Positions 1-64,000 of a DNA stretch of 64,000 nucleotides are shown here, piece by piece (position 1 is the stretch's first letter; each line of letters begins with the position of its first letter). The position numbers were made by a program, and so were the translations under genes. The stretch spans positions 558,001-622,000 of the forward strand of contig NZ_CP054491.1 of NCBI RefSeq assembly GCF_013343005.1. Direction: 5' to 3'. Origin of the DNA: Candidatus Reidiella endopervernicosa (GTDB lineage: Bacteria > Pseudomonadota > Gammaproteobacteria > GCF-013343005). A model generated the notes under the pieces. That model searched no databases. It was given only the letters and a program-made list of their open reading frames with translations, and was not told the DNA's origin.

Positions 1-238
1 CCCAAGCAAACAGCAAAACTTAACGCGACCATTTATGCCTACGGCGCCCCGACCGTCCTGCGTTCGTTGCGTAATCACCTCTTCGCGGCTCTACACAACT
101 CCTCAGTGACTCTACGCCGACATAAAGCCGCTGCTGCATCTTCTTCGTCGTCCGCTCGCGCTCTCAACTACGAATAGGCAGACGGCGTCGACTATCGGGG
201 ACTAACCGCCCTCACTTCGCTCTCCATGGCGGTCAGCG
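1..238 (-). mobile_element. Repeat E, copy 1 (cut by window edge)
   Basis: Reverse-oriented copy; its outer part lies before position 1. The visible end is GGCGGTCAGCG, the reverse complement of the constant left end. It belongs to the subfamily with a GTTTG/CAAAC right-hand stem (copies 1, 3, 5, 6). It has the same orientation as the tpsA gene it interrupts. The tpsA frame between 239 and 1661 is open up to it. It has a one-base gap relative to other copies in the CCCTCAGTGAC segment. Confidence 0.93.
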
Positions 239-1661
239 GAGGAAGGTGACCTGACCGGCGGGAGCGGCGATGGAGATAGCCCCTTCGGCGCGTGCTTCAT
301 ACATTGTGATACTGCCACTGTCTGCCTGTATCAGCAGCGAGGCGACTCCGAGATTGGTCGGATTCCAGAGGTTGCGCTCCGGTGTCTCGACACTGACGTT
401 GTAACCGATGGTCGCACCGATATCGATATCACCACCGGTCGATGTAATCGAGACCGCACCAGTGGTCTCGATCTGGTCGAGCGAAACATCGTTGCCAGCA
501 GCGAGGGTGAAATTCTGCGTTAGCTGCAGTGGATCGATCGTCGCGTCGGCATCAGCCAGGCTGTAGGAGACGTGAGTATCGGGAAGGATGATGTCGTGTG
601 CCGCCGTCACGCTCATACCGCCGGTCCCCTCAATCCAGATCATATTCTCTACCAGCACATCACTCACCGCTGAGGGCGTCCAGCTCGGGCTCCAGCTCGG
701 CACTGCCACACCCGCCACCGTCACACCGTCCAGCGTCGCGTAGGGGTCGTATCCGGCGGAGAGGGTGAGACTGTCGGCCTGCACCGAGATGTCGACCACC
801 GCTGTAACACTGGTATCGGGGAACTCGACCAGCGAGGCGGTGGTACCGATGGTCACATCGCGCCCCGCCATGGCGATCACATCTCCCACCAGCACCATCC
901 CACCGAGATCGGTATCACGACCGGCATAGAACTCACCATTGCCAACCTGACCACCCATGACGATATCGTCCTTGGCGATCACCATCAGATGGCTTGGATT
1001 GGAGACTGCCAGATTGGTCACCGAGCCGTTGGCAGAGAGGGCGTCGATGTTATTGGCATGTCCGGTTGTGAAGTCTGTAATTCCGCTATATCCCGCCAGA
1101 TCGACCTCATCGGGATAACCAAATTTCGAAATAATCGGATCATCGAACTCATCGTAGCCAAGAATGCCCGAGCGGCTCTCCTGTATCTGTCCCCCACTAA
1201 TCTCACCTGCGGTGGAGAGGATAGTCAGATTGCCACCGGTGCGAACCACAGAGGGGGTGATATCGCCCACCGCCTGCAGCCAGATATTGCCCTCGCGGGC
1301 ATCGATATCACTGATCGCATAGGTATTGAGCAGAATATCGGCTTCGGGATCTATGGTCTGATTTTGCGCAATCCCCCCCGCACCCGCATAGATAGAGATA
1401 TCACCGCTGTCGGTATAGATGCGCTGGTCGACCTGTACCGCATCTCCGGCACTGATCATCACCTCACCGGTGGTATCGGGGATGGTCTGCGCAACGGTAA
1501 CCGAACCGTTGGTTGAGACCAGATTGAGTAGCCCGGTGGTGAAGTAACCGGTGAGGATATCGTCATTAACACCCGCCGGTGCGGGGCCATTGTTCAGGTC
1601 GTTGTAGGAGGCGATGGTCAGCGTTCCGCTACCGGCATTAACCTGCAGAGCGTCAGGCAGG

Positions 1662-1945
1662 CGCTGACCGCCATGGATAGCGAAGCGAAGGCGGTTAGTC
1701 CCCGATAGTCGACGCCGTCTGCCTATTCGTAGTTGAGAGCGCGAGCGAACGACGAAGAAGATGCAGCAGCGGCTTTATGTCGGCGTAGAGTCACTGAGGG
1801 AGTTGTGTAGAGCCGCGAAGAGGTGATTACGCAACGAACGCAGGACGTCGGGGCGCCGTAGGCATAAACGGTCGCGTTAAGTATTTGCCGCTTGCTTGGG
1901 CTTGGATGCCCAAAACAAGCTTCCGCAAAAATAGCGACTCCCCGA
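1662..1945 (+). mobile_element. Repeat E, copy 2
   Basis: A 284-bp copy beginning CGCTGACCGCC and ending ACTCCCCGA, opposite in orientation to tpsA. Flanks are GCAGG on the left and GTGATAG on the right, with no target-site duplication. Removing 1662-1945 joins tpsA in frame: CTIT|LPDALQV. Hairpins visible here: left CTGACCGCC (1664-1672) with GGCGGTTAG (1690-1698); central GCGGCTTTA (1769-1777) with TAGAGCCGC (1808-1816); right nested TTTGC/GCTTG/TTGGGC (1884-1901) with GCCCAA/CAAGC/GCAAA (1908-1929). A base is missing in GGACGTCGG relative to most copies. Confidence 0.95.
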
Positions 1946-2682
1946 GTGATAGTGCAGGGTGGTGTGGCACAGTTATCGGCCAGTGCCAGTGTGGTGCCGG
2001 CGTAGAGTCCCAGTGCGGCATCGTAACTGGCGATATGGTCGTTGATAGTGATGTCATTACCCGAGAGCAGGGTGATGGTGCCACCGCTGATCGCATCGCG
2101 ACCGATGAAGCTGTCAGTGGTGCGATCCCAGGGACCGACCTTATCGTTAACCACAATCGAACCACCCGCCATCATCACCAGATCGTTACCGGTGGTGGTA
2201 TTGGCAACCGGCTGGTTGATGGTGATATCGCCGGCCGCTGTGACGGCGGTATCGCCCACCGTCTCGTAGATCGGCACATCAATGGTCACACTGCCTCCCG
2301 TCGACTCTAGCAGCAGGGTACCGCTGGTCACCAGCGAACCTGGGGAGAGGCTGGCACCACTGCTCACCGAAATAGTGCCGCTGCCGCTGCGCAGCTGCTT
2401 AGTCAGCGGTGCACCGTAGCTGTCGAGTCCATCGGCCGCCTGCACCACACTGCCCGCAGCAGCCACTGTGATTGCGCCATCGTCTGTAATAACGTGCTCA
2501 TTGATCGTTACATCGCCGCCAGCGGTAAGAACTACCTGGCCACCGCTGATCCCACCACTGCCATCGATCTGCTCATTAACGACGATATCGTCATCAGCCG
2601 TGGCGCTAAGTGACGAGCCGTTAGAGAGATTGACCACAGCGGCATTGAAGATCACATCATCGGCTGCCACCAGAATTACCGT

Positions 2683-2966
2683 CGCTGACCGCCATGGATA
2701 GCGAAGCGAAGGCGGTTAGTCCGCGATAGTCGACGCCGTCTGCATATTCGTAGTTGAGAGCGCGAGCGGACGACGAAGAAGATGCAGCAGCGGCTTTATG
2801 TCGGCGTAGAGTCACTGAGGGAGTTGTGTAGAGCCGCGAAGAGGTGATTACGCAACGTACGCAGGACGGTCGGGGCGCCGCAGGCATAAACGGTCGCGTT
2901 AAGTTTTTGCTGTTTGCTTGGGCTTGGATGCCCAAAACAAACTTTCGCAAAAATAGCGACTCCCCG
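2683..2966 (+). mobile_element. Repeat E, copy 3 (frame exception)
   Basis: A 284-bp copy up to CCCCG, with a purine G at 2967. It belongs to the GTTTG/CAAAC subfamily and is opposite to tpsA. It is the only complete copy where the frame returns when the element is removed without its final purine: removing 2683-2966 gives ASNG|TVILVAADD, whereas also removing 2967 creates a stop. A single-base insertion or deletion in the host or at the junction, or a sequencing error, would explain this. Confidence 0.93.
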
Positions 2967-4235
2967 GCCGTTGCTGGCACTGATCGCCTCATCGATTGTG
3001 ACCGAGCCACCGCTGGAGGTGAGCGTCAGGGTATTGGCCGTAATAAAGGGAGCGTTGATTAGTCCAGCTCCGGTGGTCACCGCAATCGGTGCGGTGCCAC
3101 TGTAGACCCCCTGTCCCGATGCCACATTGACCGTACCGGCGCTGGCGTTGAGATTCACTGCACCGTTATTGGTAACGATGTAATTATTGAGATTGATATC
3201 GTTACCGGCATTAAGGGTGATACCTCCCCCTGCGTAGAGACCTCGGCCATCGATCGCCGCATCGACATCGATGTCGATATCGGCCTGTAGGGTAGTACTA
3301 GTCCCGGAGCGCAGTACGTAGTTGATCACCGCCGCCTCTTCAAGACCGACGGTAAAGTTGGTCGGATCGAGTAGTAGCGTTCCCGCCTCGCCGTTTTCGG
3401 CACCAGCATCAACCTGACCTCGGAAGCTTAGCTGCTGCTTGCCTGAGACCTCGACCTCTCCACCATTCCCAGATTCACTACCGCCACGGGCGGAGATTGA
3501 GCCCGAAAAGTCAGTCACACCATCGGCCCAGACAACCACCTCACCACCGTCACCTCGATCTGTGCCGTCGGCGCGTAACCTGGAGCCCTCAGAGACCGTG
3601 GTCGTCGTGGCGCGATAACCATCGCCGCCCTGGTAGTCACCTCCGAGATGCATGACACCTCCCCCGGCACTACCGCTTACATCCAGCTCCGATTCGGCCG
3701 CAATGAAAACGTGCTCTCCGCGCACATCGATAGCGCCACCGCTCTGTCCAGATTGGGTGCCACGTGCACTCAACTCACCAGCAACCGTCACACTTCCGCC
3801 CCGACCCAGCAGCACGATACGCCCCCCATGCTGTTCAACCGTATCGGCCCGCACCACACCACTGATATTGATCAACTGATCGAGCACCCCCTTGCCGCTG
3901 GCTGCACTCATAAATAGCGCCTCGCCACCCGCCACCTCGACCAGACCGCTTTGATCAACGCGTGCGGTGATGGGCTGACCCTCAGCATCAAACAGCTGTG
4001 CCAACTGCTGCTCGTCTACCGCAAAGTTAATCAGCTGATCGCCATAGAGATCGATGGTAAAACGCTCACCCGCCGCGAGCGCAACCCGGCCGAGGCGCGC
4101 TGTAATCGTACCGCTGTTCTCAACCTGCGGTGCTACAAGCGCCACCAGTCCACCCTCGGCAGCAGTGATGGTACCGAGGTTAACCACCGCACCACTGGCC
4201 ACACCGGGCTGGTTAAAATCGAGGTTACCCGCCAT

Positions 4236-4518
4236 CGCTGACCGCCATGGAGAGCGAAGTGAGGGCGGTTAGTCCCCGATAGTCGACGCCGTCTGCCTAT
4301 TCGTAGTTGAGGCGCGAGCGGACGACGAAGAAGATGCAGCAGCGGCTTTATGTCGGCGTAGAGTCACTGAGGGAGTTGTGTAGAGCCGCGAAGAGGTGAT
4401 TACGCAGCGTACGCAGGACGGTCGGGGCGCCGTAGGCATAAACGGTCGTGTTAAGTATTTGCCGCTTGCTTGGGCTTGGATGCCCAAAACATGCTTCCGC
4501 AAAATAGCGACTCCCCGG
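4236..4518 (+). mobile_element. Repeat E, copy 4
   Basis: A 283-bp copy opposite to tpsA, in the TPS domain. Flanks are GCCAT and AAAATC, with no duplication. Precise removal gives SDF|MAGNLDF, matching the usual DF-x-AGN motif of TPS domains, so the boundary is supported by family knowledge and not only by frame. The right-hand stem has CATGC facing GCTTG, a T:T mismatch shared with copies 7, 8 and 9. Confidence 0.95.
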
Positions 4519-4965
4519 AAAATCGCTGTTACCGATATTGGCGGTGGTTGCGACCAACGCACCCACATCGATATTCGCCCCCTCACCGATCACCACACCG
4601 TTGGGGTTGAGCAGGTAGAGCTGGCCGTTGGCATCGACCCGTCCCATGATCACACTGATCTGGTCACTGTTGACCCTGTTAAGGGTTGCTGAATCACTGC
4701 CTGGCTGGGCGAAACGAACCGCCTCATCCACGCCGACATCAAAGCTGCGCCAGTCGATGACGGCTCGACTACTCTGTTGTTCGATCAGGGTCAGGCTGCC
4801 GTTCTGTGTGATGGACGCACTTCCCGCCTGCACCTCGCCGCCGCTTGGCGCCGCCTGGGCGGTGGTAACCGTAATCAACGTTGCCGCGAGCATCGTTACG
4901 ACTCGCTGACAGAATGTGTTTCGATTGCCTGGGTTCAGACTCATCTTTATCTCCAATGACCGCAA

Positions 4966-6920
4966 TCAGAATCTGGCTGAGAGGGTGAAATAAGCGCGAG
5001 CATCGTCACTGCCTTCAGCCGCCACCGGATGGGATATTGGCTGCGCCAGCTCAACTGCTGCCGATACGTGGCCAAATAGGCTCAAACGCAGTCCAAGGCC
5101 TGCAGAGGTGATGGTTGTATCGTCATCAAGCGGCGTCTCATTGCGCTGCCAGACGCGCCCCGCATCGACGTAACCGTAGAGGGTATAGGGCTGCGGCGTA
5201 GAGAAGGGGAGGTGGTTGCTGTAACGAAGCTCCAGCTTGGCGGCCAGGCCGTGATCACCAACCGCCTCGGAGGGGTCGTATCCACGCCCGAACGCCTCAC
5301 CGCCATAACCAAATAGTTCAGGCGCCAGTAGGTCCCGGGAGTCGCTATTTTTGCGAAAGTTTGTTTTGGGCATCAAGCCCAAGCAAACAGCAAAAACTTC
5401 ACGCGACCGTTTATGCCTTCGGCGCCCCGACGTCCTGCGTACGTTGCGTAATCACCTCTTCGCGGCTCTACACAACTCCCTCAGTGACTCTACGCCGACA
5501 TAAAGCCGCTGCTGCATCTTCTTCGTCGTCCGCTCGCGCTCTCAACTACGAATAGGCAGACGGCGTCGACTATCGGGGACTAACCGCCCTCACTTCGCTC
5601 TCCATGGCGGTCAGCGATCGAAGGCGTACTGACCATTGACGGTGGCCAGTAGACTCCAGTGCGATGAGAGGGGTTGTAGACGTGCCAGATAGAGCGTGAG
5701 TTTGGAAAAATCGACACTGCCATCGGCGCGCGAGAGCAACAGATCGCCATTTTCCGATGAACCAAGGCCGTTGAGTCCCTGGCTAACCTCAACATCGATC
5801 AGGTTGGTCGCACCGCTACTATCGATACGATCATAGGTGAGCCCCAGCCGCGCCACACGCAGCTGCTCATCGATCATCTTGGCGCCAAAGAGTCGAGTCG
5901 TACCGTTGTGCATCGTCAGGCCTGTACGTAGATAGAGGTTCTGCTTTCGACTGCGAATCATCGGGTGGCTTACGATGAGATTGGCGCTATCAGACTCAAC
6001 CTCCTGCTCGAGCGGGATAAAACTGAGATTCTCTGGCTCAGCACGCAGCGCACTGTAATCGATCTTTATCTTGGTGCCCTCACGACCGAGCTGCTGTTCA
6101 TGACTGATAGAGGCGTATTGCATCTCCTGCCCCTCCGCCTGTGCCACCATCAGCGCAGTACGTTCAAACAGGCTCAACAGGTTATTGAGCTTCAGATCGG
6201 CCACTACCCGTAACGGCCCCAGCGCCTCTCCCCCACGATTGTCGAAAGCCACCCCACCCGATACGGTGTCACGTTCAAAATGAATGGTCAGATCGGCGGC
6301 ACCAAATTCGCTCTTCGAGGCCGAAAGGGTGGCACGTGCAAACATGCCGGGTAGGTCGTTGATCAACAGCATGTAGCGTTCAAGCGCATCAGCGGTCTTT
6401 CACGACGAATGCGCTCGGCGTAGTCCGCGACCATGTCGCGGCTATCGTATCGATCACCAACGATACGCACCTGCGAGATATAACCTTCGATTGCCTGAAG
6501 CCTGGCTACCCCCTTCTCGATCGACTGTGCTGGCACAACGACCTGTGAAAGGGTGTAACCATCGCTGCGGTATTTTGTGGTCAGGGTGTTGGCGAGCCGG
6601 TAGAGCTCCAAGAGTGTTACTTCACGATTGAGTAGCGGGCCAAGATAGGTCTCAAGTTCACCCTGCGGATAGGCACTAAAACCCTCCAGCTCAATCGCAT
6701 TCAGACTAAAACGGATCTCGGCCGCACCCGGTGGGGCACGCTCCAGCTCCTGTGCTCGCTCAATCCCCTCACTACGCTGGCGCAATTGCGGCTGCGTCTG
6801 GAACTGTTTTTCAATCTGTCCGGGGAGCACGGTACCACTCGGTGGGGCTGCCTGTGTGGGCATGGTGAGTCCAAGAGTGCCGACCAGAAACAGATAAGTT
6901 GCGGCGTTCTTTCCATACAT
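4966..6920 (-). pseudogene. Interrupted TpsB/ShlB-FhaC-type outer-membrane transporter
   Basis: Outer-membrane beta-barrel that exports the TpsA adhesin encoded 21 bases downstream. The order is signal peptide (MYGKNAAT to TQA), POTRA domains (ELEGFSAYPQGEL; DGYTLSQVVVPAQ), then the barrel with GGEAFGRGYD and a C-terminal phenylalanine (LSARF). Two lesions are visible. First, a frame break near 6396-6400: one additional A in the run encoding GAAAAGACC would give RREKTADALERYMLL, the expected POTRA-barrel linker. Second, repeat E copy 5 (5335-5616), whose removal gives YAFD|DLLAPELFGYGG. With both corrected the product is about 557 residues, normal for the family. The homopolymer position makes a sequencing error as likely as a real frameshift. 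Confidence 0.87.
5335..5616 (-). mobile_element. Repeat E, copy 5
   Basis: A 282-bp copy in the same direction as tpsB. Element-direction flanks are TTCGAT on the left and GACCTAC on the right, with no duplication. The right end reads CTCCCGG, one C fewer than other copies. Removal restores AFD|DLLAPE in the barrel. It belongs to the GTTTG/CAAAC subfamily. Confidence 0.94.
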
Positions 6921-7043
6921 TATCTTTATATTCCCACTACTGTGTATCAGACGAGCTTAGTCCAGCGCATTCCCTCTTGCCAACGACCCAGAACTCCAAC
7001 ATGATTTATAAAAATAGTCGGGTAATAACCAGCAGGTGAATCG

Positions 7044-7433
7044 ATGAGCAACGATGACAATGAGCAGTGGCGTGACAAGCTGAGTCGCGATCAGTACCGC
7101 GTCTGCAGGGAGAAGGGGACCGAACCCGCCTTCAGCGGAGCCTACTGGGACAACAAGTCGGAAGGGATCTACCGCTGTGCCTGCTGTAATACCGAGCTGT
7201 TCCGCTCCGATACCAAGTACGACTCCGGTAGCGGCTGGCCGAGCTTCTGGGACGCGGTCGACCCTACTCGCGTCGAACAGCACTTTGATACCAGCCACGG
7301 CATGCGCCGGGTCGAGATCACCTGTGCCAACTGTGGCTCACACCTCGGTCATCTGTTCGAGGATGGCCCGCAACCGACCGGACAGCGCTACTGCGTCAAC
7401 TCACTCTCACTCGAGTTTGAAGAAGACGAGTGA
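7044..7433 (+). CDS. msrB: Peptide-methionine (R)-S-oxide reductase MsrB
   Basis: Reduces methionine-R-sulfoxide in oxidised proteins in the cytoplasm. It has 129 residues, the usual size for a free-standing MsrB. Zinc ligands are two CxxC pairs, C45/C48 and C94/C97. The catalytic cysteine is C117 in RYCVNSLSL. The early resolving cysteine found in some MsrB proteins is absent from the SGSGWPSF segment, so another cysteine or thioredoxin would act directly. ATG at 7044 follows AGCAGGTGA. It is divergent from tpsB and 58 bases before lepB. Confidence 0.96.
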   Translation: MSNDDNEQWRDKLSRDQYRVCREKGTEPAFSGAYWDNKSEGIYRCACCNTELFRSDTKYDSGSGWPSFWDAVDPTRVEQHFDTSHGMRRVEITCANCGSHLGHLFEDGPQPTGQRYCVNSLSLEFEEDE

Positions 7434-7491
7434 ACCAAACTCCCATCATTGAGTCTGAACAGCCAGTTATAACCGGGGATGTAAATCAACC

Positions 7492-8190
7492 GTGAACAAC
7501 CTGATCGACAAACTTAAAAAGCCCGGACTTCCACGTAGCATCGCCGAACTGGCACTGCTGGCGCTGGTCATCTTCGCCTCACGCTCGGTGTTTGGCGACT
7601 GGAACTATGTCCCCTCCGGCTCGATGAAACCGACCCTGGTCGAGGGTGACATGATCTATGTCGATAAACTCGCCTACGATCTCAAGATTCCCTTTACTAC
7701 CCTCCATCTGGCGGAGTGGGACGATCCCATCCGGGGCGAGATTGTTGTCTTCTACTCTCCCAAGGATGACATCCGCATGGTCAAGCGGGTGATCGGCGAA
7801 CCGGGTGACACCATTCTGATGCGTGATAATCGACTCATCATCAATGGCCAGCCACTTAACTACTCCGCACCCGATCAGCAGACCGTCTCGGTACTTAACG
7901 ATGAGGAGCAGCAGAGTTTTCTCTTTGCCACCGAACAGCTCCCTGGTGTCGATCACGCTGTGATGCGACAACCCACACCAACGCCCCAGAGCAACTTTGG
8001 CCCGGTGACGATTCCAGCAGGAGAGTACCTGTTGTTGGGTGATAATCGAGACCGCAGTGGCGACTCACGCTTTTTCGGTCTGGTGGAGCGTGAACGCATC
8101 CTCGGCCAGGCGACACGGGTGCTCATCTCCTGGAATGGCGATAACTTCTACCTGCCTCGCGCAGGACGTATTAACCACCTGTTGCAATAA
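7492..8190 (+). CDS. lepB: Signal peptidase I
   Basis: Membrane serine protease that removes signal peptides outside the inner membrane. A single N-terminal membrane segment spans about residues 16-34, followed by the SGSMKP box with catalytic Ser44, the general base Lys98 in RMVKRVIG, and the late GDNRDRSGDSR box. It has 232 residues and only one membrane segment, so it is smaller than the two-span E. coli enzyme. The start is a GTG, with GGGG about 14 bases upstream, which is rather far. A housekeeping lepB could lie elsewhere; this could be a second copy. Confidence 0.9.
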   Translation: MNNLIDKLKKPGLPRSIAELALLALVIFASRSVFGDWNYVPSGSMKPTLVEGDMIYVDKLAYDLKIPFTTLHLAEWDDPIRGEIVVFYSPKDDIRMVKRVIGEPGDTILMRDNRLIINGQPLNYSAPDQQTVSVLNDEEQQSFLFATEQLPGVDHAVMRQPTPTPQSNFGPVTIPAGEYLLLGDNRDRSGDSRFFGLVERERILGQATRVLISWNGDNFYLPRAGRINHLLQ

Positions 8191-8210
8191 CTCTCACCTA
8201 TCTCCAACAG

Positions 8211-8256
8211 TTGACATCACCAGCAGATGATTCTACAGTTCGAAATATGTCGAACT
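8211..8256 (+). promoter_or_regulatory. arsR promoter with operator palindrome over the start codon
   Basis: TTGACA at 8211-8216, a 17-base spacer, then TACAGT at 8234-8239 form a credible sigma-70 promoter. A perfect inverted repeat AGTTCGA-(6)-TCGAACT (8237-8243 and 8250-8256) overlaps the -10 and encloses the ATG at 8247. The predicted transcript start falls at or just before this ATG, so the mRNA may be leaderless. The palindrome is the natural autorepression site for the ArsR protein. Confidence 0.65.
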
Positions 8257-8561
8257 ATCAAAACGATAATCTTGTGCAGATGGCGGAGCAGTTTAAGGCA
8301 CTGGCCAATCCACACCGTCTACAGATCTTTCTCAGCCTTTCGACCTGCTGCGCGCCGGGTACGGTCTGCAGCAGTGAGGAGGCGGTACGGAGTGTCGGTG
8401 TTATCGGCGAGGGTCTCGATATCGCCCCTTCGACCCTTTCACACCACATTAAAGAGCTCAATCGTGCCGGCCTGATTGAGATGGAACGACAGGGTAAACA
8501 GGTCAACTGCTGGGTCGATCCGGCCACGCTCGAACAGTTGAGCCACTTCTTCAAATCGTAA
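8247..8561 (+). CDS. arsR: ArsR-family transcriptional repressor
   Basis: Winged-helix metalloid-sensing repressor of about 104 residues. Recognition-helix region is around APSTLSHHIKELNRAGL. A cysteine cluster (STCCAPGTVC) in the early helices is the likely As(III) site. I place the start at the ATG at 8247 (MSNYQND), not the in-frame TTG at 8211, because that TTG is part of the -35 box. It is followed after 22 bases by arsM, so the two probably form an arsenic-responsive operon. The sensor specificity is inferred from arsM. Confidence 0.88.
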   Translation: MSNYQNDNLVQMAEQFKALANPHRLQIFLSLSTCCAPGTVCSSEEAVRSVGVIGEGLDIAPSTLSHHIKELNRAGLIEMERQGKQVNCWVDPATLEQLSHFFKS

Positions 8562-8583
8562 CCCGAAGTCACGAGGAACTAAC

Positions 8584-9441
8584 ATGAGTCAGGAAGAGAA
8601 TAGCTGCTGCGAACCCACCGAGGTAGCAGTCTCGATCGGTGCCAGGCAGGCCGACGATATCCGCCAGCAGGTGCGCGACAGCTACGCCAAGGTGGCACAG
8701 GCCGATAACGCTGGCGAGGCGTGCGGCGTCGGCAGCAGCTGCTGCGGGGTCTCTGATGACGATCAGATCAACACCCTGATCTCGACCCGCCTCGGTTACT
8801 CTTATGAGGATTTGGACGCGGTACCCGAGGGTGCCGACATGGGGATCGGTTGCGGAAACCCGCGCGCCATCGCCTCACTCCAGCCGGGTGAGGTGGTGGT
8901 CGATCTTGGTAGTGGCGGTGGCTTCGACGCCTTCCTCGCTGCGGCCGAGGTTGGAACCACGGGTCGTGTCATTGGTGTTGATATGACCCCCGACATGATC
9001 AGCAAGTCACGCACCAATGCGGAGAAGGGACAATTCGAGCAGGTTGAGTTTCGCCTCGGTGAGATTGAAAATCTGCCGGTCGCCAATGATACGGTTGATG
9101 TCATTATCTCCAACTGTGTGATCAACCTCTCTCCCAACAAGGGGCGCGTCTTTGAAGAGGCCTTCCGTGTTCTTAAACCGGGCGGTCGTCTGGCCATCTC
9201 CGATGTCGTCGCCACCGTGGAGCTACCCGATGAGATGCGTGACGACCTCGCGCTCTACTCCGGCTGTATGGCGGGTGCCTCTCACATCGGTGAACTGGAG
9301 CAACACATGGCCGATGCTGGTTTTTCTAAAATCGCTGTTGCACCGAAAGATGATTCACGTGACTTCATTAAGGACTGGGCACCCGGTCGTGGCGTTGAGG
9401 ATTTTGTCGTCTCTGCCACCATCGAGGCGGTCAAACCTTAA
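8584..9441 (+). CDS. arsM: Arsenite S-adenosylmethionine methyltransferase
   Basis: Methylates As(III) with S-adenosylmethionine in the cytoplasm. The SAM-binding motif VVDLGSGGGFDA begins near residue 105. The three conserved arsenite-binding cysteines are seen in GIGCGNP (C90), SNCVINL and YSGCMAG. The N-terminus has additional cysteine pairs (SCCE, SSCCG). The length, 285 residues, is normal. It is preceded by the ArsR regulator and followed by a strong hairpin at 9447-9473. Confidence 0.95.
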   Translation: MSQEENSCCEPTEVAVSIGARQADDIRQQVRDSYAKVAQADNAGEACGVGSSCCGVSDDDQINTLISTRLGYSYEDLDAVPEGADMGIGCGNPRAIASLQPGEVVVDLGSGGGFDAFLAAAEVGTTGRVIGVDMTPDMISKSRTNAEKGQFEQVEFRLGEIENLPVANDTVDVIISNCVINLSPNKGRVFEEAFRVLKPGGRLAISDVVATVELPDEMRDDLALYSGCMAGASHIGELEQHMADAGFSKIAVAPKDDSRDFIKDWAPGRGVEDFVVSATIEAVKP

Positions 9442-9446
9442 GCGCT

Positions 9447-9473
9447 GGTGCTGTCCCGTCATGGGACAGCACC
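9447..9473 (+). terminator. Hairpin after arsM
   Basis: Perfect 11-bp inverted repeat GGTGCTGTCCC / GGGACAGCACC with a 5-base loop. No U-tract follows, so it may be a weak terminator or an mRNA 3'-end stabiliser. The remaining bases to 9604 hold only the region upstream of mscS. Confidence 0.6.
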
Positions 9474-9656
9474 GATCCAATCGTTCGATCATTACTACCC
9501 GCTTTACCTCTAAAACCATCTCTCTGCTAGATATCAGACGCTGTTATCAACTACATTGGTAGTTACACCCCCAATAACTAGAGCCAAACAATAGGGGAGC
9601 AGTGATGCAGATCTCTCTCTGGACAAGCCTCGTTGATGCAGTAGCAGCCATTCATC

Positions 9657-9939
9657 CGCTGACCGCCATGGAGGCGAAGTGAGGGCGGTTAGTCCCCGAT
9701 AGTCGACGCCGTCTGCCTATTCGTAGTTGAGAGCGCGAGCGAACGACGGAGAAGATGCAGCAACGGCTTTATGTCGGCGTAGAGTCACTGAGGGAGTTGT
9801 GTAGAGCCGCGAAGAGGTGATTACGCAACGTACGCAGGACGGTCGGGGCGCCGCAGGCATAAACGGTCGCGTGAAGTTTTTGCTGTTTGCTTGGGCTTGG
9901 ATGCCCAAAACAAACTTTCGCAAAATAGCGACTCCCCGG
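9657..9939 (+). mobile_element. Repeat E, copy 6
   Basis: A 283-bp copy in the same direction as mscS, just 52 bases after its start codon. Flanks are TTCATC and TCGGCT, with no duplication. Removal gives a continuous frame, AAIH|LGYQLAA, from the ATG at 9605. It belongs to the GTTTG/CAAAC subfamily. Its left loop lacks two bases (GGAGGCG for GGAGAGCG). Confidence 0.95.
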
Positions 9940-11000
9940 TCGGCTATCAGCTAGCCGCAATCGTTATCATCTCGCTACTTTTAATACGCACAGCGGCAAT
10001 TACACATCGTCAGATACTGCACATCCTCGGTTTCTACCTGCTGGGTCTGATCGGCTATCTCATTACCATCCTCCTGCTCAATAGTGGAGTCATAGACGAG
10101 GGGACGATTCCCCAACATATCGCCATCCTGGTCATGGGTTTGGCAGCAATTCGTCTCGCAGGTCTGATTCTCTTCCACCGGCTTCTGCCACTGATACAGA
10201 TCCACGCACCAACGATACTTCAGGATATTCTGGTCACCATCGCCTATCTGCTCTGGTGCATGGTGCGCCTGTCAGAGATTGGGCTCGATTTCTCCAGCAT
10301 TGTCACCACCTCGGCGGTAATCACCGCAGTACTCGCCTTCTCGCTGCAGGACACCCTCGGCAATATTCTCGGCGGTACCGCACTGCAACTCGATGATTCG
10401 ATCCACATCGGGGACTGGGTCAAGGTTGATGATGCAGTCGGTCGAGTGGTCGATATCTGCTGGCGCTCGACCAGTATCGAGACACGTAACTGGGAGACGG
10501 TGGTCATTCCCAACAGTATCCTGATGAAGGGGAAGTTCACCATCCTTGGCCGGCGTCAGGGTGAACCGATACAGCTGCGCCGCTGGATCAACTTCAATGT
10601 AGAATTCAACGTTACGCCAGCACTGGTTATCCACACGGTAGAGTCAGCCATGCATCAGGCCGGTATTCCCAATGTCGCTGCACAACCTGCAGCAAACTGT
10701 GTAGCGATGAGTATAGAGGGTAGTACCATCAACTATGCGCTGCGCTACTGGCTGACCGATCTCGCCGTCGACGATCCCACCGACTCGGCCGTGAGGACCC
10801 ATATCTACGCGGCGCTGAAACGCGCCAGTATCGAGTTCGCCCTGCCGCAACAGAGCCTCCACCTCTACAAGGAGAGTCATAAACTTCGCGCCAAGGAGCA
10901 CTCTCGTGATATCAAACAGCGTATAGCTCTACTCGAACGTGTTGCGCTGTTTGCCACTCTCGACGAGGAGGCGCGTCGAGCCATTGCCGAGCAGCTCACC

Positions 11001-11281
11001 TCGGGGAGTCGCTATTTTTGCGGAAGCATGTTTTGGGCATCCAAGCCCAGCAAGCGGCAAATACTTAACGCGACCGTTTATGCCTACGGCGCCCCGACGT
11101 CCTGCGTTCGTTGCGTAATCACCTCTTCGCGGCTCTACACAACTCCCTCACTGACTCTACGCCGACATAAAGCCGCTGCTGCATCTTCTCCGTCGTTCGC
11201 TCACGCTCAACTACGAATATGCAGACGGCGTCGACTATCGGGGACTAACCGCCCTCACTTCGCTCTCCATGGCGGTCAGCG
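11001..11281 (-). mobile_element. Repeat E, copy 7
   Basis: A 281-bp copy opposite to mscS, between the channel and the cyclic-nucleotide domain. Removal joins CTCACC to TACGCA, giving EQLTYAPF, which is the family sequence at that point with no residue gained or lost. With copy 6 it forms an inverted pair around a 1061-bp coding segment. Confidence 0.95.
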
Positions 11282-11714
11282 TACGCACCCTTTGTTGAAG
11301 GTGATGTGATCACCCAGCAGGGCACGGTCGCCAACTGGCTCTATATCCTGATCGAGGGTCAGGCGGAGGTGGTGCTCAGCTCGGAGGGCGAGCAGCGGCA
11401 GGTCAATATCATCAACGGGGGGGAGGCAGGCAGCTTCTTTGGTGAGATGGGTCTACTCACCGGTGCACCGCGCGCCGCCAACGTGATCGCACTGACCGAT
11501 GTGGAGTGTTACCGCCTCGACAAGGAGGCGTTCGAGCAGGTGATCAAGGCACGCCCGGTGATCGCCGAGGAGATCTCGCGCACTATGGCGAAACGCGATG
11601 CCGATCTGAGCATGGCAAAGAATGATCTCGACCGGGAGACACGCGACCGTCTGGCTGCCGCGCAGCACGACGAGCTACTGGTGAAGATCAGACACTTCTT
11701 CGGACTCTGAGTTG

Positions 11715-13067
11715 CTACTTACCGATACAGAAGCTGGAGAAGATCTTGCCTAGCAGGTCATCACTACTGAACTCACCGGTAATCTCATTCAGTGCATTCT
11801 GCGCCTGACGCAGATCCTCAGCCATCAACTCGCCAGCAGCGTTATTAGCCAGTTGATGTTGTGCGGTCTCAATCGAGAGTCGTGCTCGCGCCAACGCATC
11901 GAGATGGCGGCGGCGCGCACTGAAACCCCCTTCACCTGCTACCCGATAACCCATGCACTGCTTCAGATGGTCACGCAGAGCATCGCTGCCACTGCCGTCA
12001 CTGGCGCAGAGCGCTATCTCGGGGTGAGCAGTGCTGCCATTGAATCCGGCCGTTCGGCCACTAAGATCGATCTTGTTTCTGATAATTGTCAGTCCGGGCC
12101 CTTTCGCGAGCTCAGCCACGATCAGTTCATCCTCTTCGGTGAGCCCAAGCTGGTCATCAATCACCAGTAAAATCCGATCGGCCTGTTCGATCTCACGCCA
12201 GGCGCGACGAATCCCCTCCTGCTCAACTACATCGCTGCTCTCGCGCAGGCCCGCCGTGTCGATAATATGTAGTGGCATGCCATCGAGCTGAATGTTCTCG
12301 CGCAGCACATCGCGGGTGGTGCCCTCGACGTCGGTGACGATCGCCGACTCACGTCCTGCAAGTTGATTGAGTAGCGATGACTTGCCAGCATTGGGTCGGC
12401 CGGCAATCACCACCGTCATACCCTCCTGCAGCAGATGGCCCTGCTCGGCACGCCGCTCAATCTCCGTAAGCTGTACGAGAACAGCATCAACCTTGCTCGC
12501 GACCACACCATCGCCGAGAAAATCGATCTCCTCCTCGGGGAAGTCGATCGCCGACTCGACGTAAATACGCAGCTCGATCAGCGCCTCGACCAGCTGAGTG
12601 ATGCCCCTGGAAAAATCGCCCTGTAGTGAACGCTGCGCGGCTCGCGCTGCCTCGATACTGCCTGCCTCAATCAGGTCAGCAATCGCTTCCGCCTGTACCA
12701 GATCGAGCTTGCCGTTGATGAAGGCACGCTCTGAAAACTCACCGGCACGTGCCTGACGCACACCTAAATCCAACACACGCTGCAGCACCATATCCATCAC
12801 TACTGAACCACCGTGGCCCTGTAACTCCAAGACATCTTCACCGGTGAAGGAGTGGGGCGCAGGGAAACGTAGCGCGATACCGCTATCGATTACAGAGCCA
12901 TCGTTGGCGCTGAAGTTGTGCAGCTCAGCACTGCGAGGTTGGGGGAGGGTTCCAAGAATCGCATTAGCGATCTCATTAACCTTGGGACCGGAAACACGCA
13001 CGATACCAACACCGCCCACCCCGGGCGGGGTGGTAACGGCGGCGATCGTCTCCTGCTCAGTGCTCAC
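11715..13067 (-). CDS. mnmE: tRNA modification GTPase MnmE
   Basis: Forms 5-carboxymethylaminomethyl groups on wobble U34 of tRNA together with MnmG. The N-terminal folate-binding domain ([15 protein letters not shown]) is followed by a GTPase domain with Walker [10 protein letters not shown] near residue 222, DTAG and NKID. The C-terminal CIGK carries the catalytic cysteine. The length, 450 residues, is standard. It is the last gene of the rpmH-rnpA-yidD-yidC-mnmE run; its stop lies four bases beyond the convergent mscS stop. Confidence 0.98.
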
Positions 13068-13085
13068 AGCACAGATCGGTCGGGA

Positions 13086-14735
13086 TCAGGGTTTTCCAGC
13101 GTTCTCGATGCGGCGGGTAATTACCCACTGCTGTGCAATCGAGAGTACGTTGTTGACCACCCAGTAGAGCACCAGACCCGAGGGGAAGAAGGCGAAAAAG
13201 ACGGTAAAGATAATCGGCAGTGCCATCATCACCTTCGCCTGGATCGGATCGAGCGGCGCCGGGTTGAGCTTCTGCTGGATGATCATTGAGGCGCCCATCA
13301 GCAGCGGCAGTACGAAGTAGGGATCCTTGCTGGAGAGGTCGGTTAGCCAGAAAATAAAGGGTGCCTGACGCATCTCAACACTCTCAAGCAGCATCCAGTA
13401 GAGGGCGATGAAGACCGGGATCTGTACCAGGATCGGCAGACAACCACCCAGTGGGTTGATCTTCTCCGTCTTGTACATCTTCATCATCTCTTGCTGGAAG
13501 CGCTGCTTGTCGTCGCCATAGCGCTCTTTCAGCGTTGCCAGGCGCGGCGAGATCTTGCGCATGTTCGCCATCGACTTGTAGCTGGTCTCGGAGAGCTTGT
13601 AGAAGACCGCCTTGATCATGATGGTGAGGAGGATGATCGCCCAGCCCCAGTTGCTGATGATGTTGTCGTAAATAAAGGTCAACAACCAGAAGAGCGGCTG
13701 CGCCAGAACGGTCAACACACCATAGTCAACGGTCAGCTCAAGTCCTGTGGCGATTTTTTCCAGATCGTTCTGCAGCTTCGGCCCCATATAGAGCTGGCTC
13801 TCAAACTGTTGTGCGGCACCTGGAGCCACCGAGTTCGCTGGACCACGCAGACCGAGAATGAAGCGGTTACCATCGATAACATTGCTGAAGTAGTGATTCG
13901 CTTCGCCACGCACAGGGATCCATGCTGAAAGGAAGTAGTGTTGAATCATAGCTGCCCAGCCATCGGTGATCTCGCGAGCCAGCTTCTTGTCGCTCATCTC
14001 ATCGAAGTCGATCTTCTCGTAGCGCTCTTCATCGCTATAGATCACACCGCCGGTGTAGGTGTAGAGGAACATGCTCTGCTGACCGGGATCGGTACGCTGC
14101 AGCTGTCGATACTGGCTGGCGCTGAACTGATCTGCGCCGCTATTGCGTAGCTCATGTCGTAGATCGACCAGATAACTACCGCGGTGGAAGGTATAGATCT
14201 TGTCGACCTCAACACCATTCTCACCACGCCAGCTAAGACGCACCTCAAGCTTATCCTGACCCGCTTCGAGGCTGTAATCATCGGCCACAGAAGTGTAGAT
14301 ATCATGATGGTTCGGTAGCTTGGTCTCTGCGGAGAGCAGTCCAGACTGCGCTACATTAAAGAGCTCGCCACTATCGCCCAGCAGGGGGAATGGCTCATCG
14401 GGCGTGGCCGGATCGACCGGGTAGGCACTAAGACGCGCTACGCGCAGATCGCCACCGAGGGTATCGATCTCAATCTCCAGCAGGTCCGTCGTCACCTTAA
14501 TGCGCTTCGCCTGCTTCACCACCTGACCGGTACCCGGCACGCCTACAGGAGAGGCAACCCCAGGTGTAGGAGCGGTATCGGGAAGATCAGCAGCACTAGA
14601 GATGCTACTCCCACCCTGAACCGCGACGGGTGCAGGCGGTGCATTTTTCGCAGCCTGCCAAGCTCCCCACTCCTGCCAGATCATCAGCAGGGTGATGAAG
14701 AACGCTCCAAAGAGAAGCAGGCGCTTGTTATCCAT
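13086..14735 (-). CDS. yidC: Membrane protein insertase YidC
   Basis: Inserts membrane proteins, alone or with SecYEG. The N-terminal membrane anchor ([18 protein letters not shown]) is followed by a large periplasmic domain, then the conserved five-helix core with [16 protein letters not shown] and the C-terminal segment [16 protein letters not shown]. It has 549 residues, typical of gammaproteobacteria. The start overlaps yidD by 8 bases, which suggests translational coupling. Confidence 0.98.
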
Positions 14736-14964
14736 GGGATCTTTCCTGATTAGGTTCGGGTACTGGATCTACACCACCTGGATGCCAGGGGTGACAACGT
14801 GAAACTCTTTTTACTGATAACCAGCCACCCTTGAGGGCACCGTAACGCTCAACGGCCGTCAGTGCATAACAGGAGCAGGAGGGATAGAAACGGCAATTGC
14901 TGCCTACTATCGGGCTTATCAGGTAGCGGTAACCCTGAATGATTAGGATAAAGAGGCGGCGCAT
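14728..14964 (-). CDS. yidD: Membrane protein insertion efficiency factor YidD
   Basis: Small membrane-associated helper of YidC. It shows the family core [21 protein letters not shown] and [10 protein letters not shown] prefer the ATG at 14964 (MRRLFIL); an in-frame GTG at 14985 lies deeper inside rnpA. Either start overlaps the rnpA 3' end, so yidD is translationally coupled to it. It ends 8 bases inside yidC. Confidence 0.93.
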
Positions 14965-15299
14965 CGCTTGACCAAGGCGTTCCACTGTTTTTCGAGGCTC
15001 ATGCTTAACTGCTGTTTGCTCTGTTCCATCACGCCACGACGCGTCAGAACGACAATATCGAAATCGCCAAGCTGTTCGTAGTGGGCTCTAAAGCTTTCGC
15101 GTACCATCCGTTTGATCCGGTTCCTGGAGACGGCTGTCTTGGCATTCTTTTTCGAGATCGCCATGCCGAGTCTTGGATGGCTGAGCTCATTGCGGCGCGC
15201 CAGAATCGTAAACGACCCCGCGCTAACCTTGCACGGATCCTCAAAGACGAATGAGAAATCCCGCTTTAGTGTAAGTCTGGCAAGTCGGGGGAAGTTCAT
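14943..15299 (-). CDS. rnpA: Ribonuclease P protein component
   Basis: Protein subunit of RNase P, which matures tRNA 5' ends. It has 118 residues with the RNR signature [14 protein letters not shown] and the N-terminal KRDFSFVF. It lies 26 bases after rpmH and overlaps yidD, as in most gammaproteobacteria. Confidence 0.97.
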
Positions 15300-15325
15300 G
15301 CGTTTCCCCAGAACCTACCGCTCAC

Positions 15326-15460
15326 TTATGCACACAGACGGGCGCGGCCCTTGGCACGACGTGCAGAGATAACCTTACGGCCGTTCTTGGTGCTCATACG
15401 TGCACGAAAACCGTGGACGCGCTTACGCTTGAGGTTGCTTGGCTGGAATGTACGTTTCAT
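15326..15460 (-). CDS. rpmH: 50S ribosomal protein L34
   Basis: A 44-residue highly basic protein starting [14 protein letters not shown] and ending RARLCA. The gene is too short for many ORF tables but is unmistakable by sequence and position between dnaA and rnpA. Its promoter is visible at 15502-15530. Confidence 0.98.
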
Positions 15461-15501
15461 GGTGCTCTAAACCCATATTAATGGTCGGAAAAAGATCGGG
15501 A

Positions 15502-15530
15502 AGGATATGGGAAGCGGCGCCCGCTGTCAA
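15502..15530 (-). promoter_or_regulatory. rpmH promoter
   Basis: On the minus strand, TTGACA (15530-15525), a 17-base spacer and TATCCT (15507-15502). It would give a leader of roughly 35 bases before the rpmH ATG. Confidence 0.6.
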
Positions 15531-15563
15531 TTACGGAAGTGTACCAATTATAAGTAAAATGGT

Positions 15564-15572
15564 TGTGGATAA
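15564..15572 (-). promoter_or_regulatory. DnaA box upstream of dnaA
   Basis: TGTGGATAA, the reverse complement of the perfect DnaA box TTATCCACA, sits about 70 bases before the dnaA start. This suits dnaA autoregulation. Confidence 0.75.
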
Positions 15573-15642
15573 CTTTCTCCATCAGCGTTAGACTCCCACT
15601 CCTCTCCGATAACAACACTCGTAGTAGCAAGGGGTCAACACG

Positions 15643-17004
15643 TTGGAATCTGCACTCTGGAAACAGTGCCTCAATCATCTTGAGGGTGAGCTTAACGCTC
15701 AGCAGTTCAACACCTGGATCCGTCCCCTGCATGCCGTGGAGGAGAGTGATGCGCTACGACTACTCGCACCCAACCGTTTTGTTCTCGACTGGGTCAAGGA
15801 GCACCACCTCTCACTAATCGCTGAGATTGCTGGGCGCATCTCCAGCAATCCACCTCGTATTACTCTTGAGATCGGCACGCAAAAACGCCCTGTAGCTGAA
15901 AATAAGCAGTCGCCCAATGGTGCTGTCAGCAACAGTTCACCGCTGACTGCGCAACAAGCACCCGTCAGACGCAGCGGTAATCGCGGCAGCAGTCTCAATA
16001 ACAGCTATACATTCGACCGCTTCGTCGAGGGTAAATCTAACCAGTTGGCACGCGCTGCCTCTTTCCAGGTTGCCGAGAATGCAGGCAAGGCCTACAACCC
16101 CCTCTTTATATATGGGGGTGTTGGACTCGGTAAGACCCACCTGATGCATGCAGTCGGCAATATGATCCTGCAGCACAACCCTAATGCTAACGTGGTCTAC
16201 CTACACTCCGAACGTTTTGTGCAGGATATGGTCAAGGCGCTGCAGCACAACGCCATCACCGAATTCAAACGCTTCTACCGCTCTGTCGATGCACTGCTGA
16301 TTGATGATATCCAGTTCTTCGCCAAGAAGGAGCGCTCACAGGAGGAGTTTTTCCACACCTTCAATGCGCTACTCGAGGGCAACCAACAGGTTATTCTCAC
16401 CTGTGACCGCTATCCAAAAGAGGTCGATGGCCTGGAGGAGCGTCTCAAGTCACGCTTTGGCTGGGGGCTGACTGTCGCAATAGAGCCACCTGAGCTTGAG
16501 ACTCGCGTCGCTATATTAATGAGTAAGGCGGCCAAGGCTGGTATCGAACTGCCACAGGACGTCGCCTTTCTGATCGCCAAACGTATCCACTCCAATATCC
16601 GCGAACTCGAGGGTGCGCTACGACGAGTAATGGCTAACGCCAACTTCACCGGTCGACCAATCACACTCGACTTTGCCAAGGAGGCACTACGTGACCTACT
16701 CGCGCTGCAGGATAAGCTGGTCACGATTGAAAATATCCAGAAAACGGTAGCAGAATATTATAAGATTCGGGTAGCCGATCTACACTCTGCCAGACGTTCT
16801 AGATCGATCACCAGACCCCGTCAGATGGCGATGGCGCTGGCCAAAGAGCTGACTAACCATAGTCTGCCAGAGATAGGCAAAGAGTTCGGTGGTCGCGATC
16901 ACACGACGGTGCTGCATGCCTGTCGCAAGATCAAGGAGCTGATGGAGGGTGATCTTAGAATCAAAGAGGATCACGCCAACCTGTTGAGAACTATGACAAC
17001 ATAG
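15643..17004 (+). CDS. dnaA: Chromosomal replication initiator DnaA
   Basis: Opens oriC and recruits the helicase. Domain I starts [13 protein letters not shown]; the AAA+ domain III has Walker [10 protein letters not shown] and Walker [10 protein letters not shown]; the domain IV signature [15 protein letters not shown] binds DnaA boxes. It has 453 residues. The start codon is a TTG preceded by AAGGGG at proper spacing; no ATG fits. It is followed by the putative origin and dnaN. Confidence 0.98.
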
Positions 17005-17230
17005 TGTTAATTAACGGTGGGTAAAGTTGTGGATAAAATTGGGTCCTAAGTTATCCACAACTGATTAACAGCTCACACCCAGGATACATACGGCTCATAC
17101 ATTGAAAATAGTGTTGTAGCTAATTGAATTATAACGAATATTACGAGTTATCCCGAAAAATAGGGCTGCTTAATAGTAATAGTAAAGTAATAAATAAAAA
17201 GATTATTTTTTATATAGATGGGATGGATAT
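17005..17230. other. Putative oriC between dnaA and dnaN
   Basis: This gene-free 226-bp stretch has perfect DnaA boxes in both orientations: TGTGGATAA at 17028-17036 and TTATCCACA at 17051-17059. A degenerate box TTATCCCGA lies at 17148-17156. An AT-rich tract at about 17160-17220 follows, suited to unwinding. Within it, TAATAGTAATAGTAAAGTAA is a triplet-like run resembling DnaA-trio elements. Position and boxes support an origin; it is small, and the 15564 box may also contribute. Confidence 0.75.
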
Positions 17231-18331
17231 ATGAAATTCAAGGTACAGCGTGAAGCGATCCTCAAACCGCTCCAGGCCGTTAGTGGTGTTGTCGAAAGAC
17301 GCCAGACCCTACCGGTTCTCTCTAATGTTCTGATCTCTGCAGGACAGGATGGCATCACCTTTACAGCAACCGATCTTGAGGTTGAGCTGCAGGCGATCAG
17401 TAGTGTTGCTGTCGATGCTCCAGGAGAGACGACTGTACCCGCACGTAAATTCATTGATATCTGCAGGGCACTGCCAGAGAGTGCTGAGATCAGTTTCTCT
17501 CTGGAAGATGACCGGGTGATTGTAAAATCTGGCAAGAGTCGATTCACACTATCTACCCTTCCTGCCAGTGATTTTCCAAGTGTCGATGCGATAAAAAATG
17601 TCAATAAGTTTGAGTTGCCACAGACTGAAGTTCGTCGACTGATAGAACGTACTCACTTTGCCATGGCTCAGCAGGATGTTCGTTACTACCTCAATGGCCT
17701 TATGCTACAGCTGACATCAGAACGTCTTCGTGCGGTTGCTACCGATGGACATCGACTCGCATTGAGTGATGTTACTGCGACCATCGAGATCACTGATGAT
17801 CAGCAGGTCATAGTGCCTCGTAAAGGTGTTCAGGAGCTACTACGACTGCTTGAATCGAATGATGAGATGGCAGAGATTCAGGTTGGAAGTAATCACATTA
17901 AGGTCACCCTTCCTGGACTTGGATTTACCTCAAAACTGATCGATGGTCGCTTCCCCGATTATGAACGTGTAATCCCCAGTGGCTGTGATAAAGAGATTAA
18001 GGCTGATCGAGAAACTCTCAAACAAGCTCTCACTCGCACCTCTATTCTCTCCAATGAGAAGTACCGTGGAGTACGCCTGCACCTGTTACCCAATGCACTA
18101 GAGATTCTGGCTCACAATCCAGAGCAGGAGCAGGCCGAGGATGAGATAGAGGTGGAGTACGATGGACAGGAGCTGGAGATCGGTTTTAATGTCAGCTACA
18201 TGATCGACGCACTCAATGTAATCCAGAATGACAATGTGAAGATTAGTCTCTCCGATGCCAATAGTAGCTGTCTGATTGAGGCGACCGAAGGTGATACATC
18301 ACGCTACGTTGTGATGCCGATGCGACTCTAG
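17231..18331 (+). CDS. dnaN: DNA polymerase III beta sliding clamp
   Basis: Ring-shaped processivity clamp. It has 366 residues and starts MKFKVQREAILKPLQAVSGV. The YYLNGLML and SNEKYRGVRL segments are typical of domains 2 and 3, and the C-terminal YVVMPMRL is conserved. It is preceded by GGATGGA and lies between the origin and recF. Confidence 0.98.
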   Translation: MKFKVQREAILKPLQAVSGVVERRQTLPVLSNVLISAGQDGITFTATDLEVELQAISSVAVDAPGETTVPARKFIDICRALPESAEISFSLEDDRVIVKSGKSRFTLSTLPASDFPSVDAIKNVNKFELPQTEVRRLIERTHFAMAQQDVRYYLNGLMLQLTSERLRAVATDGHRLALSDVTATIEITDDQQVIVPRKGVQELLRLLESNDEMAEIQVGSNHIKVTLPGLGFTSKLIDGRFPDYERVIPSGCDKEIKADRETLKQALTRTSILSNEKYRGVRLHLLPNALEILAHNPEQEQAEDEIEVEYDGQELEIGFNVSYMIDALNVIQNDNVKISLSDANSSCLIEATEGDTSRYVVMPMRL

Positions 18332-18344
18332 CTTCAACTACTGT

Positions 18345-18368
18345 CCTACCCTGAATGTATGGGGTAGG
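18345..18368 (+). terminator. Weak hairpin between dnaN and recF
   Basis: CCTACCC (18345-18351) and GGGTAGG (18362-18368) form a 7-bp stem with a 10-base loop and no U-run. It is a possible attenuating structure in the 128-base gap; otherwise that gap shows nothing clear. Confidence 0.35.
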
Positions 18369-18459
18369 GCGAGTCGAGCTATCCAAGAATATCTTCTTAT
18401 CTTATTTATAAAACCTCCAATAAAAGTCTCATTAAATCCCATCAGGCAACGCCCTATCG

Positions 18460-19533
18460 ATGAGTCTTTCTCACTTCAAAGTCTCTAATTTTCGCAATAT
18501 TTCTACTGCGGATATTCGACCCTCAAATAATCTCAATCTCATTCATGGTAGTAATGGTAGTGGTAAGACGAGCCTGCTCGAGTCGATCTACTACCTCAGT
18601 CGGGTCAGTTCATTTAAGACAACACGACCGTTACAACTGATCAAAAGAGGAGAAGAGCGTTTTACTCTCTTTGGTGAGATCAGTACGGATGAGGGCACTA
18701 TTCCAATTGGTCTGCAGCGGAGCAGTAGTGAACTACAGATGCGTGTTGCGGGTAACAATGCAAACTCCATCTCAGAGGTTGCTTCACAGATACCACTTCT
18801 GATCATTAATCCCGATAGTCACGAGCTGTTGGAGCAGGGTCCAACACAGCGTCGACAATTTATCGATTGGGGCGTGTTCCACGTGGAACATAGTTTCTAT
18901 CCCATATGGAGTCGTTATAAAAGGGCACTAAAGCAGCGTAATGCTGCACTCCGTTCTGGCGATTCGAAGAGTGCATCAGTGTGGAATTCAGAGCTGGTGA
19001 GCTGTGCGAACGAGATTGATCGACAGAGGATTAATTACATTGATCGGTTAAAACCACTACTCCCAGAGTTTGCTGCGCCCCTGGTGGGTTCCGAAACATT
19101 AGAGCTTAGTTACCAACCTGGTTGGGATAAGAGTGAAGCTTATAGTGAGCAACTGGAACGATCACTAGTCCGCGATAGTGAATTGGGTCACACAAGGTAT
19201 GGGCCACACCGTGCAGATTTAATTATCAAAATGGGCGGTCAACGTGTCCAGACCCATATATCGAGGGGACAACAGAAGTTGCTCGTCTGTGCCTTGAGAA
19301 TGGCTCAGGTTCAACTACTCGCTGAATCAACAGACAAACGGAGTCTGTTATTAATAGATGATTTACCAGCTGAGTTGGATAGATATCACCGGGATGAGTT
19401 GATGAAACGTTTGGCCAATCTACCAGCACAGCTATTCATCTCAGCAATCGAACCAGAGCTGCTCAATAGCAGCTACTGGGAGAGTTATAGTGTGTTCCAC
19501 GTGGAACATGGTTCGGTAGAAGAGGTGGTATAA
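18460..19533 (+). CDS. recF: DNA recombination and repair protein RecF
   Basis: SMC-like ATPase loading RecA at gaps. Walker A GSNGSGKTS is near residue 30, signature region HISRGQQKLL, Walker B LLLIDDLPAELD. It has 357 residues. No good ribosome-binding site precedes the ATG at 18460. The coding sequence contains two identical 16-bp parS palindromes, so the protein has FHVEH twice, once at about residues 140-144 and once just before the C-terminus. Confidence 0.97.
   Translation: MSLSHFKVSNFRNISTADIRPSNNLNLIHGSNGSGKTSLLESIYYLSRVSSFKTTRPLQLIKRGEERFTLFGEISTDEGTIPIGLQRSSSELQMRVAGNNANSISEVASQIPLLIINPDSHELLEQGPTQRRQFIDWGVFHVEHSFYPIWSRYKRALKQRNAALRSGDSKSASVWNSELVSCANEIDRQRINYIDRLKPLLPEFAAPLVGSETLELSYQPGWDKSEAYSEQLERSLVRDSELGHTRYGPHRADLIIKMGGQRVQTHISRGQQKLLVCALRMAQVQLLAESTDKRSLLLIDDLPAELDRYHRDELMKRLANLPAQLFISAIEPELLNSSYWESYSVFHVEHGSVEEVV
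18875..18890. promoter_or_regulatory. parS site 1 (inside recF)
   Basis: Perfect 16-bp palindrome TGTTCCACGTGGAACA, the ParB-binding parS sequence of the Pseudomonas type. It is about 2 kb from the putative oriC, where ParB loading is expected. Confidence 0.88.
19493..19508. promoter_or_regulatory. parS site 2 (inside recF)
   Basis: Second identical TGTTCCACGTGGAACA palindrome, 618 bp from the first, in the last codons of recF. The coding strand reads FHVEH at both places, so the amino acids follow the DNA site. Confidence 0.88.
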
Positions 19534-21981
<2,448 letters not shown>

Positions 21982-22008
21982 CTAGTTGATATATAAGTAG
22001 TTATTTCT

Positions 22009-22049
22009 AATTAAGGGGGGTGCCGTCGCAGATGGCACCCCCCTTAATT
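22009..22049. terminator. Bidirectional terminator after gyrB
   Basis: A perfect 16-bp inverted repeat (22009-22024 and 22034-22049), core GGGGGGTGCC / GGCACCCCCC, with TTAATT arms and a 9-base loop. AT-rich arms on each side make it work both for gyrB and for the convergent lipoprotein/plsC transcript. Confidence 0.9.
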
Positions 22050-22051
22050 TG

Positions 22052-22207
22052 TTAAAAACCGATTTTAACGCCGACATGGCCACTACTGCCACGGTTGCTG
22101 CTCTTGGCCCCGCCCGTAGTCTTTGCTCCATCAAGTGTCGAACAGCCGACCACCGGTAGCGTGATGAGAAGTGCAAAGAGAGGCAGATAGATAAACCTTC
22201 TGATCAT
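22052..22207 (-). CDS. Small putative lipoprotein (51 residues)
   Basis: A short gene with a clear GGAG site 8-9 bases before ATG 22207. The protein begins MIRRFIYLPLFALLIT and has the lipobox PVVGC with Cys22, then a short Gly/Ser/Lys-rich tail (STLDGAKTTGGAKSSNRG). It would be anchored in the membrane with only about 30 residues exposed. It lies 43 bases after plsC and ends at the shared terminator. I do not recognise the family; no function is proposed. Confidence 0.7.
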   Translation of the reverse strand: MIRRFIYLPLFALLITLPVVGCSTLDGAKTTGGAKSSNRGSSGHVGVKIGF

Positions 22208-22250
22208 GATCGATCTCCAATCGGCATTTTAACAGTGCGATAAAGTGTGG

Positions 22251-22967
22251 CTAAACAGTCCGTCCACCTAGTTCAGCCATGCGGCCCTCGATCCACTGTT
22301 CAGACTCAGTGAGTATTGCGTCGGTCTTTTTACCACTGCTATCGATAGCTGGTCCAATGGAGAGGCGGATTGTACCGGGGTATTTGATAAAGGAGTGTTT
22401 GGGCCAGTAAGCACCGGCATTGTGAGCGATTGGTAGCACCGGGAAGCCACTCTTCTGCGCCAGAATGGCGCCACCGGCGTGGTACTTGCCGCTGCTGCCA
22501 AACTGGGTGCGTGTACCTTCTGGGAAGATCACTACGCTACGCCCCTCGTTGAGATATCTACTGCCCTGATCAACCAGCTGTTTAAGCGCCTTGCGACCAG
22601 CAGAGCGATCGATTGCGATCGGCTCAAGCATCGCCAGTCCCCAGCCGAAAAAAGGGATCTTCAGTAGTTCACGTTTAAGCACCCAGACCTGGCGTGGAAA
22701 GAGCTTCTGCAGGACCAATGTCTCCCAGGTCGATTGGTGTTTACAGAAGACAATGACGGTCTGATCCGGAATATTCTCCACTCCGTCGACCTCATAGCGC
22801 AGCCCGCAGGTGATCTTCAGTAACCAGAGATTAAACAGTGCCCAGCTCTTAATAAAATGGAAACGAGCGGTGAGCGGAAAGGGGAACAACAGCAGACCGA
22901 GTGGTGCGACTACCAGAGTGGAGAGCAGCATTCCGATCCAGTAGGTGAGTGAACGGAGAAAGAGCAT
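22251..22967 (-). CDS. plsC: 1-acyl-sn-glycerol-3-phosphate acyltransferase
   Basis: Makes phosphatidic acid from lysophosphatidate. N-terminal hydrophobic segment, then motif I KHQSTWET (H-x4-E in place of the more usual H-x4-D), and motif III FPEGTRT. It has 238 residues. Its start overlaps the gmhB stop by one base, so it is in the glyQ-glyS-mazG-gmhB-plsC transcription unit. Confidence 0.94.
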   Translation of the reverse strand: MLFLRSLTYWIGMLLSTLVVAPLGLLLFPFPLTARFHFIKSWALFNLWLLKITCGLRYEVDGVENIPDQTVIVFCKHQSTWETLVLQKLFPRQVWVLKRELLKIPFFGWGLAMLEPIAIDRSAGRKALKQLVDQGSRYLNEGRSVVIFPEGTRTQFGSSGKYHAGGAILAQKSGFPVLPIAHNAGAYWPKHSFIKYPGTIRLSIGPAIDSSGKKTDAILTESEQWIEGRMAELGGRTV

Positions 22968-23512
22968 TAGCCCTCCTCAGCTAGATAGGAATCGACAAAG
23001 GCCGCCAGATTTTCGAACAGCGGGATTGCTTCAAGCGAGATACCAGATGCCAGGGTTCGTTCACCTTTACCACTGCGGACAAGGACAGGGAGTGCACCAG
23101 CAGAGGCGGCGGCCTCAAGATCGCGTCCGGAGTCACCGACAGCAGGTACCCCGTTCAGATCGATACCGAGACGAGAAGCTAGCTGTTTGAACATACCCCC
23201 CCTTGGTTTTCGACAGCTACAATCATCCTTGGGCCCGTGGGGACAGAAGAGAACTGCCTCAACCTCACCCCCCATTTCGGCGAGCAGGTTATGCATCTTG
23301 TCGTGGATCGAGATCAGGGTTTCGGTATCGAACAGCCCGCGAGCGATGCCTGACTGGTTAGTAATCACTACCACGCGATAACCGGCACTATTGAGTCGTG
23401 CGATCGCCTCGAGACTGCCGGGGATCGGAACCCACTCATCGGGGGTTTTGATGAAGTCGTCGGAGTCCTCATTGATGACACCGTCGCGATCAAGGATGAC
23501 CAGTTTTACCAA
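22967..23512 (-). CDS. gmhB: D-glycero-beta-D-manno-heptose-1,7-bisphosphate 7-phosphatase
   Basis: HAD-family phosphatase for the ADP-heptose of lipopolysaccharide core. The catalytic DRDGVIN has Asp8 and Asp10; zinc-loop CPHGPKDDCSC is diagnostic for GmhB; VGDSGRDLEAA closes the site. It has 181 residues and sits 3 bases after the MazG-like gene. Confidence 0.96.
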   Translation of the reverse strand: MVKLVILDRDGVINEDSDDFIKTPDEWVPIPGSLEAIARLNSAGYRVVVITNQSGIARGLFDTETLISIHDKMHNLLAEMGGEVEAVLFCPHGPKDDCSCRKPRGGMFKQLASRLGIDLNGVPAVGDSGRDLEAAASAGALPVLVRSGKGERTLASGISLEAIPLFENLAAFVDSYLAEEG

Positions 23513-23515
23513 GAT

Positions 23516-23851
23516 TTATTGATCCCTGAATTCAGAAACACGGATGCGGCCGTTGATCATCTTCGCCTCGCGTTTCATCAACTTGTCCATCTTCTTCCAG
23601 AAGGCCGAGCTGAGATCGAAATCCTCAGCGATGGCAGTGCCCATGACCAGAATCAATAGATCGGAACACTCCTCGGCGAGATCCTCGATCGATTTACCTT
23701 TAGTGACACAGGCAGAGATCTCACCCAGCTCCTCGGCCATCAGCGCCACGCGGTAGGGTAGATCCTCACCACCGGTGTTTTTGAAGTCGTGTTTGTCGTG
23801 GAACGACTGTACCGCAGCTAGCATCTCTTTATAAGAATCACGATCACTCAT
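23516..23851 (-). CDS. MazG-like nucleotide pyrophosphohydrolase
   Basis: A 111-residue single-domain protein with the EELGE and EECSDLLI metal-binding helices of the MazG/all-alpha NTP pyrophosphatase family. It probably hydrolyses a nucleoside triphosphate; substrate unknown. It lies 5 bases after glyS and 3 before gmhB, so it is cotranscribed. Confidence 0.85.
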   Translation of the reverse strand: MSDRDSYKEMLAAVQSFHDKHDFKNTGGEDLPYRVALMAEELGEISACVTKGKSIEDLAEECSDLLILVMGTAIAEDFDLSSAFWKKMDKLMKREAKMINGRIRVSEFRDQ

Positions 23852-23856
23852 ACTCT

Positions 23857-25935
23857 CTACCCCTGTAGTAGTGAGATATCGGCAACGCGCAGGAAGAGCT
23901 GGTTAATCTGGCGCAATAGTGCCAGACGGTTCTTACGTAGCAGCTCATCCTCGGCGTTGACCATAACGTTATCGAAGAAGGTATCGACCGGCTCACGCAG
24001 CGCGGCGAGTTGGGTCAGAGCCCCCTCGTAGTCACCACTCTCAAAAAGCGGCAGTACATCGCTATGGAGTCTGTTCAGCTCTCCAGCCAGCGCCTGTTCC
24101 GCCGTCTCACTGAGCACAGCCGCATCGACACTTTCTGGTATCTGCTCATTACTCTTCTTGAGTATATTGCCGATGCGTTTGTTGGCCGCTGCAAGACTCT
24201 CCGCCTCGGTTAGATTACGGAAGGCGGATACGGCGCGGATACGACGATCGAAATCAAGTGGACGGGTGGGACGACAGGCGAGTACCGCCTCGATCACATC
24301 GCTGCTAATACCCTGATCACCATAATAGGCCTTGAGTCGTTCGAGCATGTAGTCGAGTGTTTCATCGACGGCATCGGCGGCCTTATCAACCTTACCGCAA
24401 AGCTGTTCGGCGCTAACCTTGAGTAACTCATGCAGATCAATATCGAGGCCACGCTCAATGATGATTCGTAGCAGCCCGAGTGCTGCACGGCGCAGGGCAA
24501 AGGGATCCTTGGTACCGGTAGGCTTTTGTCCGATGGCAAAGATACCGAGCATGGTATCGACGCGGTCGGCGATGGCGAGTACCTGACCAACACTTCCCGC
24601 CGGTAACTGATCGCCCGCCTGACGTGGCATGTACTGCTCGTCCATCGCATTGGCTACCGACTCTGGCAGACCATCATGGTTGGCGTAATAACGTCCCATG
24701 ATGCCCTGCAGATCGGTAAATTCGTAGACCATGTTGGTCATCAGGTCGCACTTGGAAATCAGTGCGGCCTGACGAGCCTGATCACTATCGACACCGAGTA
24801 GACCGGCAAGATAGGTTGAGACGGCTGCGACACGTTCGCTCTTCTCGAACAGGGTGCCGAGCTGTTTCTGGAACACCACCGTTTTGAGGCTCTCCTGGTG
24901 GGCGCTGAGCGGCTGTTTTCGATCCTGATTCCAGAAGAACTCGGCATCGGAGAGGCGTGGGCGAATAACGCGCTCGTTACCGGCGCGTACCTGCTCGACA
25001 TCCTGACTCTCAATATTGGAGATGGTAATAAAGTGCGGCATCAGTTGGCCGTCCTCGTTAACCACAGGGAAGTACTTCTGATGATCCTGCATGGAGGAGA
25101 TTAGCGACTCGGCAGGTACCTCAAGGAAGCGTTCTTCGAAGGAACCACTCACTGCGACCGGCCACTCGACCAGCGCGGTGACCTCTTCGAGTAGACCATC
25201 ATCAATAATCGCCTTGCCACCGAGTTCCTCAGCGGTCTTCATTACCTGGGCGCGAATAGCCTCACGACGTGTGGCGTAGTCGGCGATCACATGCCCCTCG
25301 GTCTCGAGTAGTGGCGCATAGGCCGCTGGTTCACCGAGATAGAGGGTATCGGGGTGGTGGAAGCGGTGGCCATGGCTCTCTCGACCCGATTTGGCACCGA
25401 GGATCTCAGCGTCGATGACTTCATCACCAAAGAGCAGTACCAGCCAGTGGACAGGGCGAACAAACTCGACATCGAGGCTGCCCCAGCGCATACGTTTTGG
25501 GATCGGCAGCTTGGCCAGCGCCTCCTCGATAATGGCAGGAATTAGCTCAGGGGTGGCTCGGCCTGTCTCGGTAGCACGATGGACAAGCCAGGCACCCTTT
25601 TTGGTCTCCTGTTTCTCAAGCTGATCCACTTCAACACTACAGGAGCGGGCGAAACCCTGGGCCGCCTTGCTTGGATTGCCCTCATCATCAAAGGCAGCCG
25701 CAACGGCTGGACCGCGACGTTCAACCTGACGGTCGGCCTGTGCACCCTGCAGTTCCGCAATCAACAACGCCAGACGCCGTGGTGCAGCGTAGGCCTTGAT
25801 CTCGCCATAGCTAAGAGAGGCACCCTTGAGCCCTTCTGTGACGCCACGTTCAAAAGCATCAATGAGACGTTTGAGCGCCTTGGGCGGCAGCTCCTCTGTG
25901 CCGATTTCGATCAGCAGGTCGTTGCTTGTGCTCAT
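23857..25935 (-). CDS. glyS: Glycyl-tRNA synthetase beta subunit
   Basis: The tRNA-binding subunit of the alpha2-beta2 glycyl-tRNA synthetase. It has 692 residues, begins with [15 protein letters not shown], and contains the HD-like and C-terminal anticodon-binding regions. Its ATG overlaps the glyQ stop by four bases (ATGA). Confidence 0.98.
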
Positions 25936-26855
25936 GCCTCACCCCCTTTCAACATCGGGAAGCCGAGCTTCTCTCGCGCCTCGTAGTAGGACTGTGCAAC
26001 GGCACGCGCCAGGGCTCGCACGCGTAGAATAAAGCGCTGTCGTTCTGTCACCGAAATGGCGTGGCGGGCATCAAGCAGGTTGAATGCGTGAGACGCCTTG
26101 AGTACCTGTTCGTAAGCGGGCAGCGGAAGACCGGCTTCGATCAATTTGTTGCTCTCGCTCTCGCAGTTATCGAATGCCTTGAACAGTACCTCGGTATCGG
26201 CGTGTTCGAAGTTGTAGGTCGACTGCTCCACCTCGTTCTGGTGGAAGACATCACCGTAGCTGACCCGACCAGCGGGGCCGTTGTGGGTCCAGGTGAGATC
26301 GTAGACACTTTCGACACCCTGTAGATACATCGCAATACGTTCCAGACCGTAGGTGATCTCACCGGTCACCGGTTTGCAGTCGAGCCCACCGACCTGCTGG
26401 AAGTAGGTGAACTGAGTCACTTCCATGCCGTTGAGCCATACCTCCCAACCGAGTCCCCAGGCACCGAGGGTAGGGGACTCCCAGTTATCCTCGACAAAGC
26501 GGATGTCGTGCACCAGCGGATCGATACCGAGCGACTTCAGCGAGCCGAGGTAGAGTTCCTGAATATCGAGCGGTGAGGGTTTGATAATTACCTGGAACTG
26601 GTAGTAGTGCTGCAGACGATTGGGGTTCTCTCCGTAGCGACCATCGGTAGGACGTCGAGATGGCTGCACATAGGCGGTTGCCCACGGCTCGGGGCCGATG
26701 GAACGTAGGAAGGTGGCGGGGTGGAAGGTACCGGCACCGACCTCCATATCGAGTGGCTGCAGAATGACACAGCCTTGGGCTGCCCAATACTCCTGCAGTG
26801 CGAGGATCAACCCCTGAAAGGTGGTGACGTCGTGATGCGGTGATGTGTCCGCCAT
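25932..26855 (-). CDS. glyQ: Glycyl-tRNA synthetase alpha subunit
   Basis: Catalytic subunit of glycyl-tRNA synthetase. Conserved [28 protein letters not shown] and [12 protein letters not shown] segments. It has 307 residues, normal length. It is first gene of its transcription unit; the 193-base gap to pilU holds both divergent upstream regions, with a short inverted repeat near 26960 but nothing else clear. Confidence 0.98.
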
Positions 26856-27802
26856 AAACTTCTCGTTCCAGATCTATAGTTAAAGGAGTGCGCGAAAGGC
26901 GCGATTATAGCGTGGCCTTAGGTGTGAGGGTATGTCTGTTCAGATATGGATCTCTTTCCCCTGGAAAGGGTGTGGTGATCGGTAAAAGTGACGTGCTATG
27001 TTGAAGCATAGAGATGAACAGACCAGACAGAGATTTGGAGAATCGTGCATGGATATAGTCCAGTACCTCAAGTTGATGGTTCAGAAGGGCGCCTCAGACC
27101 TCTTTTTCAGCGCCGGTACACCGGTCAATATCAAAATCGAGGGAGTAACGGGACCGATAGGCGATCAATCGATGAGTCCGGAGATGGTGAAAGAGCTCGC
27201 CTACAGCATCATGAACGATAGGCAGATAGCGGAGTTTGAGGAGGAGCTGGAGATGAATCTGGCGATGCCGGTGCCTGAGCTGGGGCGCTTCCGCGTCAAT
27301 ATCTTCCGTCAGCGTGGTGCAGTGGCGATGGTGATTCGCTACATAACTGCCAGGATACCGACCATCGAGGCACTAAACCTGCCGAAGATTTTAAAGGATC
27401 TGATTATGGCACCCCGTGGCTTGATCCTGGTGGTCGGTTCGACCGGTTCGGGAAAATCGACCACACTGGCCTCGATGATCGACCATCGCAATGAGAACAA
27501 GTCGGGTCATATTTTTTCGATTGAGGAGCCAATTGAGTATATCCATGCCCATAAGAAGTCAGTGGTCGACCAGCGTGAGGTGGGACTCGATACCCACAGC
27601 TACGACAATGCGTTGAAAAATGCCCTGCGCGAGGCGCCCGATGTGATCATGATTGGTGAGATCCGTGATCGTGAAACGATGCAGCATGCGTTGGCCTACG
27701 CTGATACTGGCCACCTCTGTCTCGCCACCCTGCATGCCAATAACGCCAACCAGACCCTCGAGCGTGTAATTAACTTCTTTCCCGAGAATGCACACCATCA
27801 GC

Positions 27803-28082
27803 CGCTGAGCCGCCATGGATGAGCGAAGCGAAGGCGGTTAGTCCCCGATAGTCGACGCCGTCTGCTATTCGTAGTTGGAGCGCGAGCGAACGACGAAGAA
27901 TGCGCAGCGGCTTTATGTCGGCGTAGAGTCACTGAGGGAGTTGTGTAGAGCCGCGAAGAGGTGATTACGCAACGTACGCAGGACGGTCGGGGCGCCGTAG
28001 GCATAAACGGTCGCGTTAAGTATTTGCCGCTTGCTTGGGCTTGATGCCCAAAACATGCTTCCGCAAAATAGCGACTCCCCGA
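27803..28082 (+). mobile_element. Repeat E, copy 8
   Basis: A 280-bp copy in the direction of pilU. Flanks CATCAGC and TCCTGG, no duplication. Precise removal gives HHQLLEDL, the PilU family sequence. It is the most indel-rich copy: CTGAGCC for CTGACC, GGATGAGCG for GGATAGCG, and several single-base losses. Confidence 0.95.
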
Positions 28083-28313
28083 TCCTGGAAGATCTCTCCC
28101 AACACCTACGGGCGGTGATTTCGCAACGATTGTTGATCGGTGTCGATGGCAAGCGCCTGCCTGCTGTCGAGGTGATGCTCGCCTCTGCCTACGTCAAGGA
28201 GCTGATCAAGAAGGGCGATATCGACAATATAAAAGAGGCGATGGAGCAGAGTACCGATCGCGGCATGCAGACCTTCGATCAGGCACTCTTCACCATGTAC
28301 CGCGCCGGTAAAA

Positions 28314-28594
28314 TCGGGGAGTCGCTATTTTTGCGGAAGCATGTTTTGAGGCATCAAGCCCAAGCAAGCGGCAAATACTTAACACTGCCGTTTATGCCTA
28401 CGGCGCCCCGACGTCCTGCGTTCGTTGCGTAATCACCTCTTCGCGGCTCTACACAACTCCTCACTGACTCTACGCCGACATAAAGCCGCTGCTGCATCTT
28501 CTTCGTCGTTCGCTCGCGCTCTCAACTACGAATAGGCAGACGGCGTCGACTATCGGGACTAACGCCTTCGCTTCGCTATCCATGGCGGTCAGCG
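28314..28594 (-). mobile_element. Repeat E, copy 9
   Basis: A 281-bp copy opposite to pilU, 231 bp beyond copy 8, so a 77-codon piece of pilU lies between inverted copies. Removal gives AGKIGLEEAL, equal in length to the AGKITYEEAL type of PilU homologues. A CCGA match at both ends occurs here only, and is not seen elsewhere. Confidence 0.95.
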
Positions 28595-28800
28595 TCGGTC
28601 TCGAGGAGGCACTTTCCAATGCCGATTCACGCAACAACCTCAGTCTGCGTATCCGCCTTGAGGGGGGTGAGGGACTTCGCGCCTTTGAGGGGAGTCTGGA
28701 GTACGCCGAAAGTGAAGAGTTTGATGAGAGCAATTTGGACGGACGCAACTAGCCGTTTTCGGGTAGAATCGCTCCTCTTTCGTTTCAGTCAGCTCTACCC

Positions 28801-29844
28801 ATGAATAGACAACCCAAAGCCGTCGCCCTCATCTCCGGTGGACTCGACTCACTGCTCGCCGCCAAGGTGATGCTTGAGCAGGGGGTCCATGTCGAGGGGA
28901 TCAACTTCTTCACCGGCTTCTGTGTCGAGGGTCATACCCATGCGATCCGCAAGAAGGATCGCAACAAACCGAAGCGCAACAATGCACTCTGGTCGGCCGA
29001 GCAGCTCGGTATCAAACTCCACATTATCGATATCATCGAGCCCTACAAGGATGTGCTTCTCAACCCCAAGCACGGCTATGGCGCCAACATGAATCCCTGT
29101 CTCGACTGCAAGATATTCATGGTGCAGAAGGCAAAGGAGTGGGCTGAGGAGAACGGCTTCGATTTCATTATTACCGGCGAGGTGATCGGTCAGCGACCGA
29201 TGTCTCAGCGCAAGGATACGATGCCGGTGGTGGCGCGCGAGTCGGGTGCCGATGATCGTCTACTACGTCCCCTTTGTGCGAAGAATCTCCCAGCAACCCT
29301 GCCAGAGCGTGAGGGGTGGGTTGATCGCGACAAGCTCTACGACTTCTCCGGGCGCAATCGCAAACCACAGATGGCACTGGCCAAGCAGTTCGGTTTTGAG
29401 GACTACGCCTCACCTGCTGGCGGCTGCTGTTTCCTCACCGATGAAAACTACTCACGCAAGCTGATCGATTTGTGGGAAGGCCGCGGCAACCGTGAATATG
29501 AGATGGATGACATCATGCTGCTCAAGGTGGGTCGTCATATCCGCCCTCGTGCCAACTTCAAGTTGATTGTCGGCCGCGAGGAGGGGGAGAACCGTTTCCT
29601 CGAGGGGTATCGCAAGCAGTTTGTTTCGATCCACCCGGTCAGCCATCGCGGTCCGCTGGTTCTGGTTGATGGTGATGTCTCTGATGAAGATCTCGACTAT
29701 GCGGCCCGCATTGCGGCGCGTTTTAGTCAGGGGCGTGATGCAGATGCCGTGGATGTGGTGATTGTGATGCCTGATGGTACGGAGCGACCGACCAATGTTG
29801 CACCACTCCCCAGCGAGGATCTGAAACAGGAGTGGTACGTTTGA
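28801..29844 (+). CDS. MnmA-like PP-loop tRNA thiouridylase-related protein
   Basis: ATP-pyrophosphatase of the tRNA 2-thiouridylase group. The PP-loop SGGLDS starts at about residue 12. Cysteines in MNPCLDCK and GGCC could carry persulfide sulfur. The C-terminal part (PRANFKLIVGREEGEN) resembles the NFACT-R/DUF814 RNA-binding module, which is absent from ordinary MnmA. It has 347 residues. A TusA-like sulfur carrier overlaps its stop, suggesting sulfur is handed over from that partner. The exact RNA target is not known to me. Confidence 0.85.
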   Translation: MNRQPKAVALISGGLDSLLAAKVMLEQGVHVEGINFFTGFCVEGHTHAIRKKDRNKPKRNNALWSAEQLGIKLHIIDIIEPYKDVLLNPKHGYGANMNPCLDCKIFMVQKAKEWAEENGFDFIITGEVIGQRPMSQRKDTMPVVARESGADDRLLRPLCAKNLPATLPEREGWVDRDKLYDFSGRNRKPQMALAKQFGFEDYASPAGGCCFLTDENYSRKLIDLWEGRGNREYEMDDIMLLKVGRHIRPRANFKLIVGREEGENRFLEGYRKQFVSIHPVSHRGPLVLVDGDVSDEDLDYAARIAARFSQGRDADAVDVVIVMPDGTERPTNVAPLPSEDLKQEWYV

Positions 29845-30071
29845 GTCATCACCATCTCGATGCACGTCGCCTCTTCTGTCCGATGCCGGTGATTAGAGCG
29901 CAGGATGCGATCAAGAATCTCAAACCGGGTGATACGCTGGAGGTGGTCTCGACCGACCACGGTGCGTTGAATGATGTGCCAGCCTGGTGCAGGATCAACG
30001 GTCACAGGGTGGTTGAACAGCGCGATGAGGGAGATGAGGTTGTGATTATCATAGAGGTTGGTAGCGAGTAG
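29841..30071 (+). CDS. TusA-like sulfur carrier protein
   Basis: A small cytoplasmic sulfur carrier of 76 residues with the key CPMP motif (active cysteine in LFCPMPVIRAQ) and the usual LKPGDTLEV strand. The likely start is TTG 29841, which overlaps the stop of the thiouridylase-like gene; GTG 29832 is an alternative. The coupling suggests it serves the neighbouring tRNA thiolation protein, though TusA proteins also act in sulfur oxidation. Confidence 0.9.
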   Translation: MSHHHLDARRLFCPMPVIRAQDAIKNLKPGDTLEVVSTDHGALNDVPAWCRINGHRVVEQRDEGDEVVIIIEVGSE

Positions 30072-30075
30072 GGAG

Positions 30076-31248
30076 ATGAGCGGACACCACCACACTGAAC
30101 CGACGGGCGATACTCATAGCGAACGCTATCTTGAGACGCGCCGTGTCACCTTGATCGGTACAGCGATCGATCTGATTCTCGGTGTCATCAAGATCATCTT
30201 CGGCTTTACCGCCAACTCCCAGGCACTGATTGCCGACGGCTTCCACTCACTCTCAGATCTGGTCACCGATTTCATGGTGATCTATGCAGCGAAACACGCC
30301 AGTAAGGGTGCCGATGAGGAGCACCCCTACGGCCACGGTCGCATCGAAACACTTGCGACGGTGGCGCTGGGTGGCGCACTGATTCTGGTGGCTATTGGCA
30401 TCTCATGGGATGCGATTGAACGACTACTTCACCCTGAATCACTAATGGTTCCCGGTATGTTAGCGCTGATTGTTGCCGCCATCTCAGTATTGGCCAAGGA
30501 GTGGATCTACCACTACACAATGGCGGTAGCAAAACGGCTACGCTCCAAAATGTTGCAGGCCAACGCCTGGCACAGCCGCTCAGATGCTATCTCTTCGATT
30601 GTGGTAGTGATTGGTGTCGGTGGCACCATGGCCGGTTTTACCTATCTTGACGCCGTTGCGGCAGTAATTGTCGGTCTGATGATCGCCAAGATTGGTTGGG
30701 ACCTCGCCTGGAGCAGCGCCCATGAACTGATCGATACCGGGCTTGATACCGAGCAGGTAGAAGGTATTCGCGAGGCGATCATGAATGTGGATGGTGTCAG
30801 CACCCTGCACATGTTGCGGACCCGATTGATGGGAGGAGAGGCGCTGGTCGACGTGCATATTTTGGTCGATCCCTATATCAGCGTTTCTGAAGGTCATCAG
30901 ATTGGTGAGACGATGCGGCGCATGCTGATTGATGATTTTGAAGAGATCAGCGATGTGATGGTGCATATCGATCCCGAGGATGATGAGGGCGGCGCGCCTT
31001 GCCTTGGTCTGCCGCTTCGTGAGAAAGTGCTGCAGCAATTGCGCGATGAGTGGGGTCATATTCCCGCTTCTACTCAGATCGAAGCTGAGGTGCTCCACTA
31101 TATAGATGGTGCAGTATCGGTTGAGTTGCTGCTTCCCCTCTCGGTGCTTGAGGGTGATGTTGGACACTCTGAACAGCTCGCTGCACAGTTCAGCCTTGTA
31201 GCTGAAGGGGTTGAAGGCATTCGGGAGATCAAACTTCGCTTTTGTTAG
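30076..31248 (+). CDS. Cation diffusion facilitator family exporter
   Basis: Inner-membrane divalent-cation exporter with six predicted membrane segments. Metal-site motifs are DGFHSLSDLVTD (helix II) and HSRSDAISS (helix V). A cytoplasmic C-terminal domain contains VDVHILVDP. The tail after about residue 300 is longer than in FieF and carries a further HIPASTQIEAEVLHY-containing domain of unclear role. ATG 30076 is preceded almost immediately by GGGAG; TTG 30058 is an alternative start. The stop abuts the first NtrC site of glnA. Confidence 0.9.
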   Translation: MSGHHHTEPTGDTHSERYLETRRVTLIGTAIDLILGVIKIIFGFTANSQALIADGFHSLSDLVTDFMVIYAAKHASKGADEEHPYGHGRIETLATVALGGALILVAIGISWDAIERLLHPESLMVPGMLALIVAAISVLAKEWIYHYTMAVAKRLRSKMLQANAWHSRSDAISSIVVVIGVGGTMAGFTYLDAVAAVIVGLMIAKIGWDLAWSSAHELIDTGLDTEQVEGIREAIMNVDGVSTLHMLRTRLMGGEALVDVHILVDPYISVSEGHQIGETMRRMLIDDFEEISDVMVHIDPEDDEGGAPCLGLPLREKVLQQLRDEWGHIPASTQIEAEVLHYIDGAVSVELLLPLSVLEGDVGHSEQLAAQFSLVAEGVEGIREIKLRFC

Positions 31249-31293
31249 CACCGTTATGGTGCGTCAACGAATGGCATGCACCATAATCGCGCA
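31248..31293 (+). promoter_or_regulatory. Two NtrC-binding sites upstream of glnA
   Basis: Site 1 GCACC-(GTTAT)-GGTGC at 31248-31262 is a near-perfect NtrC site. Site 2 TGCACC-(ATAAT)-CGCGCA at 31277-31293 is weaker. Their centres are 30 bp apart, about three helical turns, as in the E. coli glnA enhancer. Confidence 0.8.
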
Positions 31294-31355
31294 CCCTGTG
31301 ACTGTGTGTATTAATAAATAACTGAATTTTCATAAAGTTAACTAAATCGGGGGCG

Positions 31356-31371
31356 TGGCATACTTTGTGCA
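31356..31371 (+). promoter_or_regulatory. Sigma-54 promoter of glnA
   Basis: TGGCATACTTTGTGCA has the invariant GG and GC separated by 10 bases (-24/-12 elements). It is about 90 bases before the glnA ATG and 65-110 bases after the NtrC sites. Confidence 0.85.
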
Positions 31372-31459
31372 CTTTCCCGGACAGCGAACCTGACGTGCAG
31401 AGCTAACGGCAAGCGGTCAGCGTTTTACTAATTTAATAACGTTTGGAGGAAATAGAGAG

Positions 31460-32869
31460 ATGTCAGCAACCAAAGTCTTGAAGATGATCAAGGATAACGG
31501 TGTAAAGTTTGTCGATCTTCGTTTTACCGATACCAAGGGTAAGCAGCAGCATGTCACCATGCCTGTTAGCCAGGTTGATACGAAGATGTTCAAAGAGGGC
31601 AAGATGTTTGACGGCTCTTCCATCTCTGGTTGGAAGGGTATCAACGAGTCCGACATGATCCTCATGCCCGATTCAACCACTGCCATCCTCGATCCTTTCA
31701 TGGACGAGCTGACCATGATCATCACCTGTGACATTCTCGAGCCTGCCACCATGCAGGGTTACGAGCGTGATCCCCGCTCTGTCGCCAAGCGCGCTGAGGC
31801 CTACCTGAAGTCTACCGGCATTGCCGATAGCGCTCTGTTCGGTCCTGAGAACGAGTTCTTCATCCTCGATGATGTGCGTTGGGGTTCTGACCTCTCCGGT
31901 AGCTTCGTCAAGATCGACTCTGAAGAGGCCTCATGGAACACCGAGAAGGTCTACTCTGACGGCAACATGGGTCACCGTCCTACCGTTAAGGGTGGTTACT
32001 TCCCCGTTCCTCCTGTCGACTCCATGCAGGATCTGCGCTCTGCCATGTGTCTGGCTCTTGAAGAAGTGGGTCAGGTTGTTGAGGTTCACCATCACGAGGT
32101 TGCAACCGCAGGTCAGAATGAGATTGGCTGTGGTGCCAACACCCTGGTCAACAAGTCTGACGAAGTTCAGATGCTGAAATATGTCATCCAGAACGTGGCG
32201 CATGCCTATGGCAAGAGCGCGACCTTCATGCCTAAGCCAATCGTTGGTGACAACGGTAGTGGTATGCACGTTCACATGTCACTGTCGAAGAAGGGTAAGA
32301 ATCTCTTCAGTGGTAACAAGTACGGCGGTCTCTCAGATATGGCCCTCTACTACATTGGCGGTGTCATTAAGCACGCTAAGGCGCTGAACGCATTCACCAA
32401 CTCTTCAACCAACTCCTACAAGCGTCTCGTTCCAGGTTTTGAGGCTCCTGTAATGCTGGCCTACTCAGCACGTAACCGTTCTGCTTCAATCCGTATTCCT
32501 TACGTGATGAATCCGAAGGGTCGTCGCATTGAAGTACGTTTCCCTGACTCGACTGCTAACCCATACCTCTGCTTCGCAGCACTGATGATGGCGGGCCTCG
32601 ACGGTATCCAGAACAAGATCCACCCTGGCGATGCTATGGATAAGGACCTCTATGACCTGCCTGCAGAAGAGGCGGCTGAGATCCCAACCGTATGTCACTC
32701 ACTGGATCAGGCACTTGAGGCACTCGATGATGACCGTGAATTCCTCACCGCCGGTGGTGTATTCACTGACGATATGATCGACGGCTTTATCGGCCTGAAG
32801 ATGGAAGAGGTTACACGCATGCGTATGACCACCCATCCGGTTGAGTTTGATATGTACTACAGCCTCTAA
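31460..32869 (+). CDS. glnA: Glutamine synthetase type I
   Basis: Condenses glutamate and ammonia with ATP. It has 469 residues. Seen: FDGSSISGW, the ATP-site [24 protein letters not shown], and the adenylylation tyrosine in [15 protein letters not shown] precedes the ATG. Upstream enhancer and sigma-54 promoter show nitrogen control by NtrBC. It is followed by a strong terminator. Confidence 0.99.
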
Positions 32870-32889
32870 GCTGCAGCTACATAGTAAGA

Positions 32890-32922
32890 CAGAAACGCCC
32901 CCTATTGGGGGCGTTTCTGTTT
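32890..32922 (+). terminator. Terminator after glnA
   Basis: Perfect 13-bp stem CAGAAACGCCCCC / GGGGGCGTTTCTG with a TATT loop, followed by TTT. Confidence 0.9.
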
Positions 32923-32955
32923 GCAGAGTAGAGTCTATTCCCCTATGTTCTAGCC

Positions 32956-33504
32956 ATGAACAGAGGATTGTTACTATTTATTTTGGTCGTGGTGGCACCC
33001 AGTGGCTCCGCCGAAATCTACAAATATGTCGATGAGCAGGGCAATCTCATCTACAGCGACCGCGCGCCACAGGGAGTCGAGCAACTCGAGCTTCCCGATA
33101 TCCAGCTCTATAGTCATCCACCCCTACCCGAGGCCTCAAAACAGGCAGATGTTGAGGGTGAATCTGATGGAATAGAGACGAACTACAGTCAGATACGTAT
33201 CACCTCCCCAGGCAGTGAAGAGACCGTTCGTGACAACAGTGGCAACCTCTCCGTAGCGGTTAGTCTAGAACCGGCACTAAATCTTGAGGCGGGGGATACC
33301 CTAACGCTATTAATGGATGGTGCGGTGGTGAGTGAGGGACAGACGAGCAGTAGTATCCAACTTAGTGGTATTGATCGTGGCGCTCATACTCTGACTGCAT
33401 CAGTCGTTAGTAAAAGTGGTGCTACTCGAATTTCGAGTAGCAGTGTCAGATTTTATCTGATGCGCGCATCGATAAACTTTCGAAAGCCTAAAGCACAACC
33501 GTAG
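32956..33504 (+). CDS. DUF4124-containing secreted protein
   Basis: A 182-residue protein with a signal peptide (LLLFILVVVAPSGSA) and the DUF4124 start EIYKYVDEQGNLIYSDRAP. The later part resembles a beta-sandwich. It is commonly found next to glnA in gammaproteobacteria; function unknown. It would act in the periplasm or on the envelope. Confidence 0.85.
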   Translation: MNRGLLLFILVVVAPSGSAEIYKYVDEQGNLIYSDRAPQGVEQLELPDIQLYSHPPLPEASKQADVEGESDGIETNYSQIRITSPGSEETVRDNSGNLSVAVSLEPALNLEAGDTLTLLMDGAVVSEGQTSSSIQLSGIDRGAHTLTASVVSKSGATRISSSSVRFYLMRASINFRKPKAQP

Positions 33505-33506
33505 CT

Positions 33507-34172
33507 TTAGATTAATCGTTCAATAAACCATTCACGCAGATCTTCGATCTCTTCGTTGCTGACGCTGTGCCCCATCTCATAACTGTGCCAATCGATGCTG
33601 TAGTTGAGTGCCGTGAGCTTCTCGCGTGTCAGTTCTGCGGCAGCATAGGGAATAATGGAGTCCTCTGTACCGTGAGCATAGAAGATAGGTGAATTACGGT
33701 TCTCGGAAGCTCGTTCAGAGTCGATCTGTTCACGGAAGGGAAGGTAGGTGGAGAGGGCAATGACACCGCCGAGTCGTTGCTTTGAACGAAGTGATGTATA
33801 GAGGGCGATGGCACCACCCTGCGAAAATCCAGCGAGATAGATATGCTCGCACGGTATACCTTTGGCAATCTCTGTTTCGATCAAGCTATTGAGATAACGC
33901 TGTGATTCTTCGACATGTTCCAGTGACTGAACGACCTTAGGCTCTTTACTGATGACATCGAACCATGCACGCATCTCATATCCACCGTTCATGGTAACGG
34001 CGCGATAGGGCGCATCAGGAAACAGGGTGCGTATCGCGTATCGATCCGAGAGTTCTAGCGCATCAGCAAGTAGCACCATATCGCTGTGGTTTGCACCCAG
34101 TCCGTGTAGCCAGATGATGGTGTATTCGGCGGACTGTTGAGGCTCTCTGATGGTGGGAATTTGAAAGGTCAT
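33507..34172 (-). CDS. Carboxylesterase / alpha-beta hydrolase
   Basis: Phospholipase/carboxylesterase family hydrolase. HGLGA oxyanion region near residue 24, nucleophile serine in GFSQGG, catalytic Asp in HGTEDSIIP and His in MGHSVSNEE. It has 221 residues, standard. It is cytoplasmic with no signal peptide. It converges with the DUF4124 gene, two bases apart. Confidence 0.92.
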   Translation of the reverse strand: MTFQIPTIREPQQSAEYTIIWLHGLGANHSDMVLLADALELSDRYAIRTLFPDAPYRAVTMNGGYEMRAWFDVISKEPKVVQSLEHVEESQRYLNSLIETEIAKGIPCEHIYLAGFSQGGAIALYTSLRSKQRLGGVIALSTYLPFREQIDSERASENRNSPIFYAHGTEDSIIPYAAAELTREKLTALNYSIDWHSYEMGHSVSNEEIEDLREWFIERLI

Positions 34173-34184
34173 CGTCTTAAAACA

Positions 34185-34212
34185 GAACGGCCGACACTAA
34201 GGTCGGCCGTTC
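34185..34212 (-). terminator. Terminator of soxYZ
   Basis: Perfect 11-bp stem GAACGGCCGAC / GTCGGCCGTTC with a 6-base loop. On the minus strand a T-rich stretch (TGTTTTAA) follows, so it ends the soxYZ transcript. Confidence 0.85.
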
Positions 34213-34231
34213 ATCTTCATAACAGATGTGG

Positions 34232-34546
34232 CTACTTGATAGCCGTCTCGACAGAGTCGGAACCGCCCTTGTTGTCGACCCAGCTGATGGTCAGCTTGTC
34301 ACCCTTAGCTGCGCCCTTGAACTTGAACGACAGGTAGGGGTTCTTAGAGACCGCCGGTCCCCACAGTGCAGTCAGTACGGTATTACCGCCGTGGCTGCAG
34401 GTGACTTCCTGAATAAAGTGAGCAGGAATTACCTTGCCGGTCTTTTTGTCTTTACGCAGACCGGTCTCCATGATGTGGGTAAAGAGCGCCTTTACGGTGG
34501 TGGTCTCGCCGCTGAGCTTAGCGCGTGCCTTGATTGTCTTAGCCAT
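34232..34546 (-). CDS. soxZ: Thiosulfate oxidation carrier SoxZ
   Basis: Partner of SoxY in the periplasmic sulfur-carrier complex. It has 104 residues, beginning KTIKARAKL and containing HFIQEVTCSHGG and LSFKFKG. No signal peptide is seen; SoxZ is exported with SoxY by the Tat route. It lies 31 bases after soxY. No soxAXBCD genes are in the window, consistent with a carrier used by several sulfur enzymes. Confidence 0.97.
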   Translation of the reverse strand: MAKTIKARAKLSGETTTVKALFTHIMETGLRKDKKTGKVIPAHFIQEVTCSHGGNTVLTALWGPAVSKNPYLSFKFKGAAKGDKLTISWVDNKGGSDSVETAIK

Positions 34547-34577
34547 TGTCTATGTCCTCAAAGAATTCGTTGAATGA

Positions 34578-35048
34578 TCAGCCGCCACAACCGCCGATGG
34601 TGACCTTGACGTTCTTGCTGCTCTTAAAGAGCTTGCCACCGGATTTAACGACGGCGACAACATCAGAGGTCTTACCCATCTTGATACGGGTGGAGACAAA
34701 ACCCTCGGCACTGGCTGACAGGTTGAAACTGGCAGAGAGCGGAGTGTTGTTGTTGGCTGAAAGGATGGTGATCGATTCAACGTTGGGGAGAGAGGTGGAG
34801 ACGGTGATCGGAACCACAGCGCCATTCTCAGCGATGTCAGGTGCCTTGATCTTCACATCACCGCTATCGGCGGCGTCAGATGAACCGGCGACGCCAGAGA
34901 TGGCCGCACCGAAATCGTTGGCTTCAAAAGCGGCCTTGGGCCATGCAGCCATGACGGCACGGGGGGCGAGCAGGCCAGCGCCTACAGCGACACCCACGGT
35001 GCCGGCGGCCAGACTGCCCTTGAGAAATGTTCTACGCTGATTATTCAT
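34578..35048 (-). CDS. soxY: Thiosulfate oxidation carrier SoxY
   Basis: Carries sulfur intermediates on the cysteine of its C-terminal GGCGG tail, seen complete here (VTIGGCGG). N-terminal Tat signal RRTFLKGSLAAGT, about 34 residues to AVMA. It has 156 residues. First gene of the soxYZ pair; its start has GAGAGAAG upstream. Confidence 0.97.
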   Translation of the reverse strand: MNNQRRTFLKGSLAAGTVGVAVGAGLLAPRAVMAAWPKAAFEANDFGAAISGVAGSSDAADSGDVKIKAPDIAENGAVVPITVSTSLPNVESITILSANNNTPLSASFNLSASAEGFVSTRIKMGKTSDVVAVVKSGGKLFKSSKNVKVTIGGCGG

Positions 35049-35198
35049 CGTGCTTCTCTCTCCAAAAAGTAAGATATGCGTTGGTGGACCGATAATACTT
35101 ATATCGCTCTATTTTACTAGCCGGTAACAGCCAGTTGGGTATTGATCAAAGCTGCGATTATACTGCGCACTCCCCATCGAAGTGTTGATTCAGGACAG

Positions 35199-35336
35199 AT
35201 GAAAGTGCAAAAACAATCAATATTCAAACGTCTGTGGCCACTCCTCGGCCTGATTATCATTCTGGCCAGCTGTGGTCAGAAGGGTGATCTCTACCTGCCT
35301 GATACGACCACCACCCCCAGCAAAGGTTCACATTAG
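35199..35336 (+). CDS. lptM: LptM/YifL-like small lipoprotein
   Basis: A 45-residue lipoprotein. Signal with lipobox ILASC, then the diagnostic CGQKGDLYLP, very close to the LptM consensus CGQKGPLYLP. LptM helps the lipopolysaccharide transporter LptD fold. The position directly before lysA is conserved in gammaproteobacteria. I choose ATG 35199; upstream in-frame starts add an implausible N-terminus. Confidence 0.9.
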   Translation: MKVQKQSIFKRLWPLLGLIIILASCGQKGDLYLPDTTTTPSKGSH

Positions 35337-35348
35337 TTCAGGAGCAGC

Positions 35349-36602
35349 ATGGATCATTTCAACTACGTTAGCGGCCGGCTCCAGTGCGAAGCGGTCGATC
35401 TTGCAGCTGTGGCAGCCGACTACGGCACCCCCTGTTATGTCTATTCGCGTGCCACCATTGAGCGCCACTACCGCGCCTTCGATAGTGCACTGGGTGATCA
35501 TGATCACCTGATCTGCTACGCAGTGAAGGCCAACTCTAACCTGGCGGTGTTAAATCTAATGGCTCGCCTCGGTGCCGGTTTCGATATTGTCTCGGTGGGT
35601 GAGCTGGAGCGGGTGGTTGCTGCAGGCGGTGATCCGGGTAAGGTGCTCTTCTCCGGGGTTGGCAAGCGGACGGATGAGATGCAGCGCGCGCTGGAGCTCG
35701 GTATTCGCTGTTTTAATGTCGAATCAGAGGCGGAGTTGGAGCGACTCAATCGCGTTGCGGCTTCGATGGACAAAATCGCCCCGATCTCTCTGCGGGTCAA
35801 TCCCGATGTCGACTCCGGTACCCATCCCTATATCTCCACCGGCCTGAAGGAGAACAAGTTCGGTGTCGATATCGAGCGGGCGATGGAGGTCTACCAGCGT
35901 GCCGCCGAGATGGCGCATATCGAGGTAACGGGTGTCGATTGTCATATCGGTTCACAGATCACCGAGATAGCCCCCTTCATCGATGCGCTCGACCGTGTAT
36001 TGGCGCTGGTCGATCGTCTTGCTGAGCTGGGAATCGAGCTACACCATATTGATATCGGCGGTGGACTCGGTATCCGCTACCGTGATGAAGAGCCACCATT
36101 GCCCGAGGCCTACGCGGCACCGCTCAAGGCACGCATGGCCGGTCGTCCGCAGTCGTTGATGCTGGAGCCGGGGCGAGCGATTGTTGGTAATGCCGGTGTG
36201 CTGCTGACAAGAGTCGAGTATCTGAAGCATAGCGAACATAAGGACTTCACCATCGTTGATGCGGCGATGAACGACATGATGCGCCCAACACTCTACGGTG
36301 CCTGGCAGGCGATTGAACCGGTGGTGCCACGAGAGGGTGAGCCACGCAGCTACGATATCGTCGGTCCGATCTGCGAGACCGGTGATTTTCTCGGTAAGGA
36401 TCGTGCGTTGCTGATTGAAGAGGGTGACCTGTTGGCGGTACGTTCCGCCGGGGCCTACGGATTCACCATGAGCTCCAACTACAATTCTCGACCACGTGCC
36501 GCTGAGGTGATGGTCGATGGTGATGAGTATCATCTGATTCGCCGGCGTGAAGAGATGGCGATCCTCTATGCCGGTGAACAGGTATTGCCAAACGATGGTT
36601 GA
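35349..36602 (+). CDS. lysA: Diaminopimelate decarboxylase
   Basis: Last step of lysine synthesis. PLP lysine in YAVKANSNLAVL, HIGSQI, GGGLGI phosphate loop, and MLEPGRAIVGNAG. It has 417 residues. GGAGCAGC precedes the ATG. The CoA-binding gene starts inside its last codons. Confidence 0.98.
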   Translation: MDHFNYVSGRLQCEAVDLAAVAADYGTPCYVYSRATIERHYRAFDSALGDHDHLICYAVKANSNLAVLNLMARLGAGFDIVSVGELERVVAAGGDPGKVLFSGVGKRTDEMQRALELGIRCFNVESEAELERLNRVAASMDKIAPISLRVNPDVDSGTHPYISTGLKENKFGVDIERAMEVYQRAAEMAHIEVTGVDCHIGSQITEIAPFIDALDRVLALVDRLAELGIELHHIDIGGGLGIRYRDEEPPLPEAYAAPLKARMAGRPQSLMLEPGRAIVGNAGVLLTRVEYLKHSEHKDFTIVDAAMNDMMRPTLYGAWQAIEPVVPREGEPRSYDIVGPICETGDFLGKDRALLIEEGDLLAVRSAGAYGFTMSSNYNSRPRAAEVMVDGDEYHLIRRREEMAILYAGEQVLPNDG

Positions 36603-37020
36603 TTTTATTAATCCTGAGATGACGGAGATCGCTGCACTGCTGAAACAGGTGAAGCGTATTGCGGTGGTAGGACTCTCGCCGAAGGCAAAGCGCCCCAGCC
36701 ACCAGGTGGCGGTCTCGCTGCAGCAGTTTGGTTATCAGGTGGTGCCGGTTCGTCCTGCCGTTGACGAGGTGTTGGGTGAGACCGCCTACCCATCGCTCGA
36801 TGAGGTGCCGGGAGCGATCGATCTGGTCGATGTGTTTCGCGCCCCCGAACATGTAATGCCGATTGTCGAAAAGTGTATTGAGCTCAAGGTCCCCGCTATC
36901 TGGCTTCAGGATGGGGTGGTCAATCAGGAGGCGGCACAGCGAGCTGTGGAGGCCGGTATTACGGTGGTGATGGATCGCTGTATCTACCGTGACTATCTGA
37001 CGCTCTTCCCTGACGAATAA
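36595..37020 (+). CDS. CoA-binding-domain protein (YccU type)
   Basis: A Rossmann-like CoA_binding_2 protein of 141 residues (IAVVGLSPKAKRPSHQVA; VVNQEAAQRAVEAGITVVMDRC). ATG 36595 overlaps the lysA stop by 8 bases. Members of this family bind CoA; a role in protein CoA-thiolation or metabolism is unproven. Confidence 0.87.
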   Translation: MVDFINPEMTEIAALLKQVKRIAVVGLSPKAKRPSHQVAVSLQQFGYQVVPVRPAVDEVLGETAYPSLDEVPGAIDLVDVFRAPEHVMPIVEKCIELKVPAIWLQDGVVNQEAAQRAVEAGITVVMDRCIYRDYLTLFPDE

Positions 37021-37111
37021 CCCGTTCAATTCGTGGCATTCGCCCCGATTTCATCTGTAATGTAATAAATCTCCACCCAGGATGGTCTTGTTATGTATGG
37101 GAAGCGCACAG

Positions 37112-37612
37112 ATGCAATTTGATGCCGTGGTCGAAGCACATTCGGCCGACATCTACCGATACGCCTACTGGCTCTGCTGGGACGCTGCGGTAGCCGAGGA
37201 CCTTGTACAGGAGACCTTCCTGCGCGCCTGGAAGTCGCTGCACAAACTAAAGGATGTGAAAGCGGTCAAGGCGTGGCTGATTACGATCCTGCGACGCGAG
37301 TTCCTAAGGGCCAAGGAGAAGTACCGGCTGGAGCTGACAGGTGATTTTGATCTGGCCGAGATGGCGCATGATCGTGGTGAGTACGACACCAGTACCGAGG
37401 CGTTTGTACTGCGACGCGCACTGACTGAGTTGGATGAGGCGTATCGAGAGCCGCTGATGCTTCAGGTGTTGATGGGTCACTCCACCAAGGAGATTGCAGA
37501 GATTCTAGATCTGACCCAGGCAACCGTATTGACCCGCCTGTTCAGGGCGCGCAAGCAGATGAGAGCACTGCTCGAGGGTGAAGAGAGCAGACCGCTAGAG
37601 GAGGTAAAGTGA
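37112..37612 (+). CDS. ECF-type RNA polymerase sigma factor
   Basis: About 166 residues. Region 2 (YRYAYWLCWDAAVAEDLVQETFLRAWKS is the span at about residues 15-42) and region 4 with the helix-turn-helix STKEIAEILDLTQATVLTRL. I choose ATG 37112 (MQFDAVVE) with GGGAAG seven bases before; an upstream ATG at 37097 is possible. Its stop overlaps the start of an anti-sigma gene in TGATG form. Confidence 0.92.
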   Translation: MQFDAVVEAHSADIYRYAYWLCWDAAVAEDLVQETFLRAWKSLHKLKDVKAVKAWLITILRREFLRAKEKYRLELTGDFDLAEMAHDRGEYDTSTEAFVLRRALTELDEAYREPLMLQVLMGHSTKEIAEILDLTQATVLTRLFRARKQMRALLEGEESRPLEEVK

Positions 37613-38304
37613 TGAACTGCCTGGATTTTCGTAGAGAGTGCCTGATCGATCCGAACAGTCGCGATACGCAATTTCTGCAGCATCGCGATGCGTGTCCCGC
37701 CTGTGCCGCCTACCTTGAACGAGGTGAAGTGGCCGAGGCATCCATGCGTGAAGCCTTTGAGGTGAAGGTTCCTGATGGATTGGCTTCAAGAATTAAGCTG
37801 GGGCAGGTGACTAAGGTGCGTCAACGCCAGAGTCAGCAGCGCTGGTATGCAGTGGCCGCAAGTGTGCTGCTGCTGGTCGGTGGGCTGCAGTTTGCCTGGT
37901 TCACTCACCAGTTCGACAGCTTTGAACAGTCGGTGCTGGTGGAACTCAACTCCCACTCCGATCTACTGACTCGACAGGTAGCGATGCGTTCCGATGAGAT
38001 GGCTGGGGAGTTCCGCAAGGCGGGACTGACACTCGAGCAACAGCCCGCCAATCTGCTCGGTGTGCACTACTGCTGGGTGCATGGCGTCTCTGGTCTGCAT
38101 ATGGTCTTCCAGGGCGAACAGGGCCCGGTACGTGTTTTGATCCTTCCCGATCGGCAGCTGGCCGAGCGTAGCGATATCAATGATGGTGAGCAGCGCGGTT
38201 ATATCTCGCCGGTAGAGCGCGGTGCACTGGTCTTTATGGGGGAGCCGGGTGAATCTCTGCAACTCATTGAGGAGCAGGTGGGGCGTTCGGTTAACTGGTT
38301 GTAG
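37612..38304 (+). CDS. Zinc-binding anti-sigma factor (DUF3379-like)
   Basis: About 230 residues. The N-terminal HRDACPAC fits the HxxxCxxC zinc anti-sigma motif. One membrane segment follows at about residues 80-97 (VAASVLLLVGGLQFAWF), then a periplasmic domain (LLGVHYCWVHGVSGLHMVF). GGAGG lies ahead of the start, and translation is coupled to the sigma gene. It most likely holds that sigma at the membrane until an envelope signal releases it. The signal is unknown. Confidence 0.85.
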   Translation: MNCLDFRRECLIDPNSRDTQFLQHRDACPACAAYLERGEVAEASMREAFEVKVPDGLASRIKLGQVTKVRQRQSQQRWYAVAASVLLLVGGLQFAWFTHQFDSFEQSVLVELNSHSDLLTRQVAMRSDEMAGEFRKAGLTLEQQPANLLGVHYCWVHGVSGLHMVFQGEQGPVRVLILPDRQLAERSDINDGEQRGYISPVERGALVFMGEPGESLQLIEEQVGRSVNWL

Positions 38305-38502
38305 TCGCGAGAGGTTTGTTAAGCGGCTGCCTGCCCGCTGCATGAAAGAGCTCTTTCTTAAAGAGAGTGGTTTGCTGTTCTCTACAATCTCTCAAGAGAG
38401 GGTGAGCTGCCTCGATACAGTAGTAACCTGTTATGCAGCTTTGGCACAAAATCGCTGATCTTTAGGCTTTTCTTCATAGCCATCGCTCGGTAATCTTGCT
38501 GC

Positions 38503-39333
38503 ATGAATCTTAACTTCACCAAAATGCACGGTATCGGCAACGACTTCATCGTCTTTGACGCGATCAACCAGCAGGTCGAACTGACCACCGATCAGGTACG
38601 GCTGCTCGCCGACCGTCGTTTTGGTATCGGTTGTGACCAGTTGCTGCTGGTCGAGGCAACCGATAGCCCCAATGTCGATTTCCGCTATCGCATCTACAAT
38701 GCCGACGGTTCCGAGGTGGAGCAGTGTGGCAACGGTGCGCGCTGCTTTGCTCGCTTTGTCCGCGATAAGGGGCTGACCGATAAAGAGACCATCACCGTTG
38801 AAACCGCCTCAGGCACTATTCACCTCACTGTGGATGAGAGCGGCCTGGTGTCGGTCGACATGGGAGTGCCTCATCTAGAACCCGCTGAGATCCCGTTTGA
38901 GGCCGAAGCGCAGGCAGTGAGCTATGCGATTGAGGTCGATGAGATGGTGATGGAGTTTGGTGTCGTATCAATGGGTAACCCGCACGCCGTTCTGCGTGTG
39001 AGTGAAATCGACCAGGCACCCGTTGAAGAGCTGGGTCCGTTGATCGAATCACATCCGCGTTTTCCGCAGCGTGTGAATGTCGGTTTTATGCAGGTGGTCG
39101 CACGAGATCATATCCAGCTAAGGGTCTTTGAGCGTGGTGCTGGTGAGACACTTGCCTGTGGTACCGGTGCCTGTGCGGCAGTAGTGGTCGGGATTCTGCA
39201 GGGAGAGCTTGATTCGATGGTGCGCGTCACACTTCCGGGTGGTGAACTTATGATAAGCTGGCCGCAAATGGGAGCGCCGGTAGTGATGATCGGCCCCGCC
39301 ACCAGGGTGTTCGAGGGTAGCATCGATCTATGA
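38503..39333 (+). CDS. dapF: Diaminopimelate epimerase
   Basis: Converts LL- to meso-diaminopimelate for lysine and peptidoglycan. The two catalytic cysteines are in [10 protein letters not shown] and [12 protein letters not shown]. It has 276 residues. The 198-base region before it holds an imperfect GAGCTCTTTC-type hairpin near 38350 and no gene. Confidence 0.98.
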
Positions 39334-40034
39334 GCATGCAGCAAAACAGTAGCCAGCCACTGGCTGATGTCGAACTGACCGAAGATGAGGTCGTCGACTT
39401 TCTCAGTAACAACCCAGAGTTTTTCGAGCAGCATCTGTCGCTGCTTGAGCAGCTTACGATTCCCCATCCCTGTGGCGACGCGGTATCGCTGATTGAGCGC
39501 CAGCTCTCGATGTTCCGCGAGCAGAATGGCCAGCTACGCAGCAAGATGATGGATCTAGTGCGGGTGGCACGTGATAACAGCAGTACCCACGAACGTGTAC
39601 ATCGCCTCACCCTGGCACTGCTCGAGGCGACCACTATCGACGAGGTGTTGAACTGCGTACAGGTAAAGTTGCGTGATGAGTTCGCTGCCGATCTAGTCCG
39701 TTTCCACCTCTTCATGGAACCGAACGAAAACAGCAGTGATCTGGGTGTTCGTTATATCTCACGTGATGATCAGGAGATGTCGCTGTTTAGTGAGTTCTTC
39801 GCCATGCACCGTCCACTCTGTGGTCGCCTGCGCCCCGATCAGGTGCGTTACCTGTTTGGTGACTCGGCCGAGCAGGTCGGCTCGGCGGTGCTGATCCCGC
39901 TCAGTGGCGGTGATCGCCTCGGTATGCTCGCCATCGGTAGCTACAGTGAGGAGCGCTTCCACCCCGGTATGGGCACCCTGGTGCTGGGTCAGCTGGGTGA
40001 ACTGATCAGCTGCGCGATTCTTCGCCATAGTTAA
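39330..40034 (+). CDS. DUF484 family protein
   Basis: A 234-residue GAF-like protein beginning with an acidic helix ([20 protein letters not shown]). It overlaps dapF by four bases and xerC by one. The dapF-DUF484-xerC order is conserved, function unknown. Confidence 0.9.
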
Positions 40035-40942
40035 TGGTCATGCAGGCGGCTGAAGCAGAGTGGCTTGAGCGCTTTCTCGAACACCTGCAGAGTGAGCGTC
40101 GCCTCTCTGCACACACCTCCAACAACTATCAACGCGATCTGCAGAACTTTCTGAACTTCTGCAATGAACGCGAGTTTGAGCAGTGGTCATCACTGCTTGA
40201 AGCCGATATCCGTAACTACATTGCCAGTCGTCATCGCAAGGGATTGGCAGGCAGTAGCCTCTCGCGTGAACTCTCCGCACTGAGGTCATTTTATAACTAC
40301 CTGTTGCGCGAAGAGGTCGTCACGCTCAACCCAGCTCAGGGTGTGCGTGCACCGAAGACACCGCGTAAGCTGCCCAAGACACTCGATGTCGACCAGACTG
40401 CGCGACTGCTGCAGATCGATGATGATGATCCACTCGCAGTTCGCGATGCAGCGCTGATGGAGCTGATCTACTCCTCTGGCCTGCGTCTGGCTGAGGTGGT
40501 AGGGCTAGATCTGGGCTCTCTTGATCTGCGCGACGCAACAGTAAAGGTAGTCGGTAAGGGCTCCAAGGAGCGCATGGTACCGGTCGGTCGACTGGCACTG
40601 CAGGCGGTAGAGAAGTGGCTCAAGGTGCGGGGCAGTCTGGCCAAGGTGGAGGAGACCGCACTGTTTGTCTCCAAACGCGGCAGTAGGATCAGCGACCGTT
40701 CGGTGCAGAAGCGACTCAAGGAGTGGGCGGTGAAGCAGGGACTCGACAGTTCACTGCATCCCCACATGTTGCGCCACTCGTTTGCTAGCCACATGCTCGA
40801 GTCGAGCAGCGACCTGCGCGCGGTGCAGGAGCTACTTGGCCACGCCGATATCAGTACCACACAGATCTACACCCATCTCGACTTCCAGCACCTCGCCAAG
40901 GTCTACGACAAGGCACACCCACGTGCGCGCAAGCGCCGTTAG
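40034..40942 (+). CDS. xerC: Tyrosine recombinase XerC
   Basis: Resolves chromosome dimers at dif with XerD. Catalytic residues visible: Arg in SSGLRLAEV, Lys in GKGSKERMVPVG, His-x-x-Arg in HMLRHSFASHML, His in LGHADISTTQ and Tyr in IYTHLDF. It has 302 residues. ATG overlaps the DUF484 stop (TAATG). It is a candidate but unlikely agent for repeat E, since E lacks dif-like ends. Confidence 0.97.
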   Translation: MVMQAAEAEWLERFLEHLQSERRLSAHTSNNYQRDLQNFLNFCNEREFEQWSSLLEADIRNYIASRHRKGLAGSSLSRELSALRSFYNYLLREEVVTLNPAQGVRAPKTPRKLPKTLDVDQTARLLQIDDDDPLAVRDAALMELIYSSGLRLAEVVGLDLGSLDLRDATVKVVGKGSKERMVPVGRLALQAVEKWLKVRGSLAKVEETALFVSKRGSRISDRSVQKRLKEWAVKQGLDSSLHPHMLRHSFASHMLESSSDLRAVQELLGHADISTTQIYTHLDFQHLAKVYDKAHPRARKRR

Positions 40943-41029
40943 GCGCTTACTACCTGATATCGCAAGGGTTGTATCCCGCGCATTTGCCCATATCGTGTAC
41001 AATTACCCGCCCTATTCAGGAGCAGCTCT

Positions 41030-41572
41030 GTGGAACAGTTTCGCGGTACAACAATCCTCTCGGTAAGACGTGGCGACAAGGTCGTGATCGGCGGTGATGG
41101 TCAGGTCTCGCTCGGCAACACGGTGATGAAGGGCAATGCGCGTAAGGTGCGTCGCCTCTTCCACGGTAAGGTGATTGCCGGATTCGCCGGGGGTACCGCC
41201 GATGCCTTCACCCTGTTCGAGCGCTTCGAGGGGAAGCTGGAGAAACACCGCGGCAACCTCACCCGCGCCGCCGTAGAGCTGGCCAAGGATTGGCGTACCG
41301 ATCGTATGTTGCGCCGCCTCGAAGCGATGCTCGCGGTCGCCGATGAGAGCGCCTCACTGATCATCTCCGGTAATGGCGATGTGGTGGAGCCTGAGCACGG
41401 CCTGATCGCGATCGGCTCCGGTGGCCCCTTCGCACAGTCGGCCGCACGCGCACTGCTTGAGAGTACCGAACTCGATGCCCGAACCATCGTTGAACGTTCG
41501 CTCGGTATTGCCGCCGATATCTGTATCTACACCAACAACAATCTCACCGTCGAAGAGATTGAGCTGAGCTGA
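41030..41572 (+). CDS. hslV: ATP-dependent protease subunit HslV
   Basis: Threonine protease of the HslVU complex. A short propeptide MEQFRG precedes the catalytic Thr7 in TTILSVRRG. It has 180 residues. Start is GTG at 41030 with CAGGAG upstream. It is followed by hslU after 97 bases. Confidence 0.97.
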
Positions 41573-41669
41573 GCGGAGAGGAGGAGTAGCTCGTTCTGCA
41601 CAGCTGTGCTGACGGTTACCTACTGCCCCAATTGCACCCGCACTCCAGATTGAAATAAAGGTTCACGAA

Positions 41670-43007
41670 ATGTCCGAAATGACCCCCCGCGAAATTGTCC
41701 AGGAGCTGGATAAACATATCATCGGTCAGGCCGATGCCAAGCGCGCCGTGGCGATTGCGCTGCGCAACCGCTGGCGCCGCAGCCAGCTGCCCGAGGCGCT
41801 GCGCGTTGAGATTACACCGAAAAATATTCTCATGATCGGTCCAACCGGTGTCGGTAAGACCGAGATCGCTCGACGTCTGGCACGGCTCGCTAACGCACCG
41901 TTTCTCAAGATCGAGGCGACCAAGTTCACCGAGGTGGGTTATGTCGGTCGCGATGTGGAGTCGATCATCCGTGACCTGATGGATATCTCGGTGAAGATGA
42001 ACCGTGAGCGTGAGATGCAGAAGGTGCGTCATCGTGCTGAAGATGCCGCCGAGGAGCGGGTGCTTGACGTACTGCTGCCGATGCCAAAGACGAGTGGCTT
42101 TGATGCTGAGCCTGAATCGACGACAGGTGCCGAGACACGGCAGAAGTTTCGCAAGAAGCTTCGCGAAGGTGAACTCGATGAGCGTGAGATCGAGATCGAG
42201 GTGAGCGCACCGGCGGTGGGTGTGGAGATCATGGCCCCTCCCGGTATGGAGGAGATGACCAACCAGCTGCAGGGCATGTTCCAGAACATGGCGGGCAACC
42301 AGAAGACCAACCGTCGCAAGCTACGCGTTAAAGATGCGCTGAAGCAGTTGACCGAAGAGGAGGCGGGCAAGCTGGTCAACGAGGAGGAGATCAAACTGCA
42401 CGCACTGCAGAGTGTCGAGCAGAACGGTATCGTTTTCATCGATGAGATCGACAAGGTGGCCAAGCGTGGCGAGAGCAGCGGTACCGATGTCTCGCGTGAA
42501 GGTGTGCAGCGCGATCTACTGCCACTGGTCGAGGGCTCGACCGTCTCCACCAAGTACGGCATGGTGAAAACCGATCATATCCTTTTCATCGCCTCCGGTG
42601 CCTTCCACCTCGCCAAACCCTCCGATCTGATTCCAGAGCTGCAGGGGCGTCTGCCGATTCGTGTCGAGCTCGATGCACTGGTCGCTGAAGATTTTGTCCG
42701 CATCCTCACCGAACCCGACGCCTCACTGACCGAGCAGTACACGGCATTGATGGGGACCGAGGGGGTTGAACTAGGCTTTACCGAGGATGGTGTGGCCCGT
42801 CTCGCTGAGGTGGCGTGGCAGGTGAACGAGAAGACCGAGAATATCGGCGCGCGTCGCCTGCATACCGTGATGGAGCGTCTTACTGAGACGATCTCCTTCG
42901 AGGCACCCGATCGCTCCGGCGATAGTTTTACTGTTGATGCTGACTACGTTAATGAGCATCTCTCTGAGCTGGCAGAAGACGAAGATCTGAGCCGCTATAT
43001 TCTGTAA
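41670..43007 (+). CDS. hslU: ATP-dependent protease ATPase HslU
   Basis: Unfoldase partner of HslV. Walker [10 protein letters not shown] near residue 56, an inserted I-domain (residues about 110-230), Walker [10 protein letters not shown], sensor 2 [11 protein letters not shown]. It has 445 residues, ends DLSRYIL as in the family. Confidence 0.98.
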
Positions 43008-43067
43008 AGCATTTTCACGTTGTCGGCCACAAAGTCGATGGCGTCGTTAAACCACGAGGTAACTACA

Positions 43068-43439
43068 ATGTCAGATTCACCCAAACCGACCGAGATCAAG
43101 CTGCACAAAAAGTCAGCCACACTGGAGATCGGCTTCGATACCGGCGAGAGCTTCACCTATAGCGCCGAGTACCTGCGCACCCACTCACCCTCTGCGGAGG
43201 TGCAGGGTCACGGACCGGGCGAAGAGGTGCTGCAGCTGGGCAAGGAGGATGTCACCATCGAGAAGATCGAGATGGTCGGCAACTACGCGCTCTGCCCAAC
43301 CTTTGATGATAATCATGACTCTGGCCTCTTCGCCTGGGATACACTCTACGATCTCGGCAAGAACTATGAGAGCAACTGGAAGCGCTATCTGGCACGCCTC
43401 GAAGAGGCGGGTTACCAGCGCAAAGATCTCAGCAAATAA
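43068..43439 (+). CDS. DUF971 family protein
   Basis: A 123-residue protein related to the N-terminal zinc domain of gamma-butyrobetaine hydroxylase, with LRTHSPSAEVQGHG and YALCPTFDDNHDSGLFAW. GAGGTAA before ATG 43068 decides the start over an ATG at 43020. The hslU-DUF971-ubiE order is common; function unknown. Confidence 0.9.
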   Translation: MSDSPKPTEIKLHKKSATLEIGFDTGESFTYSAEYLRTHSPSAEVQGHGPGEEVLQLGKEDVTIEKIEMVGNYALCPTFDDNHDSGLFAWDTLYDLGKNYESNWKRYLARLEEAGYQRKDLSK

Positions 43440-43466
43440 AGTATTCAGCGTTAACTGGAGTAGGGC

Positions 43467-44228
43467 ATGGCGGATCAAGGCGAGCAGTCGGATACAACGC
43501 ACTTCGGCTACAAGCAGGTGCCGACTGATGAGAAGGCGAGCCATGTACGCGAGGTCTTCACCTCGGTGGCCGATAAATACGATGTGATGAACGACTTGAT
43601 GTCGCTCGGCATCCATCGTATCTGGAAGCGCTACACCATCGAACTCAGTGGCGTGAAGCGCGGCCAACGGGTACTCGATCTGGCGGGTGGTACCGGAGAT
43701 CTCGCCTCCCGTTTCGCCCGCATGGTCGGTCCCGAGGGTGAGGTGGTGCTGGCCGATATCAACGCCGCGATGCTGCGCAATGGTCGCGAGCGGATGATCG
43801 ATAAGGGCATCGTCGGCAACATTGATTACGCACAGGTCAATGCCGAGTGCCTCCCCTTCCCCGATAACTACTTCGACTGCATCACCATCGCTTTCGGCCT
43901 GCGTAACGTCACCGACAAACAGAAGGCACTTGGCTCGATGCAGCGGGTACTCAAGCCGGGCGGCCGACTGCTGGTGCTGGAGTTCTCCAAACCGGTCACA
44001 CCTGGATTGAAACCGATCTACGATCTCTACTCCTTCAGCCTGCTGCCGCTCATGGGCAAGATCATTGCCAACGACTCGGAGAGCTATCGCTATCTGGCAG
44101 AGTCGATCCGCATGCACCCCGACCAGCAGACCCTGCAGGGGATGATGGAGGAGGCGGGTCTGGAACGCTGCGACTACCACAACCTCAGTGGCGGCATCGT
44201 TGCGCTGCATCGCGGATTCAAGCTGTGA
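43467..44228 (+). CDS. ubiE: Ubiquinone/menaquinone methyltransferase UbiE
   Basis: SAM-dependent C-methyltransferase of quinone synthesis. SAM motif [15 protein letters not shown], ubiE signatures [20 protein letters not shown] and [13 protein letters not shown]. It has 253 residues. It starts a tightly packed run ubiE-RDD-ubiJ-ubiB. Confidence 0.98.
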
Positions 44229-44701
44229 CAGAAACGGGGTCGGTGATCTATGCCGGCTTCCTGCGACGCACCCTGGCGACGCTGATTGACCTCATCCTGC
44301 TCGCCCTGTTGGGCAGCCTCCTTCTCTACCTGCTTGATTTGGCAGAGCTACATGCCGTCTCACCGCCGTTCGAACGTGAGTTGATGGAGCTGACGATTAA
44401 TAGCGTGCTACCGCTGATGTTGTTGACCGGCTTCTGGATGCTACTTCGTGCAACACCCGGCAAGCTGCTCTGTGACTGTCAGGTGGTCAGTGCCAGCACG
44501 GGAGAGGGGATCAACGGCAGTCAGACACTGCTGCGTCTGTTCGGCTATCTGCTCAATATTGCCACCCTTGGGCTCGGCTTCCTCTGGTTGCTTTTCGACC
44601 GACGAGCGCAGGGGCTGCACGATAAGCTTGCCGGTAGTGTGGTTGTGGTGGAAGATGACGCGCTGATTACGATAGAACAATGGCTGGAGTCATACCGTTG
44701 A
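44225..44701 (+). CDS. RDD-family membrane protein
   Basis: A 158-residue inner-membrane protein with three hydrophobic segments. It shows the RDD-type start [15 protein letters not shown] and the usual [16 protein letters not shown] start overlaps ubiE by four bases. Transport roles have been proposed for the family; none is shown here. Confidence 0.85.
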
Positions 44702-45306
44702 AGAGTCCCCTAATGCTGCTCTCTACAATTGAGAGCGCTATCAATAACTACATTGCGCTCGATCCGCAGGCTGCAGAGCGCTTTATCGCCCTGGAGGGGC
44801 GGGTCGTCGGCATTGAGCTACGAGGACTCGATCTGAAGTTCTACCTGTTGCCAGGTCGCACCTTTCAGGTCGTCGGTGACTATGCGGGCGAGCCCGATGT
44901 CTGGATCGTCGGCGCACCGCTGGCGCTGATGCGCCTCACCCTCAGCGACACCAAAGACGGGCTGTTTGGGGGTGATGTAGAGATTAGTGGCGATAGCGAC
45001 CTGGGTCACCGTTTTCAGCAACTGCTCGAGCGTATCGAGGTCGACTGGGAGGAGCACCTCTCGCATCTTACGGGTGATGTGATCGCCCACCAGCTTGGCA
45101 ACCTGTTTCGTGGAGCTCTCAAATGGGGTGAGCAGTCGAGCGAGAGTCTGCGTCAGGATCTATCGGAATATCTGCGTGAGGAGCAGCAACTGCTGCCCAA
45201 TCGTGATGAGGTTGAAGCGTTTATGCAGGGTGTCGATGAGACGCGTATGGCCGTTGAGCGGTTTGAGATGAGATTCAAACGCTTGCGCGAGAGGGTGTCA
45301 CAGTGA
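44698..45306 (+). CDS. ubiJ: Ubiquinone biosynthesis accessory factor UbiJ
   Basis: SCP2-domain lipid-binding protein that helps assemble the aerobic ubiquinone complex. TTG 44698 ([13 protein letters not shown]) overlaps the RDD stop and aligns in length with the E. coli N-terminus; ATG 44680 and ATG 44713 are alternatives. SCP2 core GDYAGEPDVWIVGAPLAL and a C-terminal coiled coil of about 60 residues. Confidence 0.92.
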   Translation: MKSPLMLLSTIESAINNYIALDPQAAERFIALEGRVVGIELRGLDLKFYLLPGRTFQVVGDYAGEPDVWIVGAPLALMRLTLSDTKDGLFGGDVEISGDSDLGHRFQQLLERIEVDWEEHLSHLTGDVIAHQLGNLFRGALKWGEQSSESLRQDLSEYLREEQQLLPNRDEVEAFMQGVDETRMAVERFEMRFKRLRERVSQ

Positions 45307-46961
45307 TTCGTCCCGCCCAGATCATCCACCTGATGCGTATCAACCGGGTGCTGCTGCGCCACGGCCTCGATGAGATCATTCTCGCCACCCATCTGTTCCG
45401 CCCACTGCGCTTTATGCGTCTGGTTTCACCCGGCTACTGGCTGCGCGGTCGCCTCGGTGACAGGGGTGAGCGAATCCGTGAAGCACTCGAGGAGCTGGGG
45501 CCGATCTTCGTCAAGTTCGGCCAAATCCTCTCCACTCGCCGCGATCTGCTGCCAGACGATATCGCCGACGAGCTGGCCAAGCTGCAGGATCGTGTACCCC
45601 CCTTCCACGGTGGTGATGCGCGCCGCATCGTCGAGAAGGCCTACGGCAAGCCAGTTGAGCAGATCTTCAAACAGTTCTCCGAGGAGCCGCTCGCCTCGGC
45701 ATCGATCGCACAGGTCCATGCCGCGCAACTCTTCGATGGTAGTGATGTGGTGGTCAAGGTACTGCGCCCCGATATCGAGAAGACCATTCGCTGCGATGTT
45801 GCACTGCTCTATACCATCGCCAGGCTGGCGCAACGCTACTGGAGCGATGGCCGGCGACTGCGCCCGGTTGAGGTGATCGAGGAGTTCGAGAAGACCATCC
45901 ATGATGAGCTCGACCTGGTACGTGAGGCGGGCAACGCCTCGCAACTGCGTCGTAACTTCACTGACATCCCCGATCTCTATATTCCCGAGGTGCACTGGCC
46001 GCTTTGTAAGCGCAATGTGATGGTGATGGAGCGTGTCTATGGCACGCCTATTGGTGATATGGCGGCGCTGCGTGCCCAGGGCGTTGATATGAAGCGGCTT
46101 GGTGAACTGGGGGTCGAGGTCTTCTTTACCCAGGTCTTCCGCCACAACTTCTTCCACGCTGATATGCACCCCGGCAATATCTTTATCTCCGACGAGGGCA
46201 ACTACATTGCAGTCGATTTTGGCATTGTCGGTGTACTGAGCGATGTCGATCAACGTTATCTGGCAGAAAACTTTCTCGCCTTCTTCCATCGTGACTACCG
46301 CCGCGTTGCAGAGCTGCACGTCGAATCCTCCTGGGTGCCGGAGGGCACGCGGGTCGAGGAGTTTGAGTCGGCGATTCGTAGCGTCTGCGAACCGATCTTT
46401 GAGCGCCCGATAAAAGAGATCTCATTTGGCCATCTACTGCTGCGCCTGTTCCAGACAGCACGTCGCTTCGACATGGAGATCCAGCCGCAGCTGGTTCTGT
46501 TGCAGAAGACGCTGCTCAATATCGAAGGGTTGGGTCGCTATCTCTACCCCGATCTCGATCTGTGGCAGACCGCCAAGCCATTCCTGGAGCGCTGGATGAG
46601 TGAGCAGGTAGGCGCTCGCGCCATGTTCCGCCACGCCAAGGAGAAGGTGCCGGAGTGGACCGAGAAGCTGCCGGAGCTACCGGGACTGATGCACGATGTG
46701 CTCGATAAGGCGGCCAGTGGGCGTCTACAGGTAGAGTGGAATAGTAGCGAGCTGAGTCAGCTGCGTCGCGATCTGAAGGTGGCAAACAGACGTACGGTAA
46801 TGACCCTTATTGGTTCAGCTGCGGTGATCAGTGCCGCAGTGCTGCTAGGCCTTGATGGTTACTCACCGCGCATGGTCTACGATGCGCCACTGCTCAGCTG
46901 GGTGCTAGGTGTTGCAGGTATCGCACTCTGGATCTTTGCCTGGCCTGATGATGAGACGTAG
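45303..46961 (+). CDS. ubiB: Ubiquinone biosynthesis regulatory kinase-like UbiB
   Basis: Atypical ADCK/ABC1 kinase-like ATPase needed for coenzyme Q synthesis. KxGQ motif in FVKFGQILSTRRDLLP, alanine-rich loop ASASIAQVHAA, HADMHPGNIF and DFGIVG. Two C-terminal membrane helices. It has 552 residues; GTG start overlaps ubiJ by four bases. Confidence 0.98.
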   Translation: MIRPAQIIHLMRINRVLLRHGLDEIILATHLFRPLRFMRLVSPGYWLRGRLGDRGERIREALEELGPIFVKFGQILSTRRDLLPDDIADELAKLQDRVPPFHGGDARRIVEKAYGKPVEQIFKQFSEEPLASASIAQVHAAQLFDGSDVVVKVLRPDIEKTIRCDVALLYTIARLAQRYWSDGRRLRPVEVIEEFEKTIHDELDLVREAGNASQLRRNFTDIPDLYIPEVHWPLCKRNVMVMERVYGTPIGDMAALRAQGVDMKRLGELGVEVFFTQVFRHNFFHADMHPGNIFISDEGNYIAVDFGIVGVLSDVDQRYLAENFLAFFHRDYRRVAELHVESSWVPEGTRVEEFESAIRSVCEPIFERPIKEISFGHLLLRLFQTARRFDMEIQPQLVLLQKTLLNIEGLGRYLYPDLDLWQTAKPFLERWMSEQVGARAMFRHAKEKVPEWTEKLPELPGLMHDVLDKAASGRLQVEWNSSELSQLRRDLKVANRRTVMTLIGSAAVISAAVLLGLDGYSPRMVYDAPLLSWVLGVAGIALWIFAWPDDET

Positions 46962-47027
46962 TTCCGAATCATGGCTGTTCTTCTGCCACTAATTCACCAC
47001 TCGATAGCATCTTTACGTTCCCTTAAA

Positions 47028-47100
47028 GCAGAGAGAATGCTCTGCACTGAAATCATCTACACGCTATTTCCCAGTGAGTCATTCAGGTATGCCGTACCTG
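47028..47100. other. Inverted repeats in the ubiB to hemerythrin-like gap
   Basis: The 227-base gap contains GCAGAG-(6)-CTCTGC at 47028-47045, perhaps a weak ubiB terminator, and a CAGGTA-(5)-TACCTG palindrome at 47084-47100, a possible regulator site before the next gene. Nothing else is evident. Confidence 0.4.
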
Positions 47101-47188
47101 CGCTTATTGGTGGTGGAACAGAGTGCCGATGAGGACTAGGATAGGGACATAACAAAAGACAAAACTAGATAAAAACGAAGGGGGGAGC

Positions 47189-47614
47189 ATGGAGTTTCAA
47201 CTAGAAAAACTGACTAAGCAGAACCGAGAAATCGAAGAGCTCTGTAAGGTACTACTGGTCGTGGTAGAGAGTGAGGCGGCAACCTGTACACAGGTCTCGC
47301 GTGAGCTGTTTGAGCGTTTTAGTGACAAGGTAATTGCCCATCTCACACTCGAGGATGCGGCGCTCTACTCCAATCTGCTCGATCATGATGATAAGGGTGT
47401 CAACGAGATGGCGACGCGTTACCTAAACGGTGCCAGAGAGTTGAAACGTCTCTTTACCAGCTATGAGCGGACCTGGTGCAAACCAGCAGAGAAGAAGAAT
47501 CGTGACCACGGCAAGTTTGCTGAAGAGACCCGTGAGATCTTCCGTCTGGTGATGGAACGCATCAGCAAAGAGGATCATGAGTTCTTCTCAGCTGTAGCAG
47601 CCATTCAAGGTTAA
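47189..47614 (+). CDS. Hemerythrin-like helical-bundle protein, degenerate ligands
   Basis: A 141-residue all-helical protein recalling the bacterial hemerythrin/HHE fold. It keeps HLTLEDAALYSNL (the HxxxE/D pair), but the first histidine is replaced (TKQNREIEEL where D-H is usual). The last helix reads RISKEDHEFF with the canonical His shifted. Iron binding may therefore be weak or lost. GGGGGAGC precedes the ATG. Assignment rests on pattern only. Confidence 0.6.
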   Translation: MEFQLEKLTKQNREIEELCKVLLVVVESEAATCTQVSRELFERFSDKVIAHLTLEDAALYSNLLDHDDKGVNEMATRYLNGARELKRLFTSYERTWCKPAEKKNRDHGKFAEETREIFRLVMERISKEDHEFFSAVAAIQG

Positions 47615-47650
47615 CCTGCCTAACTGTTCAATATAGGTTGGTCATAGATA

Positions 47651-47686
47651 AAAGCCGTGAGCCTCTACCGAGGCCACGGCTTTTTT
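47651..47686. terminator. Terminator between convergent genes
   Basis: AAGCCGTG(A)GCCTC pairs with GAGGC-CACGGCTT around a TACC loop, with one bulged base and a T6 run after it. It ends the hemerythrin-like transcript and overlaps the stop of yajL. Confidence 0.85.
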
Positions 47687-48236
47687 ATGGCCGAACCAAG
47701 CTCGCCTCAACCTGATCGCGAGTGGTTTTGTCGCAAAGCTGCTCAATCAGATGCAGAGCGAAATCGAGCGCGGTACCGGGGCCGCGGGAGGTGATGATCT
47801 TGCCGTCCTGCACCACCGCGGCGTTACGGTAGTTCATGCCGCTAATCTCCATCTTATCGAGTACACCGGGGTAACTGGTGGCACTGCGACCATCAAGCAG
47901 ACCGATGTTGGCGAGTACCTTGGGTGCGGCGCAGATGGCGGCGGTGAATTTTCCGCTGTCGGCCATTTTCTTCAGTAGGTCTGCAATGCGTGGGTCGTTG
48001 TCGAGGTGGTCGGCACCGGGCAGGCCACCAGGGAGCACCACCATGTCGTAGTCATGCTGAAGGGCCTCATCGAGCGTGGTGTCGGCGATCAGCACCACTC
48101 CGCGTGAGGCGGTTATTGGGCCCGCATCAAGACTGGCGGTAGTGACTTCTATTTCGGCACGACGGAGCAGGTCGATCAGGGTGACTGCTTCAAGCTCTTC
48201 ACAGCCCTGGGCTAGTGGGATAAGGATGCTTGCCAT
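47685..48236 (-). CDS. yajL: DJ-1/PfpI family protein YajL
   Basis: Protein/nucleotide protection enzyme of the DJ-1 family. The reactive cysteine is in AAICAAPKVLA near residue 105, with E at position 14-15 (QGCEELEAVT). It has 183 residues. Its start overlaps the preceding yibQ-like gene by 25 bases. Confidence 0.92.
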   Translation of the reverse strand: MASILIPLAQGCEELEAVTLIDLLRRAEIEVTTASLDAGPITASRGVVLIADTTLDEALQHDYDMVVLPGGLPGADHLDNDPRIADLLKKMADSGKFTAAICAAPKVLANIGLLDGRSATSYPGVLDKMEISGMNYRNAAVVQDGKIITSRGPGTALDFALHLIEQLCDKTTRDQVEASLVRP

Positions 48237-48985
48237 GTGGTTTCTCCTTCGCTTCTCTTTTGCAGTAGCGAGGAGACGGGAACCAGTTCAACACCCAGCT
48301 CCGCGAGCTGCGGTAGCATCTCCTCGAGTACGCTAAGTGTAGACCCGTATGGGTGGCCGATGCCGATGGCGCTGCCGTCTCGGTGGGCGCTGCGAATCAG
48401 CCGCTTGAACTGGTAGCGAATTTGCTCGGGATCGATATCGTGGTCGAGAAAGACCTTGCGTTCAGCGGTGACGATGCCGTTCTCGCGTGCGATCTGTGGT
48501 GCGACGCTTTGGGTGGTGGTGCGGCTGTCGATAAAGAAGAGGTTACCGCTCGTCTTTAGCTCCTCCATCAGCCACTGCATGTGGCCGGGGTGGCGAGTCA
48601 GCAGGCTGCCCATGTGGTTATTGACTCCGCTGGCGTGGGGAATCGATTTAAGGCTCTCGCGAATGCTCTGGCGGAAATCGTTCTCGCTCATGTGCAGGGT
48701 GAGGGCGCCGGGACCGAGTGGTGCGGGCTGCTCGGACTCCATCGGCAGGTGCAGCATCACCTCTTTACCCATGCAGTTGGCAAACTCTGCCAGACGGCGA
48801 CTGTAGGGGGTGTGGGGGAGGATGGCGTAGCTGAGCGCGCCGGGCAGCTCAATGGCGCGATTACCGGCCTGTAGCCGATCTCCCATATCATCGATGATGA
48901 TACTGATACGCGGCCTTTCGGCCGCACTAACCTGTGTCGAGATAAGCAGTAGAGCCGCCAGCAGTAGGCGGGAGAAACCGAGCAC
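48212..48985 (-). CDS. Divergent polysaccharide deacetylase family protein (YibQ-like)
   Basis: Periplasmic protein with a signal peptide (LLLAALLLISTQVSAA) and the NodB-like fold of the DUF610 family (ISIIIDDMGD, HLPMES, NNHMGSLLT, GHPYGSTL). It has 257 residues. It is the last cell-wall gene of the gpmI-envC-ctpA-yibQ order. Confidence 0.9.
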   Translation of the reverse strand: MLGFSRLLLAALLLISTQVSAAERPRISIIIDDMGDRLQAGNRAIELPGALSYAILPHTPYSRRLAEFANCMGKEVMLHLPMESEQPAPLGPGALTLHMSENDFRQSIRESLKSIPHASGVNNHMGSLLTRHPGHMQWLMEELKTSGNLFFIDSRTTTQSVAPQIARENGIVTAERKVFLDHDIDPEQIRYQFKRLIRSAHRDGSAIGIGHPYGSTLSVLEEMLPQLAELGVELVPVSSLLQKRSEGETTWQASLSH

Positions 48986-48987
48986 GT

Positions 48988-50298
48988 CTACATTCCGTGA
49001 GCGCGCTGGATGGCCATTCCCTTAAGCAGGTTTAGAGCCTCGTAGAGTGGATAGTCCTTGCTGGCAAGGGAGACCTTCTCCTCTTTCTTGTCACTCTCAC
49101 CGCTCTTCTCGGACTTGTTGCCATTGCCGTTCTGCAGATGACCTGTCAGGTCTGCCTCTTTTACTGAGGTGACGACGGGGCTTTGCGCGGCCTCGACCTT
49201 GAGGCGGTCGAGAATGATATCTGGCTCAATGCCCTCGGCCTGAATTGAGCGGCCTGAAGGTGTGAAGTAACGGGCAGTGGTGAGCTTGATGCCAGTCTTG
49301 CTGTTCATCGGCAGAATGGTCTGCACAGAGCCCTTTCCGAAGCTCTTGGTACCGACGATCAGGCCACGCTTGTGATCCTGCAGGGCGCCGGCAACGATTT
49401 CGGAGGCCGATGCCGATCCACCATTGATCAGTACGACTAAGGGTGCGCCGTCTATCTGGTCACCCGGCTTGGCATTGAAGCGCATCTGTGAGTCATCAAT
49501 ACGCCCCTCGGTGTAGACCACCAGGCCCTTCTCGAGGAAGACATCGGAGACGCCCACGGCGGCATTAAGCACACCACCAGGATTGTTACGCAGATCGAGC
49601 ACCAGGCCCTTCAGTGGACCATCGTTCTCCTTCTTCAGATCGGAGATCGCCTGCTTCAGGTTGGGGCCGGTCTTGGAGCGGAACTGGGAGACACGTACAT
49701 AGCCGAAGCCATCCTCAAGCATCCGTTTTTTCACACTCTTCACTTTGATCACGGCGCGCTCAATGGTGATCTTGAGTGGTTTGTCGAGACCGTTGCGGAC
49801 GATGGTCAGCTCGATGTCGGTCCCTGGCTTGCCGCGCATGACCTTGACCGCGTCGTTGAGGGTCATTCCCTTAACGGGTGCGTCGTCGAGTCGTATCACC
49901 AGGTCACCTGCCTGTACGCCGGCGCGTTGTGCCGGGGTGTCGTCGATCGGGGCGACCACCTTAACAAAACCATCCTCCATGGTGACCTCGATACCGAGAC
50001 CGCCAAACTGGCCGCTGGTGCCGACCTGTAGTTCGGTGAACTCATCCTCGTTGAGGTAGGCAGAGTGGGGATCGAGACCAGAGAGCATGCCGCGAATGGC
50101 GTTCTCCAGCAGGGTCTTGTCATCAACCTCTTCAACATAGTCGCTTTTAATCCGGGCGAAGACCTCGGTGAAGGTGCGCAGCTCATCAATCGGCACGGCG
50201 GTGCTGGTCGCTTCTCGCTGGGCGAGGACACCGTGGCCAAGGGAGAGGCCGATGCCTACTACGACACCGCTGATGAGGGCAGGAATGTATCTATTCAT
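48988..50298 (-). CDS. ctpA: S41 carboxyl-terminal processing peptidase
   Basis: Periplasmic serine protease. Signal/anchor at the N-terminus (YIPALISGVVVGIGLSL), PDZ domain (VVAPIDDTPAQRAGVQAGD), then S41 domain with Ser in GGSASASEIVAGAL and Lys in GTKSFGKGSVQT. A Lys/Glu-rich low-complexity stretch lies near residue 400. It has 436 residues. It is in an operon with envC, the usual partner. Confidence 0.95.
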   Translation of the reverse strand: MNRYIPALISGVVVGIGLSLGHGVLAQREATSTAVPIDELRTFTEVFARIKSDYVEEVDDKTLLENAIRGMLSGLDPHSAYLNEDEFTELQVGTSGQFGGLGIEVTMEDGFVKVVAPIDDTPAQRAGVQAGDLVIRLDDAPVKGMTLNDAVKVMRGKPGTDIELTIVRNGLDKPLKITIERAVIKVKSVKKRMLEDGFGYVRVSQFRSKTGPNLKQAISDLKKENDGPLKGLVLDLRNNPGGVLNAAVGVSDVFLEKGLVVYTEGRIDDSQMRFNAKPGDQIDGAPLVVLINGGSASASEIVAGALQDHKRGLIVGTKSFGKGSVQTILPMNSKTGIKLTTARYFTPSGRSIQAEGIEPDIILDRLKVEAAQSPVVTSVKEADLTGHLQNGNGNKSEKSGESDKKEEKVSLASKDYPLYEALNLLKGMAIQRAHGM

Positions 50299-50452
50299 TA
50301 TCTGGTCGACTCCAGTGGGTGGGCGTACAGCGTTGGTCCCAGTCCCGAGTTATGGGTATTGGACAGTATAGAGCTGGCGATGTTCTATAACTGACCGATA
50401 TGCGGCGACATTAGCACAGTTCGACGCCTGTTCGTAACGCTTTGGCTGCCGA

Positions 50453-51679
50453 TTAGCCGGTACGGTTATTACGTACCCGGCGGCACCAGCGAACCGGATT
50501 GATCGGTTTGCCCTTGTGACGAATTTCAAAGTAGAGACCGGGCCGGTCCTGACCACCGCTATCACCAACACTGGCGATCGAATCGCCGGTCTCAACCCAG
50601 TCGCCGGCCTCTTTAAACAGGCTGCGATTGTGACCGTAGAGTGACATATAACCGCCACCGTGATCGATGATGATTAGCAGACCAAAACCGCGTAACCAGT
50701 CGGCATAGGCAACACGCCCCTGTGAGATTGAGTTGACCGTGCTTCCCTCCTTGCTGTCGATCAGTACACCCCGCCAGGTCAGGTTACCAACCGGACGCTG
50801 GGTGCCGAAGCGTGCTGCCAAGCGGCCCTTGGTGGGCCAGCTGAGCTTGCCTTTGCGTTTGTTGAAGGGGCGGGTGTCGCGCTCGGGGATGTCGGCCAAC
50901 GCTTGATCGAGTGCCTTGAGCAGTAGCTCCAGCTGCTTCTCGTTCTTTTTGTAACTGACAAGCTGACGATCGCTACTGGTGATCTCCGCCTTGAGTCGTT
51001 TGAGGGTCTCTTTGCGCTCCGCACGCTCAGATTGAAGTGCCAGCTGCTTGCGGTCGGCCTCCTGTTTGAGGCGATCGATCTCAGCCAGGCGTTGAGTAAT
51101 CTGCTGTTCGACCTGTTGCAGCGCTGTAAGGCTCTCGCGCATGTTCTCAATCTCGCGACTGCGGGCGCGACTGATGTAGTCGTAGTAGACCATCATGCGA
51201 CCGACGGTGGCAGGCTCCTGCTGGTTGAGCAGCAGTTTGATCTGTCCCTGCTGCCCCATTACATAGGCGGAACGCAGCTGGTGGCGTAGGCGCGTCTGTT
51301 GCTGTTGCAGCTGTTGTTGATGGCCGCTGAGCTCCTGTTTGAGCCGTGAGAGTGTTTTCGATTCTCGCTGCTGGCGCCCCTCAATCAGGCGCATGTCACG
51401 GGAGATCTGGTCGATAGCGCGTTCGGTCTTGCGCAGTGAGCGAGCCAGTTGGCTCTCCTCACCACGGGCCTTCTGCAGATCTCGGGTGAGGGTGGTGATC
51501 TGGCTGCGTAGCTGTTTGAGCGTGTCGGCTTTCTGCTGGCGCTCCTTGGCGCTCTGCGCCATCACAAGGGTGGGCAGCAGCAGGAGGGCCAACAGGGGTA
51601 GCCACCGGAGTTGGGTGGCAGGGCGGGTGGTGCGCGGTTTAGGACTCGTCGGTTTCAAAATCGACCAACGGGTGTCCAT
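50453..51679 (-). CDS. envC: Murein hydrolase activator EnvC
   Basis: Periplasmic activator of cell-division amidases. Signal peptide ([16 protein letters not shown]), then about 200 residues of coiled coil, then a LytM/M23 domain. The first zinc ligand position reads WRGVLIDS without the usual His, so the peptidase centre is degenerate as expected for an activator. It has 408 residues. Its start overlaps gpmI by 41 bases. Confidence 0.94.
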
Positions 51680-53195
51680 TCATCTCCATCGGGATCTCGA
51701 GATCCATCAGGCGCAGCATGGTGGGGGCGATATCGGAGAGGGCACCGTTGTCGAGCATTCTGGCCTCGCGTCCAACGTAGATCAGCGGCACCAGATTGCT
51801 GGTGTGGGCGGTATGGGCCTGCCCGGTATCGAGACCACGCATCTGCTCGGCGTTGCCGTGGTCGGCGGTAATCAACATCTCACCGCCACTCTTCTCGATT
51901 GCCATGTAGACGCGGCCCAGACAGGTATCGAGGGCCTCAATCGCCTCAACGGCGGCATCGAAGTTGCCGGTATGGCCGACCATGTCGGGATTGGCGAAGT
52001 TGCAGATCAACACGTCGTACTGGCCACCCTCAATCGCCTCGACCAGCTTGTCGGTGAGCTCGTTGGCATTCATCTCCGGCTGCAGATCGTAGGTGGCGAC
52101 GTTGGGTGAGGGGATCAGGATGCGGTCCTCGCCCTCGAACGGTTGCTCCTCGCCACCGTTGAAGAAGAAGGTGACGTGGGCGTATTTCTCGGTCTCAGCG
52201 ATACGCAGCTGGCGCATGCCGAGGCTGGAGAGGTGTTTTCCCAGTACATTATTGAGTCGCTCGGCCGGGAAGGCGACCGGAATATCGAACTCTTTATTGT
52301 ATTCAGTAAGACTGACAAAGGCACCGAGCTTAGGTGTGACGGCGCGTTCAAAGCCATCAAAGTCGTCCTCAATGAAGGGTCGCGTGATCTGACGAGCGCG
52401 ATCGGAGCGATAGTTCATGAAGATCAGTGTGTCGCCATCCTGCAGGCACGCCTTCTCATCACCCTCCTGGGCAATGTAGGTTGGCTTAACAAACTCATCG
52501 GTCTCACCGCGCGCGTAGGCCATCTCAAGGGCACGGATCGCATCAGGCGCCTCATACTCCGATTTGCAGCCAGTGATCAGGTCGTAGGCGGCCTGAATAC
52601 GTGGCCAGCGATGGTCGCGATCCATGGCGTAGAAGCGACCAACGATAGAGGCGATACGACCGCTGCCAAGTTTGTTGAACTCATCCTGCATCGAGCGCAG
52701 TGAGACCGCAGCGCTCTTTGGAGGGGTGTCACGGCCATCGAGAAAGGCGTGCAGGAAGACATGTTTGGCACCGCGCTCTACTGCCAATTTGGCCATCGCG
52801 TGGATATGCTCTTCATGGCTATGTACGCCACCGGGTGAGAGCAGACCGAGGATATGGATCGCCTTATCGCTCTCGATGGCTTGATCGACCGCATCGGTGA
52901 GCGTTTTGTTGTTATAGAAAGAGCCGGTCTTGATCGAACGGCTGACGCGGGTGAACTCCTGGTAGACCACGCGACCGGCACCAAGATTGAGGTGTCCAAC
53001 CTCGGAGTTGCCCATCTGGTCGGCCGGCAGGCCCACCTCCGCACCGGATGTGTGGATCAGGGTGTGGGGATAGCGCTCCCACAACCCATCCCAAACAGGG
53101 GTGCTCGCATCATTGATGGCGTTGTAGGAGGTGTTTTCGCTGTAACCCCAACCATCAAGGATGGTGAGTAGCAGTGGCCTGGCATTTGTTGGCAT
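51639..53195 (-). CDS. gpmI: 2,3-bisphosphoglycerate-independent phosphoglycerate mutase
   Basis: Interconverts 2- and 3-phosphoglycerate with two manganese ions. Metal and nucleophile motifs TILDGWGY and [15 protein letters not shown] (catalytic Ser), [11 protein letters not shown]. It has 518 residues, the family size. Confidence 0.98.
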
Positions 53196-53336
53196 CGATC
53201 TGGCTTAACAGTAGGTTGGTTGTGACGATAAATTGGGGTAAGTCTAGCTTCTGTTCCGAACGCTTGCTACGCCCGCTTGCCGACCTGTCGAAGGCTGTCG
53301 AGCGGTGAATTGTACACGAGAAGTTGGGAAACCAAT

Positions 53337-53362
53337 GCTATTACAGTATATTATTGTATAGC
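53337..53362 (+). promoter_or_regulatory. Candidate operator of the BigR/SqrR-like repressor
   Basis: GCTA-T-TACA-(9)-TGTA-TAGC, an AT-rich inverted repeat with one bulged base, overlaps a TATATT/TATTGT -10-like stretch about 43 bases before the regulator start. It resembles the AT-rich operators of persulfide-sensing ArsR repressors. Confidence 0.5.
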
Positions 53363-53404
53363 GTTTCTTTGATTGTCGCCATTTCAGAACAGAAACTAGG
53401 TGCT

Positions 53405-53731
53405 ATGGAATTGGAAATTATGACCGAATATGAAAGCCTGATCACTCAGGATGAGGATATTGACCGTGCATCGCGCTCGCTCAAGGCGATGTCTCATCCG
53501 CTGCGTTTGAAGATACTCTGCACACTGGGAGACCGTGAGGTTAGTGTGCAGGATATCGTCGAGCGTGTTGGTACTTCACAAAGCAATATCTCGCAACACC
53601 TGGCCATTCTTCGCGATAAGGGCATTCTTGCCTCTCGTAAGGATGCCAACCGAGTCTTCTACCGCGTTGGCGATAGTCGCACTCTGCAGCTGATTGGCAT
53701 GATGCGCGATGTCTTCTGTACTCGTGCCTAA
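53405..53731 (+). CDS. ArsR-family sulfur/redox regulator (BigR/SqrR-like)
   Basis: A 108-residue winged-helix repressor. Cysteines occur in LKILCTLGD and in the C-terminal DVFCTRA, the two positions that form the tetrasulfide/disulfide switch of BigR and SqrR. Recognition helix TSQSNISQHLAIL. I choose ATG 53405 (MELEIMTEY) with AGGTG ahead; in-frame starts upstream run through the promoter. Downstream DUF2892 and rhodanese genes are the classical targets. Confidence 0.83.
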   Translation: MELEIMTEYESLITQDEDIDRASRSLKAMSHPLRLKILCTLGDREVSVQDIVERVGTSQSNISQHLAILRDKGILASRKDANRVFYRVGDSRTLQLIGMMRDVFCTRA

Positions 53732-53847
53732 AGCAATTACCACTCGATAAACCACATCATCATAACCACAAGCCGACGATACAGTCGGCAGGGTGGTTTG
53801 TCGGAACTTTTTAACAACTCACCACATGTACTGACGGAGAATTCACA

Positions 53848-54063
53848 ATGGATAGCAATCGTGTAGTTCGTATTATCGCTGGAACCTTTATCATGCTGAC
53901 CCTGGCACTGGGCATCGAAGCGAGCCCCATCTTCCACAACATCAACTGGCTCTGGTTTACAGCCTTCGTAGGCCTTAACCTGTTCCAGAGTGGATTTACC
54001 AAGTTCTGTCCTCTCGACAACATCCTCTGGGCTCTGGGCATCAAGAAGCCTGGCGTAAATTAA
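53848..54063 (+). CDS. DUF2892 membrane protein (YgaP-like)
   Basis: A 71-residue protein with two membrane segments (IIAGTFIMLTLALGI; LWFTAFVGLNLFQSGF) and FCPLDNILWALGI. It is regularly found in sulfide- or persulfide-responsive operons with rhodaneses. It follows the ArsR-type regulator and precedes a rhodanese. Confidence 0.88.
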   Translation: MDSNRVVRIIAGTFIMLTLALGIEASPIFHNINWLWFTAFVGLNLFQSGFTKFCPLDNILWALGIKKPGVN

Positions 54064-54095
54064 TCAAGATCGTATAACAGGCGGGTTAAGTAGCC

Positions 54096-54527
54096 ATGCA
54101 AGATTTTATCGCTTTCGCAACGCAGAACTGGGTGCTGTTTATGACCCTGCTGTTCGTTTTCACGATGATTCTCTTTGAAGAGTTTTCGCGGCGCACCCGT
54201 GGTTACGAAGATATTGCTCCGGAGCAGGCGACCCGCGTAATCAATCATGATGATGCAGTCTTGCTCGATGTTCGCGACGATAAAGAGTATCGCCAGGATG
54301 GCCATATCAACGATTCCATTCACATTCCGCTGGGTGATCTGCAGCGCCGTATGGAGGAGCTCGATAAGTACAAGGGCAAGCCGGTGATCGCATACTGTCG
54401 TAGCGGTCACCGCTCTCGTGGTGCGCTGTCGATGCTCAAGCGCGAAGGTTTCGAGACACTCTACAACCTTGGCGGTGGAATTATGGCGTGGCAGAATGCC
54501 AACCTTCCGGTGAGCCGCAAGAAATAG
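54096..54527 (+). CDS. Membrane-anchored rhodanese (YibN type)
   Basis: Sulfurtransferase-like protein of 143 residues. One N-terminal membrane helix (VLFMTLLFVFTMILF), then a rhodanese domain with LLDVRDDKEY and the active loop CRSGHRS. It lies just ahead of grxC, as yibN lies before grxC-secB in E. coli. Confidence 0.95.
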   Translation: MQDFIAFATQNWVLFMTLLFVFTMILFEEFSRRTRGYEDIAPEQATRVINHDDAVLLDVRDDKEYRQDGHINDSIHIPLGDLQRRMEELDKYKGKPVIAYCRSGHRSRGALSMLKREGFETLYNLGGGIMAWQNANLPVSRKK

Positions 54528-54559
54528 GCTCCAATCCCAATTTTAATGAGGTAAGCATA

Positions 54560-54817
54560 GTGGCGAACGTTGTCATCTACAGTACCGGTTCATGTCCATA
54601 CTGCGTGCGTGCGCGCATGCTGCTCGAGAAAAAGGGCATCAGCTTCGAAGAGTTTAGAATCGATGAGAAGCCTGAATTGCGACCCGAAATGGAACGTCTC
54701 AGTGGCCGTGACAGCGTGCCTCAGATCTTCATCGATGAGCGCCGTATCGGTGGTTTTGACGATATGTATGAGCTCGATATGGATGACGAACTCGATCCGT
54801 TGCTGGGATTGAGCTAA
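54560..54817 (+). CDS. grxC: Glutaredoxin 3
   Basis: Dithiol glutaredoxin, 85 residues, with CPYC active site (STGSCPYCVRA), TVP-like SVPQIFID and the GG of IGGFDDMYEL. Start is GTG 54560 preceded by GAGG; an in-frame ATG far upstream overlaps the rhodanese gene and is rejected. Confidence 0.95.
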   Translation: MANVVIYSTGSCPYCVRARMLLEKKGISFEEFRIDEKPELRPEMERLSGRDSVPQIFIDERRIGGFDDMYELDMDDELDPLLGLS

Positions 54818-54828
54818 GGGTAGCCCGT

Positions 54829-55263
54829 ATGGGTGATGCACTGCATGTTGTCTGTCCGCACTGCGATGGTGTAAACCGTCTGCCTGCTGAGAAGCTCGCC
54901 GCAGGCGGCAAGTGTGGACACTGCAGTAAGGCACTCTTCACCGCGCAACCGTTGGCCCTCGATAGCACTCGTTTTGAGAAACATCTGCAGCGAAGTGATC
55001 TGCCGCTGCTGGTCGATTTCTGGGCCGAGTGGTGTGGACCCTGCAAGATGATGGCTCCTGTCTTCAGCCAGTTTGCAGTAGAGGCCGAACCCCAGGTGCG
55101 ATTAATCAAGATTGAGACCGAACAAAATCAGCAGTTAGCAGCGCGGTTCGCCATTCGTAGCATCCCAAGTCTACTGCTGTTCCGCAGTGGTCGTGAGGTG
55201 GCACGAAGTGCCGGTGCTATGGATCTACAAAATTTGAGACTCTGGCTGCAGCAGAATCTGTGA
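54829..55263 (+). CDS. trxC: Thioredoxin 2 (TrxC-like)
   Basis: A 144-residue thioredoxin with an N-terminal zinc finger (CPHC and CGHC) and the WCGPCK active site. The zinc finger distinguishes it from ordinary thioredoxin and gives oxidative-stress responsiveness in E. coli. It lies between grxC and secB. Confidence 0.94.
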   Translation: MGDALHVVCPHCDGVNRLPAEKLAAGGKCGHCSKALFTAQPLALDSTRFEKHLQRSDLPLLVDFWAEWCGPCKMMAPVFSQFAVEAEPQVRLIKIETEQNQQLAARFAIRSIPSLLLFRSGREVARSAGAMDLQNLRLWLQQNL

Positions 55264-55323
55264 CAGCCTCCGAATACCACCCTTGCCGCAGTCGATGCGG
55301 TACCGACATAGACAGGAAAGCTA

Positions 55324-55806
55324 ATGACTGAGAACAGCAACGCCGCACCCGAGCAGAAAGAGCCACAGTTCGCCATCCAGCGTATCTATGTAAAGGACGT
55401 TTCGTTCGAGACCCCAAACTCGCCAGCGATCTTTACCGAGAAGTGGGAACCTGAGGTGACGGTTGATCTCAATTCAGCGGCTACCAAGCTTACCGATGGG
55501 GTGTTCGAGGTGCTGCTGACCGTGACGGTCACCGCCAAGCAGGGCGAGAAGACCGTCTACCTGGCCGAGGTGCAGCAGGCGGGTATCTTTGCCATGAGCG
55601 GCTTTAGCGAGAACGACCAGGCTGGCATGGTGCACAGCTATTGCCCCAATATCCTCTTCCCCTATGCACGTGAGATGGTCTCCGATCTGGTCAATAAGGG
55701 TAGCTTCCCGCAGATGATGTTGGCACCAATCAACTTCGATGCACTCTACGCACAGCACCTTCAGGAGCAGGGTCAGGCACCTGCAGTGGAAGAGACAGCG
55801 CACTAA
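55324..55806 (+). CDS. secB: Protein-export chaperone SecB
   Basis: Tetrameric chaperone that hands precursor proteins to SecA. It has 160 residues, with [35 protein letters not shown] and the C-terminal [10 protein letters not shown]. It is in the conserved rhodanese-grxC-secB-gpsA order. Confidence 0.98.
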
Positions 55807-55831
55807 ATTCGAATTCACCAGGAGCTTCTGA

Positions 55832-56839
55832 ATGGCGCAGCCGCGTAAGACGATTGCCGTTCTGGGTGCAGGATCCTGGGGAACGGCGCTCGCCCTACTG
55901 CTCGCCCGGGCTGGATCTGATGTCCAGCTCTGGGGGCATGAGCCTGAGCACATCCAACAGCTCAATTCTGAGGGAGAGAATTGCCGTTTTCTGCCGGGTA
56001 TTCCTCTACCTGAGAATCTAAAGGCCTACGACTCTATCGAAGAGTCTCTGTGCGATGCGCACGATATTCTGGTCGTGGTACCGAGCCACGCCTTTCGCGA
56101 GACGCTGCAGAAGCTTGCACCCTACCTTCAACCCAAGCAGAGAATCGCCTGGGCCTGTAAGGGCCTTGAGCAGGAGAGCGCCAAGTTCCTGCATGAGGTC
56201 TTTAGTGAAGAGCTGGGCGATGAGATTCCCACTGCGGTTGTCTCCGGTCCCACCTTCGCCCGTGAGGTTGCTGAGGGTTTACCGACGGCGGTGACCGTTG
56301 CCTCCAATGATCAGCGGTTCGCTATCGAGTTTGCCGAAACACTTCACGATGATCATCTACGTGCCTACACCAGCAGCGATGTCACCGGTGTTGAGTTGGG
56401 TGGTGCGATCAAGAATGTGCTGGCGATTGCCGCAGGCATCGCCGATGGGCTCGGATTTGGCGCCAATACCCGTGCCGCACTGATCACCCGTGGTCTGAAT
56501 GAGCTGATACAGCTAGGTGTGGCATCGGGTGGGCGTGCCGAGACCTTTATGGGGCTGGCCGGACTCGGCGATCTGGTCCTGACCTGCACCGATAACCAGT
56601 CGCGCAATCGCCGTTTCGGTCTGGCGCTGGGTAAGGGCAGCAGTGTCGATGAGGCGCGCGCCTCGATCGATCAGGTAATCGAAGGGATCGAGAGTTCACG
56701 TGAGGCGAAGCGCCGTGCCGCGATGGCCGGAGTTGAGATGCCGATCTGTGATCAGGTCTACAAGGTGATTTTTGAGGGGCTGGCACCGCAACAGGCGGTA
56801 CAAAGTCTGCTGGGAAGAGAGCAGCGCCCCGAGCTGTAG
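55832..56839 (+). CDS. gpsA: Glycerol-3-phosphate dehydrogenase [NAD(P)+]
   Basis: Makes glycerol-3-phosphate for phospholipids. NAD motif VLGAGSWGTALA, catalytic Lys in GAIKNVLAIAAG, and GLAGLGDLVLTC. It has 335 residues. AGGAG precedes the ATG. Confidence 0.98.
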   Translation: MAQPRKTIAVLGAGSWGTALALLLARAGSDVQLWGHEPEHIQQLNSEGENCRFLPGIPLPENLKAYDSIEESLCDAHDILVVVPSHAFRETLQKLAPYLQPKQRIAWACKGLEQESAKFLHEVFSEELGDEIPTAVVSGPTFAREVAEGLPTAVTVASNDQRFAIEFAETLHDDHLRAYTSSDVTGVELGGAIKNVLAIAAGIADGLGFGANTRAALITRGLNELIQLGVASGGRAETFMGLAGLGDLVLTCTDNQSRNRRFGLALGKGSSVDEARASIDQVIEGIESSREAKRRAAMAGVEMPICDQVYKVIFEGLAPQQAVQSLLGREQRPEL

Positions 56840-56846
56840 CCTTAGG

Positions 56847-57311
56847 TCAAACGCTGCCGCTGAAGCCGTGTTGTCGCCACGCCTCGTAGAGCACCAGTGC
56901 GGTGGCGTTGGAGAGGTTGAGGCTGCGATTGTTGGGCATCATCGGTATTCGCAGCCTCTGCTCAGTGGGCAGTGACTCCAGTAGTTCAGCAGGGAGACCG
57001 CGGGTTTCGGGACCGAAGAGCAGGATATCGTCGGCTCTATAGGCGACACGATCGTAATTCTCTCGGCCACGGGTCGAGAGTGCAAAAACCCTTCCCTCTG
57101 GCAGTGCTTCTCGGAAGTTGGCGAAACTGTCATACTCGGCCACATTTGCAAACTCATGGTAGTCGAGTCCCGCGCGGCGCAAGCGCTTGTCATCAAGCTC
57201 GAAGCCGAGTGGATGGATCAGATGCAGCTGACTGCCGCTGTTGGCGCAGAGCCTAATAATGTTACCTGTATTGGGGGCGATCTCCGGTTCATACAGGGCG
57301 ATGTGAAACAT
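56847..57311 (-). CDS. trmL: tRNA (cytidine/uridine-2'-O-)-methyltransferase TrmL
   Basis: SPOUT methyltransferase of the wobble base of leucine tRNAs. It has 154 residues, starting [17 protein letters not shown], with the knot [10 protein letters not shown] and [17 protein letters not shown] set ATG 57311; the much longer open frame upstream runs into the pyrD promoter and has no homologous sequence. Confidence 0.95.
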
Positions 57312-57330
57312 ATTAAGTAAGTAGTGACCT

Positions 57331-58311
57331 ATGAAGAGTGAAGAGAAAGGTATGTTGTCGAGCGAGTTCTGTGGAATGCGCTTCGATACCCCGCTGGTGC
57401 TGCTTTCGGGCTGCGTCGGTTTTGGCGAAGAGTACACGCGCATCGAGGGCTTTTCCAACCGCGATGTGGGGGCTGTCTGCCTAAAGGGGACCACCGGAAC
57501 GGCGCGCCCTGGCAATGCGCCGCACCGTGTCTACGAAACGCCCAAAGGCATGCTCAATGCGATCGGCCTGCAGAATCCGGGTGTTGATCACGTCGTCGAC
57601 AAGATTCTGCCGCAGCTCGACTTTGATGAGACCCGCTTTATCGCCAATGTCTCCGGCTCCACTATCGAGGAGTACATCAAGGTCACCGAGCGCTTCGAAG
57701 ACTCGGCGATCGATGCGATCGAGATCAATATCTCCTGTCCAAATGTTAAAGAGGGTGGTGTCGCCTTTGGTAACGATCCGGAGATGTCAGCGCGTGTCGT
57801 TGAGGCGTGCCGCAAGGTCACATCGAAGCCACTGATCACCAAGCTCTCACCCAACCAGACCGATATCGCCGACAATGCCCGACGCTGTATCAGTGCCGGT
57901 AGTGATGCCTTTGCGGTGATCAATACCCTGATGGGTATGGCGATCGATATCGAGAGCCGTACTCCGATCATCGGAAACAACCAGGGTGGGCTCTCGGGGC
58001 CAGCAATCAAGCCGGTTGCGCTGCTTAAGGTGCATCAGGTGCATCAGGTCTGTTGCGATCACGGGGTGCCGATCATCGGACAGGGTGGTGTGACCACGGC
58101 GGAAGATGCGATCGAATTTCTGATTGCGGGTGCCTCAGCCGTGGGGGTTGGAACGGCGCTCTTCTACGATCCGCTGGTCTGTAACAAGATTAATGAGGGT
58201 ATCGTTGATTACCTGAAACGCCATGAGCTGAGTAGCGTCGCACAGCTGAGTGGCACTCTGAGCCTGAATGGTGCGGTTTCAGCTTGTGATAGTAATCCTG
58301 AAAATCGTTGA
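57331..58311 (+). CDS. pyrD: Class 1B dihydroorotate dehydrogenase
   Basis: FMN enzyme of pyrimidine synthesis. The class 1 catalytic cysteine sits in [19 protein letters not shown] and [14 protein letters not shown] are typical of the NAD-linked 1B type, normally paired with PyrK. No pyrK is adjacent here. ATG 57331 or 57352 could start it. It has about 326 residues. Most gammaproteobacteria rely on the quinone-linked class 2 enzyme, so this is either extra or a replacement. Confidence 0.85.
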
Positions 58312-58366
58312 CAAACAGAGTGTTGAGAAACTATCCTGACGTAGAATAATAACATTAGATCTTAAC

Positions 58367-59620
58367 TTGGGGGTTGGGCTGATTCCGTTCTTCGGCAAAC
58401 GTAAGCGTGGTGACCAGATGGTGGGTGTCGCATTTTTGCGTGCCGGTATCGCCGTTGCCCGTGTGGTACGTTCTCGATCACAGCCACCCAGGCTGACCCT
58501 GTGCGATTTTCGCGCCTGTGAGGCGCACGAATATGGCGCGGTTCTTGAGGAGCTGGTCAAGGCGCACCGCCTTAAAGGCCTCCCCTGCGTTGCGGTGATG
58601 GAGCAGGGCAGTTACCAGCTGCTGCAGATGGAAGCCCCTGACGTTCCCGATAGTGAACTACGCTCCGCACTGCGCTGGAGCATTCGCGATCTAATTGACT
58701 TCCATATTGATGACGCAGTGCTCGATGTGTTCGATCTACCGGCCGATGCGCAGCGCGGCGGCAGTAATATGATGAACACCGTGGTGGCACGCAGCTCGTT
58801 GATCAAAGAGCGCGTTGAGAAGATCGAGTCTAGCGGTCTCGATATTCACGCCATCGATATTCCCGAGCTGGCACTGCGCAACATTACTTCGATGCTGCCG
58901 GAAGATGGTGCGGGCGTTGCGCTGTTGGCGATGGAGCACGATCAAGAGCAGATTCTAATCACCCGGCAGAAGCTGCTCTATCTGGCACGCAACCTCGACG
59001 TACCACTGTTGGTGGAGGATCTGGCCGACAGTGGTGATGAGTTTATCAGTGCCGAACAGCAGCAGCTGCTCGATACACTGATTCTTGAGATCCAGCGATC
59101 TCAGGACTACTACGAACGTTCGCTGACCGCCATGGAGAGCGAAGCGAAGGCAGTTAGTCCCCGATAGTCGACGCCGTCTGCCTATTCGTAGTTGAGAGCG
59201 CGAGCGAACGACGAAGAAGATGCAGCAGCGGCTTTATGTCGGCGTAGAGTCACTGAGGGAGTTGTGTAGAGCCGCGAAGAGGTGATTACGCAACGTACGC
59301 AGGACGTCGGGGCGCCGTAGGCATAAACGGTCGCGTTAGTATTTGCCGCTTGCTTGGGCTTGATGCCCAAAACAAGCTTCCGCAAAAATAGCGACTCCCC
59401 GGTCTACGCACAGCCACCGCTGCAGACACTGATGGTTGCCGCTAACGGTTCATCGATCTCCGGCATGACCTCCTATATCGCGCAGAACATGGGGCTCGCG
59501 ACCAGCGAACTCGACCTCTCTTCGCAGCTGCCTGGGATTGAGCAGTTTGAGGCCGAGAAGCGTGCCAAGTCGTTGATGGCGATCGGTGCAGCGCTACGCA
59601 TCGTGCAGGAAGAGTCCTAA
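58367..59620 (+). pseudogene. mshI: Interrupted MSHA biogenesis PilM-like protein MshI
   Basis: Actin-like (PilM-type) cytoplasmic component of the MSHA pilus machine. Repeat E copy 10 interrupts it at 59121-59402. Joining 58367-59120 with 59403-59620 gives 972 bases, 323 residues, and YYER|FYAQPPLQTL. The start is uncertain: TTG 58367 or CTG 58379 after a G-rich stretch; no ATG fits. Its stop TAA overlaps the next start (TAATG). The rest of the operon is intact, so loss of this one gene would idle the machine. Confidence 0.85.
59121..59402 (+). mobile_element. Repeat E, copy 10
   Basis: A 282-bp copy in the direction of mshI. Flanks are GAACGTT and TCTACG, no duplication. Precise removal gives YYERFYAQPP, in frame and of family length. 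It is in the GCTTG/CAAGC subfamily, like copy 2. It is about 30 kb from the nearest other copy. Confidence 0.95.
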
Positions 59621-60228
59621 TGCAGCAGATCAATCTCTATCAGCCGGTCCTGAAGCGTAAGAGCAAGCCGCTCTCGTTCGGTTCGATGGTTCTTTTCACC
59701 ACGCTATTTGTTCTGCTTTGTGGTGGCTATATCGGTTACAGCAAGTGGCAGTATCAGGAGCGTGAGACGAAGCTACAGGCATTGGAGCAGCGCGTCGAGC
59801 AGATGCGCGCCGAGAACGAGAAGCTCGAGAAGGCGTTTCCGGTCAAGCAGAAGAGTAAGCTGCTGGAGAAGCGACTGGAGCAGATACGCGTTACTCAGCA
59901 GGCTAAACAGCACGCATTGGCACTGCTCAACAGCGGCTACTTTGGCAACACCGAAGGATTCTCCGCCTATATGGAGGGGATGGCACGTCAGCGGATCGAC
60001 AAACTGTGGTTGAGCAACATCGCTATAAAGCGCGGTGGCGAGCAGATGCAGATCAAGGGGAGCACCTACAGCGCCGATCTGCTACCGCGTTATCTGCAGC
60101 AGCTGGCCGTGGAGAAGGTCTTTAAGGGGCGCGAGTTTGCCATCTTCTCCATGACACGTTCGACTCAAAAGAGCCGAGAGGTTGAGTTTTCACTGCAGAG
60201 TGCCGCTGAGCAGGAGGCGAAGCCGTGA
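59620..60228 (+). CDS. MSHA biogenesis PilN-like protein
   Basis: Inner-membrane PilN-like assembly protein of 202 residues. MxxINLY start (MQQINLYQP), one membrane helix (SMVLFTTLFVLLCGGYIGY), then a coiled coil and a ferredoxin-like periplasmic domain. ATG overlaps the mshI stop; it overlaps mshJ by four bases. Confidence 0.88.
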   Translation: MQQINLYQPVLKRKSKPLSFGSMVLFTTLFVLLCGGYIGYSKWQYQERETKLQALEQRVEQMRAENEKLEKAFPVKQKSKLLEKRLEQIRVTQQAKQHALALLNSGYFGNTEGFSAYMEGMARQRIDKLWLSNIAIKRGGEQMQIKGSTYSADLLPRYLQQLAVEKVFKGREFAIFSMTRSTQKSREVEFSLQSAAEQEAKP

Positions 60229-60890
60229 ACGCTTTAATTAATCAGCTGAATGAGAAGATCGATCTGATGAGTATGCGTGAGCGCCTGCTCATTATGCTGG
60301 TGCTACTCGCGCTGCTCTTTACCGGTTTCGATACGTTACTGCTCCAGCCGATGGCCAAGCAGGAGAAGGCGCAATTGGCGAGAGAACGGGCGGGCAATAC
60401 CGAGATTCAGACCCTTACCATGGCGATGGTCGAAATCACTGAGCGCAAGAGTGCCGATCCCGATCGAGAGACACGTGAGCTGATCGAACGCCATCTGCAG
60501 CAGCTTAATAAGCTCGATGCCGAACTCTACGACTTCTCTCAGCAGCTGATTCCACCCAGTGAGATGACACGCCTGCTTGAGCGAGTACTGAAAGATGAGA
60601 AGGGTTTGAAGCTGCTGAAGGTTGAGAGCCTAAAGCCAGCGGTTGTCGGTGGCGAAAGTGAAGATGAAGATGAAGAGAGTCGCCCACTGGGGGGAATCTA
60701 CCAGCACGGCCTGCGGATTGAATTTGAGGGTGGCTATCTGGAAACTCTCGCCTATCTACGCAAGCTTGAAGCGCTACCATGGCGCCTCTACTGGGATACC
60801 TTGACCTACAACGTGGAGCGTTACCCCGAGTCGCGTGCATCGATTGTGGTCAACACACTCAGCTTTAATGAAAACTGGATCGGGATGTAG
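60225..60890 (+). CDS. mshJ: MSHA biogenesis protein MshJ (PilO-like)
   Basis: A 221-residue inner-membrane protein. One membrane helix (LLIMLVLLALLFTGFDTLLL), then a coiled coil and a PilO-like domain ending WDTLTYNVERYPES. It pairs with the PilN-like protein. GTG start overlaps the previous gene. Confidence 0.88.
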   Translation: MNALINQLNEKIDLMSMRERLLIMLVLLALLFTGFDTLLLQPMAKQEKAQLARERAGNTEIQTLTMAMVEITERKSADPDRETRELIERHLQQLNKLDAELYDFSQQLIPPSEMTRLLERVLKDEKGLKLLKVESLKPAVVGGESEDEDEESRPLGGIYQHGLRIEFEGGYLETLAYLRKLEALPWRLYWDTLTYNVERYPESRASIVVNTLSFNENWIGM

Positions 60891-60896
60891 CTGCGG

Positions 60897-61247
60897 ATGA
60901 AGATAAGGGCATCAATTGTGTTCGCGCTCTCGTTGACGATGGCGCTACCTGTTGCCGCAGAGCTTCAGGACCCCACGCGCCCGCCAATCAAGAAAAAGGT
61001 GGTTAAACCTGTAGTCGTCAAAAAAGCGCAGCAGAAGTGGGCGCTGAGCTATACCCTGGTTTCCGATCAGCGACGTATTGCAGTCATCAACAATAAGGTG
61101 GTGGCCGTTGGTGAGATGGTCGATGGGGCGCGGGTAGTTGAAATTGAGAGTGATGCCGTAACGCTCAAGCGTGTCGGTAAATCGATCAAGCTGGAGTTGA
61201 TTTCGAGCTCGTCCACAGCCTATCAGAAGGAGTCTGTAACTCCATGA
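60897..61247 (+). CDS. mshK: MSHA biogenesis protein MshK (PilP-like)
   Basis: A 116-residue periplasmic protein with a signal peptide (SIVFALSLTMALPVAA), LQDPTRPP and a C-terminal beta domain (RRIAVINNKVVAVGEMVDGARV) that contacts the secretin. It overlaps mshL by four bases. Confidence 0.87.
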   Translation: MKIRASIVFALSLTMALPVAAELQDPTRPPIKKKVVKPVVVKKAQQKWALSYTLVSDQRRIAVINNKVVAVGEMVDGARVVEIESDAVTLKRVGKSIKLELISSSSTAYQKESVTP

Positions 61248-62998
61248 GTGGAAGTAAAAAGATGAAGCGTTTGTTACCCCTGATGATCAGTTCGGTCGTG
61301 CTATCGGCTGGATGCAGCAACTTGATGGAGAAGCGGAGTACGGCGACGCTTGAGAGCATCAATAGCGAGATGGCGCAGAGCACCCAGGTGGTCGAGCAGC
61401 CAGCTGCGAAGATTCCACCTCCAGAGGTCAAGGCGGCATTGATGCCCGGTTTTCAGGATATGGGATCGATGGGACAGCCACGCGAAAATCGCTTCGATAT
61501 TACCGTCAACAATGTCCCGGCACGTGAATTCTTTATGGGCCTGGTAAAGGGCACCCATACCAACATGGTGGTGCACCCATCGGTGGAGGGGGAGATCTCG
61601 CTAAGCATGAAGCGGGTGACGGTGGATGAGGTGATGGAGACGGTACGTCGTGTTTATGGCTACGCCTATGAGCGCAGTTCAACCGGTTACGAGGTCCTCT
61701 CATCCGAGCTGCAGACACGTATCTTTGCCGTTAACTATCTCAACGTAAAACGTGTTGGTGAATCGCAGACACGGGTCAGCTCCGGTCAGGTCTCCAGTAG
61801 CGAGAGCTCCAGTGATAGCGATGATTCCGATTCAAGCACTTCGACGACCAGCGAGGCGGTTAGCGGCAGTCTGATCTCCACAGCTTCGACGGCAGATTTC
61901 TGGACTGAGCTCGATCTTGCAGTACGCACCATTGTCTGTGGCGGAGCGGTAGGTGGTTGTGGTGAGGGTCGGAGTGTCGTGGTCAGCCCGCAGTCGGGCG
62001 TGGTTGTGGTGCGTGCACGCCCTGCTCAGCTGCGTGAGGTGGAGCGTTACCTTGATACCTCACAAAACGTAATGCATCGACAGGTGATTCTTGAGGCGAA
62101 GATTCTCGAGGTAGAGCTGAGTGATGGCGCGCAGTCTGGTATCAACTGGTCGGCGCTGGCTGAGCAGAGCAGTATGAACCGTTCGCTGACCGTAGGGCAG
62201 ACGGGTGGTGGTTCATCTATAGCCGATGGTTCTTCAGAAATTGCCGGCAACACAGGTGTGCTCGACCCCAACGCACTGTCCCAGATTGTTGGAACCAGTG
62301 CCTCAGCCTTTGGCGGCGTTTTCAGTCTGGCGCTCAGCAGCGGTGACTTCACCGCCTTTATTGAACTACTGAAATCGCAGGGTGATGTGCAGGTGCTCTC
62401 CAGTCCGCGTGTCGCAACCATGAACAATCAGAAGGCGGTGATCAAGGTCGGTAATGATGAGTTTTTTGTAACCGAAATTCAGAGCGATACCACCAGCGGT
62501 ACCGGCGGTACCACCACCACGCCAGAGATTACCCTGACCCCCTTCTTCTCCGGTATTGCGCTCGATGTGACACCACAGATCAGCGCAGATGGTTTTGTCA
62601 CGCTGCATATCCACCCCTCGGTCAGTGAGGTCACCGACCAGACCAAACACATCACCGTTGGCGGGCAGGATCAGACCCTGCCGTTGGCCTTCAGCAGCGT
62701 ACGTGAATCGGACACCATTATTCGTGCGCAGAGCGGTCAGGTGGTGGTGATAGGTGGTCTGATGAAGGACAAGACCAGCCGTGACCGTGCCGCAACTCCG
62801 GGGCTGGGAGATCTGCCGATGGTTGGTAATCTCTTCCGCCACAAACGTGACAGCAAGCAGATGAGCGAACTAGTCATCCTGCTGCGCCCGATGGTGGTAA
62901 AGGATCAGAAAGACTGGATTCGTGAGCTGCAGAAATCACAGGGACGCTTCAATAGTTTTAGCGGTGAGATGGAGCGTCGTCAGACGCGTCAACGATAA
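61244..62998 (+). CDS. mshL: MSHA pilus secretin MshL
   Basis: Outer-membrane pore for the pilus. Lipobox VLSAGCS at about residue 25, N-domains (RFDITVNNVPAREFFMGL), a low-complexity Ser/Asp-rich loop near residues 185-205, then the secretin domain with VQVLSSPRVATMNNQKAVIKVG and VVIGGLMKDK. It has 584 residues. Confidence 0.95.
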   Translation: MSGSKKMKRLLPLMISSVVLSAGCSNLMEKRSTATLESINSEMAQSTQVVEQPAAKIPPPEVKAALMPGFQDMGSMGQPRENRFDITVNNVPAREFFMGLVKGTHTNMVVHPSVEGEISLSMKRVTVDEVMETVRRVYGYAYERSSTGYEVLSSELQTRIFAVNYLNVKRVGESQTRVSSGQVSSSESSSDSDDSDSSTSTTSEAVSGSLISTASTADFWTELDLAVRTIVCGGAVGGCGEGRSVVVSPQSGVVVVRARPAQLREVERYLDTSQNVMHRQVILEAKILEVELSDGAQSGINWSALAEQSSMNRSLTVGQTGGGSSIADGSSEIAGNTGVLDPNALSQIVGTSASAFGGVFSLALSSGDFTAFIELLKSQGDVQVLSSPRVATMNNQKAVIKVGNDEFFVTEIQSDTTSGTGGTTTTPEITLTPFFSGIALDVTPQISADGFVTLHIHPSVSEVTDQTKHITVGGQDQTLPLAFSSVRESDTIIRAQSGQVVVIGGLMKDKTSRDRAATPGLGDLPMVGNLFRHKRDSKQMSELVILLRPMVVKDQKDWIRELQKSQGRFNSFSGEMERRQTRQR

Positions 62999-63043
62999 GC
63001 AGTCGGTACAGAGGGATTCCGAGTCGGTGTTGGGTGAAGCGCA

Positions 63044-63958
63044 ATGTATCTAGAGCACTTTGCACTGAGTGAGATGCCCTTCACCATCACGCCCAATACA
63101 GGTTTTTTCTTTGAGTACGGCGACTATCGTGCTGCACACAATATGCTGCTGCTGGCACTCCGCTCGGGCGAAGGTTTTCTCAAGGTCGTGGCAGAGGTCG
63201 GGATGGGTAAAACACTACTCTGTCGTGCACTGCTAAATGATCTCGGTGATGACTATGTCACCGCCTATATTCCCAATCCACAGTTGACCGCACCAGGTCT
63301 ACGCATGGCGCTAGCCGATGAGCTTGGACTCGAGTTCTCACGTAACATCGGACAGCATCGACTGCTTAAACTGATAAATGAATATCTGGTGGAGCAGCAC
63401 GCGGCCGGTAAGCGTGTGGTGCTCGTGATTGATGAGGCGCAGGCGCTACCCGATGAGGGATTAGAGGCGTTGCGCCTGTTGACCAATCTAGAAACCGAAA
63501 GCAGCAAACTGCTGCAAGTGGTGCTGTTTGGTCAGCCAGAACTGGATGAACGTATATCTCATCCCTCTTTGCGGCAGCTTAAACAGCGCATCACCTTTAG
63601 CCATCGTCTCAAGCCACTCGACTATCCATCACTGGTTGCCTACCTGCGTTATCGACTCCATGTTGCCGGCTATCGTGGTACCGAGTTATTTACACCCGGT
63701 GCAATGAAACGACTCTATCGCAGTAGTCGTGGCATCCCGCGTGTTATCAATATACTCAGCCACAAGGCCTTAATGGTCGCTTTTGGTAAGGGTGATGAGA
63801 AGGTGCGCAGTGGATATATGAAAGCAGCGATTCAGGACTCTACGGATGTGCTCTCATCGACCTTCAGTCGTTCGCCGATCTTGGCTTACTGGTTGGCCTC
63901 ACTGCTGACCTTCTCAGCCGTAGTGATTGGTGTAGTTATTTGGAGTCGTCTGTCGTGA
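63044..63958 (+). CDS. mshM: MSHA biogenesis ATPase MshM
   Basis: ExeA-type AAA ATPase that helps place the secretin. Walker A AEVGMGKT, Walker B VLVIDEAQ, and a C-terminal membrane helix (LAYWLASLLTFSAVVIGVVIW). It has 304 residues. Confidence 0.93.
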   Translation: MYLEHFALSEMPFTITPNTGFFFEYGDYRAAHNMLLLALRSGEGFLKVVAEVGMGKTLLCRALLNDLGDDYVTAYIPNPQLTAPGLRMALADELGLEFSRNIGQHRLLKLINEYLVEQHAAGKRVVLVIDEAQALPDEGLEALRLLTNLETESSKLLQVVLFGQPELDERISHPSLRQLKQRITFSHRLKPLDYPSLVAYLRYRLHVAGYRGTELFTPGAMKRLYRSSRGIPRVINILSHKALMVAFGKGDEKVRSGYMKAAIQDSTDVLSSTFSRSPILAYWLASLLTFSAVVIGVVIWSRLS

Positions 63959-64000
63959 GCCTGATCAATGAGATGCTCAAGGACCTCGAGAGCCGTAAGG
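63955..64000 (+). CDS. mshN: MSHA biogenesis protein MshN, start only
   Basis: GTG 63955 overlaps the mshM stop; the visible residues are (M)SLINEMLKDLESRK, matching the usual MSLINxMLxDLE start of MshN/GspB-like TPR proteins. Cut by the window edge. Confidence 0.8.
   Translation, partial: MSLINEMLKDLESRK

Follow-up and report, generated by a model that had tools for sequence, protein, structure and literature searches.

The recF gene of the window, the 64-kb stretch of DNA that was analysed, carries two identical copies of a 16-bp perfect palindrome, and these are almost certainly parS sites. The reading preferred here, at a probability of roughly 0.93, is that they represent the parS (centromere-like) sites of the chromosome, carried in the recF reading frame beside oriC. 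Across the class sample of Gammaproteobacteria, constraint on the DNA maintains sites at the same two places of recF.

The two palindromes in the window

The first-pass annotation had described two identical 16-bp palindromes inside the recF frame, spelling FHVEH twice. Both are found exactly where it placed them, with 0 mismatches (Table 1), and each 16-mer encodes FHVEH in frame, at RecF residues 140-144 and 346-350. Both are 16-bp palindromes of the parS type (TGTTYCACGTGRAACA type).

Table 1. Coordinates of the candidate parS sites and of the neighbouring genes in the window.
Feature	Position	Strand	Description
parS site 1 (candidate)	18875-18890	.	TGTTCCACGTGGAACA, perfect palindrome, codons V139-FHVE-H144 of RecF
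parS site 2 (candidate)	19493-19508	.	TGTTCCACGTGGAACA, same perfect palindrome, codons V345-FHVE-H350 of RecF
dnaA	15643..17004	+	TIGR00362 615.7 bits
dnaA-dnaN gap	17005..17230	.	DnaA-box-like sequences at 17028 and 17051; one of two candidate oriC gaps
dnaN	17231..18331	+	TIGR00663 376.7 bits
recF	18460..19533	+	ORF of 357 aa; NCBIfam TIGR00611 367.8 bits, cut-off 172; hosts both sites
gyrB	19555..21981	+	TIGR01059 1024 bits

Within the 64-kb window, no further match to the 16-mer at ≤3 mismatches is present beyond the two sites. Shuffled windows contain a mean of 0.26 matches at the same limit, and two or more matches occur in 3 of 100 shuffles. The complete contig of 3,446,950 bases has no third place within 2 mismatches of the 16-mer, and the backwards control gives one. 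In a single-gene test on the window recF, with protein and codons kept, both places are perfect to TGTTYCACGTGRAACA in 20 of 20,000 synonymous shuffles. A chance origin of the palindromes was rejected on the basis of the window shuffles, the genome-wide scan, and the synonymous shuffles.

The host gene is identified as recF by the TIGR00611 equivalog, which is matched above its cut-off, and by the dnaN-gyrB neighbourhood; family model matches give the gene order dnaA-dnaN-recF-gyrB. DnaA-box-like sequences (TTATNCACA) at 15326, 15564, 17028, and 17051 flank dnaA, and another is located at 10627. The cumulative GC skew has its minimum at about 15-17 kb (stretch 8-28 kb examined). Both sites lie within the origin domain that the gene cluster, the DnaA boxes, and the skew change delimit. 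The earlier placement of the sites, less than 3 kb from the origin, is about right: the distance is 1.8-2.4 kb to the dnaA-dnaN boxes and 3.3-3.9 kb to the box at 15564. In a structure model of the window RecF (mean pLDDT 95.6), site 1 covers the end of a predicted helix (128-142) and the following loop; site 2 falls in a predicted strand (343-349) of a C-terminal beta-hairpin.

The side of the window beyond mnmE (about 1-11.7 kb) carries other ORFs. A repeat family of about 250-270 bp occupies at least seven places in both orientations at 15-11299, and many of its pairs are 92-100% alike. The family provides several ORFs with a common tail in their reading frame (...FGHPSPSKRQILNATVYAYGAPT...). 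By eye, the repeat-tailed ORFs look haemagglutinin-like and the one at 9891-11309 looks MscS-like.

ParB and ParA of the genome

The 3.447-Mb genome has a single ParB match (TIGR00180 above cut-off, 1.6e-60), and the domains ParB_N, HTH_ParB, and ParB_C all lie above the Pfam cut-off. A ParA-type ATPase (AAA_31) adjoins parB, with an NCBIfam ParA_partition match that falls under its cut-off. A cognate three-domain ParB and a ParA-type ATPase thus coexist with the sites in the same genome. The parAB genes are about 77 kb from recF/oriC, outside the window (G000:C1:498719-499612). The single ParB with its adjoining ParA, together with the lack of any other place within 2 mismatches of the 16-mer, supports the initial description of the palindromes as a segregation centre.

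The palindromes might instead be bound by a Noc-type protein, by a regulator that acts on the dnaN-recF-gyrB operon, or by some other factor that is not the ParB of chromosome segregation. The ParB of the genome also matches the Noc model, with 223.9 bits, below the cut-off of 315. An excess of ParB in P. aeruginosa is reported to reduce the expression of genes around parS1-4 (PMC5521831), and a transcriptional effect is therefore possible as well. However, parS2 and parS3 of P. aeruginosa, which ParB of that species is described as binding with the highest affinity (PMC4368675), have exactly this 16-mer. The 16-mer is also one base from the general parS consensus TGTTNCACGTGAAACA, which is bound by chromosomal ParB near oriC according to the account in PMC7022226. 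Furthermore, none of the 17 genomes without chromosomal-type ParB described below has a perfect site, yet site 2 is within one mismatch in three of them. Binding by such another factor is very improbable as an explanation of the window sites.

Constraint on the DNA and constraint on the protein

The test of synonymous positions used genes chosen by protein alone (FHV[EK], n=233 per site). The synonymous choices that parS requires are G as the third base before Phe, CAC, GTG, and GAA or AAA. All four choices are present together at site 1 in 226/233 genes, where 7.6 are expected from the codon usage of each gene, and at site 2 in 220/233 genes, where 10.2 are expected. Among 347 testable RecF columns, the nine under the strongest third-base constraint comprise eight from the two sites and the last codon. 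Whole-gene synonymous shuffles of 290 genes give a mean of 43.8 (maximum 57) at site 1 and of 68.7 (maximum 84) at site 2, compared with 226 and 218 observed, respectively. The synonymous test and the shuffles of the 290 genes demonstrate selection on the DNA sequence itself.

The alternation of Glu and Lys corresponds to the R of parS, and at each site 232 of the 233 genes use GAA or AAA as the codon. Genes within 2 mismatches have 200 GAA, 39 AAA, and 1 GAG at site 1 (n=240), and 176 GAA, 57 AAA, and 1 GAG at site 2 (n=234). On a RecF tree from which the site columns are excluded, Glu/Lys changes occur at least 24 times at site 1 and at least 39 times at site 2. The position just ahead of Phe in site 2 is occupied by Met, Val, Leu, Arg, Trp, Thr, or others, with at least 95 changes on the tree, and 135 of its 137 degenerate codons have G as the third base. 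The amino-acid variation at the sites reads as the degeneracy of the DNA site. Covariation across the dyad, in the form of a TTT-Lys pairing, has raw Fisher p values of 2.6e-9 and 6.7e-5. When counted on independent pairs, the pairing is supported at site 1 (5.7 vs 0.0, median p 0.03) and unsupported at site 2 (5.1 vs 2.3, median p 0.51).

Where the DNA site is lost, entropy rises from 0.15 to 3.56 bits at V142, from 0.64 to 3.36 at E143, from 0.04 to 3.29 at H347, and from 0.80 to 3.49 at E349; the low values with the site are partly built in, because that group is defined by its DNA, and the informative half of the comparison is the freedom in the no-site group (50 genes for site 1 and 56 for site 2). 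F140 and G351 are conserved with or without the DNA site. The persistence of F140 after site loss makes it a RecF residue in its own right. A variable stretch of RecF had been expected at the sites; the stretch does vary where the site is lost, but it is nearly invariant where the site is kept. The statement that the DNA site shapes the protein holds across the class sample in the synonymous test, the shuffles, and the entropy comparison. Since synonymous positions are fixed and residues vary on site loss, the protein follows the DNA.

The opposite dependence would be that FHVEH is a functional motif of RecF and that the palindrome is a by-product of encoding it twice. D136, W137, G138, and F140, which adjoin or belong to site 1, and G351, which follows site 2, keep most of their conservation regardless of the DNA site, and the neighbourhood is therefore partly constrained by the protein. 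A motif of this kind predicts that codon choice at the sites resembles that in the rest of recF, but the opposite is found, with synonymous positions fixed far beyond codon usage. It is also at odds with the rise in entropy of V142, E143, H347, and E349 from 0.04-0.80 to 3.3-3.6 bits on site loss, and with the solved RecF chain 5z67_A, which has CISVIDK vs GVFHVEH in the window. The palindrome is moreover present in the dnaN-gyrB gap in 22/30 genomes without a usable RecF match. On the synonymous test and the entropy comparison, this motif hypothesis was rejected, and it is hardly credible.

Distribution across Gammaproteobacteria

The sample comprises 370 genomes spread evenly over the GTDB class Gammaproteobacteria, and most of the genome counts are raw, with shared ancestry included. 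A RecF match is present in 304 genomes, a ParB match in 349, and at least one parS-like site (≤1 mismatch to TGTTYCACGTGRAACA) in 322. From the 304 recF genes, 290 were used and 14 were left out. The latter are those with fragmented RecF matches (G075, G092, G139, G143, G177, G191, and G280), those with a RecF E near 1e-3 (G125, G225, G289, and G305), and G224, G247, and G308.

At ≤1 mismatch, site 1 is found in 226/290 recF genes and site 2 in 218/290. Both sites occur in 188/290 genes, at least one in 256/290, and neither in 34/290 at this limit, and both are perfect in 88. The 290 genomes contain 579 parS-like sites genome-wide, including 450 in recF and 444 at the two canonical positions. 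Every site is within recF in 185 of the 276 genomes that have any site. The spacing between site 1 and site 2 is 597-672 bp, with a median of 621 (208 genes that have both within 2 mismatches).

A ParB match is present in 31 of the 34 genomes whose recF has neither site, which indicates that recF is not an obligatory host. A site at ≤1 mismatch lies elsewhere in the recF frame in G112, G214, G124, and G304, all of which are scored as having neither site. Because of these four, with the site misaligned in at least G214 and G112, the losses are slightly overstated. Both sites are lost in 24/290 genes at the 2-mismatch limit (raw count), and a link between the two losses on the RecF tree is not significant (2.1 vs 0.3, median p 0.5). 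Seventeen genomes that were scored as having neither recF site contain a parS-like sequence elsewhere. Examples are the YidC-MnmE gap in three f141 genomes (mismatch near the centre) and a place about 0.8 kb from ParA in L405; mostly there is no origin gene within 1.5 kb, and in G214 and G112 the site is actually in recF.

Eight sampled genomes have RecF and no ParB match. Both sites are kept at ≤1 mismatch in G343, G363, and G278, and site 2 only in G113 (perfect) and G248 (1 mismatch). These five run counter to a simple link between ParB and the sites. In these genomes parB may be absent from the draft assembly, or the sites may be lingering; G248 is a single contig. An excess of parS-like sites is seen in G289 (8), G099 (12), and G240 (9). 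At G289:C157:5797-5998, four parS-like sites form a tandem array with 62-bp spacing.

The strict motif of site 1 in recF is found in 45/139 class members (window genome included) vs 1/209 other members of the phylum, with kinship counted by hand. Within the sample, the arrangement can therefore be called a trait of Gammaproteobacteria. In the sole match outside the class, L422, the 3-kb locus has no RecF, DnaN, or GyrB match. Another set of 80 named loci was found with peptide seeds including QFIDWGVF, which adjoins site 1, and 52/80 have both sites. This rate is biased because the seeds abut site 1, and it is kept out of the main counts.

Genomes without ParB or without recF

Enterobacteriaceae and Pasteurellaceae are described as having no chromosomal par genes (PMC4368675, PMC3909081). 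In E. coli K-12, the place of site 1 reads GCTTTCACAACGAACC (GCFHNEPG, 6 mismatches), and the place of site 2 reads TGTTTACCGTGGAAAA (KMFTVEKG, 3 mismatches). TIGR00180 also matches in the E. coli control genome. In addition, 31 further genomes were hand-picked from those without the strict site-1 motif, and RecF is present in 24/31. They were picked for the missing site-1 motif, and therefore only the site-2 results are informative there. The 24 genomes with RecF comprise 16 without chromosomal-type ParB (12 f167 and 4 f152) and 8 with it; this split is by E-value and contig, several f167 genomes carry plasmid-like ParB above cut-off, and G505 (f167) has a strong ParB match (5.3e-54) on a second contig.

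Site 2 is perfect in 0/17 genomes without chromosomal-type ParB (E. coli included) vs 4/8 with it, and it is within 1 mismatch in 3/17 vs 6/8. The 17 genomes have no perfect site, and their site 1 differs from parS by 5 or more mismatches. For site 2, in the tail of RecF, the 12 Enterobacteriaceae-like f167 genomes have 1-3 mismatches. The f167 loci L449, L451, and L453 have the RecF tail MFRVEQG (TGTTCCGCGTGGAACA), one mismatch from parS. These three, which are called free of chromosomal-type ParB, can be read as the least decayed fossils seen.

That the window sites are likewise leftovers, with parAB moved and another, unrecognised locus as the working centromere, agrees with the 77-kb displacement of parAB but is next to incredible, given that both copies are perfect, that no other sequence of the genome is within 2 mismatches, and that the sites are imperfect in those Enterobacteriaceae-like and f152 genomes that were examined and have no chromosomal-type ParB.

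A parS without a usable RecF match is present in 39 genomes, of which 37 were searched (the site-rich G099 and G289 were left out); 46 genomes were taken as RecF-less from their absence in the RecF match list. A locus was obtained for 30/37, and parS is in the dnaN-gyrB gap, the usual place of recF, in 22/30. The other 8/30 loci have no dnaN or gyrB match within the locus. Two sites (≤2 mismatches) are present in 15/22 of the gap loci, and 13 of these pairs are 25-106 bp apart. They are close together because there is no recF between dnaN and gyrB. L391 has a 665-bp dnaN-gyrB gap with a short frame, VFHVEHGK, around the downstream parS-like site (1 mismatch). This gap is probably a decayed recF in which parS is still kept. 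In the f31 genomes G030, G158, G251, and G326 (3.4-4.7 Mb), RecF, ParB, and parS are all undetected, the absence of RecF in G158, G251, and G326 being taken from the match list.

Proposed explanation and wider reading

Established ParABS biology suggests how parS sites in recF would act. Each palindrome would be bound by ParB dimers, which would load as CTP-dependent clamps and then slide into dnaN-recF-gyrB. One partition complex would be formed and moved by ParA acting on the newly copied origin, and the origin region would therefore be segregated first. The two copies, about 0.6 kb apart, may be redundant loading sites. RecF would tolerate the imposed peptides at both sites because one lies where a helix passes into a loop and the other in a strand of the C-terminal hairpin, where residues are variable in site-less RecFs.

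For the class as a whole, it is likely that recF has been overprinted with an ancestral element, the centromere, which dictates RecF 141-143 and 346-349 and nearby codons in most of the class. Glu/Lys, His/Pro/Gln, and the Val/Met/Leu/Arg/Trp/Thr before Phe would then be degeneracy of the DNA site. The element would outlive recF in the dnaN-gyrB gap, and in Enterobacteriaceae without chromosomal ParB the tail of RecF would still hold it as a fossil (MFTVEKG in E. coli). This would be a clear case of conserved protein residues that mirror a DNA-binding site and not protein function, and conservation of RecF at these residues would therefore be no sign of catalysis or partner binding. The sites would also provide a one-gene centromere marker across much of a bacterial class, and they would explain the frequent position of parS beside dnaN and gyrB. 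The loss of ParB is a natural experiment in which a protein can be observed as it is freed from DNA-level constraint.

Comparison with known systems

The main earlier survey of parS is reportedly that of Livny et al. 2007, which PMC5521831 cites. The literature search met native parS in recF in P. aeruginosa only, and that survey may list other species. The class-wide pattern, comprising RecF residues set by the centromere, a centromere that outlasts recF, and a fossil without ParB, was not met in the search, and the same survey may contain part of it. What is new with respect to the literature searched is the breadth across the class and the evidence of DNA-level constraint.

In P. aeruginosa, parS1 and parS2 are reported to lie within recF (PMC3909081, PMC5521831). 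A strain in which only parS2 is intact is described as equal to the wild type, with parS2 alone being enough for segregation (PMC4368675); a role of parS sites in origin segregation was met in print for this species only. A Caulobacter screen for tolerated extra parS insertions is reported to have a hot spot across recF and gyrB (PMC5815017).

The window resembles P. aeruginosa, as described in these sources, in having two intragenic recF parS sites near oriC (PMC4368675, PMC5521831, PMC3909081). Unlike the window sites and parS2/parS3, parS1 of P. aeruginosa ends in GGAACC. P. aeruginosa is described with ten parS sites and with parAB about 7 kb from oriC, whereas the window genome has two, in recF only, and parAB at 77 kb. 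The general consensus is of the same 16-bp palindromic type, but at position 12 the window sites, both in recF, share G with P. aeruginosa where the consensus has A. The parS sites in the dnaN-gyrB gap of genomes without a usable RecF match share the motif and the neighbourhood of the window, but they are intergenic. The window genome is thus a further case of the known recF-parS arrangement, and the class-wide pattern is the interesting part.
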